A stretch of 64,000 nucleotides of DNA, taken from the NCBI RefSeq assembly GCF_030930995.1, contig NZ_CP133217.1, forward strand, positions 682,001-746,000, given 5' to 3'. The stretch comes from Thiothrix subterranea (GTDB lineage: Bacteria; Pseudomonadota; Gammaproteobacteria; Thiotrichales; Thiotrichaceae). The notes below the pieces were generated by a model. The model saw only the letters and a program-made list of their open reading frames with translations. It was not told the DNA's origin and searched no databases. Below, piece by piece: positions 1 through 64,000 of this stretch. The translations under genes and the position numbers were made by a program. Every line of letters begins with the position of its first letter. The stretch's first letter is position 1.

Positions 1-843
1 ATTAGAATCAACTTGATAATTCTGAAAACTTGGTATTAACATTGCGGCTGGATTTGCTGGATTCCAATTGTCATAACTGACACTGGCAGGTAGGTTGCCT
101 GTGTCGGAAGGTGTATTCAATGTGAAGTTCGTATAATCAGAATAGTCACCTTTTACATTGTTAGCGTAGATGGCTCTAACTTTCCACGTACCTGAATTCG
201 CATTGACTGGTACGGAAATAAAACATGTAGACCCTGTAGCACAATTAGCAGTTTGAGTTGTAACACTCTGTGCAACAATCTCTTGTGTCCAGTTTATGAT
301 ACCGTTACTGTCAGCCCCATAACCACTGATATAATAAGAAACAGCATTAATTACCGAAGTCCAGCTAAATTTAACGCTATTATCCGTTTGACGAGCAGTG
401 TTGCCTGACGGGGTAATTGGCTGTGGAATTGAAGTATTGGTAGGTGGAGGAGATGATAGTGTGAATGGCGTATAGGCAGAGTAAGCCCCATTCACATTAC
501 TGGCATCAACTGCTCTAATTTTCCACGTTCCAGCGTTTACACTAATCGGTAGAGAAATAAAACAAGTAGCTCCACTACTGCAACTGGCAGCTTGTGTTGT
601 TGCATCTTGGGCGATGATTTGCTGTGCCCAATTAGTGCTGCCATCACTATTAAGCGCGTAGCCACTCAGAGAATAAGAAGCCGCACCTGTCACTGATGCC
701 CAACTAAATTTGACGCTGTTATCTGCCTGACGAACGGTGCTTCCGCTCGGTGATAAGATTTGCGGGGCTGGCAATGCGGAAAAAGCCGGGTAAGAATAAG
801 TGCTTGCTAATATAATAAATGCTAGTTTATAGAATGTATTCAT
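1..843 (-). CDS. Secreted protein with tandem Fn3-like repeats (C-terminus outside window)
   Basis: An uninterrupted minus-strand frame runs from an ATG at 843 to the window edge. The first 23 residues (MNTFYKLAFIILASTYSYPA then FSA) form a typical signal peptide. Two homologous repeats of about 110 residues follow, each with a core 'RQADNSVKFSW' or 'RQTDNSVKFSW', a Cys pair (ASCSSGATC / ANCATGSTC), then 'GTWKIRA/GTWKVRA' and a closing 'YSAYTPFTL/YSDYTNFTL'. These look like fibronectin-III-type beta modules. A further part starting 'NLPASVSYDNWNPANPAAML' continues off the edge, so any catalytic domain is not visible. It is divergent from the polysaccharide deacetylase genes; a role in the envelope or matrix is inference only. 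Confidence 0.75.
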   Translation of the reverse strand, partial: MNTFYKLAFIILASTYSYPAFSALPAPQILSPSGSTVRQADNSVKFSWASVTGAASYSLSGYALNSDGSTNWAQQIIAQDATTQAASCSSGATCFISLPISVNAGTWKIRAVDASNVNGAYSAYTPFTLSSPPPTNTSIPQPITPSGNTARQTDNSVKFSWTSVINAVSYYISGYGADSNGIINWTQEIVAQSVTTQTANCATGSTCFISVPVNANSGTWKVRAIYANNVKGDYSDYTNFTLNTPSDTGNLPASVSYDNWNPANPAAMLIPSFQNYQVDSN

Positions 844-1024
844 GTTTCGGCTCCTCCAACAATTAGGCATATCAATAGTATTTGATTTATTTTTGTTATT
901 CAATAATATTTATGTGCTCTGTACACGACAATTTTCCTAGCCACGAGATCTGTGAAGCAATTTGATGTTGCCGTCTACCCTTGAAATTAAATGTGGAGGA
1001 CATCTTAACTTGCGAGGAATTGTG

Positions 1025-1160
1025 CCTAAAAAACCCACCTAGCTGAGATAGCAGATGGTAGTACTGTACAGGCGATTACGGTTTCCATGTACTCAAAAAC
1101 GGTTTCTTTCATGATTTCCCGTGTGAGGAGTCCTTCACCGTAAATACATTCTGAAAAAGC
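1025..1160 (-). pseudogene. Remnant of IS3-family transposase C-terminus
   Basis: Read on the minus strand, the frame gives 'YGEGLLTREIMKETVFEYME' and then degenerates to a stop near 1025. This resembles the end of IS3-family OrfB integrases, where a 'TREEM..xVFEYIExxYN' segment follows the last catalytic residue. The catalytic core and the rest of the element are absent, and no inverted repeats were found, so it can only be a relic. The resemblance is from memory of the family and the segment is short, hence moderate to low confidence. Confidence 0.4.
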
Positions 1161-1191
1161 TCTCCGAGCCGGGAGGGGCAGGAAAGCCCAG

Positions 1192-1350
1192 TTAGCGGGC
1201 TGCATCGGCGTAACCGATGCGTTCAGTCAGTAGCTGGTGTAGGGCTTGGTCGTTGATGTGCTCTGTTTCATATTTCACCTTAAGTCTCCGATAGAGTGTA
1301 CTCACTTCTTGGGGTATCAGAGATTGCTGGGCTAGATCAACTGCTGATCG
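1192..1350 (-). pseudogene. Coding relic of unknown origin, about 52 codons
   Basis: A minus-strand frame bounded by TAG at 1351-1353 and TAA at 1192-1194 lacks an ATG but has a protein-like, charged, helix-prone composition, including 'YRRLKVKYETEHINDQ' and 'LHQLLTERIGYADAAR'. It lies just upstream (in minus direction) of the IS3-type relic. I do not recognise the family. It may be the tail of a decayed gene; it may also start at an internal GTG. Function unknown. Confidence 0.3.
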
Positions 1351-1554
1351 CTATGGACAAATGCAATTTAGCTTTTAAAGTGGCGATTCAAAATAGGTTG
1401 ACACATTCCGATCCACATATCACCAAAATAACTCACTCCATCAATATAGAGATACCAAGAATATCACTGCCCCCCTACCTTCATTCGTAATACGTGATCT
1501 AGGTTTTAAAAACCCTTATAGCGTTTTTATGATAATTTCAGATGGAGAGACGGT

Positions 1555-2535
1555 ATGAAGGGTATTATTAGTAAACTAGCAGCGATCTGTTTGTCAGCTA
1601 TGCTTTTATCGGTCAATAGCCAAGCAGCAACCAATCAGCCGGGCATTGTTTTGACCTTCGATGACACCAGTGCGGCTCTTTGGCATAATTTTTTTGCAGG
1701 CAGGACGGATAATGTGCGTGCCACATTCTTCGTCAGTCAATGGCATACCTTGTCCACGGCACAGATACAGCAACTACGGGATTTGCAAAACCGAGGACAT
1801 GAAATAGGTTGCCACAGCCGTAACCATATAGGGGTGGGGCAGTATCTTTTCGATCCCAATCGAACGTTGGAATATGTCAATACCGAAGTGATTCCAGCAA
1901 TACGTAACATGAATAACGATGGATTCTATCCGATCAGCTTTTCCTATCCTTCTGGGGAACGGAATGAAAATTACGACGCTGTTATCAGACCTTATTTGCC
2001 TTATTTACGCACAACTTATTATGACTCAAGTCGATCACTTGCCCAAACTGAGCAAATCTACCACAACAGTGATAAGGTATACGCTGTCCTTGCTGGGGCG
2101 AGCCTTGATAACCGCTATGGTGTTACGATCGCAGAAATTGAGCAGGCGCTAATTCGCGCAAAAAATAATAATGAAATCATTAATTTATACGGGCATTATA
2201 TATTTGATGATAGATCGTTGGATGCAGATTCTACCTATGCGATACGTGCCAGCAAGTTGAATCAGATCATTGCGATAGCCCAACGATTGGGACTGAAGTT
2301 TTATACGTTTCATGAAGCTTTTGAAATTCCTAACCAACCACCTTCCCCCTCGGTTTCTCCATTAAATAGCAGTAATAATACTGGCACGACTCCTTCAAAT
2401 AGTCTTTCTAGCGTACCACCTGAAGTCATTCCACAAACCAATAATAACGGTGGCGGCGGTGGCAGTTTCCCTCTCAGTTATCTACTGCTTACTTTTGTCC
2501 TAATGCTTCGTCAGTCATTTAGAGCAAAACCATAA
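1555..2535 (+). CDS. Secreted polysaccharide deacetylase with GlyGly-CTERM tail
   Basis: A 326-residue protein. Residues 1-24 are a signal peptide ending SQA. Residues about 28-255 form a NodB-type carbohydrate esterase 4 domain: the metal-binding/catalytic 'TFDD' (residues 34-37), the zinc-binding 'HSRNH' (87-91), 'SYPSGERNENYD' and 'YGHYIFDD'. Such enzymes remove N-acetyl groups from chitin-, peptidoglycan- or PNAG-like polymers; the substrate here is unknown. A low-complexity Ser/Thr/Pro/Asn linker leads to 'NNNGGGGGSFPLSYLLLTF', a membrane segment and a basic end, the layout of GlyGly-CTERM proteins processed by rhombosortase for surface release. Start: GGAGAGA lies about 5 bases before the ATG. 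The next gene is a paralogue. Confidence 0.85.
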   Translation: MKGIISKLAAICLSAMLLSVNSQAATNQPGIVLTFDDTSAALWHNFFAGRTDNVRATFFVSQWHTLSTAQIQQLRDLQNRGHEIGCHSRNHIGVGQYLFDPNRTLEYVNTEVIPAIRNMNNDGFYPISFSYPSGERNENYDAVIRPYLPYLRTTYYDSSRSLAQTEQIYHNSDKVYAVLAGASLDNRYGVTIAEIEQALIRAKNNNEIINLYGHYIFDDRSLDADSTYAIRASKLNQIIAIAQRLGLKFYTFHEAFEIPNQPPSPSVSPLNSSNNTGTTPSNSLSSVPPEVIPQTNNNGGGGGSFPLSYLLLTFVLMLRQSFRAKP

Positions 2536-2680
2536 CCACTTAACGGCAGATCGCTACGTCCTGTCTCTCGGAGAGTAGATAAGCAGAATTTACGCTTATA
2601 TTCATGGAAATATCATTATTTTTATCTATTGCTTATTTAATAATGATTCCAAATTTTCTATCAATGTAAGGTACTAAGCT

Positions 2681-4345
2681 ATGAGAAATTTTTTCAAAAA
2701 ATGGATCGTAATCTATTGGTTAGCTGTTGTATTTGTCACCAGTGTCCAAGCAGCAACCAATCAACCGGGCGTCGTATTAACCTTTGATGACACTAGTACG
2801 GGGCTTTGGCATAATTTTTTTGCAAACAGGACTGATAATGTACGCGCCACGTTCTTTGTAACCAAGTGGCATGAGTTATCCCGTCCTACCCAGATCGACC
2901 AACTACGGGATTTGCAAAACAAGGGGTATGAAATAGGTTGCCACAGTTATGATCATACCGGCGTGGGTGAGTTTTTGTTTAATCCTAGTCGGACGCAGGA
3001 ATACGTGAATACTCAAGTCATCCCCGCCATACAAAATATGCAAGCCGATGGCTTCGATCCAGTTAGTTTTTCATACCCATCCGGTGAGCGCGACGAAAAC
3101 TATGACGCGGCTATCAGACCGTACCTTCCTTATTTGCGCACAACTTTTTACGATGCGGGCAAACAACTGGCGCAAATGGATGAAATCTACCATAACAGCG
3201 ACAAAACCTATGGCGTTCTGGAAGGGGAAAGCCTTGATAATCGCTATGGACGCACTGTGGCAGAAATAGAACAAGCACTGATTCGTGCGAAAAATAACAA
3301 TGAAATTATTACCTTGTATGGTCATTATATCTTTGACGATACTTCACCGGATGCAGATTCCCAGTATGCGATTCGTGCCAGCAAACTGAATCAAATTATT
3401 GATATTGCAAAAGGGCTGGGCTTGAAGTTTTATACGTTTAAGGAAGCTTTTGATCTTACCAATGGCATCATTACGCCCCCGCTTGCTCCGACTAGTCTGA
3501 CAGCAACAGCCCTCTCCAACAGTCAAGTACGCCTAAACTGGGTGGATGCCAGTAGTGATGAAACGGGCTTCAAGATTGAACGCTGCCAAGGTGCAACCTG
3601 TACTGGCTTTGCGGAGGTCGGCACGGTTTCTGCCAATGGCATTACCTTTAGTGACAGTAATCTTGTGAGTAACACCAGCTACCGTTACCGAATACGCGCC
3701 TACCGAGGAACGAATCACTCAAGCTATTCCAGCACTGTGACCACTGCGACACTAGCTGCACCGTCTTTGTTGGCTGCCCCGACTAGCCTGACAGCAACCG
3801 CCCTCTCCAGCAGCCAAGTACGCCTAAATTGGGTAGATGCCAGCAGCAATGAAACCGGCTTTAAGATTGAGCGCTGCCTCAATGCGGCTTGTACTAACTT
3901 TACAGTGATCAAAACGACAGGGGCGAATATTGTCCAGTTTACCAATACCAATTTACAGGCAAATAAAAACTACCGTTATCGAATTCGTGCTTACCGAGGA
4001 ACCGTTTATTCTGATTATTCCAATACGGTAGATATAACTGTATCCACACCCTCAACCGCGATTGCTGCACCTGCCAATTTGACTGCAACGGTACTTGCTG
4101 GCAATAAGGTGCGTTTAAATTGGATAGATGCCAGCAACAATGAAACAGGGTTCGAGGTGGAACGTTGCCTAAAAGCGGGTTGCACCAGCTTTGAATTTTT
4201 AGGTAGCCTCGCGGCAAATGCAGTGAGCTTTACCGATAGTGACTCCACACTGGAGAGTGGCGAGAGCTACCGTTATCGCGTGCGGGCTTACCAGACCAAC
4301 GGCACTTATTCCGCCTATAGCAACATTATCGCACTAAATATGTGA
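2681..4345 (+). CDS. Secreted polysaccharide deacetylase with three Fn3 domains
   Basis: A 554-residue paralogue of the preceding gene. A signal peptide (1-24, ending VQA) is followed by a NodB domain with 'TFDD', 'HSYDH', 'SYPSGERDENYD' and 'YGHYIFDD', nearly identical in layout to its neighbour. The C-terminus differs: instead of a GlyGly-CTERM tail there are three fibronectin-III modules from about residue 277 to the end, each carrying 'VRLNW(V/I)DAS', 'E(R)C...C' and 'YRYR(I/V)RAY'. The modules probably bind the polymer or space the enzyme from the surface. The two genes arose by tandem duplication with C-terminal shuffling (inference). The 145-base gap suggests separate expression is possible. 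Confidence 0.85.
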   Translation: MRNFFKKWIVIYWLAVVFVTSVQAATNQPGVVLTFDDTSTGLWHNFFANRTDNVRATFFVTKWHELSRPTQIDQLRDLQNKGYEIGCHSYDHTGVGEFLFNPSRTQEYVNTQVIPAIQNMQADGFDPVSFSYPSGERDENYDAAIRPYLPYLRTTFYDAGKQLAQMDEIYHNSDKTYGVLEGESLDNRYGRTVAEIEQALIRAKNNNEIITLYGHYIFDDTSPDADSQYAIRASKLNQIIDIAKGLGLKFYTFKEAFDLTNGIITPPLAPTSLTATALSNSQVRLNWVDASSDETGFKIERCQGATCTGFAEVGTVSANGITFSDSNLVSNTSYRYRIRAYRGTNHSSYSSTVTTATLAAPSLLAAPTSLTATALSSSQVRLNWVDASSNETGFKIERCLNAACTNFTVIKTTGANIVQFTNTNLQANKNYRYRIRAYRGTVYSDYSNTVDITVSTPSTAIAAPANLTATVLAGNKVRLNWIDASNNETGFEVERCLKAGCTSFEFLGSLAANAVSFTDSDSTLESGESYRYRVRAYQTNGTYSAYSNIIALNM

Positions 4346-4357
4346 TGTTTTGAGTCA

Positions 4358-4531
4358 CTATGCGGCTTGCTCAAGGTAGGCACTTTCAGTGCCTACCTTG
4401 TTGACCAGCTTACGCAACTGGCGTTTGTCTTCCTGCCGCTTGGCAGACTGGCTTTTTTCGTGAACCCCACCCCGATTAATAAACAGGTGATGGGCGACGG
4501 GATTGCGCTTACGCGGCTGCTTTTTTGCCAT
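4358..4531 (-). CDS. Small basic protein, last gene of rtcB cluster
   Basis: A 57-residue, Lys/Arg-rich protein beginning MAKKQPRKRN and ending SAYLEQAA. Its ATG lies inside the 3' end of the preceding gene (23-base overlap in another frame), which suggests translational coupling. A ribosome site-like GGAGCAATC precedes the ATG. I do not recognise the family; the basic N-terminus would suit nucleic-acid or ribosome binding, which is inference. The coding 3' end contains a perfect 13-bp inverted repeat (4372-4400), so the end of the gene also forms a strong RNA hairpin. Confidence 0.6.
   Translation of the reverse strand: MAKKQPRKRNPVAHHLFINRGGVHEKSQSAKRQEDKRQLRKLVNKVGTESAYLEQAA
4372..4400. 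repeat. Perfect 13-bp inverted repeat, possible terminator stem
   Basis: CAAGGTAGGCACT at 4372-4384, a 3-base loop TTC, and the exact complement at 4388-4400. It lies between two convergent transcription units: the second deacetylase (plus) and the rtcB cluster (minus), within the last codons of the 57-residue gene. No U-tract follows on either strand, so it may be a 3'-end stabiliser or Rho-assisted terminator rather than a classical intrinsic one. Confidence 0.6.
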
Positions 4532-5465
4532 GAGATTGCTCCTGTGTGGGCAGTTTGAACCATTGTGCTTTACCGTGACGTTGCAGGTAATGCAGATAAC
4601 GGACAGGTTTAAGGAAGTCCGGTGCTTCGCTGGTGGGGACGAAGCAAAACTTTTTCGGCAATTCGGTGTACAAATAACGCGGCGGCTTGCCGAGGTGGTA
4701 ATAACGCTCGATACCCTTGAGGCGATTACCCGTGTCATAGCTGTGGTAAAACACGTCGCGAATGCCGAGTTCGCGGCGAATAAAGCACAGTGCTGCCGTC
4801 AGCATTGCTTCATCCCACACCTTGGCATAAGGGTGCAAGGCTTCGCGGTATTGCTGAATCTCAAACGCTTTATCCTGATACAAATGATCATTCTTTTGAT
4901 TTAATGCCGTTTTAACCCAATCGGACTGAATTTCTTCGATCAATGCCTGATTAGCTTCAAAATCAAGGTCAATCCGCGCCCATGCCAGCGTTTCTACCGT
5001 ACCGTCCAAACGCACAGGATGCCCGTGATAGGAAAATGGGGCGGCATACGGCTGTTCAATCAGCTTTTTGAGGTGCTGGTAATGGTCATTGGCAAAATTC
5101 AATTGCAACACCAAGTCGTAACCCGTGCGGCAGGTCTGTTTCCAATGGCGGTCGGTTTTGTCGTCTGTACCCCATTCATCCAGTGTGAGGATGAAATTCA
5201 GCGGTTTGTGGTCGCGGTATTGGGCAATAACCGCTTCCAAATGCCACGGTTCTAGCTGCCCTTTGCCCGCTAACGCCAAGGCTTCGGTGACAATCGGTTT
5301 GGTTAACAATTTGGCGTAAGGGGAACGGCGCAAGGCCGCAATCCCCATGCCATTGCCAATGTAATCCTTGAGCAATTGCAGCGCGTAGCTGTCCGGTGCG
5401 TAGCGGAACACCGTGCGGTTGCCGCTTAAGCATTCGCGGATCAGTTCAACTTGTGTTTTTTCCAT
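4509..5465 (-). CDS. RtcB-associated protein with 'EIQSD' motif, function unknown
   Basis: A 318-residue soluble protein directly downstream of rtcB (12-base gap) with GAGGTG ahead of its ATG. I do not recognise a named family for the whole protein. One segment, 'ALIEEIQSDWVK' (about residues 180-191), followed by 'VWDEAMLTAALCFIRREL' and 'VFYHSYDTGNRLKG', resembles the 'EEIQSDW' domain found in large polyvalent phage proteins; that link is inference. The tail is rich in aromatic and basic residues and ends KKAAA. The tight order rtcB, this gene, then a small basic protein suggests a shared RNA-repair or stress role. Confidence 0.65.
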   Translation of the reverse strand: MEKTQVELIRECLSGNRTVFRYAPDSYALQLLKDYIGNGMGIAALRRSPYAKLLTKPIVTEALALAGKGQLEPWHLEAVIAQYRDHKPLNFILTLDEWGTDDKTDRHWKQTCRTGYDLVLQLNFANDHYQHLKKLIEQPYAAPFSYHGHPVRLDGTVETLAWARIDLDFEANQALIEEIQSDWVKTALNQKNDHLYQDKAFEIQQYREALHPYAKVWDEAMLTAALCFIRRELGIRDVFYHSYDTGNRLKGIERYYHLGKPPRYLYTELPKKFCFVPTSEAPDFLKPVRYLHYLQRHGKAQWFKLPTQEQSHGKKAAA

Positions 5466-5477
5466 GTTTCACCTCGT

Positions 5478-6680
5478 TTAGCCTTTCACGCAAATGACTT
5501 GACGCAATGTATGTACGACCTCGACCAGATCGGTTTGGTTCTGCATCACCACGTCGATGTCTTTGTACGCGCCGGGAATTTCATCGACCACGCCTTTGTC
5601 CTTGCGGCATTCGATGCCCTTGGTCTGGGCTTCCAGATCGAGGGTGTTGAAACGCCGTTTAGCCTCAGAGCGGCTCATGCGTCGCCCCGCGCCGTGCGAA
5701 CACGAGCAGAACGATTGTTCGTTGCCCAAGCCGCGCACAATGTACGATTTCGCGCCCATGCTGCCGGGAATAATGCCGAGCTGCCCCAACTGCGCACTGA
5801 TTGCGCCCTTGCGGGTCAGGTAAACTTCCGCACCGAAGTGCTCTTCCTTTTGCACGTAATTGTGGTGGCAATTGATCGCTTCGCGGGTGGTGGTGAAAGC
5901 GGGCAAGGCTTTGCTGCGTTGCAACGCATCCAATACCAAACGCATCATTTCGCGGCGATTGACCATGGCGTAATCCTGCGCCCAACCGACGGCTTCCACG
6001 TAATCGTCGAAATGCTTTGTGCCTTCGGTGAAGTAGGCGAGGTCTTTGTCGGGCAATTGACCGAGTTCCCGACCCACATCCTTTTTGGCTTTTTCGATGA
6101 AATAACGCCCGATGGCATTGCCGACCCCGCGACTGCCGGAATGCAGCATCACCCACACGTCGTCGCTTTCGTCGATGCACAGCTCGATAAAATGGTTGCC
6201 GCCGCCGAGTGTGCCGAGTTGCTTGCCCCATTGGCGGTGAAAATTTTTCAACATTTTCACCAGACCGGGGTGCTTGTCGGTAATCACATCGAGGTGCTTA
6301 CCCATGTTGTTGAGCGTCGAACCGTTGATGCTGGGGCGTTCGTGTTCGTCGAAACCGGTTGGCACGCGCTGTTCAATCGCGCTGCGAATGCTGTACAAGT
6401 TGTCAGGCAAGTCGTGGGCTTTGAGCGATAACCGTACCGCATTCATTCCGCAACCAATATCCACGCCGACGGCAGCGGGAATAATCGCGCCGCGAGTGGG
6501 AATCACAGAACCCACGGTCGCACCAATGCCGTGATGCACGTCTGGCATCGCCGCAATGTGGCTGTGGATGAAGGGCAGTTGCGACAGGTTTCCCAATTGT
6601 GTCAGCGAACCGCTATCCACATCGTCAGTAAAAATCTTGACCGGAACCTTGCCCTTATTGAGCATAAAACTGATAGGCAT
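5478..6680 (-). CDS. rtcB: RtcB RNA 3'-phosphate ligase
   Basis: Joins RNA 2',3'-cyclic phosphate or 3'-phosphate ends to 5'-OH ends with GTP and Mn2+, in tRNA repair. With the start at 6680 the protein is 400 residues, normal for the family. Family motifs are in order: 'DVHHGIGATVGSV', 'VGVDIGCGM' (metal-binding Cys), 'LGTLGGGNHFIEL', 'HSGSRGVGN', 'CHHNYV', and 'SCSHGAGRRMSRSEA' containing the guanylated His. The end 'TDLVEVVHTLRQVICVKG' is also typical. A frame open to 6827 was not used because the extra residues are not RtcB-like. The ATG at 6680 comes directly after a terminator U-tract; only CGGGG, seven bases upstream, could serve as ribosome site. An alternative start is at 6665. Confidence 0.95.
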   Translation of the reverse strand: MPISFMLNKGKVPVKIFTDDVDSGSLTQLGNLSQLPFIHSHIAAMPDVHHGIGATVGSVIPTRGAIIPAAVGVDIGCGMNAVRLSLKAHDLPDNLYSIRSAIEQRVPTGFDEHERPSINGSTLNNMGKHLDVITDKHPGLVKMLKNFHRQWGKQLGTLGGGNHFIELCIDESDDVWVMLHSGSRGVGNAIGRYFIEKAKKDVGRELGQLPDKDLAYFTEGTKHFDDYVEAVGWAQDYAMVNRREMMRLVLDALQRSKALPAFTTTREAINCHHNYVQKEEHFGAEVYLTRKGAISAQLGQLGIIPGSMGAKSYIVRGLGNEQSFCSCSHGAGRRMSRSEAKRRFNTLDLEAQTKGIECRKDKGVVDEIPGAYKDIDVVMQNQTDLVEVVHTLRQVICVKG

Positions 6681-6716
6681 AAAAAAACCCCGTTGGTTTT
6701 TAGGCCATCCGGGGTT
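6681..6716 (-). terminator. Intrinsic terminator abutting the rtcB start codon
   Basis: On the minus strand AACCCCG (6716-6710) pairs with CGGGGTT (6692-6686), followed by a run of seven Us (6687-6681) and immediately the rtcB ATG. The 3' arm of the stem is also the only candidate ribosome site of rtcB, so forming the hairpin would stop transcription and hide the start. Confidence 0.75.
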
Positions 6717-6847
6717 TTCGACATGCTGCACACGAAGCACCGCATTGTTACGCCGGATGACTGAGATCAGTCCCCCGGCACAAGCGCGGGAGACACTAGT
6801 TGATTGAATTGCTCCGTATGTGTCCATTCAGCATGTTGGGTGTCTCC
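6681..6847 (-). ncRNA. Structured leader or small RNA upstream of rtcB
   Basis: On the minus strand the 167 bases before rtcB fold into several helices. GGAGACAC (6847-6840) pairs with GTGTCTCC (6796-6789) to close a 43-base domain. A second stem, GCCGG/CCGGC enclosing GACTG/CAGTC, spans 6779-6752. A weaker stem lies at about 6745-6722. The last is an intrinsic terminator (6716-6681). No tRNA-like T-arm or D-arm was seen, so a YrlA-type Y RNA is not supported. Read as either an independent small RNA or an attenuating leader; which one is unknown. Confidence 0.55.
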
Positions 6848-6912
6848 ATGTAATAAGGTTGATAATGGTGAGAAAGTGTAGCGGTAAGCTTGCAAATGTC
6901 AAGGAAAAATAA

Positions 6913-6996
6913 ATGGCGGATAACTTGACCGATAAGCCCAATATGGCGGATATTCCTCACATATCAGACAAAAATGGCGGATAATATGACCGATAA
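6913..6996 (+). repeat. Direct repeats spanning the start of the Fic-like gene
   Basis: ATGGCGGATAACTTGACC plus GATAA at 6913-6935 recurs as ATGGCGGATAATATGACC plus GATAA at 6974-6996 (two differences in 23 bases). A half copy ATGGCGGATATT starts at 6942. The second copy contains the start codon of the Fic-like gene, whose N-terminus is a winged helix, so these may be its own operator; that is inference. The first copy also opens a 23-codon frame that ends before the real start. Confidence 0.6.
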
Positions 6997-8314
6997 CACC
7001 GAAATACTCCTGCAAATCCTGCGAAAGCTCGACAAACCCGCCGCCATTTCGGACATCTTGCCGCATTTAGACATTACCGAACGCACCCTACACCGCTGGC
7101 TGGCTCAAGCCGTTACGTCAGGGCAGATTCAAGCCACTGGCACAAAACGCGGGCGGCGTTACACAGTCGCAAAAATGGCTGAAACCAACCTTCACCCATA
7201 CTTTTCCGCCACGGCATTGCAATTGTTGCACCAAATCCGGCAACCGCTCATTACCCGTGAACCTTGCACCTACCGCCCCGAATGGCTGGCGGCTTACCAA
7301 CCGAACCAAACGTTTTACCTCTCTGCCAGACAGCGCGAGATTTTGCTGCAACAAGGGCAACAACTGCGCGTGGAATTACCAGCGGGTACGTATGCCCAGC
7401 GTATTTTCAACCGTTTATTGATTGACTTGTCTTACAACTCTTCGCGGTTGGAAGGCAATACGTATTCGCTGTTGGATACGCAAAAACTGCTACTGGAAGG
7501 CATGGCGGCTGACAATAAGCTGGATGCGGAAAAAATCATGCTGCTGAATCACAAAGACGCAATCCGTTTTTTAGTTGACGGTATTCAGCGGCTCGACATT
7601 ACGCCGGATAATATTCGTTCCCTGCATTATCTGTTGGCAGATGGTTTGGTAACGGCGGGCGCAGCGGGGCAAATACGGCAAGATTCCGTGCGCATTTCTG
7701 CCAGTACCTACCTGCCAATGGACAATCAAACCCGTTTAACGCAGCAACTCAGCGCGATTACCACCACCGCACAAGCGATCACTGACCCGTTTGAACAGAG
7801 CTTTTTCCTGCTGGTTCACATTGCGTATTTGCAGGCTTTTATTGATGTGAATAAACGCACTTCGCGCTTGGCGTGTAATATTCCGCTGGTACGCCACAAC
7901 CTTGTACCCCTGTCGTTTAACGATATGGATAAGGATGATTACGCCAGTGCCGTACTGGTGACGTATGAACGCAATGATGTCACGCCGCTGGCAGAACTGT
8001 ATGTCAGTTCGTATTTACGCTCGTGTAAATTGTACAGTGTCACCGTGGAGGCGATGGGCATCGATCCGTTGCGCGTCCAATACCGCCAAGCACGGCGCGA
8101 ACTAATCCGCGCGATTGTGCAGCAATCCCTGCACGGTGATGCGTTGGCAAAGCATATACAGGCGTATACAAAAACCCATATTCCGCCTGAACATCAAGAG
8201 AAATTCGCGGCAGATTTGCACGCGGATCTAGCCAACCTTGCACCGTTTAACATTGCGGGGATGGGCTTTTCGGTGCGGGAGTTGGAGGCTTGGTTGCTGG
8301 GTTGTGAGACATGA
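6974..8314 (+). CDS. Winged-helix Fic-family protein with degenerate active site
   Basis: A 446-residue protein. Residues 1-65 form a helix-turn-helix/winged-helix ('TERTLHRWLAQAVTSGQI'). The Fic fold follows, with an N-terminal inhibitory-type motif 'SSRLEGN' (S/TxxxEG/N) and the region that should read HPFxxGNGR replaced by 'LQAFIDVNKRTSRL': the catalytic His is Gln and two glycines are lost, while Asp, Asn and Arg remain. Active Fic proteins transfer AMP to target hydroxyls; this one may be non-AMPylating, use another nucleotide, or act as a DNA-binding sensor. An alternative start is the ATG at 6986. Direct repeats overlap the start. Downstream is a small membrane protein. Confidence 0.8.
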   Translation: MADNMTDNTEILLQILRKLDKPAAISDILPHLDITERTLHRWLAQAVTSGQIQATGTKRGRRYTVAKMAETNLHPYFSATALQLLHQIRQPLITREPCTYRPEWLAAYQPNQTFYLSARQREILLQQGQQLRVELPAGTYAQRIFNRLLIDLSYNSSRLEGNTYSLLDTQKLLLEGMAADNKLDAEKIMLLNHKDAIRFLVDGIQRLDITPDNIRSLHYLLADGLVTAGAAGQIRQDSVRISASTYLPMDNQTRLTQQLSAITTTAQAITDPFEQSFFLLVHIAYLQAFIDVNKRTSRLACNIPLVRHNLVPLSFNDMDKDDYASAVLVTYERNDVTPLAELYVSSYLRSCKLYSVTVEAMGIDPLRVQYRQARRELIRAIVQQSLHGDALAKHIQAYTKTHIPPEHQEKFAADLHADLANLAPFNIAGMGFSVRELEAWLLGCET

Positions 8315-8384
8315 CTGTTTGGGGTGTCTTCATACAAGCTTTGCTATAGTGGCTCAATCAATAATAACAATAAGGCAATACCTC

Positions 8385-8555
8385 ATGGCACTGGCAGAAA
8401 GAGCAACGCGCCGCCGCAAAAAATCGGCCCGCATTAGCATTGAACCCTTCATCAAAGGCATCATTGCATGGGTCGGCACTTTAGCCATTTTGGGCGGACT
8501 GGGGATTATCGTGAACGGTATCACCAGTTTATACGCGCTGGCATTAGCGGGCTAA
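8385..8555 (+). CDS. Small single-pass membrane protein
   Basis: A 56-residue protein with a basic N-terminus (ATRRRKKSAR) and one strongly hydrophobic helix, 'GIIAWVGTLAILGGLGIIVN', near residues 25-45. The ATG at 8385 was chosen because upstream codons are not protein-like; an AAGG lies about 9 bases before it. Topology with the basic end inside is expected. No family recognised. It ends exactly where the convergent mogA ends, with no bases between the two stop codons. Confidence 0.55.
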   Translation: MALAERATRRRKKSARISIEPFIKGIIAWVGTLAILGGLGIIVNGITSLYALALAG

Positions 8556-9104
8556 TCAACGCGGTTTGGCATGAGCGGGGCGAAACGCTTTGCACTGTTC
8601 CGGGTCAGCTTCCAGATACGCCGCTTCGATCAAATCCAAGCAATACGGAATTGCCGGGAATACCGCTTGCAAGCAATCATCAATCGCCGACGGTTTACCC
8701 GGCAAATTCACGATCAAACTGCGCCCGCGAATACCCGCCGTTTGCCGTGACAGAATGGCAGTTGGCACAAACTTTAACGAAGCCGTGCGCATTAACTCGC
8801 CGAAACCGGGCATCATTTTACTGCACACCGCTTCCGTCGCTTCCGGCGTCACGTCACGTAACGCCGGCCCCGTGCCGCCGGTCGTCACGATCAAACCACA
8901 GCCTTCGACATCACTCAATTCACGCAATGCCGCTTCAATGTCCGGCTGTTCATCAGGAATGACCCGCGCCACCGCTTCCCACGGGCTGGTCAATACACGG
9001 CTAAACCACGCATGAATCGCCGGGCCGCCTTTGTCTTCGTATTCACCGCGACTGGCACGGTCGGAAATCGTTAAAATACCAATGCGGGCAATCGCTTGTG
9101 TCAT
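8556..9104 (-). CDS. mog: Molybdopterin adenylyltransferase MogA
   Basis: Adenylates molybdopterin before molybdate insertion in molybdenum cofactor synthesis; cytosolic. The 182-residue protein has the MogA/MoaB fold signatures: 'IGILTISDRASRGEYEDKGG' at the N-terminus, 'LIVTTGGTGPALRDVTPEAT' at the nucleotide-binding centre and 'SLIVNLPGKPSAI' near the end. The start at 9104 is supported by AGGA nine bases upstream; ATGs at 9113 and further upstream are possible. MogA is preferred over MoaB from the 'RDVTPEAT' form and C-terminal 'PYCLDLIEAAYLE', but I cannot rule out a MoaB-type role. No other cofactor genes are nearby. Confidence 0.88.
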   Translation of the reverse strand: MTQAIARIGILTISDRASRGEYEDKGGPAIHAWFSRVLTSPWEAVARVIPDEQPDIEAALRELSDVEGCGLIVTTGGTGPALRDVTPEATEAVCSKMMPGFGELMRTASLKFVPTAILSRQTAGIRGRSLIVNLPGKPSAIDDCLQAVFPAIPYCLDLIEAAYLEADPEQCKAFRPAHAKPR

Positions 9105-9138
9105 CGTATCCATTCCTAATTTGAGGCGAGTAAAACGC

Positions 9139-9166
9139 AAAAAGGCACCCCGAAGGATGCCTTTTC
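9139..9166 (-). terminator. Intrinsic terminator after the sulfur globule-like gene
   Basis: AAAAGGCA (9140-9147) and TGCCTTTT (9158-9165) form a stem with an inner CC/GG pair and CGAA loop; on the minus strand it is followed by five Us. It lies 21 bases past the stop of the gene at 9188-9640 and upstream of mogA, so it should stop transcription from the former. Confidence 0.8.
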
Positions 9167-9187
9167 ATTCAGCGTAAATGCTGAAAA

Positions 9188-9640
9188 TTACTTTGCTACA
9201 GTCGGTGCAACCGGTGCAGTCGCTTGTGGCATAGTGGGCATCATGGGTGCAGCCATTGGAGTGCTGCCTGCTTTGCTGCTAGAAGCATTACCAGAGAAGT
9301 TACGGCTTTGTTCAGTGTAGCCATAACCATTGCCCGCAGTATACCAGTCACCGTTGCCTTTACCATTAGCCGCCATGTCGGTATCCAGATTGGTTTTGCC
9401 TTTGCCTTTGAAAGTCAGGCTGAAATCCACTTCGCCATCGGCATCACCGTTACCACGACCCCAGCCATTCAGATCACCCTTACCAGTGCCGTAGCCAGTC
9501 GCGTCAGCAGCCGTTGAACCAGTGCCATTGCCAGACGTATTGCCTGCCGCAGAACCGTTGTCGAAACCGTCAAAGAATTCAGCAGAAGCAGCACCAGAGA
9601 TAGCGATCAATGCGGCGAAAGCAATAGCGTGTAATTTCAT
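9188..9640 (-). CDS. Secreted Gly/Asn-rich protein, sulfur globule protein-like
   Basis: A 150-residue protein with a 19-residue signal peptide (MKLHAIAFAALIAISGAASA, cleavage after ASA). The mature part is Gly/Asn-rich with repeated 'GNG', 'GKG' and 'GYG' units and a Pro/Met/Ala-rich tail 'TPMAAPMMPTMPQATAPVAP'. This composition, the leader and the 'FFDGFDNGSAAGN' start resemble envelope proteins of intracytoplasmic or periplasmic sulfur globules in purple sulfur bacteria and Thiothrix/Beggiatoa relatives. The role, coating stored sulfur, is inferred from composition, not from a catalytic motif. AGGAA lies eight bases before the ATG; it is a monocistronic unit with its own terminator. Confidence 0.6.
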   Translation of the reverse strand: MKLHAIAFAALIAISGAASAEFFDGFDNGSAAGNTSGNGTGSTAADATGYGTGKGDLNGWGRGNGDADGEVDFSLTFKGKGKTNLDTDMAANGKGNGDWYTAGNGYGYTEQSRNFSGNASSSKAGSTPMAAPMMPTMPQATAPVAPTVAK

Positions 9641-9781
9641 GTGTGTATTTCCTAGCGTTAGTTTTACGTTTTTGATAAATTTCAATTCAGAGAATTATAA
9701 TATTAGAAATTTCTAACGTAAAGTACCATTAGCTACTTTTAGCGACCACTTATCCGAGGGTGAACCCTTGGCGAAAAACAC

Positions 9782-10708
9782 TCAAGCTTTTGCCAACTTG
9801 ACCCGCTCCATCACCCCGCTGACGGCTGCTTCCAATTGATTGCGTACCCACTGGTGCGCGGGGTCGCCTTGATGACGCTTGTGCCACAGCATAAACATAA
9901 ATACCGACGGCAAATTAAACGGCGGAATGCTGGACGAAAATCCCGACAATGCCCCCATTCGCAACATTCCCGGCGCAATCGCTAACAAGTCACTGCCACG
10001 CATAAAGCTTGCCATGTCGGAAAAGTTGGGGACACGAATCGCCACTTGCTGTTCCAATTCCCGCGCAATCGGTGCCGCCAATGGCACTACACGTTGCCCA
10101 TCCACCAAATTCAAGCCAACGTAACGCGCATTGCGGAAATCTGCCAAGGTGCGCGGGGCTTGACGCGCATTACCATCAAAGAAACAACGCGGTTGATCAA
10201 TGAAGAGGCGTTTATAAAGAATGTCTGTCCCCTCCGGCGCAACGGGGGAGAGCAGCAAATCCGCTTTGCCAGTGCGCAATAATTCCAGCGACGGGTATTC
10301 CGAAATCAGGGTGCGCAACGAAAATTCCTTGGTTTCGCTGGCGACTTGCCGGTACAGCTCTGGCAGGATCAGATCACGCTGAAAATCGTTCGTGCCGACG
10401 GTGAAATGCAGCGCCGTCTGTTTGGGTTTGAACACCTGTTCGGCAGTCAATTGCTGCATGTCCGCCAACACCAAGCGCATTCGTTCGCCGAGGCTTTCAG
10501 CCCGCGCCGTAGCGACAATTTCTTGCCCGCCGGTACGCACAAATAAGGGGTCATGAAATACCGAGCGCAATTTGGTGAGGCAATTACCAATAACCGTTTT
10601 GGTAATCCCCAACTTATCGGCAGCACTGGCAAGCGACCCCTGTTCCAATACGGTCAGGAAGACATGCATCGAATAGCCATCTAAGGCGAGGTAGTCGTGA
10701 TCTTTCAT
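9782..10708 (-). CDS. LysR-family transcriptional regulator
   Basis: A 308-residue protein. Residues about 12-70 are the LysR winged helix-turn-helix ('FLTVLEQGSLASAADKLGIT', 'LTKLRSVFHDPLFVRTGG'); residues 95-300 are a periplasmic-binding-type effector domain beginning 'LHFTVGTNDFQRDLILPELY'. The 'HDPLFVRT' form is typical of the NodD/PcpR/SyrM-like branch. It is flanked by the sulfur globule-like gene and, divergently by 100 bases of AT-rich DNA, nothing obvious on the other strand, so its targets cannot be read from context. LysR proteins often repress their own promoter. Confidence 0.88.
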   Translation of the reverse strand: MKDHDYLALDGYSMHVFLTVLEQGSLASAADKLGITKTVIGNCLTKLRSVFHDPLFVRTGGQEIVATARAESLGERMRLVLADMQQLTAEQVFKPKQTALHFTVGTNDFQRDLILPELYRQVASETKEFSLRTLISEYPSLELLRTGKADLLLSPVAPEGTDILYKRLFIDQPRCFFDGNARQAPRTLADFRNARYVGLNLVDGQRVVPLAAPIARELEQQVAIRVPNFSDMASFMRGSDLLAIAPGMLRMGALSGFSSSIPPFNLPSVFMFMLWHKRHQGDPAHQWVRNQLEAAVSGVMERVKLAKA

Positions 10709-10816
10709 GCTAATGATGTTAGCAGCTTGTTTTTATTTATAAAAATACATAAAAACTTTTTTGTAATTAGTTTTTTTGTGGTCAATAGCCAACGGTCAGC
10801 TAAAAACCACCCTATG

Positions 10817-11356
10817 TCAGAAAAATGCCAAGATCAGCAACACCAAACCGACCAAGATCAGCAATAAAACAAATAACAACGATAAAAAGCCCAGAATAAG
10901 TGATAGAGGGTTTACCAGCGTACCGATGCTGATATACGAACCCAGCAACTCCCGCGCTTCGGTTGCCAGCGAACCAATGCTCCACAAACTCTTTGCGGAA
11001 CTAAGAAAGCTCAGTTTTTTCACTTCCCCAGCGCGGATGCCTTGCACCGTTTCCTGAATCTCCCCTTTGGCATCGGTCATCATGCGCCCGGCGATATTTG
11101 GTAAATCTTTCAGCTCTTCCAACGCCCACCAAAAGCGCAGCAAAATCAGCAGCGGCAGCAATACCACGCCCGCCACAATCAGCGCACTGGTCAACGACAG
11201 CCCTTTGAGGAAAAACAGCCAGATAAAAATCCACACATCCAGCCCCACGCCCAACAAGGCGGCAAAGCGCACCTTGTCAGACACGCTATCCACCAACGGC
11301 AACAAGCGTTCAAAAATGGTGAGCAGGCGTTGCTGCTTGTCCGACGTTGCTACCAC
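10817..11356 (-). CDS. Inner-membrane protein of unknown function
   Basis: A 179-residue protein with about four hydrophobic segments: two in residues 30-75 ('VWIFIWLFFLKGLSL', 'ALIVAGVVLLPLLILLRFWW') and one long or double segment at the C-terminal end ('LSLILGFLSLLFVLLLILVG'). A soluble linker (about 75-130) lies between. No family is recognised. Its ATG overlaps the last codons of the upstream SDR gene by seven bases, so the two are probably translated together. Confidence 0.6.
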   Translation of the reverse strand: MVATSDKQQRLLTIFERLLPLVDSVSDKVRFAALLGVGLDVWIFIWLFFLKGLSLTSALIVAGVVLLPLLILLRFWWALEELKDLPNIAGRMMTDAKGEIQETVQGIRAGEVKKLSFLSSAKSLWSIGSLATEARELLGSYISIGTLVNPLSLILGFLSLLFVLLLILVGLVLLILAFF

Positions 11357-12048
11357 GCGATGGTACTGCCATCAATGTCAATCAAACGCCCGGAATCTGC
11401 CAACGTCACGGTTGCCAAATTGCGTTTCAACGCGGTAACAGATTCTTCCACCGACAGCTCACCGTTGGGGCCGCCCATGTCGGTGCGTACCCAACCCGGA
11501 TGCAGCAATACCACGCTAATGCCTTTACGTGCCAAATCGTGCGCCGCACTTTTGTTGACCATATTCAACGCGGCTTTACTGGAGCGGTAGACGTAACTGC
11601 CGCCAGAGGTATTGTCGGTAATACTGCCCATTTTGCTGCTCATATTGGCAATGATTTTGCGCTCGCTTAAGGCAACGTTGGCGGCGAAATCTTGCATCAT
11701 CAGCATCGGGGTAATGACGTTGATATTCAGCACATCCAACCATTCATCGGCTTGGCATTGCCCGAAACCTTGGGTGCTCCAACTGCCCGATACGCCCGCA
11801 CTGTTGAACAGAATGTCGATGGGCTGACCTTTGAGTTGCGCCGCCAGTGCCGTGCGCTGGGCGGCGTTGGTGACATCCAGCAAATACACCGTGACTTTAC
11901 CCACAGATGCAGCAGCCAATTTATTCAAGTCGTGCGCATTTTCGGGGGAACGGCAGCAAGCCAAAACATTCCAGCCATCCGCTGCGCATTGACGAACCAG
12001 TTCCAAACCAATGCCGCGATTGGCACCTGTAATCATAATTGTAGGCAT
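11350..12048 (-). CDS. Short-chain dehydrogenase/reductase
   Basis: A 232-residue NAD(P)-dependent oxidoreductase of the classical SDR family. The cofactor motif 'TGANRGIG' is at residues 7-14, the 'NSAG' stretch at about 87, the Ser in 'NMSSKMGS', and the catalytic Tyr-Lys pair in 'YVYRSSKAAL' (YxxxK). The ending 'LHPGWVRTDMGGP' is found in CsgA/C-factor-like SDRs. The substrate cannot be inferred. An AGGAAG ribosome site lies just before the ATG. It overlaps the downstream membrane protein gene. Confidence 0.88.
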   Translation of the reverse strand: MPTIMITGANRGIGLELVRQCAADGWNVLACCRSPENAHDLNKLAAASVGKVTVYLLDVTNAAQRTALAAQLKGQPIDILFNSAGVSGSWSTQGFGQCQADEWLDVLNINVITPMLMMQDFAANVALSERKIIANMSSKMGSITDNTSGGSYVYRSSKAALNMVNKSAAHDLARKGISVVLLHPGWVRTDMGGPNGELSVEESVTALKRNLATVTLADSGRLIDIDGSTIAW

Positions 12049-12218
12049 GTAACGCTTCCTTCTAGTGGGGTGAAACGATTATAGCAGGGTCGTTAAAGAT
12101 TGTGGGAAATCGCACGATCAGCAGTTTAATTTATGATGTTAATTTATCAAGCTAATTAGGTTATGATGGGATCTACGTTTTCACCGACGATAATCACTAA
12201 TAAAAAGATGGGGTTTAC

Positions 12219-13403
12219 ATGCTTGCAAGCAAGATCATTCCAATGCTACTGATGTCTAGCGTACTGGTCGCGTGTGGTGGCGGAACCGGCGCGTCGCTTT
12301 CCACAACAACCACAACGACGACCACCACCCCAACGGGTAGCAACAGCAATACCACGACGAATAACAATACCGGCACTTCCACCGCAACAACCGGGGATTC
12401 ATCCACGGCAACGGGCAATACCACGACCAGTGGCGCACGTTTGCTAACCCGCAATGTAGTAGATGCGGCTTACAGCGATGCGTTGGAACGCTTAATCACG
12501 GTCAGCTCTTTGCCTGATAATGCGCTCACGCTTATTAACCCCGCAACCGGCGAACAACAAGCGGTAGTCTTGACACTTACCCCGACCAGCGTAGCCATCA
12601 GCCCGGATGGAAAAACCGCCGTGGTGGGACACAATAACGCGGTAACGCAGGTAAATTTGCAAACCGCCAGCGTGACGAATTCGCACAATAATCTCAATAT
12701 GAGCGTTTTCGATCTCGCGCTGGATGCCCAAGGCATTGCTTATGCTACCCCCAAAACCAATGAAATAGCGGGCGCACTAAAATCCATCAATTTAAACACA
12801 GGGCTAGTCACCGCCAGTCTCTCGGTGGTGCAAGCGGGCAGTTTTTATCTGCAACTTGCACCTAATCTGAAAGCGCTTTACCTGCTTGATAAAGGCGCAC
12901 AGCCGGTGGATTTGGCGAAAGCCGATGCCAGCATTACCCCTCCGGCTTGGCTATACGATTCCCCGTATAACGGCGATCACGACATCGGCGGTGCTACGGG
13001 CAAAGGGCTGTGGCTTAGTGAAGATGAGGCTTACCTTTTGACGGCGGGCGAAACCTTATTCCGCACCGCTAATACCCAAGACCAAGACATGCTGTATCAG
13101 CGCAGCCTGTCCGACAACGATAATGATCCGACGACCACGCTATTGCACGCGGATCATTCACAGGAAGCGGGAAAGTTCGTGGTGATATTGGATAAGGGGA
13201 TAGCCGGTGTTAACACCGATTACCGTCTGAAAACCTACACCGCACCCCAATTGGTCGTTAGCGACGAGCAAAAGCTCAGCACGATGAATTTAAATAACAG
13301 CAGCAATCCCGTGATTCCACAATTTGTATTTTTCAATAGCGATGGCAGCAAACGCTATGCGCTGCTGAAACAAGGCACGGAAACTTACTTACTCACATTC
13401 TAA
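12219..13403 (+). CDS. Thr-rich lipoprotein with beta-propeller-like domain
   Basis: A 394-residue protein with a lipoprotein signal; the lipobox is 'SVLVAC' with Cys at residue 20. A Gly stretch is followed by a long Thr/Ser/Asn linker including eight or nine consecutive Thr. The remainder (about 75-394) has YncE/beta-propeller-like repeats such as 'AAYSDALERLITVSSLPDNA' and 'VAISPDGKTAVVGHNNAV', then 'LLHADHSQEAGKF'. The same domain forms the C-terminal third of the next gene, so the pair is a tandem duplication. The function is unknown; the likely location is the outer membrane or cell surface. Confidence 0.75.
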   Translation: MLASKIIPMLLMSSVLVACGGGTGASLSTTTTTTTTTPTGSNSNTTTNNNTGTSTATTGDSSTATGNTTTSGARLLTRNVVDAAYSDALERLITVSSLPDNALTLINPATGEQQAVVLTLTPTSVAISPDGKTAVVGHNNAVTQVNLQTASVTNSHNNLNMSVFDLALDAQGIAYATPKTNEIAGALKSINLNTGLVTASLSVVQAGSFYLQLAPNLKALYLLDKGAQPVDLAKADASITPPAWLYDSPYNGDHDIGGATGKGLWLSEDEAYLLTAGETLFRTANTQDQDMLYQRSLSDNDNDPTTTLLHADHSQEAGKFVVILDKGIAGVNTDYRLKTYTAPQLVVSDEQKLSTMNLNNSSNPVIPQFVFFNSDGSKRYALLKQGTETYLLTF

Positions 13404-13441
13404 TGATTGTTTTTCGTATGCATTAATAATAGGGGCTATTC

Positions 13442-15751
13442 ATGAAAACCACACATATCTTGCCTGCACTGGTGGCAGGCACACTTTTAAGCGCGTGCGG
13501 CGGCACGACCACGTCCACCACCACCACGGGTGGCACAAGCACGCCGATTATTACCGATACCGGCGCGAACACCACCCCGAACACCGAAAGCAACAAACTG
13601 GCAGATGCCAGCAGCGTTTACACCGGCAGCCGGGCGTTGGCATTGCTGGATACCGTCAACAGCATGGCCTTTGTCAATCTGGTGTTAGGCACCGAAAACA
13701 TCAATGACAATATCACCGCCCCGCCCGGAACTGCCGCGCGTTCCGCCACCGCCAGCACGGCGCAAGCCAATTTATTGCAATCTCAACGCCTGTTGTCGGC
13801 ACTGGCAGCACAACAAATTACCGCGCAAGGCTATCAAGCTCGCGGTGTCAACAGCAGTGATACCTGCCCCGGTGGTGGTACTGCCACAGTAACAGGGGAT
13901 GTGGATGACACCACCTTCACCGGCACACTACAAGTGCTCTATAACCAATGCAAAAGTGAAAATGTCGTCACCAACGGCAGCGCAATGCTGGTCATCCACG
14001 CCTTCAATATCGCCTACCGCACTCCGACATCCTACACCGTCAGCATGAAAGGCTTAAGCGTTCGCGTCGATGATGCACCTTATACAATAACAGGTACGTT
14101 GCGCACTGACCTAAACCTTGCGACGGGGCAAAGCACATTGCTGATGAATCAATACCAACTCAATCTCGGCAAAGGCAATCAAAAACAACAACTGGCCGAA
14201 GCGGTGAAAATGAACGTGGACAGCAGCGGCTACACCGACATCACCGGCAAATTCTGTGAAGGCGTACAAGGCTGCGTCACCGCCAGCACGCTTAAACCGT
14301 TGATGTTTGCCGCCGATGGCGTGCCACTCTCAGGCGAACTGGCACTAACCGGTGCAGCCAGCAGCAACGTGCAGGTCATTGCGCAAGGTTACGACACCGC
14401 CACCCCACCACAACGCAAATTGCAGGTCAATCTGGACAGCAATGGCGACGGCGTGTACGAATCTCCCTCCATCCGCAACGAATCCGTGCTGAAAAACTTC
14501 CCCGTCAACACCAATGCTGCCCCCACCGCCGTCGCAACCCTGCCAATTGCCACCACCCTGGGGGCAACGCTCATGTTAGATGGCAGCAAAACCACTGACC
14601 CCGAAGGCGATTTCCTCACCTACCACTGGACGCTGGAAGCTGCGCCAACCGACAGCAGCGCCATGCTGGTAGCTGCCGACAGCATTACCGCCAGTTTTAC
14701 ACCCGACAAACAAGGCACGTATACCGTTAGCCTGAAAGCGACCGACGTACTTGGCAATACCCACGTAACCAGCAGCAACCTGACAGTGATGGCAGCGGCT
14801 AACCCCTTGAATGGCAATACACTCGATGCCGCTTACAGCGATGCGTTGGATCAACTGATTACGGTCAGCAGCCAACCCCGCAATGCATTGAACATCATTC
14901 ACCCCAACAGCGGCAGGCAGCAAACGGTAGCGTTGCCATTCGTACCCACCAGTCTTGCCATTAGCCCAGACGGTGAAACCGCCGTGGTTGGGCATAACGG
15001 TGCGATTACCCACGTCGATTTAGCCCACGCTGAAATCTTGGATGTCCACGAAGATTTGGGCATTAACGTGTTTGATATTGCGCTAGGCAATAATGGCAAA
15101 GCCTACGCCACTCCGCCAGCCAGCCTGAGATGGAGCTATTTGTACGCGATTGATCTTGCCAGCGGCAGCGTGCAAGAAGACGGCGGCACACAACGCTTGT
15201 TCGGTGGCGCACACCTGCAAGCCGTGCCGAGCTTGAAAGCGGTTTACACCTTGGATACCGCTTTCGCGAAAAATGATCTGAACCGCTACGACACCAGCGC
15301 GGCACAACCGATGTGGTTACATGATTCGCCATACTACGGGCAACACGATGTGGGTGGAGCCAATAGCAACCTGTGGAGCACGGATGATGGCATGTATTTG
15401 CTGACCGCTGGCGGCAGCCTGTTCCAAACAGCGGCGCAGGTCGAAGCGGATATGCATTACCAACGCAGCGTCGCGGATGACGATGGCAAACCTGCCACGT
15501 ATTTATTGCACGCCGACCATTCGCAAAAAGCCGCGAAATTTGTCGCGATTGAAACGGCGGCTGACAGCTACCGCTTAAAGACGTACACCACGCCATTGCT
15601 GAATCTCGACAATAGCTTAGCGCTGCAAGGCTTGAGCATTGATGGCAGCAGCGCGATGGTCAAACCGAGCTTTGTGTTTTTCAATGCCGAAGGCACGGAA
15701 CGTTACAGCGTGCTGGAACAGGCTGGCAAAAGTTACGTGATGGCATTCTAA
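13442..15751 (+). CDS. Large Thr-rich lipoprotein with PKD-like and propeller domains
   Basis: A 769-residue lipoprotein (lipobox 'LLSAC', Cys19) with a Thr-rich linker. Residues about 50-350 are a unique domain with a Cys-containing core ('SDTCPGGGTATVTG', 'NQCKSENVV', 'GKFCEGVQGCV'). A PKD/Ig-like domain follows at about 360-455 ('LDGSKTTDPEGDFLTYHWTL', 'GTYTVSLKATDVLGN'). The C-terminal domain (about 460-769) is homologous to the preceding gene ('AAYSDALDQLITVSSQPRNA', 'LAISPDGETAVVGHNGAI'). Only 38 bases separate the two, so they are probably cotranscribed. Surface adhesion or sensing is possible but unproven. Its stop overlaps the convergent next gene by four bases. Confidence 0.75.
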   Translation: MKTTHILPALVAGTLLSACGGTTTSTTTTGGTSTPIITDTGANTTPNTESNKLADASSVYTGSRALALLDTVNSMAFVNLVLGTENINDNITAPPGTAARSATASTAQANLLQSQRLLSALAAQQITAQGYQARGVNSSDTCPGGGTATVTGDVDDTTFTGTLQVLYNQCKSENVVTNGSAMLVIHAFNIAYRTPTSYTVSMKGLSVRVDDAPYTITGTLRTDLNLATGQSTLLMNQYQLNLGKGNQKQQLAEAVKMNVDSSGYTDITGKFCEGVQGCVTASTLKPLMFAADGVPLSGELALTGAASSNVQVIAQGYDTATPPQRKLQVNLDSNGDGVYESPSIRNESVLKNFPVNTNAAPTAVATLPIATTLGATLMLDGSKTTDPEGDFLTYHWTLEAAPTDSSAMLVAADSITASFTPDKQGTYTVSLKATDVLGNTHVTSSNLTVMAAANPLNGNTLDAAYSDALDQLITVSSQPRNALNIIHPNSGRQQTVALPFVPTSLAISPDGETAVVGHNGAITHVDLAHAEILDVHEDLGINVFDIALGNNGKAYATPPASLRWSYLYAIDLASGSVQEDGGTQRLFGGAHLQAVPSLKAVYTLDTAFAKNDLNRYDTSAAQPMWLHDSPYYGQHDVGGANSNLWSTDDGMYLLTAGGSLFQTAAQVEADMHYQRSVADDDGKPATYLLHADHSQKAAKFVAIETAADSYRLKTYTTPLLNLDNSLALQGLSIDGSSAMVKPSFVFFNAEGTERYSVLEQAGKSYVMAF

Positions 15752-17562
15752 TCGGTTGAACACTGAAAGGCGGCAAGCGGCGCTTCACACGCGCTGATCT
15801 TGCCGCCCGGTAAGGGCAACGCATCTTGCAAAATGGCACAAGCGGCCTGTTTTCCCCCGACAATGCCGTATTCGGCTTCTAACAATGCCAATGTCTCAAT
15901 GACTTTCTTGGTATTGCAATCGCGTTTTCTATCCGCACTGAGCGCCGCTTGGTAAGTGTCGGCGGCTTTGCTGTAAGCCCCTTCTGCAAAATAACGATCC
16001 GCCAGCGCGAGGTAAAATTGCTTGTCGAGCAGCACTTTATTGGCGGGGTTGAGCGTGCGAGCAACGTCACAAGCGGCATGATTGATGGCGCTTGGTAGCG
16101 TTTCCAGCGGGGCAGACCATGCGTGTGCAATACACAGGTTATTTTGAATCCAATCAATGCGCGAATTGAGGCTGACGGCTTGGGTCAGCGCCCGTTGCGC
16201 TTCCTCAACACTGCGTAACGGCGGGTCAGTATTCATCAGCAATATGCCAAGATTCGCCCAAGCAAACGCATTGCCACAGTTTTGCTGGATGGCTTGCGCG
16301 TACTTTTCCACCGCCTGCAACGGGCGGTTATTGTTGTAGAGCAAGGTGGCATCGCCTTCGGTGCGGTTAGACGTCAATATCGCCTCGGATTTGGCAGCGG
16401 GCTGGGCTTCACAATCGGCTTGCAAGGCTTTGACCGACGGTAATGTCAGGGTTTGCTCTGCTAAAGTCACACGCATCATGCTACGCATTGTCAAGCTATC
16501 CGCTTGAAACGCCTTAGCATCCGGCAAAGCGGGGTAAGCCAGCGGTGCGGCAGCCGCTGCTGGCATGGGGGCGGGCAGGCTCAGGGAGAGATTCGCCGCT
16601 TCCGGCACGACCGGCGCTTGGCATACCTTGGTATTGGCGTAATCCGGGCATAACAGCCGGGTTTTATCCAAGGCATTACCGGTAATTTGCGCGAGGATAT
16701 GGCGCAAGGTGTCATTGTTACTCGTGAAACGCTGGGTACGGGTGGCGTGCAATTCGTCCAACAATGCGCCAAGGCTTGCCGGTGTCAGTTGCGCACTTTG
16801 CAGCCGTGTACAGTAGTCAAATAACGCAGCGAGTTGGCTCTCGGTGTGTTCGTTGGCCTCGGCTTCACCGCTGCAATAGTAATACAGGTTGTGGCTTTCC
16901 GAGGCGACGCTTAACAAGCGGTGACGGCTTTCGCGCAACATGTCGCGGAGCAAATCCATATTGAGTGCATTAGGGTCGCGAGTGCCAAGCTCACGTTCAA
17001 AACTGAACATGCGCCCTTCCAATTCCACTTGCAGGAACAGCTTGCCCTGATCTTGGTAAACCGAGCCGGTGATATTGCGCCGCCCAAAGATACTGGCGAT
17101 GAATTCCACCACATCATTGATGGAAATGCCGGTTTCGGGCAATTTGATCGCCGCACCGAGCAGGTAATCGTCGGTCTTGCCGGTCACTGCCTCGATATTC
17201 ACTTTGCCATTGCGACTGTTGCGTTGCACCGTGGTGTAAATATCGGCTTCTGCCAGCAATAGCTCTTGCTTGAGCGTATTCGCAATAACCCGCCCGGCAT
17301 CGGCGTGGCGATCGGTCATGCTTTTGGGAACGGCAAACGGCTTCACCAGCACCAATTGCGCACTTTGCAATGCTTGATAGACCACCAACAATACAATCAA
17401 CAGCAACCCTAAGGTCGCAAACAGGCGTAAAAATCCCATAATGCGTTCGGTCAATAAGCGCATGACATCAAGCGAACGCAGCAACAAGGCTTGCGTGGCA
17501 TTGCGCCAAGCTTGTAAGCGTGCACGCCACGCCGCTACAGGGGGATTTGCTGGTTCAGTCAT
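15748..17562 (-). CDS. Membrane-anchored TPR-type protein
   Basis: About 604 residues from the ATG at 17562 (AAAGGAAA upstream); a TTG ten codons earlier is possible. A cytoplasmic N-terminus is followed by one transmembrane helix ('LFATLGLLLIVLLVVYQALQ'), then a long periplasmic part. The middle carries paired Cys residues; the C-terminal 200 residues show tetratricopeptide-like helices ('ALLYNNNRPLQAVEKYAQAI'-type and 'YFAEGAYSKAADTYQAALSA'). TPR proteins usually scaffold complexes. No named family is recognised. The gene is convergent with and overlaps the large lipoprotein gene by four bases. Confidence 0.65.
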   Translation of the reverse strand: MTEPANPPVAAWRARLQAWRNATQALLLRSLDVMRLLTERIMGFLRLFATLGLLLIVLLVVYQALQSAQLVLVKPFAVPKSMTDRHADAGRVIANTLKQELLLAEADIYTTVQRNSRNGKVNIEAVTGKTDDYLLGAAIKLPETGISINDVVEFIASIFGRRNITGSVYQDQGKLFLQVELEGRMFSFERELGTRDPNALNMDLLRDMLRESRHRLLSVASESHNLYYYCSGEAEANEHTESQLAALFDYCTRLQSAQLTPASLGALLDELHATRTQRFTSNNDTLRHILAQITGNALDKTRLLCPDYANTKVCQAPVVPEAANLSLSLPAPMPAAAAAPLAYPALPDAKAFQADSLTMRSMMRVTLAEQTLTLPSVKALQADCEAQPAAKSEAILTSNRTEGDATLLYNNNRPLQAVEKYAQAIQQNCGNAFAWANLGILLMNTDPPLRSVEEAQRALTQAVSLNSRIDWIQNNLCIAHAWSAPLETLPSAINHAACDVARTLNPANKVLLDKQFYLALADRYFAEGAYSKAADTYQAALSADRKRDCNTKKVIETLALLEAEYGIVGGKQAACAILQDALPLPGGKISACEAPLAAFQCSTD

Positions 17563-17669
17563 AATGGCCCGTTTCCTTTGCAAAGGTTTCAAGGATTATA
17601 GGCAATATCCACGCGATTAACGGATTTGTGGCAAACTGTGTGCATAGCAACAATACGAGGGAACCCGCT

Positions 17670-17903
17670 ATGAATATTACCGTCAACGTCGAGATGACGC
17701 CCGAAGAATTGCGCCGCGTGATGGGCCTGCCCGATGTGCAAGCCTTCAATCAGGAAGTCATGGCACAAATGCTGAAGAAAATGCAGGAAGGCGCGGAAGG
17801 TTTCGACCCACTAACGTTTTTCAAACCGGGTGTCGCGGGCAATGCGGATGTGTTTAAGCAGTGGATGGAACTGTTTGGCAAATTTGGTGGCATGAAAAGC
17901 TAA
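17670..17903 (+). CDS. DUF6489-like small protein
   Basis: A 77-residue soluble protein starting [20 protein letters not shown], with GAGGGA seven bases before the ATG. The pattern 'TPEE.RR.MGLPDVQ' followed by a Met-rich amphipathic helix ('[13 protein letters not shown]') matches my recollection of the DUF6489 family of unknown function, found beside diverse proteobacterial genes; the assignment is from memory. Its stop overlaps the convergent bioF stop by four bases. Confidence 0.65.
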
Positions 17904-19072
17904 GCTTTACCCAATGCATCCAGCAAACGTTCCACGTCTTCCACTGTGTGTGCCGCCGACAATGTAACCCGCAAGCGTGCCGTTTCGACGGGGACGGTGG
18001 GCGGGCGAATCGCTGTTACCAGAATTCCCCGCGCTTCCAGCTTGCGACTGATGCTCAGCGCCTGTTCACTGCTGCCCACCAACATCGGCTGAATCGCCGT
18101 GTCAGACGGCATTAGCGGCAAGCCCAATTGCACCGCGCCCGTGCGAAACTGTTGAATCAGGCTGCGTAAATGTTCACGCCGCCAACTTTCGGTTGCTACC
18201 AATTGCAAGCTGACTAAGGTAGCAGCGGCAACAGCGGGCGGCTGAGCGGTGGTATAAATCCAAGTGCGAGCGGTTTGAATCAGGTATTCAATCAAATCAT
18301 GGCTACCGGCGATGAATGCACCCGCTGTGCCGAGTGCTTTACCCAAAGTTCCCATGAGAATCGGCACGTCGTCTTGATTCAAGCCAGCGGCTTCCACCAA
18401 ACCTGCGCCAGTATTGCCCAATACGCCAAACCCGTGCGCATCATCCACCATCAGCCAAGCCTCATGCTGCTGCGCCATCAGCGCGAGTTTGGCAAGCGGA
18501 GCCACATCGCCATCCATACTGAAGACGCCATCGGTGAGAATCAGTTGGGTGGGAGCATCACCCTCGTGTGCCAGCAAACGTTTGCCGAGGCTAGTGGTGT
18601 CATTGTGCGGGTAACGGATCAGTTTTGCGCCCGATAATAAGGCTGCATCGACCAGCGAGGCATGATTCAAACGGTCGGCATACACCAGGTCATTACGCCC
18701 GGTTAGCAGAGCATTGACTACGCCCAGATTTGCCATATAGCCGGTGGAAAATAGCAAGGCACGTTCCCGACCCGTGAAGGCGGCTAACGCTTCTTCCAAT
18801 TGTTGATGCGGGCGCGAATGCCCATTGACCAAATGTGCCGCGCCGCTGCCGACCCCGTAAGTATTGGCGGCTTGCTGAAACGCACGAATGACGGCGGGGT
18901 GATTTGCCAGCCCAAGGTAATCATTGCTGCAAAACGTGAGTAACGGTTTGCCATCAATATGGCGTTGGGGTTGTTGCGGAGAGTCCGCGACGCGGGTGCT
19001 GCGGTAAAGGTGCCGGGAACGGCGAAGGTCGAGTTCTGAGCGGAGTTTGGTAAATTTGGAATCAGCAGGCAT
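17900..19072 (-). CDS. bioF: 8-amino-7-oxononanoate synthase
   Basis: PLP enzyme that condenses pimeloyl-ACP with alanine in biotin synthesis. The 390-residue length is normal. Motifs: '[16 protein letters not shown]' near 45, '[12 protein letters not shown]' , 'DGVFSMDGD', '[11 protein letters not shown]' (PLP-stacking and Asp) and '[11 protein letters not shown]' with the Schiff-base Lys. KBL and 5-aminolevulinate synthase are related, but the N-terminus and 'SMDGD' context favour BioF. No other bio gene is within the window, so it is unlinked to a biotin operon here. TusA lies 53 bases upstream on the same strand. Confidence 0.92.
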
Positions 19073-19125
19073 GGTGATGAGAGTACGTTACGCAGGGGCG
19101 AAACAGCTTCCGCCCCCACATGCCA

Positions 19126-19356
19126 TTACCCTTTCTTGATCATGAAAGTGTAATCGCCGCCAGATTCGCTGGTGCTGACCATTTCATTGCCAGTTTGCTT
19201 GCAAAAAGCTTCCATATCTTTGACAGAGCCTGGGTCAGTCGCGATGACCTTTAGGATTTCGCCAGCAGCCAAGCCGTTAATGGCTTTCTTGGTGCGTAAA
19301 ATAGGCAGTGGGCAATTTAAGCCGCGCGCGTCGAGTTCTTGTTTAAAATCAGACAT
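19126..19356 (-). CDS. tusA: Sulfurtransferase TusA
   Basis: A 76-residue protein carrying the TusA signature '[20 protein letters not shown]', with the persulfide-carrying Cys in CPxP at residue 15. TusA shuttles sulfane sulfur, for tRNA 2-thiolation and, in sulfur oxidisers, toward the sHdr/rDsr systems in the cytoplasm. The start is fixed by AGGAGAGGA just upstream of the ATG; longer frames to 19518 run into non-TusA sequence and the divergent dapF promoter. It may be cotranscribed with bioF. No dsr or hdr genes are visible, so housekeeping and dissimilatory roles cannot be separated. Confidence 0.92.
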
Positions 19357-19482
19357 AGTTCCTCTCCTGATCTTGCGATTAATGTGATGCGATCCGAAAA
19401 ATTGAGTCAGGTAACATATCATCAAAATTGCTGTATCGCTATATGTTTGTATACTAATGCTTTCGTTAATAGGAAATTCGGT

Positions 19483-20322
19483 ATGGCTGGCGGCGAGCTT
19501 CATTTCACCAAAATGCACGGTTTAGGCAATGATTTTGTGGTGTTGGATGGCATTAATCAGCGGGTAGATTTAAGTACCGCGCAAATTCAGCACATTGCTG
19601 ACCGCCATTTCGGGGTCGGGTGTGATCAATTATTGCTGGTGGAAGCCTACGCGGGCGCGGATGCGGAATTCCGTTACCGTATTTTCAATGCCGATGGCGG
19701 TGAGGTGGAACAATGCGGGAATGGGGCGCGTTGTTTTGCGCGTTTCGTGTATGATCAAGGTTTAACTCGCCAGACCACAATCCCGGTCATGACCGCCAGC
19801 GGGCGTATTGTGTTACACATTCAAACCGATGGGCAGGTAATGGTGAACATGGGCGTGCCGGTATTAGCGCCAGCACAAATACCGTTCGTTGCCGAGAGGC
19901 AGCAAACGCTTTATTCCGTGGATGTGGGTGGTGAAAGCCTTGCGTTAGCCGCTGTGTCGATGGGCAATCCCCATGCTGTATTACAAGTGACGGCGGTGGA
20001 TAGCGCTCCGGTAGCAAGCTTAGGTGCGTTGTTGGAAAGCCATCCGGCGTTTCCCAAACGGGTCAATGTCGGTTTTATGCAAGTGGTGGCGCGTGACCGT
20101 ATCCGCTTACGGGTTTTCGAGCGCGGCTGTGGCGAAACGCTGGCGTGTGGAACGGGTGCGTGTGCGGCGGTGGTAGCCGGGCGCTTGCAAGGCTTATTGG
20201 ATGAGCAGGTTAGCGTCAGCTTGCCCGGTGGCGAGTTGCGGATTCAGTGGCAAGGTGCAGGGCAGCCGGTAGCAATGACCGGCCCGGCAGTAACGGTATT
20301 CAGGGGAACACTTAACCTATGA
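19483..20322 (+). CDS. dapF: Diaminopimelate epimerase
   Basis: Interconverts LL- and meso-diaminopimelate for lysine and peptidoglycan synthesis, without cofactor. The 279-residue protein carries '[16 protein letters not shown]', the first catalytic Cys in '[18 protein letters not shown]' and the second in '[16 protein letters not shown]'. The ATG at 19483 follows AGGA by eight bases; an upstream in-frame extension to 19339 would overlap tusA and is not DapF-like. It is the first gene of a conserved dapF-DUF484-xerC unit, joined to the next gene by an ATGA overlap. Confidence 0.95.
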
Positions 20323-21038
20323 ACACAGCAGATGGACAGCACGATCACAGCATCAGTGCTGAGCAGGTAGCGGCTTGGTTGCGCCACCACCCCAATTTTT
20401 TTCGTGAGCATGAAGACGTGCTGGATGGTTTAAGCATTCCGCATTTGCATACCGGCGGGGCGGTGTCGCTGCTGGAACGTTTGGTGCAACGCCAGCGTGA
20501 TCAGTACCGTGAATTGCAGGAACGCCAAAGTGACATGCTGAAAGCGGCGCGTGACAGCGAACATGTGATTGCCCGCTTGCACCATCTGGCGCTGGAACTC
20601 ATGACCTGTGATAGCCTCGATGATGTGGTCGGAACTTGCAACCACATGCTGCGCGGTGATTTCAAAGCCGACAATGTGGTGTTACGCCTGATCGGGCATG
20701 GGCGCACGCGGAATGGCTTGCATTTCATTGACCCCGACGATAAATACCTCAAGCAATTGGCCACGCTGTTCCGTAAACGCCAACCGGTGTGTGGGCGCTT
20801 ACGCCCGCGCCAGCAAATGTTTTTGTTTGGCGACGAGGGCGCATCCATTAAATCAGCGGTGTTGATTCCCTTGTTTGAAGCGCGTGAAATCGGGGTGCTG
20901 GCACTGGGTAGCGAAAACGAAGCGCGTTTTTACCCCGGCATGGGTACATTATTCATCGGGCAACTCGGCGGGCTGGTGGCACGCGCCTTAGCCCGTTATT
21001 TGGAACCACCCTTGCATACCGTCGAGATGGGGTCTTAG
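20319..21038 (+). CDS. DUF484 family protein (GAF-like)
   Basis: A 239-residue cytosolic protein. The N-terminal '[20 protein letters not shown]' and '[20 protein letters not shown]' are the hallmark of DUF484; a coiled coil and a GAF-like domain follow ('[20 protein letters not shown]' to '[20 protein letters not shown]'). It sits between dapF and xerC with a four-base overlap upstream and no gap downstream, the arrangement in most gammaproteobacteria. The biochemical role is unknown; the GAF fold suggests ligand sensing, but no ligand can be named. Confidence 0.88.
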
Positions 21039-21956
21039 GTGGCCTCAAACGAAGTGGTGGATGCGATTCTTGCCCGTTACCACCACCATTTGTGCAGTGA
21101 AAAACGCTATTCGCCGCGCACCGTCAGCAGTTACGAACACGATTTAAACGATTTCATTGCGTGGCTGGAACAACAGGCAGGCGCGGCGGAAACGCCATCA
21201 CCGTTAACCATCCACACCGCGCAAGTACGCCAGTGGATTAGTTACCTGCACCGCAAAGGCTTATCAGGCAAAAGTTTGCAACGCAAGCTGTCTTCCATCC
21301 GCCGCTTTTACCGCTTTTTATTGCGCGAAAATCTGATAGAAAACAACCCAGTCGTGGATGTGCAATCGCCGAAACACGCCCGCAAATTGCCCGATACCTT
21401 GGATGCGGATACTTTGGAACGGCTGTTGAACATCGAATCAGACGATATTTTAGCAGTGCGCGATAGTGCATTGATGGAATTGCTGTATTCCTCTGGGTTG
21501 CGCTTGGCAGAACTGGTGGGGCTGGATGTCCACGATGTCGACCAACGCCAGCAGCAAGTGCGCGTAATCGGCAAAGGCAATAAAGAACGTTATATACCCG
21601 TTGGGCGCACGGCATTAGCCGCCGTAGCCAAGTGGGTGCAGCAGCGGGTTACATTGGCGGCACACGGGGAAACGGCCTTGTTTGTCAGCAAACGCGGCAC
21701 GCGCTTACACCCGCGCAGTGTGCAATTTCGCTTGAATCACTGGCGTTTGCAACAAGGTTTGGAACAGCACGTCCACCCGCACAAATTGCGCCATTCCTTC
21801 GCCAGTCATGTATTGGAATCGTCGGGGGATTTACGCGCGGTGCAAGAAATGCTGGGTCATGCTGACATCAGCACCACCCAGATTTACACGCATTTGGATT
21901 TTCAGCACCTTGCTGCGGTGTATGACAAAGCACACCCACGCGCCAAAAAGAAGTAA
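21039..21956 (+). CDS. xerC: Tyrosine recombinase XerC
   Basis: With XerD resolves chromosome dimers at dif during division. The 305-residue protein has the N-terminal SAM-like domain ('KRYSPRTVSSYEHDLNDF') and the catalytic set: Arg in 'SSGLRLAEL', Lys in 'GKGNKERYIPV', 'HKLRHSFASH', His in 'LGHADISTTQIYTH' and nucleophile Tyr in that block. The start is GTG directly after the DUF484 stop. Its position behind dapF and DUF484 supports XerC rather than XerD or a phage integrase. No dif site was found in the window. Confidence 0.93.
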   Translation: MASNEVVDAILARYHHHLCSEKRYSPRTVSSYEHDLNDFIAWLEQQAGAAETPSPLTIHTAQVRQWISYLHRKGLSGKSLQRKLSSIRRFYRFLLRENLIENNPVVDVQSPKHARKLPDTLDADTLERLLNIESDDILAVRDSALMELLYSSGLRLAELVGLDVHDVDQRQQQVRVIGKGNKERYIPVGRTALAAVAKWVQQRVTLAAHGETALFVSKRGTRLHPRSVQFRLNHWRLQQGLEQHVHPHKLRHSFASHVLESSGDLRAVQEMLGHADISTTQIYTHLDFQHLAAVYDKAHPRAKKK

Positions 21957-22000
21957 AGCGCCCTGAGCATCCTTGCAGCACCCTGAGCGGAGTCGAACGG

Positions 22001-22609
22001 CTAATCTTCCATCAGCCAAATGGAATGGATAGTGGCGGAAGAAGCCGCAATATTGGTAATCGCTTCACCGCTAGGGTAAACGCCTGCCGTGCCAGTGTTA
22101 GCGATCACTTGAAACACCATGGTTATTGGGGCGTTATTGAAGGTAGCAAATTCGCGCGATTCGATTTCCGTCCACTGAATTTCTTTCAAACCACCGAGCT
22201 TTTCACCCACGCTTTGCAGATTTTCCCCGACTTTTACCCCTTGTTCCGTAACGAAACGCGGGCTGAGGATGCGAATCAAATTGGCGGTATGGGTACTGCG
22301 ATCCAGCATGATATTCATGAGGGCTTCGCCGTTCATTTTCAGCGTCATCCACTCGATACCATCACCGTCTTGTTCGACCGCAGCATTGACACCCGGCATC
22401 GCTGCCGGAATGTCAGTGGACAACATCCCCAGTTGAATAGCACCGGCACTAGTGTCGGTAACGGGGTAATGGTCGAGCAATGTCTCAGTAACGGGGGCAT
22501 TAGATTGCTGTTGCTTGGCGGGTTTTTGTGGGTCGGTATTATCCGACCCGCAACCGTTCAACAACAGGGATACTAATAACAAGCCAGTACTTAAGCGGGT
22601 GCGTAGCAT
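22001..22609 (-). CDS. Predicted lipoprotein, unknown family
   Basis: A 202-residue protein with lipobox 'LLLNGC' (Cys20) and a Gln/Pro/Lys-rich linker. The mature domain has 'GAIQLGMLSTDIPAAMPGV' and 'GEKLGGLKEIQWTEIESREF'; the latter resembles proteins that compute a residue-level 'threshold' as in RsbR-type or DUF1131-like lipoproteins, but I cannot assign it. It is the last of a minus-strand run of three lipoprotein genes behind a DUF815 ATPase, nine bases past the previous stop. Location: outer or inner membrane, periplasmic face. Confidence 0.65.
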   Translation of the reverse strand: MLRTRLSTGLLLVSLLLNGCGSDNTDPQKPAKQQQSNAPVTETLLDHYPVTDTSAGAIQLGMLSTDIPAAMPGVNAAVEQDGDGIEWMTLKMNGEALMNIMLDRSTHTANLIRILSPRFVTEQGVKVGENLQSVGEKLGGLKEIQWTEIESREFATFNNAPITMVFQVIANTGTAGVYPSGEAITNIAASSATIHSIWLMED

Positions 22610-22617
22610 GTTTGCTC

Positions 22618-22959
22618 TCAGGATGGGTTCTCAAAGAAAATATAGGAAGTCGAATAGTCACTGAACTCAAAGTAAACTTTCTTCTCACCGGCATCCGCAA
22701 CACCGTTGAGATTAGCATCAAGAATACCATAACCAAAGCGGTAAGGACGCTCAGCGTTACTGCCCGTGCCTGCGGCAGTGGTTAATTTGTCAATTTTCAT
22801 GAACCGTCTGACCAGTTTTTCACCGGCATACACTTCCAGCACACCGCTGACCCCGGTCCAGTTGTTGATTTCACGCCCGATTTTATTTTGGGTTTCTTGG
22901 GTACAAGCGCCCAGACCGAGTAGCACGGCGAGTGTTAAAAATACGGTTGTCAATTTCAT
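22618..22959 (-). CDS. Small lipoprotein, unknown function
   Basis: A 113-residue protein with lipobox 'LGLGAC' (Cys19). The mature part includes 'INNWTGVSGVLEVYAGEKLV' and 'RPYRFGYGILDANLNGVADA', followed by a beta-rich end ('VYFEFSDYSTSYIFFENPS'). The 'DANLNGVAD' stretch resembles a single calcium-binding dockerin-like loop but is not conclusive. It sits between two other lipoproteins on the same strand. GAGGATAG precedes the ATG. Confidence 0.65.
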   Translation of the reverse strand: MKLTTVFLTLAVLLGLGACTQETQNKIGREINNWTGVSGVLEVYAGEKLVRRFMKIDKLTTAAGTGSNAERPYRFGYGILDANLNGVADAGEKKVYFEFSDYSTSYIFFENPS

Positions 22960-22983
22960 ATACTATCCTCAATAAGCATTTAA

Positions 22984-23526
22984 TCAGTAACCTAGGATAC
23001 GTGCAGTACGCAGGTCGCCTTGATCCAGTGCCATTTGTACCGGAGTTTTCGCCGGAGTGCCAGTGGTAAGGGCTTTCGGGTCAGCGCCTTGTTGAATCAG
23101 GTAATTGGCAATATCGGCACGCCCAAAACGCGCCGCATGGTGTAACGGTGTCCAGCCCGTGGCGGTTGTCGCACTAATCACCGCGCCATTGCTGACCAAC
23201 TGCATCACAGCCGGTAATACGCCAGAGGCAACCGCCGCGTGCAATGCCGTTTCACCCGATGCGGTGGCCGTGCTAGGGTTTGCACCTTGCGCCAACAGGC
23301 TACGAATAGTGTCCGTATTGCCCGCTTGTGCCGCTTCCCACAGTTGCTTATTCAATGCATCCGCTGCGGGAACCACAGCTGCTTCAGCCGTTGCTGTTGC
23401 TGGAAGCGGCGTTGTGCTGGCTTCCGAGGGTGTTGCTTTGGTTTCTGACGTACTTGCGCAACCGTTGAGACCCAGCGCTAATAACGCTGTTCCCAGCAAC
23501 ACCGTGGAAAATTTCTGAGCGTGCAT
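22984..23526 (-). CDS. Ankyrin-repeat lipoprotein
   Basis: A 180-residue protein with lipobox 'LGLNGC' (Cys23), an Ala/Thr/Ser linker, then about three and a half ankyrin repeats: 'LWEAAQAGNTDTIRSLLAQG', 'GETALHAAVASGVLPAVMQL' and 'GWTPLHHAARFGRADIANYL'. Ankyrin repeats bind protein partners; as a periplasmic lipoprotein it may shield or inhibit an enzyme, as AnkB does for catalase in Pseudomonas, but no partner is adjacent. It starts immediately after the DUF815 ATPase gene ends (no gap), indicating one operon. Confidence 0.8.
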   Translation of the reverse strand: MHAQKFSTVLLGTALLALGLNGCASTSETKATPSEASTTPLPATATAEAAVVPAADALNKQLWEAAQAGNTDTIRSLLAQGANPSTATASGETALHAAVASGVLPAVMQLVSNGAVISATTATGWTPLHHAARFGRADIANYLIQQGADPKALTTGTPAKTPVQMALDQGDLRTARILGY

Positions 23527-24309
23527 CTAATTTAAACCTGTTTGGCAATGGTTGAAGAAGTGCCGTGCCGTGCGCCCACTTTGACCGCCGCGTTCAGTCG
23601 CGAAAGCCATGGCTTCTTGGTGCAGCAATTCTGCATCTTGTACCCGACCTTTAAACAGTTTGTCCACAATCTCCAGATAAGTGTCTCGATTCATGGCGTG
23701 GAAAGGCAGCGACAAGCCAAAACGATCCGCCAGCGAGAGTTTGTCGTCAACGGCTTCACCGAGGTGGATTTCGCCGTTGACCATGCTGGTAGCCAAATTG
23801 TCGGACAGTTGCTCCGGCATCATGTGCCGCCGGTTGGAGGTGGCGTAAATCAGCACGTTTTCCGGCGGCTTTTCCAACGTGCCTTCCATCGTGCTTTTCA
23901 ACATGCGGTATTCGCCTTGGCCTTCATCGAACGTCAGGTCATCGCAATAGATAATGAAACGGTGGTGGGAATCGACAATTTCATCGGTAATATCCACCAA
24001 CACACTCAGATCGTCTTTGGAAATCTGAATCATGCGTAAGCCATACGTATGGTAACGGGTCAGCACGGCTTTAATCAGCGACGATTTGCCCACACCACGC
24101 GCTCCCCACAACAGCGCATGACTGGCGGGTTTGCCCCGTAAAAAATGTTCGGTATTGCGGAACAGCGCTTCTTTCTGCGCGTCGATGCCTTGCAAGGTAT
24201 CGGGGTTCACTAAGTCAACATTCCTAATGGGTTTAAGGAAATGCCGGTTGGAACGCCACACCGCTGCCAGCGTACTACGCCAGTCAATCGTCAGTTTGCC
24301 AAAAGCCAT
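23527..24309 (-). CDS. DUF815 AAA-type ATPase
   Basis: A 260-residue cytosolic P-loop protein. 'LLWGARGVGKSSLIKAVL' is the Walker A region (about residues 62-79), 'FIIYCDDLTFDEGQGEYRML' the Walker B region and 'NVLIYATSNRRHMMPEQLSD' the sensor 1 region. The order and the 'IDAQKEALFRNTEHFLRGKP' leader are characteristic of DUF815, an ATPase family of unknown function in proteobacteria. It heads a four-gene minus-strand run with three lipoproteins. The biochemical role is not known. Confidence 0.85.
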   Translation of the reverse strand: MAFGKLTIDWRSTLAAVWRSNRHFLKPIRNVDLVNPDTLQGIDAQKEALFRNTEHFLRGKPASHALLWGARGVGKSSLIKAVLTRYHTYGLRMIQISKDDLSVLVDITDEIVDSHHRFIIYCDDLTFDEGQGEYRMLKSTMEGTLEKPPENVLIYATSNRRHMMPEQLSDNLATSMVNGEIHLGEAVDDKLSLADRFGLSLPFHAMNRDTYLEIVDKLFKGRVQDAELLHQEAMAFATERGGQSGRTARHFFNHCQTGLN

Positions 24310-24522
24310 TATAACTCCCTTCGATAATGAGCCTGTACGGATTGCCCTTCAAGTTTAGTCGTTTCCATCAAAATTTGCCGCTGCTTTGTGGAAATGTTGC
24401 GGGGCTTTATATTTTGCACAAGCGCTATCTATTTACGCCGAAGTGTGGTAAATACGCAACTTCTAACATTAGAAAATACTAATATTCAACACGCACCGCA
24501 CGACGCGAGGAAGGTTTGCTGT

Positions 24523-25941
24523 ATGAAACAAGCTGTTAAGCACCCGCCTGAACACAGTTTCAAGCTTAAAGCGCTGAGTTTTTTGATTGGTTTGGTCATT
24601 GTCTTTTTGACCGCCGCCAATGGGATTTTTACCTATTCTGGGGCGTATTTGTATCTGGAAGAACAGGTATACGCCATTTTGTTTGCCGCCGCCGTACAAT
24701 TTGCGATTGCGATTGCGCTATTAGCCCTGCCGTATGTGCACGGGATCGGCAAATTGTCATTGATCGTGGTGTATGCCGCCGCGTTGCTCTTATCCAGCTT
24801 GAGCGCGTATACCTACATTTATAATAGCAGTTTGCCGGGGTATAACACCGCCCAAACGGTGGATACGGGCTTGAAAGCCACCCTCACCACCAACCTGAGT
24901 GATGTACTCGCCGTCGAGCAACAATTTTTGCGTGATGCCGATGCCAAGGTCGCGGAAACCCAACGCTTGGTGGAGGAAGAAGCCAAGAATGGCGGGCGTT
25001 CGGGTTTAGGGCCGGGCAAAGGTGCTAATTATTACGCCAAAGTGGATGCGCACGAACAAGCGCTTACGGCACAAGCCGCTGCCCAGCAAAACTTTACCGC
25101 GATGCGCGAACAACTTACCCGCGTGAATCAGCAATTAGCCACCGTCAGTGATGAAGCCTTGCGCGACAGTTTGCTGGTGGAAGTTGCCAAACTACGCGCC
25201 CTGACCAATGCCGAAGGCAGCCGTACCGCGCTGACCCAATTGCTCAAACAGGATTTGGGCGAGGTACAAAACCCGGTGGAAAAAGCACTGGCAACCCTGA
25301 TTACCCCTGAAAATTATTCCATCAGCGTCATCGTGGGGATTATTTGGGCGGCGGTGTTTGACTTGGTGGCGCTGTTTTTGGGGATTGTGCGTTATTACTT
25401 GCTCAGCCCCGGCAAGCCGATTTTCCAGAGCATTTACGATGGCTTATTGAGTATTGCAGTGTTTTTCATGAAGTTGTTCAACCTGCGCAAAGAAGCCGCT
25501 TTCCAATTCAATCAAGCGCCGGGTTATCAGCAACACAAGCATGAAATTCCGCTGAATTCGCCGGAAATGCAAACCTTTGCGACCCGTTTATTGGTGGGCA
25601 GCCAGATGGCATCCCCCGACGACGCTGACCCCGCTGAACCGTTACGCACTTTAATCAGCCACATTCAGCCGCTGCATGTGGAAGGCGAGGCACAGCAAGT
25701 GGGCATTCCGTTTACGGTAGTGGAACAAGAGTCGCGCTTGAAAACGTTGCTGGCGATGTTGATTCAAAGCGGGGTGCTGTTACATCGGCGCGAAGCGGAA
25801 TGTTATGTGCTGAATCCGGCGGAAAACATGGCGCAAAAGGTCATGGTGTTCATCCGCATGGGGATGCGTAACAGCCCGGACAGTTTGCTCTCACCCGCTG
25901 CGTTTTTACTTAGCCCAGAACAGCGTCAAGCCTTGGCTTAA
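24523..25941 (+). CDS. Membrane protein with central coiled coil
   Basis: A 472-residue protein, start chosen at 24523 because GAGGAAGG lies about nine bases upstream. Three or four N-terminal transmembrane helices ('LSFLIGLVIVFLTAANGIFT', 'VYAILFAAAVQFAIAIALLA', 'LIVVYAAALLLSSLSAYTYI') are followed by a long helical periplasmic or cytoplasmic domain (about 120-270), one further helix ('ISVIVGIIWAAVFDLVALFL') and a soluble C-terminus. The layout recalls a protein on the integrated island (28682-30055), with membrane helices around a coiled coil, but sequence similarity is not obvious. Function unknown. It is divergent from the DUF815 operon. Confidence 0.65.
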   Translation: MKQAVKHPPEHSFKLKALSFLIGLVIVFLTAANGIFTYSGAYLYLEEQVYAILFAAAVQFAIAIALLALPYVHGIGKLSLIVVYAAALLLSSLSAYTYIYNSSLPGYNTAQTVDTGLKATLTTNLSDVLAVEQQFLRDADAKVAETQRLVEEEAKNGGRSGLGPGKGANYYAKVDAHEQALTAQAAAQQNFTAMREQLTRVNQQLATVSDEALRDSLLVEVAKLRALTNAEGSRTALTQLLKQDLGEVQNPVEKALATLITPENYSISVIVGIIWAAVFDLVALFLGIVRYYLLSPGKPIFQSIYDGLLSIAVFFMKLFNLRKEAAFQFNQAPGYQQHKHEIPLNSPEMQTFATRLLVGSQMASPDDADPAEPLRTLISHIQPLHVEGEAQQVGIPFTVVEQESRLKTLLAMLIQSGVLLHRREAECYVLNPAENMAQKVMVFIRMGMRNSPDSLLSPAAFLLSPEQRQALA

Positions 25942-26681
25942 TGCTTCAACTCATACGCCAGCAGCCCCAGCCATTCGTGCAGGGCTGTTTGGCTGCGAGC
26001 CAGCGCATTGGCTTGCGGAACCCACCACAGCCATTCATGCCGCCAAAAATTGCTTGAGCCGTAACTGAGGGAAGCAGGAAGATACTGCACTTGCCGCTCC
26101 GCAAACACCTGCATGGCACGCGGCATGTGCCATGCGTGCGTCACCACCCACGCGGAACGAATCCCGGCATCTGTCAGTATTTGATCGGTAAAAGCCGCAT
26201 TTTCCCAGGTGGTGTGGCTTTGGTTTTCCTGCCAGCGCAACGGCACTTGAAAGGTATTTTCCAGCACTTCACGCATAAAATTCACATCCTGATCACTGCC
26301 AGAGAGTAACAGCGGCAAGCCGGTCTTGCGGTGCAAATGCGCGGCATAATTGAGGCGTTCCAACTCGGTACTGGCACTCATGCGCCCCGCATACTCGCTG
26401 GCTTCGAGATTGCGCTCTGCCCCCAAAATCACAATCGCTTCCGGCAAGGGCGCTTGTAACCACAATTCGGGAACAGGCGGGTATTGCTGTTCCAAACCCA
26501 CCATGAGTTTTTCAGCAACCACTGGCAAACTCAGCACCACCGTTTGTAAAATGCCAGTGAATAACACGGTCAGCATTGCGCCACGCCAGCGGTAGAGCAG
26601 CAGCGCCAGCAATGCAAACAGCACCAAGTTGCCGGGCGGCAATAGCAAAAATTCCAGCGTGCGGCTGGTGACAACGTTCAT
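25938..26681 (-). CDS. YdcF/SanA-type DUF218 protein
   Basis: A 247-residue protein with two N-terminal membrane segments ('[20 protein letters not shown]' and '[20 protein letters not shown]') and a periplasmic or cytosolic DUF218 domain: '[10 protein letters not shown]', '[10 protein letters not shown]', '[12 protein letters not shown]', '[19 protein letters not shown]'. This matches ElyC/YdcF family proteins involved in envelope polymer metabolism. Start codon overlaps the lipA stop (ATGA), and it ends convergent with the preceding gene, overlapping by four bases. Confidence 0.85.
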
Positions 26682-27664
26682 GCGCCGCTAAATGTACCGG
26701 CGGCTTGCTGATCCGCATGGTAAGACGAGCGTACCATCGGCCCGCTGGCAACCTTGCTGAAACCCATGGCAGTGGCAATGTCGGCGAGTTCCGCGAATTC
26801 ATCCGGGGTAACAAAGCGATCTACCGGCAAATGGTGGCGGCTAGGTTGCAAGTATTGCCCCAAGGTCAGCATGTCGCAGTCGTGAGCGCGTAGGTCTTTC
26901 AGCGTTTCAATCACTTCTTCCTTGGTTTCACCCAAGCCGAGCATCAAGCCGGATTTGCTGGGGATGTGCGGAAACAGGCGTTTGAATTCCTTGATTAAAT
27001 TCAGTGAGTATTGGTAATCCGCACCGGGGCGTGATTGTTTGTACAAACGCGGCACGGTTTCCATATTGTGGTTAAACACATCCGGCGGGGCGGTTTCGAG
27101 GATTTGCAAGGCAATCTCCATACGCCCGCGAAAATCGGGGGTGAGGATTTCGATCTTGAGCGCCGGGTTTAATTCGCGGGCTTTTTGGATGCATTGAACG
27201 AAATGCTCCGCGCCACCGTCACGCAAATCATCGCGGTCAACCGAGGTAATGACCACGTATTTTAAACTCATGGCACGGATGGTTTCCGCCATATTCAGCG
27301 GTTCATCGGCATCCAACGGCAACGGTTTGCCGTGGGATACGTCACAGAAGGGGCAACGCCGGGTGCAAATATCGCCCATGATCATAAAGGTTGCCGTGCC
27401 GTGGGTGAAGCATTCACCAAGGTTGGGGCAGGCGGCTTCTTCACATACCGTATGCAGTTTTTGCTCGCGCAAGATCGCTTTGAGGCGTTTGACTTCCGGG
27501 GTGGTCGGCGCTTTGGCTTTGATCCATGCCGGTTTGCGGCGGAATTCGGTGGTTGGTTCAATCTTGATGGGGATACGGGCTACTTTGTCAGCGCCACGTT
27601 CTTTATGACCGGGTTCTTTACGTTCCATAAGGTCTGCGTGTCTCGTTTGGTGGATTGTCGACAC
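26678..27664 (-). CDS. lipA: Lipoyl synthase
   Basis: Radical-SAM enzyme that inserts two sulfurs into octanoyl chains on lipoate-dependent enzymes. The protein (328 residues from GTG at 27664) has the auxiliary cluster Cys set '[12 protein letters not shown]', the radical SAM '[10 protein letters not shown]' and the conserved end '[14 protein letters not shown]', which includes the Ser ligand. AGGAGG ten bases before the GTG decided the start; an ATG at 27628 is an alternative. Its upstream boundary is one att site of the integrated island (27708-27724), so its native upstream neighbour is probably mnmE. It overlaps ydcF by four bases. Confidence 0.93.
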
Positions 27665-27707
27665 ATTTTGGCATCCTCCTTGGCGTAAAGAAAGCAGCAA
27701 TGTTTTT

Positions 27708-27724
27708 TACTTGCCGATACAAGA
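27708..27724. repeat. Island attachment-site repeat, lipA side
   Basis: TACTTGCCGATACAAGA at 27708-27724 matches TACTTTCCGATACAAAA at the mnmE 3' end (44886-44902) at 15 of 17 bases. The reverse complement reads TTGTATCGGCAAGTA, very similar to the trmE/mnmE attachment core known for SGI1-type islands. It marks the distal edge of the island. Confidence 0.8.
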
Positions 27725-27781
27725 GCTAGAATTAAAAATTAATATCATATATAACAATTACTTAAAAAATCATTCAGTGAC

Positions 27782-27802
27782 TTGTATGCCATCTTGTATG
27801 CC
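27782..27802 (+). repeat. Paired integrase arm-type repeats, distal end
   Basis: Two direct copies of TTGTATGCC, starting 12 bases apart, lie 57 bases inside the distal att repeat. The same pair with the same spacing occurs next to the integrase gene at the other end. The pattern fits arm-type or excisionase sites for the tyrosine integrase. Confidence 0.65.
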
Positions 27803-27820
27803 AATAGCTTAAAGTCATTT

Positions 27821-27958
27821 TCAAACATCTGTCTGCTTTTCTGGCTCTTTCGGTTGTTCCGGGGGCAGTTGCGCCCCCTCTTTCGCCGCTGCTTTGGTGT
27901 CTTCTTCCAGCTTGCGAAGTATACCCATGACCTTATCAGCCATTTCGTTAATGTCCAT
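27821..27958 (-). CDS. Small helical protein downstream of resolvase
   Basis: A 45-residue protein starting MDINEMADKVMGILRKLEED and ending in a Pro/Glu/Lys-rich tail. AGAGG, nine bases before the ATG, overlaps the end of the recombinase gene, so the two are likely coupled. No family recognised; the helix plus charged tail could be an accessory or oligomerisation peptide. Confidence 0.5.
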   Translation of the reverse strand: MDINEMADKVMGILRKLEEDTKAAAKEGAQLPPEQPKEPEKQTDV

Positions 27959-27961
27959 GCT

Positions 27962-28513
27962 TTATGCCTCTTTCAGTGCGTTGTAGACGCTTGCCACACA
28001 GATGCCTAGCTCTTTGGCAACCTTGGGCTTACTCATGCCTTGCGCCAACAGTGCTTCTATTTGCGCTTTCTTCGCTTTGGCGGTTGGCTTGCGTCCAGTA
28101 TAAACGCCTTCGGCTTTCGCTTTCGCAATGCCTTCTGATTGGCGTTCCTTGCGGATGTTGGTTTCAAATTCAGCGAAGATTGCCAGCATACCCAAAAAGG
28201 CTTTGCCCGTGGGTGTGCGGGTATCAATCGCTTGATCCAGCACCATCAAGGAAATTTCGCGTTCTTCCAGTTCATGCACCATATTATGCAGGTCACGGGC
28301 GGAACGTGCCAGACGGTCAATTTTCGTGACTGCCAGTGTATCGCCTTCGCGCATCCATTGCAGGCATTCATCCAACGCATCACGCCCTTGCTTGCTCGTA
28401 CCGCTCTTCTTTTCACTGAATACCCGTTTGCAACCTGCCGCCTGTAACCGCTCCACTTGGGTGGTGTGGTCTTGATCAACGCTCGATACTCTTGCATAAC
28501 CGACGATAGCCAT
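27962..28513 (-). CDS. Serine recombinase (resolvase/invertase type)
   Basis: A 183-residue small serine recombinase. The catalytic domain has 'GYARVSSVDQDHTTQVERLQ' with the nucleophile Ser at residue 10-11 region, 'SGTSKQGRDAL', 'DTLAVTKIDRLARSARDL' and 'PTGKAFLGMLAIFAEFE'. The C-terminal helix-turn-helix is 'GMSKPKVAKELGICVASVYN'. It could resolve island dimers or invert DNA. The 100 bases upstream hold several TCTAAA/TTTAGA elements that might be its crossover site, which I could not confirm. It is separate from the tyrosine integrase at the other end. Confidence 0.9.
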   Translation of the reverse strand: MAIVGYARVSSVDQDHTTQVERLQAAGCKRVFSEKKSGTSKQGRDALDECLQWMREGDTLAVTKIDRLARSARDLHNMVHELEEREISLMVLDQAIDTRTPTGKAFLGMLAIFAEFETNIRKERQSEGIAKAKAEGVYTGRKPTAKAKKAQIEALLAQGMSKPKVAKELGICVASVYNALKEA

Positions 28514-28579
28514 AAATTCCCCCTAATCTTCTAAATAAGCTCTAAGTGTTTTTAGAATACCATCTAAAAACTATAAAAT

Positions 28580-28601
28580 AAACCCTATTTAGAGGGTTTT
28601 T
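28580..28601. terminator. Intrinsic terminator, probably bidirectional
   Basis: AAACCCT (28580-28586), six-base loop, AGGGTTT (28593-28599) with a T-run on the plus side and a U-rich TTTATTTTA on the minus side. It lies 80 bases past the end of the minus-strand operon 28682-31773 and before the recombinase, so it should end the former. Confidence 0.65.
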
Positions 28602-28681
28602 GATGGGTGTTTGAGTCTCTAACATGGGTAAACCCTATTTGCAGGGGCAAGGCATCACTACCCGCCCCCATTGTTGATGAA

Positions 28682-30055
28682 TCACTGCCGTTGCTTGCGG
28701 ATACCTTGATAACGTAACCGCTGTGGTTGTTGTTGGTTGTGCCAGCTATCGCGGCATGTGGAACAACAGAAACGGTGTTGCTTGTTGACCTTGCGGAAAC
28801 GTGCGCCGCATTGCGGGCAAATGCCTTCCTTGTCTTCCTGCCCTTCCCGCGTATTCGGGCTAGTCAACACAATGGTTTCCGCTATGGGTTCTGGTACTAC
28901 ATGCCCATGTAATACATGCCCATGTAGGGCTTTGGGTTTATCGGGGTCAACAAAGCCGATGAAGCCTAAACCGTTGCGGGGTTTGTCATGTGCGGGTTGT
29001 TGCTGCCATTTGAACAGGGCAGGTGTCACGCTACTGTGAGCCATGCTTGCGGTTTGCGGGATGAAACCAAAGTCCGTTTTGTGTTCCTGCCGTGACCGTG
29101 GGGCAGGTCGGGTAATCGGCTCTAAATCTGCATGTGCGCTGCCGTCAAATTCCAGCCCGGTTGCCTGAAAGTATTCCACCTCCAAACGCACCAACGCGGT
29201 TTGTAAGCCATCCAGTGCCATCAATGCCCGTGCTTTCATTTCCGATAGCCAGTAATGCAAGGTTTCAAACTGTGCGGAAATGAACAGCATCACCAACACA
29301 ATAGCGGTGGCAATCTGCAAACCCGTAATGCTGGCAATGCTGCGGATCGTGGGGTTATAACCCTTTTCCTCAATGTGTCGGATACGCTCGGTTTGCGCTT
29401 GCACTGCTGTCTGGGTGAGGGTGGCAAGATTGCTGGCATGGTCGGCATTCACGGCTTGTTCTGCGGCAATCTGTGCATTCAGCTTATCCACCTTGGCTTG
29501 CTGGATATGGCAGGTTTTCTTGCAGCTTTGTAGGTAGCTTTGCGCCTCTGCGAGTTCACCTTGCAAGTGGGTCAGGTTGCCCGTATTGCTGGATAGATTC
29601 AAACCCGCCAATGGATTGGCATTCACGGCGGCTTTGAATTCCGCGCTGTTTTCCATCACTACCCGCGCTTTGGTGTCCTGATTGCCGCTGGATTGGAACA
29701 CTTCCGCCAACAAGCCCATTGATACCACTACCGCCACGATTGCCAACACGCGCCCAAACATTGCCATGTGCGAGTATGCCGCGTGTTTGATGCCTGCCAA
29801 TACATACGCCAGCATCAAGCAAATTATCAGGTAAAAGCTAAAGCCCGGTGCGCTGCCCATAAAGCTGGTAATCAGCGTTTGCAGGTGCAGAATATCGCCC
29901 AAATACAGCGATAAGGTGAACGCTAGGAACAGCAGGAAGGTTAACCATTTGGATGTTGCCAGCAAGCCATCAATGTAAGCCAGATGCCTTCTCAGGTCGG
30001 CAATCTTCACCAGATGCCATTCAATCTTTTTGCGGATTTCGATTTCAGTATTCAT
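28682..30055 (-). CDS. Membrane protein with coiled coil and C-terminal zinc ribbon
   Basis: A 457-residue protein starting MNTEIEIRKKIEWHLVKIAD (GAGGTG before the ATG). Three membrane helices (about residues 38-130) are followed by a helical region with a CxxxC ('SCKKTCHIQQAKVDKLNAQI'), another membrane helix ('ITGLQIATAIVLVMLFISAQ') and a cytosolic tail ending in a treble Cys motif: 'CPQCGARF' and 'HRFCCSTCRDSWHN'. That tail resembles a zinc ribbon seen in nucleic-acid enzymes or ribosomal proteins. No family recognised. It is the last gene of an operon with a small membrane protein and a replication O-like protein, so a membrane-linked role in island replication or maintenance is a guess. 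Confidence 0.65.
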   Translation of the reverse strand: MNTEIEIRKKIEWHLVKIADLRRHLAYIDGLLATSKWLTFLLFLAFTLSLYLGDILHLQTLITSFMGSAPGFSFYLIICLMLAYVLAGIKHAAYSHMAMFGRVLAIVAVVVSMGLLAEVFQSSGNQDTKARVVMENSAEFKAAVNANPLAGLNLSSNTGNLTHLQGELAEAQSYLQSCKKTCHIQQAKVDKLNAQIAAEQAVNADHASNLATLTQTAVQAQTERIRHIEEKGYNPTIRSIASITGLQIATAIVLVMLFISAQFETLHYWLSEMKARALMALDGLQTALVRLEVEYFQATGLEFDGSAHADLEPITRPAPRSRQEHKTDFGFIPQTASMAHSSVTPALFKWQQQPAHDKPRNGLGFIGFVDPDKPKALHGHVLHGHVVPEPIAETIVLTSPNTREGQEDKEGICPQCGARFRKVNKQHRFCCSTCRDSWHNQQQPQRLRYQGIRKQRQ

Positions 30056-30063
30056 GTTGCACC

Positions 30064-30339
30064 TCACACCACCATTGCGGCGCAAACCGCGCCAATAATC
30101 CCGATCAGGCTTTTATCCGGTTCAACCCGAATGAAAGCCCAAGTGAATGCGGTAAAAAACAGGCAAAGCAGGGTGGATGATCCCGCCAATAGCACAGCAG
30201 ACAGCAAACCCAAGGCATACCCGTAATTACCCATGACATAGAAGCAATACAGGCAAGCCAACAGCGTTAACAGTTTGCCGATGGTCTGATACACCACATC
30301 CCATTCAACAGCAGCAAGCAAAGCGGTTAGGTTATTCAT
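30064..30339 (-). CDS. Small membrane protein
   Basis: A 91-residue protein with three hydrophobic helices: 'IGKLLTLLACLYCFYVMGNY', 'ALGLLSAVLLAGSSTLLCLF' and 'SLIGIIGAVCAAMVV'. The start at 30339 overlaps the stop of the upstream replication-like gene (four bases). It is followed after eight bases by the larger membrane protein. No function can be assigned; the pairing with the next gene suggests a complex. Confidence 0.6.
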   Translation of the reverse strand: MNNLTALLAAVEWDVVYQTIGKLLTLLACLYCFYVMGNYGYALGLLSAVLLAGSSTLLCLFFTAFTWAFIRVEPDKSLIGIIGAVCAAMVV

Positions 30340-31208
30340 GCTTGCACCGCCTGCCGGATGGCGTTGTATTCGGCAATCAAGGTGGCGCGTTTGGCGGCGG
30401 TGATCGCATCCATTGGCATTCCCGCATGGGCAAACAGTGCATCCAGCCCGCGTATATCCTCCAGCAAGGCGCGTAATTGCGCGTTGCGGTCGGTATCGGT
30501 ACGGTTTTGTGCGGCTTGCTGGTGTGCCTGTAATGCGCTGCAATCCAGCGTACCGCTACGGGCGGCTTGTGCGAGTTGGTGCAAATAACCCAAGGGGGAT
30601 TTCACTTTTCCCGCATCCATCGCAGTGGCAAGCAACAGCAGGCAATCGCGGGCATTGTCCGGGGTCAAGCCGTCGAGAATGCGGGCGGCGGATTTGCGCC
30701 CTTGCTTGCCGAAACTGGCAGGATAGGGCAAGGCTTGCGCTTCGCTGTTGGCTGGCAAATCACCACGGCGACTAGCATCCGTTGGGGGAATTTCCGGCGG
30801 TGGGGTAGTAGTGGGAGTAAGGTTAGGAGTAGTAAGGTATATAGATGTATGTTCCCATTTTTCGGAAGTTTCGCCCGAAAAACGGAAAGCCTCCCCGTTT
30901 TTTGGAAGGGCAGGCACAAAAAAACCATCGGGGTACGCTGCCAGAAAATCCGCCGGAATGCGGTATTCAAACTCAAACGCGGGGTGAGGTTGCGCCGCAA
31001 ACAAACCTTTGTCGGTTACGCCTGCAATCGCCGGGGCAAGCCGATCTTTACGGATGGCGGTTAGGGTTGCCAATCGCTTCAGGGTCAAGGGGTCGGCGGT
31101 TTTGCCGTAGCATAGCGTTTGGCGGAACAGAGCAAGGAAGACGCGCAATTCGTTTTGCGTCAAATCCGCTGCCAGTGCTGCATCAATCAAATCACGGGCA
31201 AGGCTCAT
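30336..31208 (-). CDS. Phage replication protein O-like protein
   Basis: A 290-residue protein. The N-terminal 100 residues form a winged helix typical of lambda O-like/replication initiation proteins: 'LTQNELRVFLALFRQTLCYG', then 'TLKRLATLTAIRKDRLAPAI' and a beta wing 'KGLFAAQPHPAFEFEYRIPA'. A Thr/Pro linker precedes a helical C-terminal domain that could bind a helicase or loader. O-like proteins bind origin repeats, so the palindromic array at 41.7 kb is a candidate target, though far away. Overlaps its AlpA-like upstream neighbour by four bases. Confidence 0.65.
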   Translation of the reverse strand: MSLARDLIDAALAADLTQNELRVFLALFRQTLCYGKTADPLTLKRLATLTAIRKDRLAPAIAGVTDKGLFAAQPHPAFEFEYRIPADFLAAYPDGFFVPALPKNGEAFRFSGETSEKWEHTSIYLTTPNLTPTTTPPPEIPPTDASRRGDLPANSEAQALPYPASFGKQGRKSAARILDGLTPDNARDCLLLLATAMDAGKVKSPLGYLHQLAQAARSGTLDCSALQAHQQAAQNRTDTDRNAQLRALLEDIRGLDALFAHAGMPMDAITAAKRATLIAEYNAIRQAVQA

Positions 31209-31441
31209 GCTTCACCCCCTTGCCGTTGGGTGCGGTAATTGTTGGGGTCAGCAAACCAGCGATGCACTTCCGCATTCGGGTAGATTTTGCAGCGTTTGCT
31301 AAGGTAAGTCGGCTGGGGGGCTTTGCCTGCTTTGACCAATAACCGCCATGTTTCGCGTGAAAAGGGCATGAATGGGGCAAGTTGTTGCCAGCGTGAATAG
31401 CCTGTGTTGGGCAATTGGGGGGCGGGTGTATGGGTTTTCAT
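31205..31441 (-). CDS. AlpA-like DNA-binding protein, copy 1
   Basis: A 78-residue protein with 'TGYSRWQQLAPFMPFSRETW' and 'PTYLSKRCKIYPNAEVHRWF'. This is the compact winged helix of AlpA/MerR-like excisionases and regulators of satellite islands, including the family 'RLLV..GKAPxPxxLSxR' wing. A close paralogue with the same blocks is at 42447-42689. Such proteins regulate integrase or act as excisionase. It heads or nearly heads the replication-like operon with four-base overlaps on both sides. Confidence 0.75.
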   Translation of the reverse strand: MKTHTPAPQLPNTGYSRWQQLAPFMPFSRETWRLLVKAGKAPQPTYLSKRCKIYPNAEVHRWFADPNNYRTQRQGGEA

Positions 31442-31773
31442 GCAGCACCCCCAAACACGCCATTGATGAAGGTGACGGCTTGCGTGACTGTCTCAAAATC
31501 GGCGGTTTCAAGGTTGATGCCGTGGGTGGTTTGGCGGTGGTATGCCACATCGACAAAATGGCAGGTTTTCGGCTGTTGGTTCAATTGGCCTGAATGGTAG
31601 CCTTGCACGATCCATGCAACGGGTTGGCGGTGATGGTAGGCAATCAAGCCGGTATCGGTACGGCGATAGGTAAGCGGGCGTTTTTTGGGTTTACGTGCGG
31701 TTGTTGGCACACGCGGGAAGGCGGGCAGATAGCCATGTGCAGGACGCAATGCGCCCATAGGGTTAGCGGTCAT
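31438..31773 (-). CDS. Island hypothetical protein
   Basis: A 111-residue basic protein from the ATG at 31773, chosen because GGAG stands eight bases upstream; an in-frame start at 31809 is less likely. It contains 'RKPKKRPLTYRRTDTGLIAY' and 'TADFETVTQAVTFINGVFGG'. No known domain is recognised. It is the first gene of the minus-strand operon toward the membrane proteins and overlaps the AlpA-like gene by four bases. Confidence 0.55.
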   Translation of the reverse strand: MTANPMGALRPAHGYLPAFPRVPTTARKPKKRPLTYRRTDTGLIAYHHRQPVAWIVQGYHSGQLNQQPKTCHFVDVAYHRQTTHGINLETADFETVTQAVTFINGVFGGAA

Positions 31774-32022
31774 CGCTGATTCTCCGAAAAAAGTTTTAAG
31801 ATTGGGCAAAGTTGCCGGGTACTCTTATCGTCTTTTCGGAAAACGACGCGCTTCTTTCCGCCGAAGCGGTGTTGTAGTCCACGCATACCCGGCATAACCG
31901 ATGGTGCGTAGTCTACAGGCGTAAAAAAACCGCCTGCGTCGCTGTGGCGGTGTTGCCGCCGAAAATGGGGATAAGAGTCCCAGAATTTTGCAGTTGCTGC
32001 CCGTTGGTCGGGCTGCTTTTTT
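31774..32022 (+). ncRNA. Gene-free gap with hairpins and a plus-strand terminator
   Basis: Between the divergent operons no convincing gene exists (a minus-strand frame at 31770-32051 overlaps the hairpins and has no ribosome site). On the plus strand several stems occur in a row: TTTTCGGAAAA near 31843, CAGGCG/CGCCTG around a TAAAAAAAC loop near 31915-31936, GGCGG/CCGCC near 31947-31960, and a terminator at 31996-32022 with an eight-pair stem (one mismatch) followed by six Ts. A small RNA ending at 32022 would explain this; no promoter could be fixed. Confidence 0.35.
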
Positions 32023-32132
32023 AGGATAGGGCAGAAAATGAAGGGACGCAAGGGGATAGAAGCCTAGAAACCGATGGAAAATCAGACAAGAATCCTGTAA
32101 TTTTCGCTTTTTCTGGTGCTTAGAGATGCAGG

Positions 32133-32708
32133 ATGGGAGAAGTTCACATAGTCGGCTACCACACCTGTTCACTGGATAATGGGTTAGCTCATATCCAAAC
32201 TCATGCACCCTTTCACTGTAATCGAGAGAGAAAACAATGGCTTACGCATGGATACTATTTCTGGACTGACAGTATTCACTTTGCCCATGAATGGGGGCAT
32301 CAAGGGTACGCTGGTCGGTATGCCATCGTAAAATGCTCTCTTAACCTTGACTCAACATTGTTGCTGGATTTAGTCGGTAACGTCGAGCATCAACTATACT
32401 TCGGGAAATTGTTGAAGGACTATCAAGCGCGTTTTGCTGAACTGAAGCGCACAGGACGAGTACCCCAGAACGCTGAACCGACAGTAAGCCGCATTATTTC
32501 TCATTGGAGAAAGAAAGTGCGAACCGATAGAAGGGTATTCCCGTATGTTGCCATTAAAGCGCAAGATGGATACAGCAGGGTTAATATCCCTTTTGTTGAT
32601 AGTGGGCGGGAATGTATGCCCATCCCCACGCGGCAACAACTTTGCTTGTTTGAAGAAGGGTATGAGTGCATCCAAAACAAAGAACTGGTGCATCCATCAA
32701 CAGTCTAA
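32133..32708 (+). CDS. Candidate ADP-ribosyltransferase-like toxin
   Basis: A 191-residue protein. The N-terminus reads 'GYHTCSLDNGLAHI' and then 'WLTHGYYFWTDSIHFAHEWG', a pattern like the His and Tyr motifs of DUF3990/HYD1-type ADP-ribosyltransferase folds ('YHGT' and 'GxYFW...A..WA'), followed by 'LLLDLVGNVEHQLYFGKLL'. The third catalytic Glu cannot be placed with certainty. These folds modify proteins or nucleic acids with NAD+. It is the first gene of a plus-strand group with a small acidic protein, a SecB-like chaperone and a MqsA-type zinc-finger protein, which suggests a toxin of a toxin-antitoxin-chaperone module. Assignment by pattern only. Confidence 0.5.
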   Translation: MGEVHIVGYHTCSLDNGLAHIQTHAPFHCNRERKQWLTHGYYFWTDSIHFAHEWGHQGYAGRYAIVKCSLNLDSTLLLDLVGNVEHQLYFGKLLKDYQARFAELKRTGRVPQNAEPTVSRIISHWRKKVRTDRRVFPYVAIKAQDGYSRVNIPFVDSGRECMPIPTRQQLCLFEEGYECIQNKELVHPSTV

Positions 32709-32740
32709 TGACTTAGTAGGCATTAAGAGAGGATTTGGTT

Positions 32741-33076
32741 ATGAACAACGTACAAGAAACATCATTAGCACTGATGAGAAATTATCTCAACAATGTCAGT
32801 GACGATGATTTTTTAGCTGACTACCTTGAAGCTGAAGATTGCGGCGGCATTACTGTTGATGAATTTTTTAACAATACATCAAGCATTGCCAGTATCTCTG
32901 CTTTTGGCGTGACCTTTATGTTGGAAAATATGCCCAATAATCGCCTTTTCGAGAGTACCTTGCATGGGATGGGGATGCAATCCATTAAGATCACACATTC
33001 CTTAGCAGCCCCTCGTGACAGCACGTTTGCCCCCTCAGCAAACGATGCTGTTTATGGCTATAGCTTGGCGGCATAA
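32741..33076 (+). CDS. Small acidic protein in toxin/chaperone module
   Basis: A 111-residue protein, start fixed by AGAGAGGA about seven bases upstream of the ATG at 32741. It is acidic near the N-terminus ('NNVSDDDFLADYLEAEDCGG') and then mixed. The gene lies 32 bases after the ART-like gene and four bases before the SecB-like gene. No family is recognised. It could be the antitoxin or an accessory subunit; the acidic character fits an inhibitor of a basic partner, which is inference. Confidence 0.55.
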   Translation: MNNVQETSLALMRNYLNNVSDDDFLADYLEAEDCGGITVDEFFNNTSSIASISAFGVTFMLENMPNNRLFESTLHGMGMQSIKITHSLAAPRDSTFAPSANDAVYGYSLAA

Positions 33077-33080
33077 CGTG

Positions 33081-33491
33081 ATGAACATAACGCTATTAAA
33101 CACAAAGGTGAATACACTGGTGTTGTCACCAGAGCCACCCAATGAAGACAAGTTCCATTTCTCATTTTCTAGTGCTTTTGCCGAAGAAAACAAGAGAACT
33201 TTCCTTATCGTCTTCAACTTAATGGTCACGACAGAAGATCATTATTCTTTGTCATTAAACTATTTGGCACAATTTGAATCTGACTGCGATATAGAAACAC
33301 AAGATCGTGATGCGCCCTTTTTAAAAATAAATGCCCCCGCTATTGCTTATCCTTTTTTACGGGCAAGCGTTGCGAATATCCTGTTAAATTCCGGGCATGA
33401 ACCGTTATTACTTCCTACGATTAATTTTATTGAGTTATCAAAGCAGCAAGATCAAGCTCTTCAAGCCGCATCCAAACACACCAATGAGTAG
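33081..33491 (+). CDS. SecB-like chaperone
   Basis: A 136-residue protein with the C-terminal SecB signature 'NAPAIAYPFLRASVANILLN' followed by 'PLLLPTINF', comparable to the Pro-(Tyr/Phe)-x-x-Arg...Pro-x-Leu-x-Leu-x-x-x-Asn-Phe pattern of SecB. N-terminal beta strands ('KFHFSFSSAFAEENKRTFLI') also fit. The chromosomal secB would lie elsewhere; stand-alone SecB-like proteins beside toxin-antitoxin pairs act as dedicated chaperones for the antitoxin (TAC systems of the Rv1957 type). It sits between the small acidic gene and the MqsA-like gene, which supports that role. Confidence 0.75.
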   Translation: MNITLLNTKVNTLVLSPEPPNEDKFHFSFSSAFAEENKRTFLIVFNLMVTTEDHYSLSLNYLAQFESDCDIETQDRDAPFLKINAPAIAYPFLRASVANILLNSGHEPLLLPTINFIELSKQQDQALQAASKHTNE

Positions 33492-33502
33492 GGTAGCACT
33501 TG

Positions 33503-33709
33503 ATGCTTTACTGCCATTTTTGCGGTTCACAAACAGTACGCTCATACAGCAGCATGGAAGCCTATCAATACAAGCAACAGACTTGCCATGCCCTCACGGA
33601 ATATAGCGTTTGCGAACAATGCGGTGAAGAGTTTATTACGACGGAACAAATCACCCGCAATGAGGTACGCATCCGTGAAGCTAAAAAGGCTTTAAACAAT
33701 CCATCTTAA
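33503..33709 (+). CDS. MqsA/YgiT-type zinc-finger protein
   Basis: A 68-residue protein with two Cys pairs, 'CHFCGSQ' and 'CEQCGEEF', spaced by a beta hairpin ('SMEAYQYKQQTCHALTEYSV'). This is the zinc-binding N-terminal half of MqsA/YgiT antitoxins. The DNA-binding helix-turn-helix half is missing, so it may only bind the toxin or the SecB-like chaperone. Start at ATG 33503 (a TTG one codon earlier is possible). It ends four bases into the convergent hsdS gene. Confidence 0.7.
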   Translation: MLYCHFCGSQTVRSYSSMEAYQYKQQTCHALTEYSVCEQCGEEFITTEQITRNEVRIREAKKALNNPS

Positions 33710-35136
33710 ACCTCGCTATCACCCAAAATCATACGCTCTATCTGCACCTTAGCATCCTCCAAAATCTGCACCGCCTCACGCTGCAATTCTGCTGCCTGCT
33801 CACGAATAGACTGAATGTGTGCTGCAATTTCATTCTGTTTTTCAATAGGAACAATAGGAATTAAAATTTCTTTTACTCTGCTTGCCCCTAAAAATGGAAC
33901 TCCACCACCACCTAAGTATCTATCAATTTGAAATTTAACCAGTACAGAGTTTAAAATATCACAAACATATATAGGATTGCATAATGATGTATTTATGCGA
34001 ATAACCCCAGTATTATTGTCTACAGTGTACTTCCCTTGTCTCTCGACAAAACTAGAAAACTTATACTGTTTAATTGCCTCACCAATAAATGGAGAAATAA
34101 TATCATTAAAACAAAGAATTTTTCTATGAGGAACGTGTTTTATGTACTCTATTTCAGAAAAATCAATTTCATTATTCTGTTTTATATTTTTCACTTTAAG
34201 GAGTTTAAACTCTGAAAAGCTCACTTCATCTTTTCCAACCCCCTGAAAAACAGCTAAAGAAATATCCTTTATTTTTTCAACTTTAGTTTTTTTCAGGAGT
34301 TCCAAAGTTAAATCCTTGTAAAAAACCCGATGAAAGTCAGAATCAAATCTTCCTCCAGAAACATCTTTTACACTGGAAAAAAACATACGTTCATCGAGAC
34401 TATTATCTTGCCTAGGAAAAATAATACCTAATTCATTCAACAAATAAGTGTCAATACTATCTAGCAAAGACTGAGAAGCAACCTCTTTTTCTTTTTTTAA
34501 ATTAAGAGCATTACTGTAAATATCTATTATCTTTTTCTGAATATTTTCATCTGGCACTGGCATTCGTAATTGTCCAATATCAGCAAGATTAATTCTCTGT
34601 TGAATACCGCCTCTTTTTTGAATATTTATTAAAGCCATGCCCACATTAGAGTTAAATAAAACCTGAACATATTCAGGTAAAAACCTTGAGTATTTTTTAG
34701 GGCGAAGAATTCCAACAGCCCTGTTTGCCATACAAGAAGGAAAACCATTAGGAACAATTGCTGTAGCCCCAACGGAAGCCATAATTGAAAAGAGTAAATC
34801 ACCAGCATAAATATGACAGCGACTCATTTTTTTAAAATACTCACTGCTAACATAGACTGGATTAGCTGAAATAATTTCATTATTCTTTAAATCTTGTGAA
34901 CGTAAGTATCTTTTTCCTTCTAGCTCATCACTAATAGCATCAACTGGCAATTTGTCATGATCACCATCTTTTATAAAGAAAGAATTTGATATTTTATCAA
35001 GTGGATAGAAGAAATTTTTAATTAGCTTTTCTCTTGATCTATAAAATTCAGGGTCATACCTACCATCCAAATCAGAGAAATTGGTAAAAAACACCTTCAG
35101 ATTTTCTACGGCTTGACTCAATTCAAAAGGACTCAT
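33706..35136 (-). CDS. hsdS: Type I restriction-modification specificity subunit
   Basis: A 476-residue HsdS-like protein. It shows two target-recognition halves, each with hydrophobic 'PIVPIEKQNEIAAHIQSIRE' or 'MPVPDENIQKKIIDIYSNAL' conserved regions and long alpha helices. These dictate the DNA sequence methylated by the adjacent methylase, with which it overlaps by 14 bases. The coding is strongly AT-rich compared with the chromosomal genes. The methylase gene is broken by an IS, so the specificity subunit probably has no functional partner unless the IS excises. No separate restriction (HsdR) gene is seen. Confidence 0.8.
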   Translation of the reverse strand: MSPFELSQAVENLKVFFTNFSDLDGRYDPEFYRSREKLIKNFFYPLDKISNSFFIKDGDHDKLPVDAISDELEGKRYLRSQDLKNNEIISANPVYVSSEYFKKMSRCHIYAGDLLFSIMASVGATAIVPNGFPSCMANRAVGILRPKKYSRFLPEYVQVLFNSNVGMALINIQKRGGIQQRINLADIGQLRMPVPDENIQKKIIDIYSNALNLKKEKEVASQSLLDSIDTYLLNELGIIFPRQDNSLDERMFFSSVKDVSGGRFDSDFHRVFYKDLTLELLKKTKVEKIKDISLAVFQGVGKDEVSFSEFKLLKVKNIKQNNEIDFSEIEYIKHVPHRKILCFNDIISPFIGEAIKQYKFSSFVERQGKYTVDNNTGVIRINTSLCNPIYVCDILNSVLVKFQIDRYLGGGGVPFLGASRVKEILIPIVPIEKQNEIAAHIQSIREQAAELQREAVQILEDAKVQIERMILGDSEV

Positions 35137-36666
35137 GGTTCACCTCTTCTTTGATAAACCGTGCCAACTCTGCACCAATGACAGTTAACTCATTAGTGCT
35201 AGTCGGCTTGCCTGTAGCGTCATAGCCGATGTCTTCAGCAATTGCCATAAAAATGCTGTAATCCGGTAACGCGCCTTGTTTGCGCTGCATATACAACTCT
35301 TCCAGACGTTCTTTTAACTCATTGAGTTGTTCCGTAAATTCAGCCGTTTTTTCTGACTTCCATGCTTTGTATTGTTCCGTTTTCTTAAACGCGGCTAGAT
35401 CACCACTAAATTCCGCGCCCAGCGCATTATCCAAGACGTGTTTTTTAGTTTTCTCTATTTGCGCTGCTTCAACCTGATAGCGATTTTCTTTCTTAATCGT
35501 ATCTTGTAGCTGGCGTTTTAGGTTTTTTAATGCATCTGTCGTTTTGGTGCTGTATTTACGTAAAAACAGCACCGAACTTTTTACACCTGCACCCGTAGCC
35601 GTAAAAGCCGTTTGTGGCAAACTGACAACCGCAACAATACGATACCAATCTTCAATTTGATCACGCACATATTGCAAGCTACTATTCGTTAACACACCAT
35701 CAGGAATAACGATAGCGAGATAGCCACCATCGGTTAAAAACTGGTGGCATTGCTCGATAAACAGAACTTCCGTGCTTTGTGTATCACGATTTTTAACACC
35801 ACTATTTTTTAGATCAAGCCACGTAGTATCTTTCTGCCCAAAGCTATAAGTCTTCAAGTAGGATTTCTCAGTCAATTTGACCGCACTACCAAAAGGTGGG
35901 TTCGTGATGATGAAATCGAAACGACCGTATTGAAAGCCAAGATTTTTAGAGATTTCCTGTAATCTTTTAGCCGTTAATAAACCGTCTGCTGTAATGACGT
36001 TGGTATGCCCGTCATCGTGAATAATCATATTCATCTTAGCTGCGCGGCTAATTTGCTCATTTATTTCAATGCCATAGAGCTTTTTCTCAGCGAAATCATG
36101 CCAATGTTGCCAGTGTTCTTTACTCGTAGGCTCATAAAATTCACTGGCTTCTTGGCGGACTTTTTCAAGCGCGTGTAGCAAGAAACCACCACTACCACAT
36201 GAAGTATCCAAAACCAGTGAATCATGGGTAATCGGTAAAACATCAACAATAAACTTTACGATAGGGCGGGGTGTGAAATATTGCCCAAAACTGCCACGAA
36301 AGAAGGAGTCCATGAAGGTTTCAAACGCCCGACCTTTACTATCAAGGTCAGTCTTATTGAGGTTAATGTCTTGTAAGTATTCCACAATTGTACGCGCACG
36401 TTCTGGCGTAAGGCGGATATTGTCACGGAATACTTCAGGGTCTTTTTTTCTGCCCTCTTCATATAATTCAGTAATACGCTCAAATAATTTAGCATTGGTT
36501 TTCTTCAGGGCATCCGCTTCAACTTCTTGTGGCGTTTTGCCTACACCTTGTTCGGTAATAATTTGAAAATCGTAAGGCGTGCCTATTTTTCGTGGTTTTC
36601 GTTCATCCCAAATTTTACAAAAAATCAGCTTATCCAATTCATCAAACGCTTCGGAGGGGTTAAGTT
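35123..36666 (-). pseudogene. C-terminal part of type I-like N6-adenine methylase, cut by IS
   Basis: Contains the methylase core: SAM-binding 'DTSCGSGGFLLHALEKV' and the catalytic 'FIITNPPFGSAV' (NPPF), then a helical tail with 'KTTDALKNLKRQLQDTIKKE'. The frame runs without stop from the edge of the IS target duplication at 36666 to 35123. Removing the IS and one 11-bp duplicate joins it in frame with the fragment at 38106-38732 (together 719 residues), so the gene was intact before the insertion. Downstream, it overlaps hsdS. Confidence 0.9.
36656..36666. repeat. IS target duplication, left copy
   Basis: GGGGTTAAGTT, identical to 38106-38116 on the other side of the IS, an 11-bp duplication as generated by IS4-type elements. 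Confidence 0.9.
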
Positions 36667-38105
36667 CATACGCGCCAACTTAAGCCCCTAACCCCTTGTT
36701 TCCTCTTGCAAACAAGATGTGGCAACCCCACACAGATGCTTTTACCGACCAAAGTGAAAGTTCCCATGAAGTTGCCACCATTATTAGATACCCGTTTTGC
36801 CCAATTCCTGCAAGTGCTGCCAGCCGATTATCACGAACAAGCGTATGCCTTCAAAGCCTTCGCCCGTCCCCGCAAGATCAAAAGCCCGCTGCAATTGCTC
36901 CAGTTAGTGCTGGCGTACTGCGGTTTGGACTTGTCGCTACGCAGTTGCGCCGGGGAGGTCGCCCAGAGGCAGGGCTACCTCAGTGACACAGCGGTAAAAA
37001 AAGACTGGAAGCCTGTGTTCCGTGGGTAAAATCCCTGCTGGCAGGCGTATTTGGGCTAAGCGAGATTGTCGATAGCGGCAAACTACGTTTCATCGTCATT
37101 GATGGCTCGACCGTGCAAGAACCGGCAGCCACTGCCACGACGTACCGCCTGCATATCGCCATTGATTTGATCAACCTCAGCCTGCATCAAGTGGAAGTCA
37201 CCACCGATAAAGAAGGTGAAAACCTCGACCATTACACGCTGGCAGCAGGCGATGTGGTGCTGATTGACCGGGGTTATAACCAACCCAAAACGCTTGTCCC
37301 TTTCATCGACCGAGGCGGTGATGTGGTATTACGCTACAACGTCCACAGCATGAACCTGTATGAAGATGGCGAAGGAGATGATGCCGGACGCCTAGTCAAA
37401 ATCGACTGGTACACGCGCTTACGCAAGCTGGGCAAACGCCCCAGTTGTGTGCCGGTTTGGTTATGTCATGGCAACAAACGCATCCAGGGCTACCTTCACG
37501 CGATCCCCTTACCCGAAGAAAAAGCCGCACAAGCGCGGCGCAAAGCCAAACAACGCGCCAAAGACAAGGGACGCAACCCCAGCACGGAAGCCCTTTGCCT
37601 GAGCGAATGGGTACTGATTTTCACGTCATTACCGCCTGAAGTCCTGTGTACCACCACCGCATCCGCACTCTACCGTGTCCGCTGGCAGGTTGAATTGGTG
37701 ATCAAACGCCTCAAAAGTTTGCTGAATGTCGATGAACTACGAGCGCACAAAGGCTCAAAACTGGCTGATCTGTATCTACACGGCAAATTATTGTACGCCG
37801 CCGTGCTGGAAAAGATGACGCAAAGTCGCTTTGCCAATGCCAAGCGCAAACTCGACAATCCTCGCCAACTCACTGATTGGCGACTGTGGAAAACCGTCGC
37901 GGATGACCTCAACGCAGGCATCAAAGCCTGTTTTCCTGTCGATGCACGCTTTGCGGATGACAACATCAAGAGTTTGAGCGAACGCCCCAGAAAGCGGACG
38001 TTGCAATGTTTACCCAGCCCCATTCTTGCTCTGTTGAACCAATGCCGAGAAATGGCGTTGAGCCGTGTTTAATCAAGGGGATAGGGGCTTAAGTTGGCGC
38101 GTATG
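36667..38105. mobile_element. IS4-family insertion sequence inside the methylase gene
   Basis: A 1,439-bp element with terminal inverted repeats CATACGCGCCAACTTAAGCC on the left and its near-perfect reverse complement on the right (one difference within the first 28 bases). It is flanked by 11-bp direct repeats GGGGTTAAGTT. It carries one transposase gene in two frames. The identical duplication copies indicate a recent insertion. Confidence 0.95.
36766..38072 (+). CDS. IS4-family DDE transposase, read through a -1 frameshift
   Basis: The first frame (36766-37029) ends soon after an A7 run (36996-37002); the second frame continues 'KSLLAGVFGLSEIVDSGKLR' to 38072. A -1 slip at A_AAA_AAA joins them into a 435-residue transposase. 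The second part has catalytic Asp in 'VIDGST', Asp in 'LIDRGYN', and the IS4 signature Y-(2)-R-(3)-E-(6)-K in 'YRVRWQVELVIKRLK' with catalytic Glu. The order and motifs assign IS4. It is either a programmed frameshift or a recent mutation; the classic slippery heptamer favours the former. Confidence 0.85.
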
Positions 38106-38116
38106 GGGGTTAAGTT
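38106..38116. repeat. IS target duplication, right copy
   Basis: GGGGTTAAGTT, matching 36656-36666 exactly. It belongs to the methylase coding sequence. Confidence 0.9.
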
Positions 38117-38732
38117 GCCCACCGCCCCAAAGCGCATTATGTGCCTGTTTGAAACGGCGAGTAAGCTCATCCTCTTTAACTACTTGTAACTCTGAGAATT
38201 TTTGTTGTCCTTGCTTACGTACTTGAGTATCCGCACCTTTGACAAATTTATAAGGTGCAATTCTGTCTACACCATAGGCGGGAATATCGGTTTCAATTTC
38301 ACGGCTTTGCTTATTTTTATCAACCTGAAAAAAGGTGTTTTTGATCTTGGATGTAACCCATACCCATTTAATATCTCGCGCCATCGCAAAAGCATAGGAG
38401 TAGGCTTGATTGATTGCCTCTTTAAACTCAGGCTCGCTAATATCTTCTTTCTTACACTCAACCAAAATATGCGGCTCTTGGCAAGCATCATCGTTGTAAA
38501 CAACAATATCAGCCTCTTTTCGGTCAACCCCCATCGGCACGGTTACAAAACACTGCACTCGATGCTTGGGATAACCATACTCCAAAATCAAGGCGCAATA
38601 GGTTTCCACCTGTACCTTCTCTTCTGGTTTTTCATAGTTGCGGCGTTTGTTCTGATGCTGGTAGGTGATGTACTTTTTGTCATCATCAAAGCTGATTAAG
38701 CCTTTTTCAATGCCTTGCTTGATCAAATCCAT
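38106..38732 (-). pseudogene. N-terminal (HsdR_N-like) part of interrupted methylase
   Basis: 209 residues upstream of the IS. They carry a PD-(D/E)xK-like core: 'EADIVVYNDD' and 'HILVECKKEDI' with the Asp and E-x-K, typical of the type I restriction N-terminal domain fused to N6-adenine methylases in RM-like or phage-defence proteins. The last native residues are 'ALWGGGQLNP' before the IS; the frame then runs into IS sequence to a stop at 38073. With the C-terminal part it once formed a single 719-residue protein. Confidence 0.85.
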
Positions 38733-38856
38733 GTGCTAGTGGTCGCTTCTCAGTAGTGTGTGTGGGGGGTTGTGCAGAATGTGCGCCGTATGGTGCGTGA
38801 CTTGTCACAGAATCGCAACTATTCAACACAGGGGACTCATAATCCTCTGCTAACGC

Positions 38857-39546
38857 TCACCCAACCCGTTGAATTGCATCCAAAACGCTGCAATGGAACA
38901 CATCCGCTTGGGAACAGATTTGCCTGATACGCCCCCAATTTCCCGCCAGCGTTCGCGCATGTGTGCGATATTCCCGCCCACTTTTTTTGATGCGTGTCCG
39001 CTTGGGTAAGCTGCCAAGCCTGCTTTCCATCGTAGCGGTGCATTCCACATCAGCCAGCAAGGTTGCATTGTCCGGGTATACGCCTGCGGCTAACCATGCC
39101 TCTGTTGATTGGGCAGGCATACATAACACCGTCGTGTGTGTGGGCTGAACATTCCCCAACCATGAACACAATACCGCCCGCAATGCCTCAACCGTGTTAT
39201 CAGGCGGTGGGCATTCCCTTTGACAAGGCAAATGCCCCCAATCCGCCCGCGCCGTCACCGCTAAATCAGCATAAGACTTGCCCGCCACATCCGCATCCAG
39301 ATGGATAATGAACAAGTCAAACCGTGCCAATGTCGGGTCACTTTCCAGCGTAGCCGCCCCTCTGGACTGAAATTCTCGGCACCATTTCAACACACCGCCC
39401 CAACCACCACCCAAATCAGGGCGGGTAGCTTCCGGCTGCAACAGCGTCAAAATGAACGGTTCGGGCAAAATCGCCTTTAACGCGGCTTCAATGACAATAA
39501 AATCCGTCAGCCCCTCTGCCACCAACGCAATCCGCCATTCAGACAT
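38857..39546 (-). CDS. TOPRIM-like partner of AAA ATPase
   Basis: A 229-residue protein. 'RIALVAEGLTDFIVIEAALK' contains the TOPRIM Glu near residue 11, and 'FDLFIIHLDADVAGKSYADL' the DxD pair; the remainder is mixed. TOPRIM-fold nucleases in such pairs cut DNA or RNA or trigger abortive infection. It overlaps the ATPase gene by eight bases (ATP-binding gene first), the organisation seen in two-gene systems such as PARIS or split OLD proteins. Which family it belongs to cannot be decided here. Confidence 0.7.
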   Translation of the reverse strand: MSEWRIALVAEGLTDFIVIEAALKAILPEPFILTLLQPEATRPDLGGGWGGVLKWCREFQSRGAATLESDPTLARFDLFIIHLDADVAGKSYADLAVTARADWGHLPCQRECPPPDNTVEALRAVLCSWLGNVQPTHTTVLCMPAQSTEAWLAAGVYPDNATLLADVECTATMESRLGSLPKRTRIKKSGREYRTHARTLAGNWGRIRQICSQADVFHCSVLDAIQRVG

Positions 39547-40708
39547 TCGGTACAGCCCCCAAATGCCCCATCAGCCACAAACGGGAAAGCGGGTATTCCG
39601 CATTCAGCGTTGCCAACTGATCGGTTAGCTGGATGCGCGTTACCCGCGTATGCCCATCGCTGTTGCGGTCAACCGCAAACAAACGCACCGCATCATCTTG
39701 CAAATCCAACCCATCCAGCACCGCCGGATTATGGGCAGTAAACAACAATTGGCGTTCTGCATCGGTTTTGGCTAACCACCCCGCCAGATGACTGACCAAA
39801 CGTGTTACCAGCCGTGGGTTCAAGGCTTGGTCGAGATTGTCGATAGCAAACAAGCGCGGCGCATGGGGGGAAAGGCAAAGAATCGCGCAAAACAGGATAT
39901 ACAAAGCCCCTTCACTGGCATCATAAGCCGTCAGGGTATTGCGGTTTTGCTTCATAAAGCGGTCAGTGAATTTCAGCACTTGCTTGGAGCGGGCAACCGA
40001 TGGGGAAAGCAATTCGCCCACCATCGGCGATGTATCAATATCAGCCACCCAATCTATCAAGGCCAGCACACTATCAAAATCAACATCATCCGCCTGTTTT
40101 CTGAATTGAAAGAAGGCTTCTGCCAAACGCCCACCCGATAAACCCAAGGGTTCGCGTGATTGTTGGTCACTGACCATGCCGCGCAAGGTTGGCGTGTTGG
40201 GGCAATAAATCGAATAGTTTTTCAGGCTCTGCATCAACGTGAATGCGGGATTGTCTTCATCCAGCTCTACCAGCTTTAGCGCCGCCAATCCCGCCATCGG
40301 ATTAAGATTCTTTTTGTTTCTGACACCATCGGAAAGAATCGGCACAACACCATCAAACAGGTATTCTGTCTTGAATGCCCACGCGGGTTTAGGATTCTCC
40401 AACGGGTTCAAAATGGAAATCCGGTATTCCGCCCCTTGCGCTGTGCTTGCACTAAGACCGATATGAACAGGCGTGCGCTGATCCTCAAAGGATGCTTTGT
40501 AGAGGCGTGGAAGACCGGGACGCACACCACGCCGCAACAATGCTTCATCATCCACAATGCCATTAGCAGCAGCACCCAACACCCCAATAGCTTCCAGAAT
40601 ATTGCTCTTGCCCACCCCGTTAGCACCAATAAAGCAATTCACCCGACCTAACTCTAGCGTCATATCAGGGATGGATTTAAAACCGTTGATGCTAATTTGC
40701 TGAATCAT
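39539..40708 (-). CDS. AAA (ABC/OLD-type) ATPase
   Basis: A 389-residue protein. Walker A is 'GANGVGKSNILEAIG' (about residues 29-43). The middle is a helical insert, and the C-terminus has the Walker B region 'LFAIDNLDQALNPRLV' (Asp-Asn rather than Asp-Glu) and an H-loop 'LLFTAHNPAVLDGL'. This is the AAA_21/SMC-like ATPase group in OLD-type defence proteins; a cytosolic sensor of phage or plasmid DNA is the usual role. The DNLDQ change at Walker B may alter catalysis. Downstream is a TOPRIM-like gene with eight bases overlap. Confidence 0.8.
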   Translation of the reverse strand: MIQQISINGFKSIPDMTLELGRVNCFIGANGVGKSNILEAIGVLGAAANGIVDDEALLRRGVRPGLPRLYKASFEDQRTPVHIGLSASTAQGAEYRISILNPLENPKPAWAFKTEYLFDGVVPILSDGVRNKKNLNPMAGLAALKLVELDEDNPAFTLMQSLKNYSIYCPNTPTLRGMVSDQQSREPLGLSGGRLAEAFFQFRKQADDVDFDSVLALIDWVADIDTSPMVGELLSPSVARSKQVLKFTDRFMKQNRNTLTAYDASEGALYILFCAILCLSPHAPRLFAIDNLDQALNPRLVTRLVSHLAGWLAKTDAERQLLFTAHNPAVLDGLDLQDDAVRLFAVDRNSDGHTRVTRIQLTDQLATLNAEYPLSRLWLMGHLGAVPNV

Positions 40709-40771
40709 AACAACACCTTTTACACATTATTGCTTGCCATACAATAGCTTATATTTTTACTCACTGCATTT

Positions 40772-41308
40772 TTACAATGCCAATACCCTAACGGCATAAT
40801 CACGTTCTGCCGCCGTAATCGCTTCGGCTTCCTGCCCATCCAGCCCGTAACGCATCCCGCCTGCTGCCACCGCTTGCAAATAGTCACGTCGGTGCGTATG
40901 GGCATACAGCAAGCGTTGCACCACCCGTTTGGATGCACTCAAGTGATGGTCGGCAATGTAGCGGAATACCTGCTTTTCGATCCCCAACGCCAACGGTTGA
41001 CGCTGAAGCCACACCGCAAACCCATTCAGCGAATCATTCAATTCACGCGCCCGTAATTCGCTAGGCGGCGTTTTCTTGGGTTTTGGCGGTTGCCGTGGGC
41101 GTTTGCCCTGCGTTGGCTTGTTGGGCTTTTTAGGCGGTTTCTTGGGTATGCCGGGTTTCTGCACATCCGGCAATTGCTCACGGGTAATGATGCGCTTTCC
41201 GGTGCGCTTGATGCCCGTAGGCGCGTTGCCGTCATTTTCTGCCTGTACCGTAGAGCTGGCAGGTTTGCGCGTGATAGACAGCGTTTTACGCGGCTTTTCA
41301 TCGGTCAT
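40772..41308 (-). CDS. ProQ/FinO-family RNA chaperone-like protein
   Basis: A 178-residue protein from ATG 41308. The N-terminal 90 residues are Lys/Pro-rich and disordered ('PKKPPKKPNKPTQGKRPRQP'); the C-terminal part has the ProQ/FinO fold: 'LNGFAVWLQRQPLALGIEKQ', 'SKRVVQRLLYAHTHRRDYLQ' and 'GGMRYGLDGQEAEAITAAER'. Such proteins bind structured RNAs and regulate conjugative or other mobile elements. It may regulate replication or antisense RNA of the island. A TTG at 41323 is an alternative start. Confidence 0.75.
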   Translation of the reverse strand: MTDEKPRKTLSITRKPASSTVQAENDGNAPTGIKRTGKRIITREQLPDVQKPGIPKKPPKKPNKPTQGKRPRQPPKPKKTPPSELRARELNDSLNGFAVWLQRQPLALGIEKQVFRYIADHHLSASKRVVQRLLYAHTHRRDYLQAVAAGGMRYGLDGQEAEAITAAERDYAVRVLAL

Positions 41309-41723
41309 GGTCGATACTCGCAATCAGTCGGCAAGATTTCCCCGGAAGGGTGTTGTATGGGGGCAGTGTAACAAACATTGCCGTCTGCACACACCAAACA
41401 CACCCATCGACCAGCTATCACAATAGTAAAAATCCGTCGGTTTTCCATCGCAGAAAAGCACCAAAAACAAGCCATTTTTACCGCCGATTTCTGCATACCT
41501 AGATAGCTGTCCTAAAAGCAAAAATTAAATAGTGCGTTTCCTTATAAATCAATAGGTTAATTTTTCAAAATCGGGGTTTTTTCCGCATTTATTCCGATTA
41601 AATAAAAACACTAAAAATACCCATTTTTACAAGTGAAGCAAATGACCAAAATTGACAACTAACGATGTTGTACGATGCCAGTATTCCCGCAACTAAAACC
41701 CTTGCAGATGGCTTATATATAAA
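41309..41723. other. AT-rich gene-free region next to the palindrome array
   Basis: About 415 bases before the ProQ-like gene. The part 41513-41640 is AT-rich with AATCGG...CCGATT inverted elements. With the four palindromes next door and a replication-type gene following, it could be an origin or control region; no gene or clear promoter was recognised. Confidence 0.4.
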
Positions 41724-41860
41724 GCACCCCAAATATGGGGCAAGGAAAATCCCTAAAATCGCCTGACTACCCCAAATATGGGGCAATGCGTCCATTAGCC
41801 TTGTTCCAATTGCCCCAAATACGGGGTAATCAGAAAGCAATTGCCCCAAATGCGGGGCAG
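41724..41860. repeat. Four phased palindromes, possible iterons or operators
   Basis: Copies of the palindrome TTGCCCC-AAATA-TGGGGCAA (with small changes) have their CCCC at 41727, 41770, 41813 and 41844. The spacings of 43, 43 and 31 bases are close to whole helical turns (four, four and three), so a protein would bind on one face of DNA. They lie just past the end of the gene at 41866-42444. Repeats like this serve as iterons of a replication origin or as operators. Confidence 0.7.
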
Positions 41861-41865
41861 GGATT

Positions 41866-42444
41866 TTATTTTGATTGCCGCTCATACGCTTCAATTGCCT
41901 TGCTGTAGTTGTCGGCATATTTGTCATTAGGGTTTGTCTTCAAGTGGTTTTTCAAGTCGATAATATCAGTTTGTTTCTTGAGCTTTTTGGCTTCTGCTTT
42001 CGCCTTTTCCAAATCAGGTGCAGGTGTATCGCGTAACCAATCATTACGCGGTGATGCTGCTGGCTTAATGCCTAAATTCGGGTCAAACTTACTGAAACCT
42101 CGTTTATCCAGACAGTCATCAATAGCGTAGAAACTAAGAGCGTACAGGTTTGGGCTGTTTCTTCCGCCTTGGCGGGTCAAAATAACAAAACCTGTATGAA
42201 TAAGTTCTTTCAATGCGTTAGCAAGACCCGCATTTGACTTCCAACCCCGCCGTTCCATTAGGCTCATTGCTGCACACAAATCACCGTTATTGCTGCCACG
42301 ATACTGCGATAACAAATCAATCAGTAACTTGGTTGCTTGTGGCGACAATGTTGCAAATTTCTCTGAAGCCAACACCCTATGAGGAAAGGCATTGAAACCG
42401 CCACCGCCCCATTTTGCATTAGGTTTCTCTTTGCGTGACTTCAC
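41866..42444 (-). CDS. Helix-turn-helix protein, replication-type
   Basis: A 192-residue protein. The N-terminal part reads 'GGGGFNAFPHRVLASEKFAT' then 'LSPQATKLLIDLLSQYRGSN' and 'GWKSNAGLANALKELIHTGF', a winged-helix style found in replication or regulatory proteins of mobile elements. The C-terminal helical, Lys-rich tail follows. It ends six bases before the palindromes and starts three bases after the second AlpA-like gene ends, so it may be the protein that binds the array; that is inference. Confidence 0.6.
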   Translation of the reverse strand: MKSRKEKPNAKWGGGGFNAFPHRVLASEKFATLSPQATKLLIDLLSQYRGSNNGDLCAAMSLMERRGWKSNAGLANALKELIHTGFVILTRQGGRNSPNLYALSFYAIDDCLDKRGFSKFDPNLGIKPAASPRNDWLRDTPAPDLEKAKAEAKKLKKQTDIIDLKNHLKTNPNDKYADNYSKAIEAYERQSK

Positions 42445-42446
42445 GG

Positions 42447-42689
42447 CTAGTTCGCCTGATAATTTTTCGGGTCAGCAAACCAGCGATGCACTTCCGCATT
42501 CGGGTAGATTTTGCAGCGTTTGCTTAGGTAGGTCGGTTTCGGTGCTTTGCCATCCAGCACTAGTAACCGCCATGTTTCCCGCGAAAACGGCATGAACGGC
42601 TCTAGTTGCTGCCAGCGTGAATACCCTGTTTTCGGTAATGCGTCAGGTGTGGTTTTGCCTTGTTTGGGCTTGTCGGTCTTGTTTGCCAT
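42447..42689 (-). CDS. AlpA-like DNA-binding protein, copy 2
   Basis: An 80-residue paralogue of the gene at 31205-31441: both share 'TGYSRWQQL', 'PFMPFSRETWRLLV', 'APKPTYLSKRCKIYPNAEVH' or a close form and 'RWFADP'. The N-terminus is Lys-rich. It lies near the integrase end and could be the excisionase or regulator of integrase, with the other copy controlling the replication-like operon. The ATG is preceded by a weak GGAC. Confidence 0.75.
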   Translation of the reverse strand: MANKTDKPKQGKTTPDALPKTGYSRWQQLEPFMPFSRETWRLLVLDGKAPKPTYLSKRCKIYPNAEVHRWFADPKNYQAN

Positions 42690-42775
42690 TGCGTGTAAGT
42701 CCTTGTGGTTGTTTGCAATGGTTGTCTATTATTCACATAAGGCTATCAACTACCACAAGGCAATACGGGAATAAG

Positions 42776-43480
42776 TCACCTCTTCCCGCACTGTGACTCC
42801 CATGCCTTCATCCATTTTCTAATGGTTTTATCATCTGGTTTAGTTGCAATCTTATTTATATCAACTTCCCCTGTGAATGACCTAAAAATATCGCGCACAT
42901 TCATGTAAAAAATCTTTTTATTCCCATCTTTATTAATAGAATCCCTCATGTTTAAATAAAGTTCATTTGCTTTTTTTAATTCATCAACTGCACCCGCGTA
43001 TATACTCATTTTGCCGCCCAACTTTGATTTATTCTTATATATTGTTTTTTTAAGAACGCTTTTTTGATGAAAAATTTTATTATCTGTTGATGCTATCTGG
43101 CTATCAAGATCACGAACAATTATAGTTAACTCCTTCATTCTTAAGACCACAAAAATATTCCATATTGGGTCTGGCAGACTTATTGGATATACTTTTCTAG
43201 CAAGAACATCCAATATATCTACAGCACTAACATTAGATCTGTTCTCTATTTTTTTCATTATATGGTTGTACTCTTCACACAATATGTAATACCAAGCTAA
43301 CGAATCATAATTCTCCCATTCATACGAAAATCCCAAAGTGCGATATTCATCCTCATAAGGCGCTTTTAGTTCATTTCTTTTTTTCTCCACTTCATCAAAT
43401 ATGATTGATATAAGCTCTCGTTGCTGCTTATGAACCTCTTCCGTAATAGTTCTTTTATTCTCCATCAAAGATATACTCAT
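42776..43480 (-). CDS. AT-rich protein coupled to integrase
   Basis: A 234-residue, Lys/Glu/Ile-rich, helical protein. It starts MSISLMENKRTITEEVHKQQ and overlaps the integrase stop by four bases (ATGA), so it is translated right after integrase. No family is recognised. Coding is much more AT-rich than the integrase itself, a sign of another origin. It could be a late addition at the integrase 3' side, as in other islands where cargo is inserted here. Confidence 0.6.
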   Translation of the reverse strand: MSISLMENKRTITEEVHKQQRELISIIFDEVEKKRNELKAPYEDEYRTLGFSYEWENYDSLAWYYILCEEYNHIMKKIENRSNVSAVDILDVLARKVYPISLPDPIWNIFVVLRMKELTIIVRDLDSQIASTDNKIFHQKSVLKKTIYKNKSKLGGKMSIYAGAVDELKKANELYLNMRDSINKDGNKKIFYMNVRDIFRSFTGEVDINKIATKPDDKTIRKWMKAWESQCGKR

Positions 43481-44718
43481 TCTGTTCTGGAAAAATTGCC
43501 GATGATGGATGTACGCCCGTTTTCAATCTGTGCATCCACAAAATCTGCCCATAGCTGCAACAGCTTTTTGCGTTCTTCGGCATATAGCGCCCGGTTGTAA
43601 ATACCCTTGATGCCGCCAATCTTGTGCGCCAATGCCTTTTCTATCGCATCGCTAGACATACCCATTTCATGCAAGTGGGTAGAAGCCGTGCGCCGGAAGT
43701 CATGCAACACAAAATGCTGCACATCCATATCCAGTATCTTGATAGCCTGATTTAAGGTGGTTTTGCAGATAGGCTTGTCTTCGCGCCCATGCCGTGCCGG
43801 AAAAACATAAACCTCACTGGTAGCCAAGGCTTTCAGTTCCTTGAATAAGCCCACCGCTTGCGTAGACAGATAAACCCAATGCTCTTTCTCTTTCTTCATG
43901 CGTTCGGCTGGAATACGCCAGATACCCGCCTCAAAATCGAATTCTGACCATTCGGCATTTCGCAGTTCACTCTTGCGCACCATCGTTATGCAAAGCAGGT
44001 GCAAAGCCAATTTGTTAGGACGCACCATATCCGACAAATACACCGCCCGTAACACCTTGCCAATTTCTTCAGGCGACAACACCCGTTCACGGCTGCTTTG
44101 CGTAGCGATAAAACGCGCCACTAACATCTTTGCTGGGTTGATAGTGACAACAACTTGCCGATCAATCGCATAATCGTACAGACGCTTGATGACGTTACGC
44201 GCCAGCAATGCCGCTTGCGGTGAACCCCGACCTTTGATCTTGTCGCAAATCGCCAGCACATCGCCCGAAGTCACATCCCCAATTGGCTTGTTACCAATCA
44301 TGGGGTAAATGTCTTTTTCCAGTGTGCGTAACGTCGTTTTGCTGTAATCCTCTGACTTATCCGCAATCTGTGTTTCAAACCAATGCACTCCAAATGCTTT
44401 GACCGTATCCAGTGCAAGGGCTGCACCACGGTCTTTTTTCGCATCCGTCACCGGGGAAATACCTTGCGCCACCATTGCCGCGTATTTGCGCCCACGTTCC
44501 CGCGCTGCCTCAATAGTGATTGATGGGTAGCTACCAATCGTAACAGGGGATTGCCGTTCACCGTTCAAGGTATAGCGGTAACGCCAGATTTTTGAACCGG
44601 AAGGCATGACTTCGATAAACAGCCCGGTACATCCGCCATCCGACTTAGGGTAGCGGTTCGTTTTGGGCTTCAAGTTGCCTATGGTGGTAGGTGTCAGTGG
44701 TTTGGTGATGGTTGGCAT
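43477..44718 (-). CDS. int: Tyrosine integrase of the island (P4-like)
   Basis: A 413-residue integrase. The N-terminal DUF4102 arm-binding domain begins 'KPLTPTTIGNLKPKTNRYPK' with 'GLFIEVMPSGSKIWRYRYTL'. The catalytic domain has Arg in 'MVRKSELRNAEWSEFDFEAG', 'HDFRRTASTHLHEMGMSSDA' with HxxR, and 'ALAHKIGGIKGIYNRALYAE' with the final His/Tyr. It is the P4/prophage-type that integrates into gene 3' ends. Its ATG lies within the first of four GGCATAC/GTATGCC arm repeats, suggesting that it may repress its own promoter. Position next to mnmE 3' end fits an mnmE-specific integrase. Confidence 0.93.
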   Translation of the reverse strand: MPTITKPLTPTTIGNLKPKTNRYPKSDGGCTGLFIEVMPSGSKIWRYRYTLNGERQSPVTIGSYPSITIEAARERGRKYAAMVAQGISPVTDAKKDRGAALALDTVKAFGVHWFETQIADKSEDYSKTTLRTLEKDIYPMIGNKPIGDVTSGDVLAICDKIKGRGSPQAALLARNVIKRLYDYAIDRQVVVTINPAKMLVARFIATQSSRERVLSPEEIGKVLRAVYLSDMVRPNKLALHLLCITMVRKSELRNAEWSEFDFEAGIWRIPAERMKKEKEHWVYLSTQAVGLFKELKALATSEVYVFPARHGREDKPICKTTLNQAIKILDMDVQHFVLHDFRRTASTHLHEMGMSSDAIEKALAHKIGGIKGIYNRALYAEERKKLLQLWADFVDAQIENGRTSIIGNFSRTE

Positions 44719-44761
44719 ACAGTCCTTGGCATACGTTGTTTTGTATGCCTACTTGTATGCC
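44714..44761. repeat. Arm-type repeats at the integrase promoter
   Basis: GGCATAC occurs at 44714-44720 and 44728-44734, and the inverted form GTATGCC at 44743-44749 and 44755-44761. The latter two are TTGTATGCC copies spaced 12 bases, as at the distal end. The first overlaps the int start codon, so binding would also control integrase expression. Confidence 0.7.
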
Positions 44762-44884
44762 ATAAATCGGCTGGTGTCAATCTGTGCTAGTTTGCAATAT
44801 ATGCAATGAATTTCATTAAAATCATGTAGTTAATTTGATTCTAGGGCTGATATTTTGCGTTATTTGCATTAGCCAGTGAACGGA

Positions 44885-46225
44885 CTACTTTCCGATACAA
44901 AACGAACTAAAAATCTCACCTAACAAATCATTCGGCGTAAACCGTCCGGTAATCTGCCCTAGCGCATCCTGTGCGGTACGCAATTCTTCCGCCATTAATT
45001 CCCCCGCATTGAATTCGCGCAACTGAAATTCAGCGCGTTCCACCGCTGCCTGCGTCGTCTCCAACGCCTGCAAATGCCGCCGCCGCGCCATAAACGTACC
45101 TTCCGCCTCGCCCTGATAGCCCATCCGCGTTTTCAACTCGGCGCGTAAGGCATCAATTCCCAACGACTGTTTGGCGGAAATGTAAAGGTGTTCGCCCTGT
45201 TTACCGGGGAGTTTGCCGCTTAAATCGACTTTGTTATGCACGGTAATGCGCGGCAAGTGAGGGGGTAAACGCGCCAGAATGTCAGCATTTTCCGGTTCGT
45301 CATGGCGGGTATCATCCACCAGTAACAGAATCAAATCCGCTTTAGCAATTTCCGCCCAAGCACGTTCAATGCCAATCTTTTCCACCGGATCATCACTCTC
45401 GCGCAAACCAGCCGTGTCGACAATGTGCAGCGGCATTCCGTCAAGGTTAATGCGTTCGCGCAACACATCGCGGGTGGTTCCGGCAATCTCGGTGACAATC
45501 GCGGTTTCCTGCCCAGCCAAGGCATTCAACAAACTCGACTTGCCCGCGTTGGGTCTGCCCACGATCACCAGATGCATCCCGTCACGCAATAAACTGCCTT
45601 GCCGCGCTTTCAGGAAGATCGTGTGTAATTGCTGTTTAATGCTTTCCAGCCGGTTAGTCACTGCGACATCCGCCAGAAAGTCGATTTCCTCATCGGGGAA
45701 ATCCAACGCCGCTTCCACATATACCCGCAATTCGATTAAGCCCGTGAGCAATACATTCACCGCCGTGGAAAATTCCCCCTGCAACGAACGCAACGCCGAC
45801 CGCGCTGCTTGTTCCGACCCCGAATCAATCAAATCGGCAATCGCTTCCGCTTGCGCCAAATCCAGCTTGTCGTTTAAGAAAGCACGTTCGGAAAACTCGC
45901 CGGGGCGAGCCAACCGCGCACCCAGTTCCACGCAACGTTTGAGCAGCATATCCAGCACCACCGTACCGCCATGTCCTTGCAGCTCTAACACGTCTTCGCC
46001 GGTGAATGAATGCGGGGCAGGGAAATACAAGGCGATACCGTCATCCAAGGCCGTGCCATCGACAGCTTTAAACAAACGGTGAACCGCTTTACGCGGGGAG
46101 GGCAGAGAGCCAAGGATAGCAACCGCAAGCTCAGGCACGCGCTTGCCGGAAAGTCGGATAATCCCAACCCCACCGCGCCCCGGCGGTGTGGCTACGGCAG
46201 CGATGGTGTCAGGATTGTTCCACAT
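44885..46225 (-). CDS. mnmE: tRNA modification GTPase MnmE
   Basis: With MnmG modifies U34 in tRNAs (cmnm5/nm5U). The 446-residue protein has the N-terminal folate-binding domain ('[14 protein letters not shown]'), the G domain with '[16 protein letters not shown]' (G1), 'DTAGLRES' (G3) and 'HNKVDL' (G4), and the C-terminal 'FCIGK' with the conserved Cys. An ATG at 46225 was chosen (a TTG is one codon before). Its 3' end is the attachment site of the island. It follows yidC closely, and the pair runs with rnpA and rpmH. Confidence 0.95.
44886..44902. repeat. Island attachment-site repeat at mnmE 3' end
   Basis: TACTTTCCGATACAAAA covers the last codons of mnmE (encoding FCIGK) and its stop. 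Partner 27708-27724 has two differences. The crossover keeps mnmE coding intact. Confidence 0.85.
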
Positions 46226-46238
46226 CAAACATCAACCT

Positions 46239-47912
46239 CTAAGCATGTCCAACAATTTTCTTATTGATGAACCATTGTTGGGCAATCGACAATACGTTAT
46301 TGACGACCCAGTACAGTACCAAACCGGCAGGGAACCACAAGAACATGACCGTGAAAATAATCGGCATGAACTGGAAGATTTTCTGCTGCATCGGGTCGGC
46401 CGGTGGCGGGTTAAGTTTTTGCTGTACCCACATTGACGCACCCATAATGAGTGGCAATACAAAGTACGGATCCATAATCGACAAGTCTTTGTACCACAGC
46501 AACCACGGCGCTTGGCGCAATTCCACGCTTTCCAACAGTACCCAATACAAGCCCATGAACACCGGAATCTGGATCAAAATCGGCAAACAACCACCCAACG
46601 GGTTAATCTTTTCTTTGCGATAAATGTCCATCATGGCTTTTTGTTTGCCTTGTGGATCATTCGCGTAACGATCGTTGAGTTCTTTGAGCTTCGGTGACAC
46701 CGCTTTCATTTTCGCCATCGACTTGTAACTCATCGCCGATGGATAAAAGAACGCCAGCTTAATTAAGATCGTGAGGAAGATAATCGTCCAACCCCAGTTG
46801 CCAACAACGCCATGAATCATTTGCATCAGCCAGAAAATCGGCTTGGAAATGAAGGCAAAAATACCGTAATCCACGGTTAAATCCAGCCCCGTGGCAATGC
46901 TTTCCAGCATGTCTTGGTCTTTAGGCCCGACATAGAAACCACTCTTGAACAGCCCAGTTGCCCCCGGTGCGACTTGCTGCACGGCGCTGCGCATTCCCAA
47001 TACATAGCCTTTCACGCCTTGGCTTTGCGGAACCATGCTGTAGTATTGCGTTTCCTGATCTTGCTGCGGAATCCACGCACTCAGGAAGTAATGCTCCTGC
47101 ATCGCCACCCAGCCGCCATTCACGGTTTCATTGACTGGCTTTTCATCCAAATCGTCAAATGACAGCTTGGTGTATTTGCCTTCGTGGAAATACGCCCCGC
47201 CAACATAGGCTTGCACCCCGCTCAACAGGCTACCCGCGTTTGCCGCGTAACCGTGCTTCAATTGACGGTATTCGGTACCGCTCCAGATGCTGGTGGATTG
47301 GTTGTTAACTTCGTGTTCAACGTTAACCAGAAAACTACCGCGTTTAAAGACAAAGCGCTTAGTAACGGTGACGCCATTCGCGCCTTGCCAGGTTAACGGC
47401 ACGATCAACTCATTCTGCCCCTCAGCCAAGGTGTACTCGGTTTGAGCAGCGCTGTAGGTCGCGAGATGATCCGGCGCGAGGGATTTAGCATCAACCCCCT
47501 CCACCACTTGATGTTGTAACCCGGATTGCGCCACGTAATTGCGCCCATTCAAATCCAGAATTTTAACCGGCTTATCCGGCGTATCCAAACTGACAGGGTA
47601 AGTGAGCAAATCGGTTTCTAAAATTTCACCACCACGGGTATTAATGCGTAACACCAGTGTATCGGTACGCACGGTCAGGGTTTGACCCACGCCATTATCC
47701 GCAGCCGGTACAGGCGCTGCTTGCCCCGGTATTGCAGCCACACTGCCTTGCACGGGAACTTCTTGAGCCGCGCCATCAACGCTGGCGGGGGCAGTCACAC
47801 TACTGGCGGCAGCGACTGGGGGTTTGGGTACATGATCCTGTTGCCATGTTGTCCAAATCAGGAACAGCATGAAAAGCAGGGTGAGATACAGGAAGGGACG
47901 TTGCGAATCCAT
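46239..47912 (-). CDS. yidC: Membrane protein insertase YidC
   Basis: Inserts and folds inner-membrane proteins alone or with SecYEG. The 557-residue protein has the N-terminal signal-anchor helix ('FLYLTLLFMLFLIWTTWQQD'), an Ala/Pro/Val-rich linker, the periplasmic P1 domain (about 60-350) and the conserved 60KD_IMP domain (about 360-550) with 'GNWGWTIIFLTILIKLAFFY' and 'FPAGLVLYWVVNNVLSIAQQ'. 'NPLGGCLPILIQIPVFMGLY' marks TM3. It lies 26 bases from rnpA, with no yidD between them. Confidence 0.95.
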   Translation of the reverse strand: MDSQRPFLYLTLLFMLFLIWTTWQQDHVPKPPVAAASSVTAPASVDGAAQEVPVQGSVAAIPGQAAPVPAADNGVGQTLTVRTDTLVLRINTRGGEILETDLLTYPVSLDTPDKPVKILDLNGRNYVAQSGLQHQVVEGVDAKSLAPDHLATYSAAQTEYTLAEGQNELIVPLTWQGANGVTVTKRFVFKRGSFLVNVEHEVNNQSTSIWSGTEYRQLKHGYAANAGSLLSGVQAYVGGAYFHEGKYTKLSFDDLDEKPVNETVNGGWVAMQEHYFLSAWIPQQDQETQYYSMVPQSQGVKGYVLGMRSAVQQVAPGATGLFKSGFYVGPKDQDMLESIATGLDLTVDYGIFAFISKPIFWLMQMIHGVVGNWGWTIIFLTILIKLAFFYPSAMSYKSMAKMKAVSPKLKELNDRYANDPQGKQKAMMDIYRKEKINPLGGCLPILIQIPVFMGLYWVLLESVELRQAPWLLWYKDLSIMDPYFVLPLIMGASMWVQQKLNPPPADPMQQKIFQFMPIIFTVMFLWFPAGLVLYWVVNNVLSIAQQWFINKKIVGHA

Positions 47913-47938
47913 GGGTAAAGCAATCCGGTTATTGACGG

Positions 47939-48343
47939 TTAGGGTAGGGCAATTTCATTGGGGCTGCCCGGACCGGCAGAGTATAGCTTGTGCAGGCGCA
48001 ACCATAAACCTTCCAGTTGCTGGAAAATGTCAGTATTACTCATTGCCAGCACCTCAGCGCGGCACATAATCACCATATCCACGGCTGGCAGGCTGGTTTG
48101 ATGCTGACGGAAGCTTTCCCGTACCAGCCGCCGAATGCGATTACGCTCATGCGCTCGCCGCAAGGCTTTTTTGGCAATCGCCATCCCCAAACGCGGAAAG
48201 CCGACGCTGTTAGCGGCGGCTCTGGCATTCAAACCGTTGGCGTGCAGGCGTTTACCGTGTTGGAATACCCGTTGGAAATCGACCCCGCGCGTTAGGCGCA
48301 CCTCACGCGGAAAGGCGGTTATTCCTGAGTGACCTGCATCCAA
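47939..48343 (-). CDS. rnpA: Ribonuclease P protein component
   Basis: Protein subunit that assists RNase P RNA in 5' maturation of tRNA. About 134 residues with 'REVRLTRGVDFQRVF' and the RNR motif 'ERNRIRRLVRESFRQH'. No ATG is available: the frame starts at TTG 48343, or a GTG around 48300 could be used. It is five bases from rpmH, the normal order. Length is slightly above average because of a C-terminal tail ('KLYSAGPGSPNEIALP'). Confidence 0.9.
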   Translation of the reverse strand: MDAGHSGITAFPREVRLTRGVDFQRVFQHGKRLHANGLNARAAANSVGFPRLGMAIAKKALRRAHERNRIRRLVRESFRQHQTSLPAVDMVIMCRAEVLAMSNTDIFQQLEGLWLRLHKLYSAGPGSPNEIALP

Positions 48344-48347
48344 AATC

Positions 48348-48482
48348 TTATGGAATCAGGCGTGCGCGGCCTTTGGCACGACGCGCACTCAATATTTTAC
48401 GACCATCCGCCGTTGCCATGCGGGCGCGGAAACCGTGGGTACGGGCGCGGTGGATTTTGCTCGGTTGGAAGGTTCTTTTCAT
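48348..48482 (-). CDS. rpmH: 50S ribosomal protein L34
   Basis: A 44-residue L34: [20 protein letters not shown], then '[18 protein letters not shown]'. All L34 landmarks are present. First gene of the rpmH-rnpA-yidC-mnmE series; promoter at 48569-48597 lies 86 bases upstream. It was omitted from longer-frame calls because of its size. Confidence 0.97.
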
Positions 48483-48568
48483 GACAAGTCACCAGTTAAA
48501 TCATTAAGTCAATCACTGCCACGGCTCCAAAAAAATTCCCAGAATGCGGACAGCTAAAAAGGTGAGGC

Positions 48569-48597
48569 ACATTAAGGGATTGCATGGATTTTGTCAA
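48569..48597 (-). promoter_or_regulatory. Predicted sigma-70 promoter of rpmH
   Basis: On the minus strand TTGACA (48597-48592), a 17-base spacer and TAATGT (48574-48569). This near-consensus pair fits the strong promoter expected for rpmH. The IS target duplication ends only seven bases upstream of the -35, so the promoter survived the IS insertion. Confidence 0.75.
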
Positions 48598-48604
48598 CAC
48601 CGCA

Positions 48605-48613
48605 ATCAACACG
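48605..48613. repeat. ISKra4-type target duplication, left copy
   Basis: ATCAACACG, identical to 50020-50028 on the other side of the element. Confidence 0.9.
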
Positions 48614-50019
48614 GGGTGTGACCGGAAGTGATGCCCGGACACATTAAGCAGCCTTGCAGGCGGAAAAGTTCTGCCAATATTCATTCCATCCGCCATTCAG
48701 GCGGGTCACGCGAAGGGCGAGCATGGGATCGACATTCTCTGCTGCCCACCAAGCTCCCGGCTTTTTCAGGCGTGCTTGTACGACAAAGCGGTGAGCACTT
48801 TCAATTTCGCCGGAGCCGATCGGGCGTCCCTGCCGGATAGCCCCGGCATAATCCACTTGCTCACGTCGGTTATTGAGGTAGCGGTAAGCTTTCCTGACGG
48901 GAGCTTGCGCATCCGCTGTGGCGGGGGCTTCCAGATGCGGCAACAGGGCTTCCAGTACCTTGGCAGAACGGTTGGCTTTCAATTCCGCTTGCCGCTGCTC
49001 CAGCCATGCGTCGGTGTCAGAGGAGCAGGAGGCGGCGGCTTCCGCGAGGTATTCGCTCAGATGGTAAAAATCCACCAGATAAGCGCCCTGACTGCCAAAA
49101 CAGTGCTCTATCTGGTCGGCAATCCAGACTGCCCCGTCGCCCACGCCATGAATGTCCGTTGCCCGTCCAAAGCCTGCCAGACAGGCACAATGGTGCAGGT
49201 GTTGTCCGGCCTGTTCCGTGCCGCCGTTAAACGTTCCGCCATAAAACCGGGGGGCGCTCCCCAGTTCGCGGGCGATGCACAGCTTTAATTCTTGCCAGTT
49301 CAGGGTTTTACCTTTGCGGCGGTCAGCCGCTTCCGGGGCGCTCGTGACAATGGGAACCATGCCGCCATCCATTTCCACCAGCACGCAGGCTTTTCCCGGG
49401 CGCTCAGGCCGGGTCGTTTCCAGTACCGTGTCTTCCAGCATCAGGCGTCCATGACGTTCCGTCGTCTGTCGGATCGTTTCCGGGGGCAAGCTGATGCCAT
49501 AATGTTCCTGAAGTTTTTCACTCACCTGCCGGAAAGGATGATCCGCCCCAAAATCCGTGACCACCCGTTGCAGCGGCGCGGATACCCCCCGGCAACGCAC
49601 CGCCGCACTGGCGGAAAAAGGCCGTTGCTGGCACGAACCTTGGCGAAACAGCCGTTCGTTTACTTCAATCTGTCCGTAGGTACTGTGCCAATAGAGTTTT
49701 TTTGACCCATAGGACGCCAACCCGCTGCCTGTCGGCCTTGATCGGCGGCGGCTGCTTCATGCTGTTGTGCCCAGCCGGACAGCGCATCGTGTCCCAGTTG
49801 GCGCAGGGTTTCGATTATCTGCCGTTCTGCTTCATCGGCGCGTTTCAAGTCGTCACTGTTGGATTCCATAATCGTTAGGATCGATTCAATCCGTTCCTGA
49901 AGCGCGGGATGACGGGCAAGGCGTTGGGCGAGCTGCGTTGACTTGTCTAAAATGGGGGGGACTCCGTTAATGGAAATATTTACCGGATATTAGACCATGC
50001 ATCACTTTCGGTCACACCC
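48614..50019. mobile_element. ISKra4-family insertion sequence between rpmH and dnaA
   Basis: A 1,406-bp element with inverted repeats: GGGTGTGACCGGAAGTGATG on the left and the reverse complement GGGTGTGACCGAAAGTGATG on the right, one difference. Identical 9-bp duplications flank it. It carries one transposase in two overlapping frames (48644-49869), pointing away from dnaA. Located between the divergent promoters of rpmH and dnaA. Confidence 0.92.
48644..49869 (-). CDS. ISKra4-family transposase, -1 frameshift
   Basis: The first frame (49869-49660) reads 'RADEAERQIIETLRQLGHDA' and the second (49720-48644) continues 'KLYWHSTYGQIEVNERLFRQ'. They meet at A_AAA_AAC (49702-49696), a classical -1 slippery heptamer; the joined product has 408 residues or more. 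Core features: Asp in 'VLVEMDGGMVPIV', 'DFYHLSEYLAEAA' and the family signature 'GRPIGSGEIESAHRFVVQAR' with Glu. Upstream codons remain open and ISKra4-like ('LAQRLARHPALQERIESILT') but without ATG, so the true start may be a rare codon near 49955. Confidence 0.85.
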
Positions 50020-50028
50020 ATCAACACG
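50020..50028. repeat. ISKra4-type target duplication, right copy
   Basis: ATCAACACG, matching 48605-48613. Seventeen bases before the dnaA -35. Confidence 0.9.
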
Positions 50029-50044
50029 TAGGCGTAGCTTGCGC

Positions 50045-50074
50045 TTGTGGATAACTCTGGAGCGTGCCTATAAT
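50045..50074 (+). promoter_or_regulatory. Predicted dnaA promoter with overlapping DnaA box
   Basis: TTGTGG (50045-50050), an 18-base spacer and a perfect TATAAT (50069-50074). The -35 overlaps a perfect DnaA box on the other strand (TGTGGATAA, 50046-50054), the arrangement for DnaA autoregulation. Confidence 0.75.
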
Positions 50075-50132
50075 TCGCTGTTCCAACACCGTGCTTTATA
50101 CCCCGTTTCAACCACCTTGGAACCGCTTTTCT

Positions 50133-51524
50133 ATGCTCTGGCAACAATGTTTACAGCAACTCGAACAAGAAGTCCCCAACAGTGAAATCAACACCTGGCT
50201 ACGTGCTTTACACGCCATTGAAAAGCGTCAGGCATTGTATTTATTAGCCCCCAATACCATTGTGCTCCAACAAGTACACGAACACTATTTGCCACGCATT
50301 GCCTTTCACGCCCGCATTCTGACTGGCGATAATGAATTTGATGTATTGCTGCAAATTGGTTCATCAGTTCCGACGCCACCGTTACGCGAAGAGCCGCCGC
50401 CACCGTTTCCTTCCCCCCAATTATCCAAACCACCCGAGGACGTGCCTAATCGTGAACGTGGCTGGAATTCACAGCAACCAGCACCGGTCAGTGAACGCTT
50501 TGCCAATTCACTCAACCCGCGCATGACCTTCGCGAATTTTGTGGAAGGCAAATCCAATCAACTTGCCTGCGCGACCTCGCAACAAGTCGGGGATCACGCC
50601 GACACCGGCTACAACCCGCTGTTCATTTACGGTGGAGTTGGCTTGGGCAAAACCCATTTAATGCACGCCATCGGCAACCGCATCCTCGAATGTGACCCCG
50701 GTGCACGGGTGATTTATGTGTACGCCGAACGTTTCGTCAATGACATGATTTCGGCTATCCGCAACTCGCGCATGGAAGAATTCAAGCAACATTACCGTAG
50801 CTTGGATGCGCTGCTGATTGACGACATCCAATTCTTTGCGGGCAAAGATCGCTCGATGGAAGAGTTTTTCCATACCTTCAATGCGCTGCTGGAAGGGCAG
50901 AAACGCATTATTCTCGCCAGCGACAAATTTCCCCGCGATCTCGAAGGCATTGAAGACCGTTTAAAGACGCGCTTCAATTGGGGTTTAACCGTACAAATCG
51001 AATCCCCCGATCTCGAAACCCGTGTGGCAATTTTGCGCAAGAAAGCCGAGGATGCGGGCTTACGCCTGCCCAATGACGTGAGTTTTTTCATCGGCAAGCG
51101 CTTCCACTCCAATATCCGCGATTTGGAAGGAGCATTGCAACGGGTCATTGCCAGTATGCGCTTAAAGTGCACCACACAAGTGACCTTGGATTTTGTGCAA
51201 AATGCCCTGCGCGATCAATTAGCCAGCCAAGACAAAATGGTGTCCATGGGGAACATCAAAAAAATCGTGGCGCAATACTACAACATTCGGGTAACGGACC
51301 TAGATGCGAAAAGCCGCAACCGCTCAGTCGCACGCCCACGGCAAATGGCGATGGCACTTTCCAAAGAACTGACTAACCACAGCTTGCCCGAAATTGGCGA
51401 CGAATTCGGTGGTCGTGATCACACCACCGTGATGCACGCTTGCCGCAAAGTCGTCGAGTTGCGTGAGTCAACGCCTAAGCTGGAGGAGGACTATCGCATC
51501 CTGTTTCGCACGTTAACAAGCTGA
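50133..51524 (+). CDS. dnaA: Chromosomal replication initiator DnaA
   Basis: Binds DnaA boxes in oriC and melts the duplex. From ATG 50133 (MLWQQCLQQLEQEVPNSEIN) it has 463 residues. Domain I is followed by a Pro-rich linker (about 90-130), then the AAA+ domain with 'GGVGLGKTHLMHAIGNR' (residues about 166-182) and 'LLIDDIQFFAGKD' (Walker B), and the C-terminal domain with the DnaA signature 'GDEFGGRDHTTVMHACRK' around 420-437. The upstream frame to 50064 is not needed and would overlap the promoter. Confidence 0.97.
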   Translation: MLWQQCLQQLEQEVPNSEINTWLRALHAIEKRQALYLLAPNTIVLQQVHEHYLPRIAFHARILTGDNEFDVLLQIGSSVPTPPLREEPPPPFPSPQLSKPPEDVPNRERGWNSQQPAPVSERFANSLNPRMTFANFVEGKSNQLACATSQQVGDHADTGYNPLFIYGGVGLGKTHLMHAIGNRILECDPGARVIYVYAERFVNDMISAIRNSRMEEFKQHYRSLDALLIDDIQFFAGKDRSMEEFFHTFNALLEGQKRIILASDKFPRDLEGIEDRLKTRFNWGLTVQIESPDLETRVAILRKKAEDAGLRLPNDVSFFIGKRFHSNIRDLEGALQRVIASMRLKCTTQVTLDFVQNALRDQLASQDKMVSMGNIKKIVAQYYNIRVTDLDAKSRNRSVARPRQMAMALSKELTNHSLPEIGDEFGGRDHTTVMHACRKVVELRESTPKLEEDYRILFRTLTS

Positions 51525-51749
51525 GGATAACTACCCTGATAAGTTTGTGGGTAAACTGTGGATAACTTTTCCCGTAAAGTTACGCACAACTTATCCACAG
51601 GCAAATGGCCTACTTACTCACAAGTTATTAAGCTGTGGATAAGTGAAAATTCACCCTAAGTAATCAAAAGGTTAAGAAAACTATGCACAGGTTCCCTCTT
51701 GCCTTACTATTATTACTATTCTTTAAATACATTTAAGATATATTAAGTA
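51525..51749. other. oriC: Likely oriC between dnaA and dnaN
   Basis: The gap has DnaA boxes (consensus TTATCCACA, up to one change): 51546-51554 (minus, TTACCCACA), 51557-51565 (minus), 51580-51588 (TTACGCACA), 51591-51599, 51614-51622 (TTACTCACA), 51634-51642 (minus) and a weaker 51681-51689 (CTATGCACA). An AT-rich unwinding candidate lies at 51703-51748 (ACTATTATTACTATTC and ATTTAAGATATATTAAG). Boxes are paired 11 bases apart at the left. Dense boxes plus AT-rich stretch and gene context support the origin. Confidence 0.85.
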
Positions 51750-52859
51750 ATGAGACTAACCCAAACCCGTGAACACCTACTCGAATCCTTGCAAGCCACC
51801 TTGGGGGCAATCGAGAAACGTCATACCGCGCCCATTCTGGAAAACGTGTTACTGCGCATTCAGGGCAATCAGTCCTTCTGGCGTGGCACTGACTTGGAAC
51901 TGGAAATTGCCACTCACGCACCCATCATGGATGGCGCTGACGGCGAAATCACCATTCCTGCCCGCAAATTGGCGGACATTTGCAAATCGCTTCCCCCCGA
52001 AAGCATTGTGAATATCGAAGTCCAAGCCGATAAACGCGCCCGCGTCAGCGCTGGACGCAGCCGTTTTGAACTCGCTACCCTACCTGCCAGCGAATTCCCA
52101 GAACTGGAAGACATCGGTGATGTGCATACATTGGAATTGCCAGAAAACACGCTGAAGCATTTGTTAGAAGCGTCGTCATTCGCCATGGCTAATCAAGACG
52201 TGCGCTATTACCTCAACGGTTTGCTGTTGGAAGTAAATCCTGATGGGGTACGTACCGTAGCAACCGATGGACATCGCTTAGCATTGTGTTTCCATACAGC
52301 AGATATGCCCGGTGTGGAGCAAAGCCGTCAGTTGATTATACCTCGCAAAGGCGTATTGGAACTGTCACGTTTATTACGCAATGACTGCCAAGTACCGGTA
52401 CAAGTACAGAGCAGCCAGAACCACCTACGGGTGCAACTGGATAATTTACGCTTCACCACCAAGCTGGTAGACGGGCGTTACCCCGATTACCGCGCAGCCG
52501 TTCCGGGTGGTGGTCAGATTCAAGTGGATTTGGATCGCAAAGCTTTCAAGGATATGTTGAATCGGGTTGCCATTCTCTCCAACGAGAAGTTCCGAGGTGT
52601 ACGCCTGTCGTTGAGCGAAAACAGCTTAAAGGTCGAAGCCAATAACCCTGAGCAAGAAATTGCTACCGACGAATTGGACGTGCATTACACCGGTAAAGAT
52701 TTCAGCATTGGCTTTAACGTCACTTATCTGTTGGATGCAGTCAACCATTTGGAGGGGCAAACCCTACGAATGCACTGCAATGCCCCCGAAAGCAGCGTGT
52801 TACTCACCGACCCCGACGATGACACGGTACGTAATGTTATCATGCCGATCCGTTTGTAA
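51750..52859 (+). CDS. dnaN: DNA polymerase III beta sliding clamp
   Basis: Ring clamp that tethers DNA polymerase. The 369-residue protein has three repeated clamp folds; 'HTAPILENVLLRIQGNQSFW' , 'TVATDGHRLALCFHTADMPG' and the C-terminal 'LLTDPDDDTVRNVIMPIRL' (Met-Pro-x-Arg-Leu end) are diagnostic. It is the first gene downstream of the origin. Seventeen bases separate it from recF. Confidence 0.97.
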   Translation: MRLTQTREHLLESLQATLGAIEKRHTAPILENVLLRIQGNQSFWRGTDLELEIATHAPIMDGADGEITIPARKLADICKSLPPESIVNIEVQADKRARVSAGRSRFELATLPASEFPELEDIGDVHTLELPENTLKHLLEASSFAMANQDVRYYLNGLLLEVNPDGVRTVATDGHRLALCFHTADMPGVEQSRQLIIPRKGVLELSRLLRNDCQVPVQVQSSQNHLRVQLDNLRFTTKLVDGRYPDYRAAVPGGGQIQVDLDRKAFKDMLNRVAILSNEKFRGVRLSLSENSLKVEANNPEQEIATDELDVHYTGKDFSIGFNVTYLLDAVNHLEGQTLRMHCNAPESSVLLTDPDDDTVRNVIMPIRL

Positions 52860-52876
52860 GTGCGAGAACCATTAGG

Positions 52877-53974
52877 GTGTGGATAAGTCGTCTCAACGTC
52901 CAACATTGCCGAGTTATCCACAGCTCCACACTAGCATTAAGCGAACACGCGAATGTGTTGTATGGGGATAACGCTTCCGGCAAGTCGAGTTTGCTGGAAG
53001 CCCTCGCGGTACTATCGCGTGGACGTTCATTTCGTACCCCGCGGATTGCGGAAATCATTACCCGTGGGGAAAACGAACTCACCGTGGCTGCCAGCGTGGA
53101 ACAGGGAATAATTCTGCAAAGTTATCCACTGGGCATTACCAAAAGTGCCACCGATACACGCATTCGCATCAACCACGCCGATGTGCAACAGCAAGCCGAA
53201 CTCAGTAGCCATGTTCCGCTCACCCTGATTCACCCCGGTTCGGTGGAGTTACTCACAGGTAGCCCCACCGCACGCCGCGCTTTTTTGGATTGGATAGCGT
53301 TTTATCGCTTTGCTGAATTCAATCGGGCATGGCGGGACTACCAACGGGTGTTAAAGCAACGCAATGCCTGCCTACGCGACCCGAAGCAACGTCAAGCGCT
53401 GCCACAGTGGACACGGCAATTAATCGCCTTACAACCGATTCTGTGGCGTTACAGGGTGGATGCGTTAGCAGCGCTACAAACCGCGTTGCAAGATTGTGCG
53501 GAGTTACTCACAGCAGTAAGTTATCCACAGCTAGTGCTCAGTAGTGGCTTTCCTGCGGGAATTAATCCACAGGATGAGCAGCAAATAGCTCAATTTTTAA
53601 GCGAAAAAACCGAACAAGAATGCAAACAAGGTTTCACCTTGTACGGCGCACACCGTGCTGACTTACACATTTTGCTGGACGGTGTTCCCGCCCTACGCAT
53701 TGCCTCGCGCGGGCAGCTTAAAGTACTCGCGGTGGCTTTATTGTTAGCGCAAAGTCATGCCATTGCGGATAACGCGACAAAACGCGGTATAATCGCCATC
53801 GACGACTTGGCATCAGAACTGGATGAGCAAAACCAGCAAGCGTTGTACAATACCCTGCGCACGACGCAGCAACAATTAATCATAACCGGCACACACCACC
53901 AACCCTTGAAGAATTGGGTGGCAGACGCGCAAGTGTTTCAAGTGAAACACGGGCAAGTATTTGCCGCAAACTGA
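52877..53974 (+). CDS. recF: DNA replication and repair protein RecF
   Basis: SMC-like ATPase that loads RecA at gaps. The 365-residue protein starts with GTG and has Walker A 'YGDNASGKSSLLEALAVLSR' (about residues 31-50), the signature-like 'ASRGQLKVLAVALLLAQ' and Walker B 'IIAIDDLASELD'. The first codons coincide with a DnaA-box sequence (52878-52886), and two more perfect boxes lie within it (52914-52922, 53521-53529). Order dnaN-recF-gyrB is canonical. Confidence 0.95.
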   Translation: MWISRLNVQHCRVIHSSTLALSEHANVLYGDNASGKSSLLEALAVLSRGRSFRTPRIAEIITRGENELTVAASVEQGIILQSYPLGITKSATDTRIRINHADVQQQAELSSHVPLTLIHPGSVELLTGSPTARRAFLDWIAFYRFAEFNRAWRDYQRVLKQRNACLRDPKQRQALPQWTRQLIALQPILWRYRVDALAALQTALQDCAELLTAVSYPQLVLSSGFPAGINPQDEQQIAQFLSEKTEQECKQGFTLYGAHRADLHILLDGVPALRIASRGQLKVLAVALLLAQSHAIADNATKRGIIAIDDLASELDEQNQQALYNTLRTTQQQLIITGTHHQPLKNWVADAQVFQVKHGQVFAAN

Positions 53975-56440
<2,466 letters not shown>

Positions 56441-56456
56441 GGTTTCACGTGAAACA
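56441..56456. promoter_or_regulatory. parS: parS-like palindrome 1
   Basis: GGTTTCACGTGAAACA has 15 of 16 bases of the parS consensus TGTTTCACGTGAAACA, with a perfect palindrome GTTTCACGTGAAAC. It lies right after the gyrB stop, about 4.8 kb from the origin. ParB loads the segregation complex here. No parAB genes are in view. Confidence 0.8.
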
Positions 56457-58488
56457 AGAAAATCCCCTGCTGGACATCAGCAAACTGCCGCTGTTCTCAC
56501 AAATCAAGCCGGAACATGTCACCCCGGCGTTGGATGTGGTGCTTAACGATAACCGTGCCGGTTTGGTGCAAACCTTGGCACAAACTACCGGTTTCACGTG
56601 GAACAATTTGGTTGCGCCTTTGAATGAAGCCAGCAACCGCTTGGAACGGATGTGGTCGCCCGTCAGTCATTTGAATGCGGTGGCGAACAGCGAGGAATTG
56701 CGCAAGGAATACAATGCCAACCTGTCACGCCTCAGTGATTACCACACCGAGATGGGGCAGAACGCGCAGTTGTTTGAAGCAATTCAGGCAATTCGGAACA
56801 GCGATACCTCGCTGGATGCGGCACAGCAAAAAAGTCTGGATGACAGTTTGCTGGGTTTCAAACTCTCTGGGGTGGCGTTGCCAGCGGAGCAAAAGGAACG
56901 TTACCGCGCTATCAGTCAGGAGCTTTCGCAACTGAATTCACGCTTTTCTGACAATGTGCTGGATGCCACCAATGCTTGGACAAAGCAAATTCTGGATGTG
57001 AATGAATTGGCGGGTTTACCGGAATCAGCGTTGGACATGGCAGCGCAAACCGCCAAGCAACGTGATTTGGAAGGCTGGGTGATTACCCTGCAATTCCCCT
57101 CTTACTTCCCGGTGATGACGTATGCGGATAACCGCGAATTACGGGCGGAAGTTTATCGTGCGTACACCACCCGTGCCTCGGATTTGGGTGCGAATCCTGA
57201 ATGGGATAACGCTCAGGTAATGCGCGATATTCTGCGTTTGCGTCACGAAGAAGCCACCTTGCTCGGCTATGCCAATTACGCCGAATTGTCGCTGGCAACC
57301 AAGATGGCAGAAAGTCCGCAACAGGTGTTGGATTTTCTCGAAGATCTTGCCCACAAAGCCAAGCCGTTTGCCGAAACCGAGTTTGCCGAAGTGCAGGCGT
57401 TTGCACGCGAGCACTTGGGGCTGGATGAAGTGCAAGCGTGGGATGTGGGCTACATCAGTGAAAAGATGAAACAAGCACGTTTCGATTTTACCGACGAAGA
57501 TTTGAAACCCTACTTCCCGGCTGATCGCGTGATTGCAGGACTGTTTGCGTTGGTAAGCAAGCTTTTCGGGGTGCGTATCGAGCAACAGCAGGCGCACATT
57601 GATTTGTGGCATCCCGATGTGCGTTTCTACTTGGTGTATGACCGTACCGATACGGTGCAGGCATGTTTCTATCTGGATTTATACGCACGTCAGCACAAGC
57701 GTGGCGGGGCGTGGATGAGCGATTTCTGTGGGCGGTTCCGACGTGCTGATGGTTTGCAAATTCCGGTTGCGTTCATGACTTGCAATAGCAGCGCACCCGT
57801 GGGCGACAAACCTGCGCTGTTTACTCACGATGAAGTGGTGACACTGTTTCACGAATTCGGTCACGGTTTGCACCACATGCTTACCCAAGTCGATTACCCC
57901 GATATTGCCGGAATCAATGGGGTGGAATGGGATGCGGTCGAGTTGCCGAGCCAGTTCATGGAAAACTGGTGTTGGGAACGCAGTGTGTTGGATATGATCG
58001 CGGCGCATTGGGAAACAGGCGAGCCATTACCGGAAGCCTTGTTCCAGAAAATGCAGGCAGCGCGTCATTTCCAAACCGCGATGGCTACGGTGCGCCAATT
58101 GGAATTTGCACTGTTTGACATGCGTTTGCACCTTGATCCGCAAGCGGCAGAACCCGGCAAGTTGGAAGCTATTCGTCAGGAAGTGTTGGCGCAAGTGGCA
58201 GTGATTACGCCACCCGCGTTTAACCGGATGCCGAACAGTTTTACTCACGTTTTTGCCGGTGGTTACGCGGCAGGCTATTACAGCTACAAGTGGGCGGAAG
58301 TGTTGTCGGCGGATGCGTTTGCTCGCTTTGAAGAAGAAGGCTTGTTTGACGCAGGCGTGGGCGAAGCATTTTTGCGGGAAGTGCTGCAAGTCGGTGGTTC
58401 ACGCAAAGCAATGGAGTCGTTTGTCGCTTTCCGTGGGCGCAAACCTTCCGCCGATGCCCTGCTCCGTCACAGCGGTCTTACCGTATGA
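56449..58488 (+). CDS. prlC: Oligopeptidase A (M3 metallopeptidase)
   Basis: Cytosolic zinc peptidase degrading signal peptides and oligopeptides. The 679-residue protein has the M3 motif 'VTLFHEFGHGLHHML' (HExxH near residue 469) and the third ligand block 'GVEWDAVELPSQFMENW'. A start at GTG 56449 was chosen because GAGG stands six bases before; a GTG at 56437 overlapping the gyrB stop is possible. The first codons contain a parS-like site. It is followed by xth with a four-base overlap. Confidence 0.92.
   Translation: MKQENPLLDISKLPLFSQIKPEHVTPALDVVLNDNRAGLVQTLAQTTGFTWNNLVAPLNEASNRLERMWSPVSHLNAVANSEELRKEYNANLSRLSDYHTEMGQNAQLFEAIQAIRNSDTSLDAAQQKSLDDSLLGFKLSGVALPAEQKERYRAISQELSQLNSRFSDNVLDATNAWTKQILDVNELAGLPESALDMAAQTAKQRDLEGWVITLQFPSYFPVMTYADNRELRAEVYRAYTTRASDLGANPEWDNAQVMRDILRLRHEEATLLGYANYAELSLATKMAESPQQVLDFLEDLAHKAKPFAETEFAEVQAFAREHLGLDEVQAWDVGYISEKMKQARFDFTDEDLKPYFPADRVIAGLFALVSKLFGVRIEQQQAHIDLWHPDVRFYLVYDRTDTVQACFYLDLYARQHKRGGAWMSDFCGRFRRADGLQIPVAFMTCNSSAPVGDKPALFTHDEVVTLFHEFGHGLHHMLTQVDYPDIAGINGVEWDAVELPSQFMENWCWERSVLDMIAAHWETGEPLPEALFQKMQAARHFQTAMATVRQLEFALFDMRLHLDPQAAEPGKLEAIRQEVLAQVAVITPPAFNRMPNSFTHVFAGGYAAGYYSYKWAEVLSADAFARFEEEGLFDAGVGEAFLREVLQVGGSRKAMESFVAFRGRKPSADALLRHSGLTV
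56590..56605. promoter_or_regulatory. parS: parS-like palindrome 2
   Basis: GGTTTCACGTGGAACA matches the parS consensus at 14 of 16 positions. It is 149 bases from site 1 and sits within prlC coding sequence. Confidence 0.65.
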
Positions 58489-59252
58489 AGATTGCGACAT
58501 GGAACGTCAATTCGTTGCGGGTACGCTTGCCACACGTATTGCAATGGCTGGAAGCTGCGCAACCAGACGTACTCGCGATTCAGGAAACCAAAACGGTGGA
58601 TGAGCAGTTTCCGCTGGCAGAGCTGGAAGCGGCTGGTTACAACGCGGTATTCGCCGGGCAGAAAACCTATAACGGCGTGGCGATTTTGAGTAAATCACTC
58701 GCCACCGACGTTGTTACTGACATCCCGGATTTAGACGATCCGCAACGCCGTATCCTTGCCGCGACCATTGATGGCGTGCGCGTCGTGAATTTGTACGTGG
58801 TCAACGGTGCGGAAATTGGCTCGGACAAATACGCTTACAAGTTCGATTGGCTGGCGAAAGTGACTGATTGGTTACAGCAACAAGCCGCGTTTTATCCGCA
58901 ATTGGTGGTGCTGGGCGATTTCAATATTGCCCCCGAAGATCGTGATGTGCATGACCCGGTGGCGTGGGGGGAAGGCATCCTTTGCTCCCCCGCTGAACGT
59001 GGCGCGTTGCAAGCGATTCAAGCCTTGGGTTTAAGCGATACCTTCCGTCAGTTTGTGCAGCCTGACAAGAGCTTTAGCTGGTGGGATTACCGTGGCGGTG
59101 GTTTCCGGCGCAATCACGGATTGCGGATTGATTTGATTCTTGCCAGCAAGCCCTTAGCAGATGCGTGTCAGTCGTGTGTGATTGACCGTGAACCGCGCAC
59201 CTGGGAAAAGCCTTCCGACCATACGCCGGTGGTGGCGGAGTTTACACGGTGA
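58485..59252 (+). CDS. xth: Exodeoxyribonuclease III
   Basis: AP endonuclease/3'-exonuclease in base excision repair. 255 residues: 'MKIATWNVNSLRVRLPH', Glu in 'DVLAIQETK', 'LGDFNIAPEDRDVHDP', 'GLRIDLILAS' and 'SDHTPVVAEF' are all conserved in the EEP family. It begins within the prlC stop (ATGA overlap), so the pair is one transcriptional unit. Confidence 0.93.
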   Translation: MKIATWNVNSLRVRLPHVLQWLEAAQPDVLAIQETKTVDEQFPLAELEAAGYNAVFAGQKTYNGVAILSKSLATDVVTDIPDLDDPQRRILAATIDGVRVVNLYVVNGAEIGSDKYAYKFDWLAKVTDWLQQQAAFYPQLVVLGDFNIAPEDRDVHDPVAWGEGILCSPAERGALQAIQALGLSDTFRQFVQPDKSFSWWDYRGGGFRRNHGLRIDLILASKPLADACQSCVIDREPRTWEKPSDHTPVVAEFTR

Positions 59253-59752
59253 TACGGTATTTGCTGATCGGTATAACCGTATTTGTGCTGACGGTTGCGG
59301 GTAAATGGTGGTTTGATACCCGCCCTAGCACTGCCCTACCCATCATCGCGCTGAGTCTGCAAACCCCGTGTGATTTGCACCAAGCGCCGTGTGTGGCGAG
59401 TGATGCACAAGGGCGGCGTTTACGTTTCAGCATTAATCCCTCAAGTATTCCGTTGATGGAGGAGCTGACCGTACAGGTCGACACCAACGGTTTGACAGAC
59501 ATTAACAATCTGCGCCTGACGGTCGAAGGCGTAAATATGTTCATGGGCTACCAATACGCCGATTTGAAATCCATAGGCGCAACGCAATTCCAAGGCAAAC
59601 TGATTTTGCCGGTGTGTACGCTGGAAAGAATGGAATGGTTGACGACTGTAGACGTCTTTACCCCCGCTGCGAAGCTGCAAGCCAAGATTCCATTCGTGAC
59701 GATGAGCAGCAAAGCTTTACCGCCGTTTAACCAAAATCTGCTTAATAAATAG
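59249..59752 (+). CDS. Single-pass membrane protein, unknown
   Basis: A 167-residue protein with a GTG start overlapping the xth stop by four bases. The N-terminal helix 'YLLIGITVFVLTVAGKWWFD' anchors a periplasmic domain with 'LQTPCDLHQAPCVASDAQGR' (Cys pair) and beta strands ('LTVQVDTNGLTDINNLRLTV'). No family recognised. It probably lies in the prlC-xth operon. Function unknown. Confidence 0.65.
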   Translation: MIRYLLIGITVFVLTVAGKWWFDTRPSTALPIIALSLQTPCDLHQAPCVASDAQGRRLRFSINPSSIPLMEELTVQVDTNGLTDINNLRLTVEGVNMFMGYQYADLKSIGATQFQGKLILPVCTLERMEWLTTVDVFTPAAKLQAKIPFVTMSSKALPPFNQNLLNK

Positions 59753-59846
59753 TCAAAACAATGTGCTTTAGCCGTCAGGCGTAAAAACGGTGGTGTCTAT
59801 CTGCTGAAGATTGTTATTTAGCCTGCGATAGCGTTTCATTGCTGCC

Positions 59847-60716
59847 ATGTCAGAACGCAGTACATTTTTCATGGTAAACAATAAAAACAACATGCCATTG
59901 TTGGCAGCCGTATTGCTATTAGCCGCTTTCAGTATCGGTTCCGCCAAATTATCGGCAACTACTCCTACACCATTGCCAGTAGCGGCGGTTAATACCGCTT
60001 CAACCGATAATTTAGCCCTGTCGGTGATATTAGCAAGTGATCTCTCTGTGGCAGTAAGGGATATTACTTGGCGCATCCGCGCCGCCGATGGCAGCTACGA
60101 ACAGCGTTACATTGGGCCTTCGCCGTCGCTCAGTGTACCTAGCGGTCAATACGAAATAACACTGTTGATTGGTACTTATAGCGCCACTCAAACCGTTAAG
60201 GTCTTGGAAGGGAAACTCAGCCGTCTCGCTGTTACTGCCAATATCGGGCGTTTACGGATCAATAGCTCGCATCCTGCTGATTGGAAAATTACTGCTCAAC
60301 AGGGAGCAGATGCGGGAAAAGTCGTGAGCAGCAGCAAAGGTAGTAAAATCCTCAATACCCTCTTGCCACCCGGTGAATACGACGTATTAGCCAGCCGTGG
60401 CGATGGCATTCAACATTCGCAGCGCTTGCACGTCACCTCTGGTAAACTCAGTGCCGCTACTATCCAAATGCCTTCTGGCAAAGTGACATTGGTTGCAACC
60501 CTTGCTAATGGCCCCGCCCTGCGCCCGATGAGTTGGGCAGTGTATCGGCTCGATGATGGCAAGCAAACCATTGCAACCCCGCGCCGTCATTCGGCCAATC
60601 TCGAAGTAGCACCGGGTCATTACGAAGCCGTGGCAACCTTGGATGGGCAAGAACGCCGTCGCGCCTTTACGGTATTGACGGGGACAAGTAACCGCATTGT
60701 GATTGCAATGGATTAA
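59847..60716 (+). CDS. Exported protein with beta-sandwich repeats, unknown
   Basis: A 289-residue protein (start uncertain: ATG 59847 or 59871; neither has a clear ribosome site). An N-terminal hydrophobic segment ('LLAAVLLLAAFSIGSAKLSA') is a signal or anchor. The mature part has three related blocks, each a short beta-sandwich such as 'SVPSGQYEITLLIGTYSATQ' , 'LLPPGEYDVLASRGDG' and 'EVAPGHYEAVATLDG', like carboxypeptidase-regulatory or PEGA-type modules. No named family. Immediately followed by a patatin-like gene. Confidence 0.6.
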   Translation: MSERSTFFMVNNKNNMPLLAAVLLLAAFSIGSAKLSATTPTPLPVAAVNTASTDNLALSVILASDLSVAVRDITWRIRAADGSYEQRYIGPSPSLSVPSGQYEITLLIGTYSATQTVKVLEGKLSRLAVTANIGRLRINSSHPADWKITAQQGADAGKVVSSSKGSKILNTLLPPGEYDVLASRGDGIQHSQRLHVTSGKLSAATIQMPSGKVTLVATLANGPALRPMSWAVYRLDDGKQTIATPRRHSANLEVAPGHYEAVATLDGQERRRAFTVLTGTSNRIVIAMD

Positions 60717-60720
60717 ACGC

Positions 60721-61689
60721 ATGGCACATCTCCCCCGTATTGGCATTGCACTGGGCAGTGGTTCGTCGCGTGGCTGGGCGCACATTGGCGTGTTACGCGC
60801 CTTGGCCGAACACGGCATTCACCCGGAAATTGTGTGCGGCTGTTCGGTCGGCGCTATTGTCGGTGCCGCTTATGCTTCTCAGCGTTTGGACGTGCTAGAA
60901 ACCGGGGTGCTGGCGTTCAACCGTTTGGAACTCGTGCGCTTTTTCGAGTTAAACCCTTCGCTTAACGGCTTTGTGAACCGTGACAAGCTGCAACAGTTCT
61001 TTCATACCAACGTGTGTGACGCTACGCAAAGCATTGAACAACTGTCATGCAAATTTGCCAGTGTTGCCACCGATTTAGAAACCGGGCGCGAAATCTGGTT
61101 TACGCACGGTGCGATGTTGGAAGCCGTTTTCGCCTCCATCGCCCTGCCCGGTTTGTTTACCCCCTATCGTTATGGCAAGCAATGGCTGGTGGATGGCGGT
61201 TTGGTCAACCCCGTGCCTGTGTCCATGTGCCGTGCGTTGGGTGCAGAGGTCATTATTGCGGTGAATTTGAATGGCAATATTGCGCGGCGTTACGCTAACC
61301 ACATTCAAAAAGCCAAATCAGAGAAACCAGTTGACGCCATCCCCAATAAAACCAGTGACGGTACAACGGCTAAGCCTGAAACTTTTGTGGATACGTTGAC
61401 CACTTCATTGCGTGAATATTCCGCCGCGTTATTCCCTGACACCAACAGTAAACCCAAAGAAACGGCTCCTGGCTTGATGGATGCACTCGCCGCTTCCATC
61501 AATATCATGCAGGATAAAATCACCCGCAGCCGCATGGTCGGCGACCCACCGGAAATCTTGCTCACACCCTCGCTGGAACACATTGGATTATTGGAATTCC
61601 ACCGTGCGGCTGAAGCGATTGCTGAGGGTTATGACACCGTGGAACGCATGTGGCCTGAAATTAACCGTCTGCTAGGTACTAAATCTTAG
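60721..61689 (+). CDS. Patatin-like phospholipase (RssA-like)
   Basis: A 322-residue lipid acyl hydrolase. The oxyanion 'GIALGSGSSRGWAHIGVL' (residues 8-25), the nucleophile 'GCSVGAIVGAAYAS' (GxSxG) and the 'LVDGGLVNPVP' block with the second catalytic Asp are intact. It resembles RssA/NTE-type proteins of unclear substrate. The ATG at 60721 is five bases after the previous stop; an in-frame start at 60703 overlaps it. GGAT may be its ribosome site. Confidence 0.88.
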   Translation: MAHLPRIGIALGSGSSRGWAHIGVLRALAEHGIHPEIVCGCSVGAIVGAAYASQRLDVLETGVLAFNRLELVRFFELNPSLNGFVNRDKLQQFFHTNVCDATQSIEQLSCKFASVATDLETGREIWFTHGAMLEAVFASIALPGLFTPYRYGKQWLVDGGLVNPVPVSMCRALGAEVIIAVNLNGNIARRYANHIQKAKSEKPVDAIPNKTSDGTTAKPETFVDTLTTSLREYSAALFPDTNSKPKETAPGLMDALAASINIMQDKITRSRMVGDPPEILLTPSLEHIGLLEFHRAAEAIAEGYDTVERMWPEINRLLGTKS

Positions 61690-61695
61690 CCACGC

Positions 61696-62373
61696 TTAAC
61701 GCGGTTTATCGTCGTCAATTTTGCGCAAATAACGGGCATCATCAAACGCCGGAATGCATTGCGGCATATACACCACCGCAATCGCCACCAACATGCCATT
61801 GATAATGCCTTCGGGAAACATTAACAGCGGAATAAATGGCAGGTAATAGGTTTGCAAATAATGCGCCGTGAAAGTATCCGTCCACCACAGCAATAAGCTG
61901 CCGGTGAGCACCACCGCGACACTGCTTAGAATCGCGGCGAGAAAGCCATTAACGAATATAAAAATGAAGATATTCGTGGGTAAATGCTGCTGGCTCCAGC
62001 GTAATAACTGGTGCGTAATCAGGATCGGGATGCCGCCCATCACCAAAGTATTCAGCGGTATTGCCAGCAAACCCGCTTCCAAATGCCAGAATGCAATGCT
62101 GACAATGACCGTAGCCGCAAGCAGCGCCAAGCGCCAACCGAACATCAGCGTCATGACGGTCATGCCGAGTAAATGAAAATTGAGGGTCGTACCTATGCCT
62201 GCTCTTAATAGCCATATAACACTTGCAAATGCAATTGCGCCTAGGTAAACATGCGTATGTTCACGCACATAAACCCAATTAGCGTGACGCAGCGCACGCC
62301 CTAACACAACAAAAAGTAGGAAACTGGCAGCAATTAACCAGTCTTCATTGAAAACATTAGCAGGTATATCCAT
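61696..62373 (-). CDS. CbiM-like energy-coupling factor permease
   Basis: A 225-residue inner-membrane protein with about six helices and 'MDIPANVF' at the N-terminus, 'NFHLLGMTVMTLMFG' and 'PEGIINGMLVAIAVVY'. This is the CbiM family fold, used for uptake of nickel or cobalt with CbiO/CbiQ partners that are not in view. It may be the stand-alone form. Start at 62373 was chosen because AGAGG lies ten bases upstream; its start codon overlaps that of the divergent VanZ-like gene. Confidence 0.8.
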   Translation of the reverse strand: MDIPANVFNEDWLIAASFLLFVVLGRALRHANWVYVREHTHVYLGAIAFASVIWLLRAGIGTTLNFHLLGMTVMTLMFGWRLALLAATVIVSIAFWHLEAGLLAIPLNTLVMGGIPILITHQLLRWSQQHLPTNIFIFIFVNGFLAAILSSVAVVLTGSLLLWWTDTFTAHYLQTYYLPFIPLLMFPEGIINGMLVAIAVVYMPQCIPAFDDARYLRKIDDDKPR

Positions 62374-62761
62374 GCAAGCCATCCTCTCACGATTCACGGT
62401 TAACCCGCGACAAACCCGACTTCTACTGAAGTTTTTATTCGTTGCCTTGGCTGGACTCGGTATTGTTGCCGCGTTACTGCCCGGTGGTGGTCAAGGCTTA
62501 CCCCATGCAGACAAGTTGATGCACGCCGGTGCTTTGTTTGGGTTTGCCCTGCTCTTGGATTTGGCAACCACGCGCAGTTTCTGGCGCTGGCAAGTACCTA
62601 TACTCCTGTGCTACGGCGTTTTCATTGAGATAGTGCAAGGTTTTACCACATGGCGCTCGGCATCTTTGGCGGATATTGCCGCTGATGCCGCCGGTATCTT
62701 GCTGTATTGGGTATTGTGGCGGTTGGCATTGCAACGCGCGGTGCCACACGACAACGGTTAA
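62372..62761 (+). CDS. VanZ-like membrane protein
   Basis: A 129-residue protein with four hydrophobic helices, 'LHADKLMHAGALFGFALLLD'-like 'PHADKLMHAGALFGFALLLD' and 'CYGVFIEIVQGF' followed by 'DIAADAAGILLYWVL'. This is the VanZ-like family of unknown function. Start ATG 62372; it is divergent from the CbiM-like gene with only one nonshared base between start codons (CATG). The start may instead lie further downstream. Confidence 0.75.
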   Translation: MQAILSRFTVNPRQTRLLLKFLFVALAGLGIVAALLPGGGQGLPHADKLMHAGALFGFALLLDLATTRSFWRWQVPILLCYGVFIEIVQGFTTWRSASLADIAADAAGILLYWVLWRLALQRAVPHDNG

Positions 62762-63423
62762 TTGGGTTTAGCCGTGGTGTCATCGTCTTGGTAAATTTCT
62801 ACGGAGGCGTCTTTGATTTGGTAGCCCGCCTCGGCAAGATCGGTGTGGATTTGTTCGGTGACAATTGTTCCATATACCCATACCGGTTCGTACATGCGTT
62901 CTATGCCGATGCTTTTGCCTTCCAGCGGTTTGACCAGCAAAGTCTGGTTAAGCGGTGGCGGTGGGGTGTGAATGCACGCGCCAAAATACGGTACCAGCAG
63001 AAATTCCTTCACCACGCCCTTGGCTTCGTCCACTTCTAGCGGGGAAAGGAAGCCGGGAATTTTGATCTTTTTGCCATTAAGTTCAGGGTTGACCGGAGCG
63101 GCATTCAATTCGGCTTGCATTTGTTCCATCACCGCGTCTTCTGCGGGGTCGCCTTCGGGGATGGAATCAATTTGTGGCTGGTATTTTTTGACGATTTCCG
63201 CCAGCCCCTGCCCCGGTAGTTCCAGATTTTCCCATTCGATTTCGGTGTATTCGCCATTTTGTGGTGATTTCGCGGCGCTAGGTTGAGTGACGGATTTAAT
63301 GGGTGTACCCACCGCAGGCGCGTTGCTGGGGAGCGCGGGCGGCGTGTCTGCTGGGTTTTTTTCACCGCAAGCGCCCAGCAAGCCGGTGAGAATAATGAGG
63401 GGGAATAGCAGTTTTATTTTCAT
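62758..63423 (-). CDS. DUF3299 lipoprotein
   Basis: A 221-residue lipoprotein with lipobox 'LLGAC' (Cys19). A Pro/Ala/Ser linker is followed by the DUF3299 domain: 'KKIKIPGFLSPLEV' and 'FLLVPYFGACIHTPPPPLNQ' with the conserved Cys-x-His. Family members occur next to FtsX-like/MacB-like ABC transporters, exactly as here (next gene on the same strand is an FtsX permease). Its role is unknown; a metal or envelope function has been suggested by context. It overlaps the VanZ-like gene end by four bases. Confidence 0.8.
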   Translation of the reverse strand: MKIKLLFPLIILTGLLGACGEKNPADTPPALPSNAPAVGTPIKSVTQPSAAKSPQNGEYTEIEWENLELPGQGLAEIVKKYQPQIDSIPEGDPAEDAVMEQMQAELNAAPVNPELNGKKIKIPGFLSPLEVDEAKGVVKEFLLVPYFGACIHTPPPPLNQTLLVKPLEGKSIGIERMYEPVWVYGTIVTEQIHTDLAEAGYQIKDASVEIYQDDDTTAKPN

Positions 63424-63424
63424 A

Positions 63425-64000
63425 TCAAACTCTTACGGTTAAACCATCTTGCAGGGAACGCCGATACGCAATTGCCCCCGGAATCAGGCTGAACAGTAAC
63501 GCAAGCAGCGCCACCACTGCAAGCAACAGCCCTTCATGCCAAGTCGGGAGCCAAGTGCTCAGGTAAAACCCGTATTCCGCCATCACCCACGGACGTGCCA
63601 CTAATACCCCAACCCACACCAGCGCTGCACCCAACAAGCCACCGAATACCGCCAATACCCCCGCTTCCAGCACAAACAGCAGGAACACCTGACGCGGGTG
63701 TGCGCCCACTGCCCGCAGAATAGCCATTTCGCGTCGCCGCTCATTCAGGGTGGAAAGCAACGTGGTCAACATGCCCAGCAAACCCGCGATGACCACAAAG
63801 CCGGTGATAATCCGCAATACATTTTCAAACATGCCAATGGCTTGCCACAATTCTGCCAACGCCACGCCGGGGACGGTTGCCAGCAAGGGTTCGCGTTTGT
63901 AGTCGTTGATTTCACGCTGTACCCGAAACGCGGCGGCGCGGTTTTTCAGCCCGACCATAAACGCGGTGATGACTTTGGGTTGTAGGTTTTTCTGCAAGGC
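63425..64000 (-). CDS. FtsX-like ABC permease, C-terminal part (cut by window)
   Basis: At least 190 residues. Transmembrane helices 'IITGFVVIAGLLGMLTTLLS', 'VFLLFVLEAGVLAVFGGLLG' and 'LAVVALLALLFSLIPGAIAY' follow a periplasmic tail with 'VPGVALAELWQAIGMFENV'. The signature 'LNERRREMAILRAVGAHPRQ' is the cytosolic coupling helix of MacB/FtsX permeases. It lies one base before the DUF3299 gene, with which it forms an operon. Substrate unknown; the start is beyond the window. Confidence 0.85.
   Translation of the reverse strand, partial: ALQKNLQPKVITAFMVGLKNRAAAFRVQREINDYKREPLLATVPGVALAELWQAIGMFENVLRIITGFVVIAGLLGMLTTLLSTLNERRREMAILRAVGAHPRQVFLLFVLEAGVLAVFGGLLGAALVWVGVLVARPWVMAEYGFYLSTWLPTWHEGLLLAVVALLALLFSLIPGAIAYRRSLQDGLTVRV

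Follow-up and report, generated by a model that had tools for sequence, protein, structure and literature searches.

Leader peptides and the described control of RtcB

The closest precedent for the locus analysed here is PA5471.1, a 13-aa leader peptide encoded upstream of armZ (PA5471), a gene of the RtcB superfamily in Pseudomonas aeruginosa. Full translation of PA5471.1 favours a terminator and ribosome stalling favours read-through; armZ is induced both by antibiotics that target the ribosome and when the CCA-adding enzyme is lost (PMC3516279, PMC12057347, PMC13041342). The described route of rtcBA induction in E. coli and Salmonella is RtcR/sigma-54 control, which raises RtcB when translation is damaged (PMC7790460, PMC12606134). 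In E. coli, both antibiotics directed at the ribosome and colicin D induce rtcBA (PMC12606134, PMC7790460). The first-pass annotation of the locus knew of no described leader of this form for RtcB. This holds for canonical RtcB, for which no leader peptide or attenuator was found in the open-licence literature, but not for the RtcB-like armZ, the only case found (PMC12057347, PMC13041342).

The rtcB gene in question lies on the minus strand of a 64,000-nucleotide stretch of Thiothrix subterranea DNA (the window). It is preceded by an RNA leader and a sigma-70 promoter and looks independent of RtcR, a protein activator at the rtcBA promoter. This leader is very probably a ribosome-controlled (leader-peptide) transcription attenuator that would raise RtcB when ribosomes stall. 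The classical leaders of the trp, his and leu operons contain a translated open reading frame (ORF) with its stop beside segment 2, form a mutually exclusive terminator and antiterminator, and are superattenuated without a ribosome. The window leader resembles them in its leader ORF, the stop at segment 2, the exclusive folds and a predicted off state without a ribosome. It differs in its target, an RNA-repair ligase, in an extra tier of pairing (2:3, then 4:5), in a helix at the start codon and in having no run of key codons; a codon cluster for a product amino acid, as in amino-acid operons, is absent from the leader peptides. With PA5471.1 it shares a short leader peptide ahead of an RtcB-superfamily gene; control by stalling would be a further parallel, by analogy. 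However, armZ, an RtcB-like gene, has a release-factor gene linked to it, whereas the window RtcB belongs to another subfamily with a different partner family. It scores 141 bits against TIGR03073, the release-factor-linked RtcB family (cut-off 271.8), and no member of that family was found in the T. subterranea genome at E 1e-80. The window leader comprises six segments, two alternative on-state helices and the start-codon helix, while the PA5471.1 terminator is formed, by its published description, by segments 3 and 4. PA5471.1 requires Gln3-Phe4 in a cca mutant, and the window peptide has no such pair.

Anatomy and conservation of the rtcB leader

The features of the locus are listed in Table 1. 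Several helices and an intrinsic terminator with a U-tract ending at the rtcB ATG had been described in the first-pass annotation, and all are present on the minus strand. The terminator (AAAACCCCG...CGGGGUUUUUUU) stands directly before rtcB, its U-tract running right up to the ATG (6680), and a short ORF led by a Shine-Dalgarno (SD) sequence lies between promoter and terminator. This ORF, the antiterminator and the upstream promoter (6902-6875) had been overlooked. The earlier interpretation is partly supported.

Table 1 Features of the rtcB leader and the adjoining genes (positions in the window)
Feature	Position	Strand	Description	Evidence or remark
Promoter	6875..6902	-	sigma-70-type, TTGACA-N16-TACACT	10/12 consensus matches
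Segment 1	6840..6847	-	GGAGACAC; SD of the leader ORF	can also pair with segment 2; swap test of 1:2 in text
Segment B	6829..6836	-	ACAUGCUG; surrounds the leader start codon	partner is 6721-6728; minimum-energy fold, swap test of B:B' in text
Leader ORF	6796..6834	-	12 codons, MLNGHIRSNSIN; its UAG stop adjoins segment 2	SD and stop position the same in 33/33 leaders, 9-14 codons
Segment 2	6787..6796	-	GUGUCUCCCG	partner is segment 1 or segment 3
Segment 3	6768..6779	-	GCCGGGGGACUG	partner is segment 2 (on) or 4 (off)
Segment 4	6752..6763	-	CAGUCAUCCGGC	partner is segment 3 (off) or 5 (on); swap test of 4:5 in text
Segment B'	6721..6728	-	CAGCAUGU	partner of the leader start-codon region; swap test
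Segment 5	6705..6718	-	AAAACCCCGGAUGG; 5' terminator arm	also pairs with segment 4
Segment 6	6681..6692	-	CGGGGUUUUUUU; 3' terminator arm and U-tract	CGGGG is the sole SD-like stretch for rtcB here
rtcB	5478..6680	-	RNA ligase RtcB, 400 aa	Pfam PF01139, E = 1.1e-129; homologues align from the ATG at 6680
Partner gene	4509..5465	-	318 aa, no named family; adjoins rtcB	beside rtcB across the family

The promoter elements, TTGAC(A/T) and a TACACT-like -10, line up in nearly all Thiothrix leaders in the alignment. Judged from the promoter position, transcription would start at about 6868 and yield a leader of about 185 nt. The folding energy of a 190-nt leader RNA is -70.4 kcal/mol, compared with -49.6 +/- 3.9 for its shuffles (z = -5.3). 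Its six segments can be arranged in two ways: an off state with 1:2, 3:4 (a hairpin) and 5:6 (the terminator), and an on state with 2:3 and 4:5 (the antiterminator). In addition, the long-range helix B:B' joins the start-codon region to the stretch between segments 4 and 5. It cannot nest with 4:5 and should therefore help to hold an untranslated leader off. Rfam searches at gathering score gave no match in the window or at six related loci. A ribozyme reading, in which the crossing 1:2 and B:B' pairings would form an HDV-like pseudoknot, was dropped given this result and since the crossing segments make better sense as alternative helices; a literature search on RtcB together with ribozymes found nothing relevant.

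By DNA search, every one of the 16 genomes of the genus carries the leader, as does one other genus, and it always directly precedes the same rtcB. Among named genomes, a pattern search gave matches in T. caldifontis, T. lacustris, T. fructosivorans, Ca. T. singaporensis and Thiolinea disciformis. For the remaining genera of the family, rtcB was located by protein search, and the upstream regions hold diverged forms of the leader. The layout, consisting of an SD, an ATG (GTG once) and a 9-14-codon ORF with its stop 0-4 nt ahead of a UCUCC-type segment 2, is kept in all 33 rtcB leaders of the family (7 genera) despite diverging sequences and peptides, the peptides showing no conservation. Within the genus, the ORF grows or shrinks in multiples of three and the SD-ATG spacing varies freely by 1-3 nt, the pattern expected for a translated ORF. 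The leader stops of the 29 distinct peptides are UAG (16) and UAA (13), never UGA. In many non-Thiothrix leaders (L016, L017, L058, L061, L064, L069) a GUCUCC resembling segment 2 occurs on the 3' side of the terminator.

The comparison across genera also bears on two earlier claims, namely that rtcB has no candidate ribosome site other than the 3' terminator arm and that folding would shut off transcription and initiation together. Both fit Thiothrix, where most genomes have 0 nt between terminator and ATG. In other genera the ATG is located 30-212 nt beyond the terminator, so that termination is the conserved feature and coupling to initiation a local one.

Beyond the family, leaders were sought with a covariance model built on the family set and a protein search of 369 genomes of the class, and were partly picked by eye. 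The same layout with unrelated sequence precedes rtcB in other Gammaproteobacteria, in L093 and L120 and less completely in L115. L093 (genome G294) encodes MHKSNKQQLT-stop and forms 4:5 from CGUUUGUC/GACAAACG; L120 (G094) encodes MFNSRHLNPLYF-stop and forms it from ACAGUUGUC/GACAACUGU. No claim is made for other covariance-model matches in the class with E between 1e-4 and 1e-2, several of which look like ordinary gene-end terminators (L131, L132). No DNA similar to the leader was found in E. coli genomes.

Several related arrangements were seen beside these. In G362 (L130/L138, C13) a leader of the same layout, encoding MIHLNPTPIK-stop, stands ahead of a PcfJ-like gene instead of rtcB, and in G251 a similar leader precedes a homologue of the rtcB partner gene. 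SD-led short ORFs (MKNTLLPFADLFS-stop and MQQLHLQYLFGI-stop) lie about 200-300 nt upstream of release-factor-linked rtcB in L133 and L137, reminiscent of PA5471.1. In L133 a stretch downstream of the short ORF is complementary to it; no clear terminator was seen with the short ORF in either L133 or L137.

Coevolution and folding of the alternative pairings

To analyse the pairings, native pairing energies were compared with those obtained after exchanging partners between species (20,000 permutations, four control pairings). The representatives are related species, and the permutation counts are accordingly not strict probabilities. Native and swapped means were -10.3 and -8.9 kcal/mol for 1:2 (45/20000 permutations), -14.9 and -12.1 for 2:3, -18.3 and -10.5 for 3:4, -14.1 and -10.1 for 4:5, and -19.7 and -13.6 for 5:6 (0/20000 for each of the last four). 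B:B' gave 3/20000, and the four controls had no native-over-swapped advantage in the full set. Restricted to the family, the counts for 1:2, 2:3, 3:4, 4:5 and 5:6 were 350, 672, 0, 0 and 0 of 50000, with two borderline controls (D5:T5, 0.026; A':T3, 0.0055). Column counts gave 89% paired positions and 33 double-change cells for the on-helices (2:3, 4:5), against 13.9 expected from shuffles, and 95% and 50, against 16.0, for the off-helices. When one partner was slid by one base, the signal was lost for on- and off-helices alike. Double compensatory changes occur at 6 of the 10 pairs of the 4:5 helix. The predicted exclusion of the terminator by the antiterminator is thus backed by coevolution at the sequence level. 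The covariation check on relatives suggested with the first-pass annotation has thereby been run with a positive outcome. The conserved ORF and the covarying alternative pairings agree with its reading of a regulatory leader, whose folding is predicted to stop transcription.

The effect of a ribosome was modelled by folding RNA made through segment 5 without segment 6, downstream of a ribosome mask; the time point represented by this incomplete RNA was a matter of choice. When the A site was placed on the leader stop, 3:4 (off) was favoured in 33 of 36 leaders, the exceptions being L063 and L075 clearly and L072 marginally. With the ribosome six codons before the stop, 2:3 together with 4:5 (on) was favoured in 34 of 36, all except L016 and L062. 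The mean on-fraction was 0.11 at zero and one codon before the stop, 0.51 at two, 0.88 at three and 0.92-0.95 further back, which places the switch point one to three codons ahead of the stop; for the window leader the values from the stop backwards were 0.12, 0.06, 0.68 and 0.99. L093, which was used in building nothing, was off with the ribosome at the stop or as many as three codons short of it, and on at distances of four codons or more. L117, also from outside the family, showed no switch. In the full-length RNA the terminator is thermodynamically favoured in 35 of 36 leaders even with a stalled ribosome, so the choice would have to be kinetic and made during transcription. The same holds for the trp leader.

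The following sequence of events is proposed. RNA polymerase would begin at about 6868 and make the leader, while a ribosome loads at GGAG and reads the 12-codon ORF. On reaching the leader stop, the ribosome would cover segment 2, allowing 3:4 and 5:6 to form and transcription to end just before rtcB. A stall at least three codons before the stop would leave segment 2 free to form 2:3, and hence 4:5, no terminator would arise, and rtcB would be expressed; in Thiothrix, the RBS-like CGGGG would also be freed for rtcB. Without a ribosome, 1:2 and B:B' over the leader start codon would favour the off state. RtcB would thus be expected to rise when ribosomes begin without finishing, e.g. owing to cut tRNAs, damaged ribosomes or antibiotics.

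Signal, rival explanations and gene context

A general sensor of unfinished translation fits the data best. Measurement of a single tRNA (tRNA-Arg in Thiothrix or tRNA-Asn family-wide), e.g. after an anticodon nuclease, with RtcB being made when that tRNA is broken, is a less likely version, for which we would allow a minor chance. An Arg codon (CGG, AGG, AGA or CGC) is found 5-6 codons before the stop in 17/17 Thiothrix and Thiolinea disciformis leaders, and colicin D, to which E. coli rtcBA responds, cuts tRNA-Arg (PMC7790460). The Arg codon is not kept beyond Thiothrix and Thiolinea, however, and Arg-specific sensing was dropped as the main model for this reason. Asn codons are in excess across the 29 peptides (47 vs 24.6 expected; present in 27/29), also on genus representatives (29 vs 14.8, P = 0.0006), but this may stem from a bias against purine-rich codons, Lys and Glu being depleted, some of the Asn codons lie too close to the stop to matter, and the enrichment comes without the clustering or key-codon run of amino-acid operons. 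Both specificities are suggestive only.

The remaining explanations dispense with translation of the leader. Alternative terminator and antiterminator pairings, together with the fact that RtcB is an RNA-binding enzyme, would also suit a ligand, such as RtcB itself or broken RNA ends, that binds the leader and sets the terminator. A leader that itself senses damaged RNA or free RtcB had been raised in the first-pass annotation, but this reading leaves the conserved ORF and stop placement unexplained, and sequence outside the pairing segments diverges freely, with no conserved unpaired aptamer-like core. We regard it as improbable, the comparative evidence (33/33 leaders) favouring a ribosome on the leader ORF as the sensor. 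The small RNA likewise considered there, acting in trans with rtcB merely downstream, would be in keeping with the strong promoter, the terminator and the stable fold. As it accounts for neither the fixed-stop ORF nor the covarying 4:5 antiterminator nor the linkage to rtcB, constant in every genome examined, a stand-alone role is very improbable; such an RNA may be a by-product at most. An ordinary terminator or insulator with chance complementarity is hardly credible: intrinsic terminators are common, and several weak class-wide model matches are plain terminators, but five helices coevolve here against negative controls, which already contradicts this explanation, and the layout recurs in 33/33 leaders.

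A second rtcB in the same genome is 57-60% identical and lacks such a leader. It has a sigma-54 element (TGGCAC-N5-TTGCA), and an RtcR gene lies about 13 kb away. No sigma-54 promoter was found upstream of the window rtcB, the element occurring only at the paralogue; the window copy therefore looks RtcR-independent. Downstream of the window rtcB, the 318-aa protein (4509-5465) has no Pfam, NCBIfam or PADLOC match. Its gene adjoins rtcB throughout the family and also outside it; in L116 it stands upstream of rtcB, and in L129 it follows an attenuator-like leader. It probably belongs to the same operon, and its product is a candidate partner of RtcB.

The inducers and target RNAs of bacterial RtcB are only partly known, RtcR being the described route. 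The leader offers a testable second one with the ribosome as sensor, in genomes that also hold an RtcR-type copy. Broken translation could thereby switch on RNA repair, and the inducing signal should be readable from mutations of the 12-codon ORF. By joining canonical RtcB to the armZ precedent, the leader suggests that leader-peptide control is a general habit of the ligase family. More tentatively, and with somewhat less than even confidence, leader-peptide attenuators may recur at canonical rtcB in many Gammaproteobacteria, reporting unfinished translation (or loss of tRNA-Asn/tRNA-Arg) as a second, RtcR-independent induction route shared by linked genes such as the partner gene and the PcfJ-like gene.

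On the other side of the promoter, ATGGCGGATAA / GACCGATAA motifs are repeated at 6905-6985, between rtcB and a divergent Fic gene (6974-8314). These repeats also occur in L005, are absent from most relatives, and possibly constitute an operator of the Fic gene.
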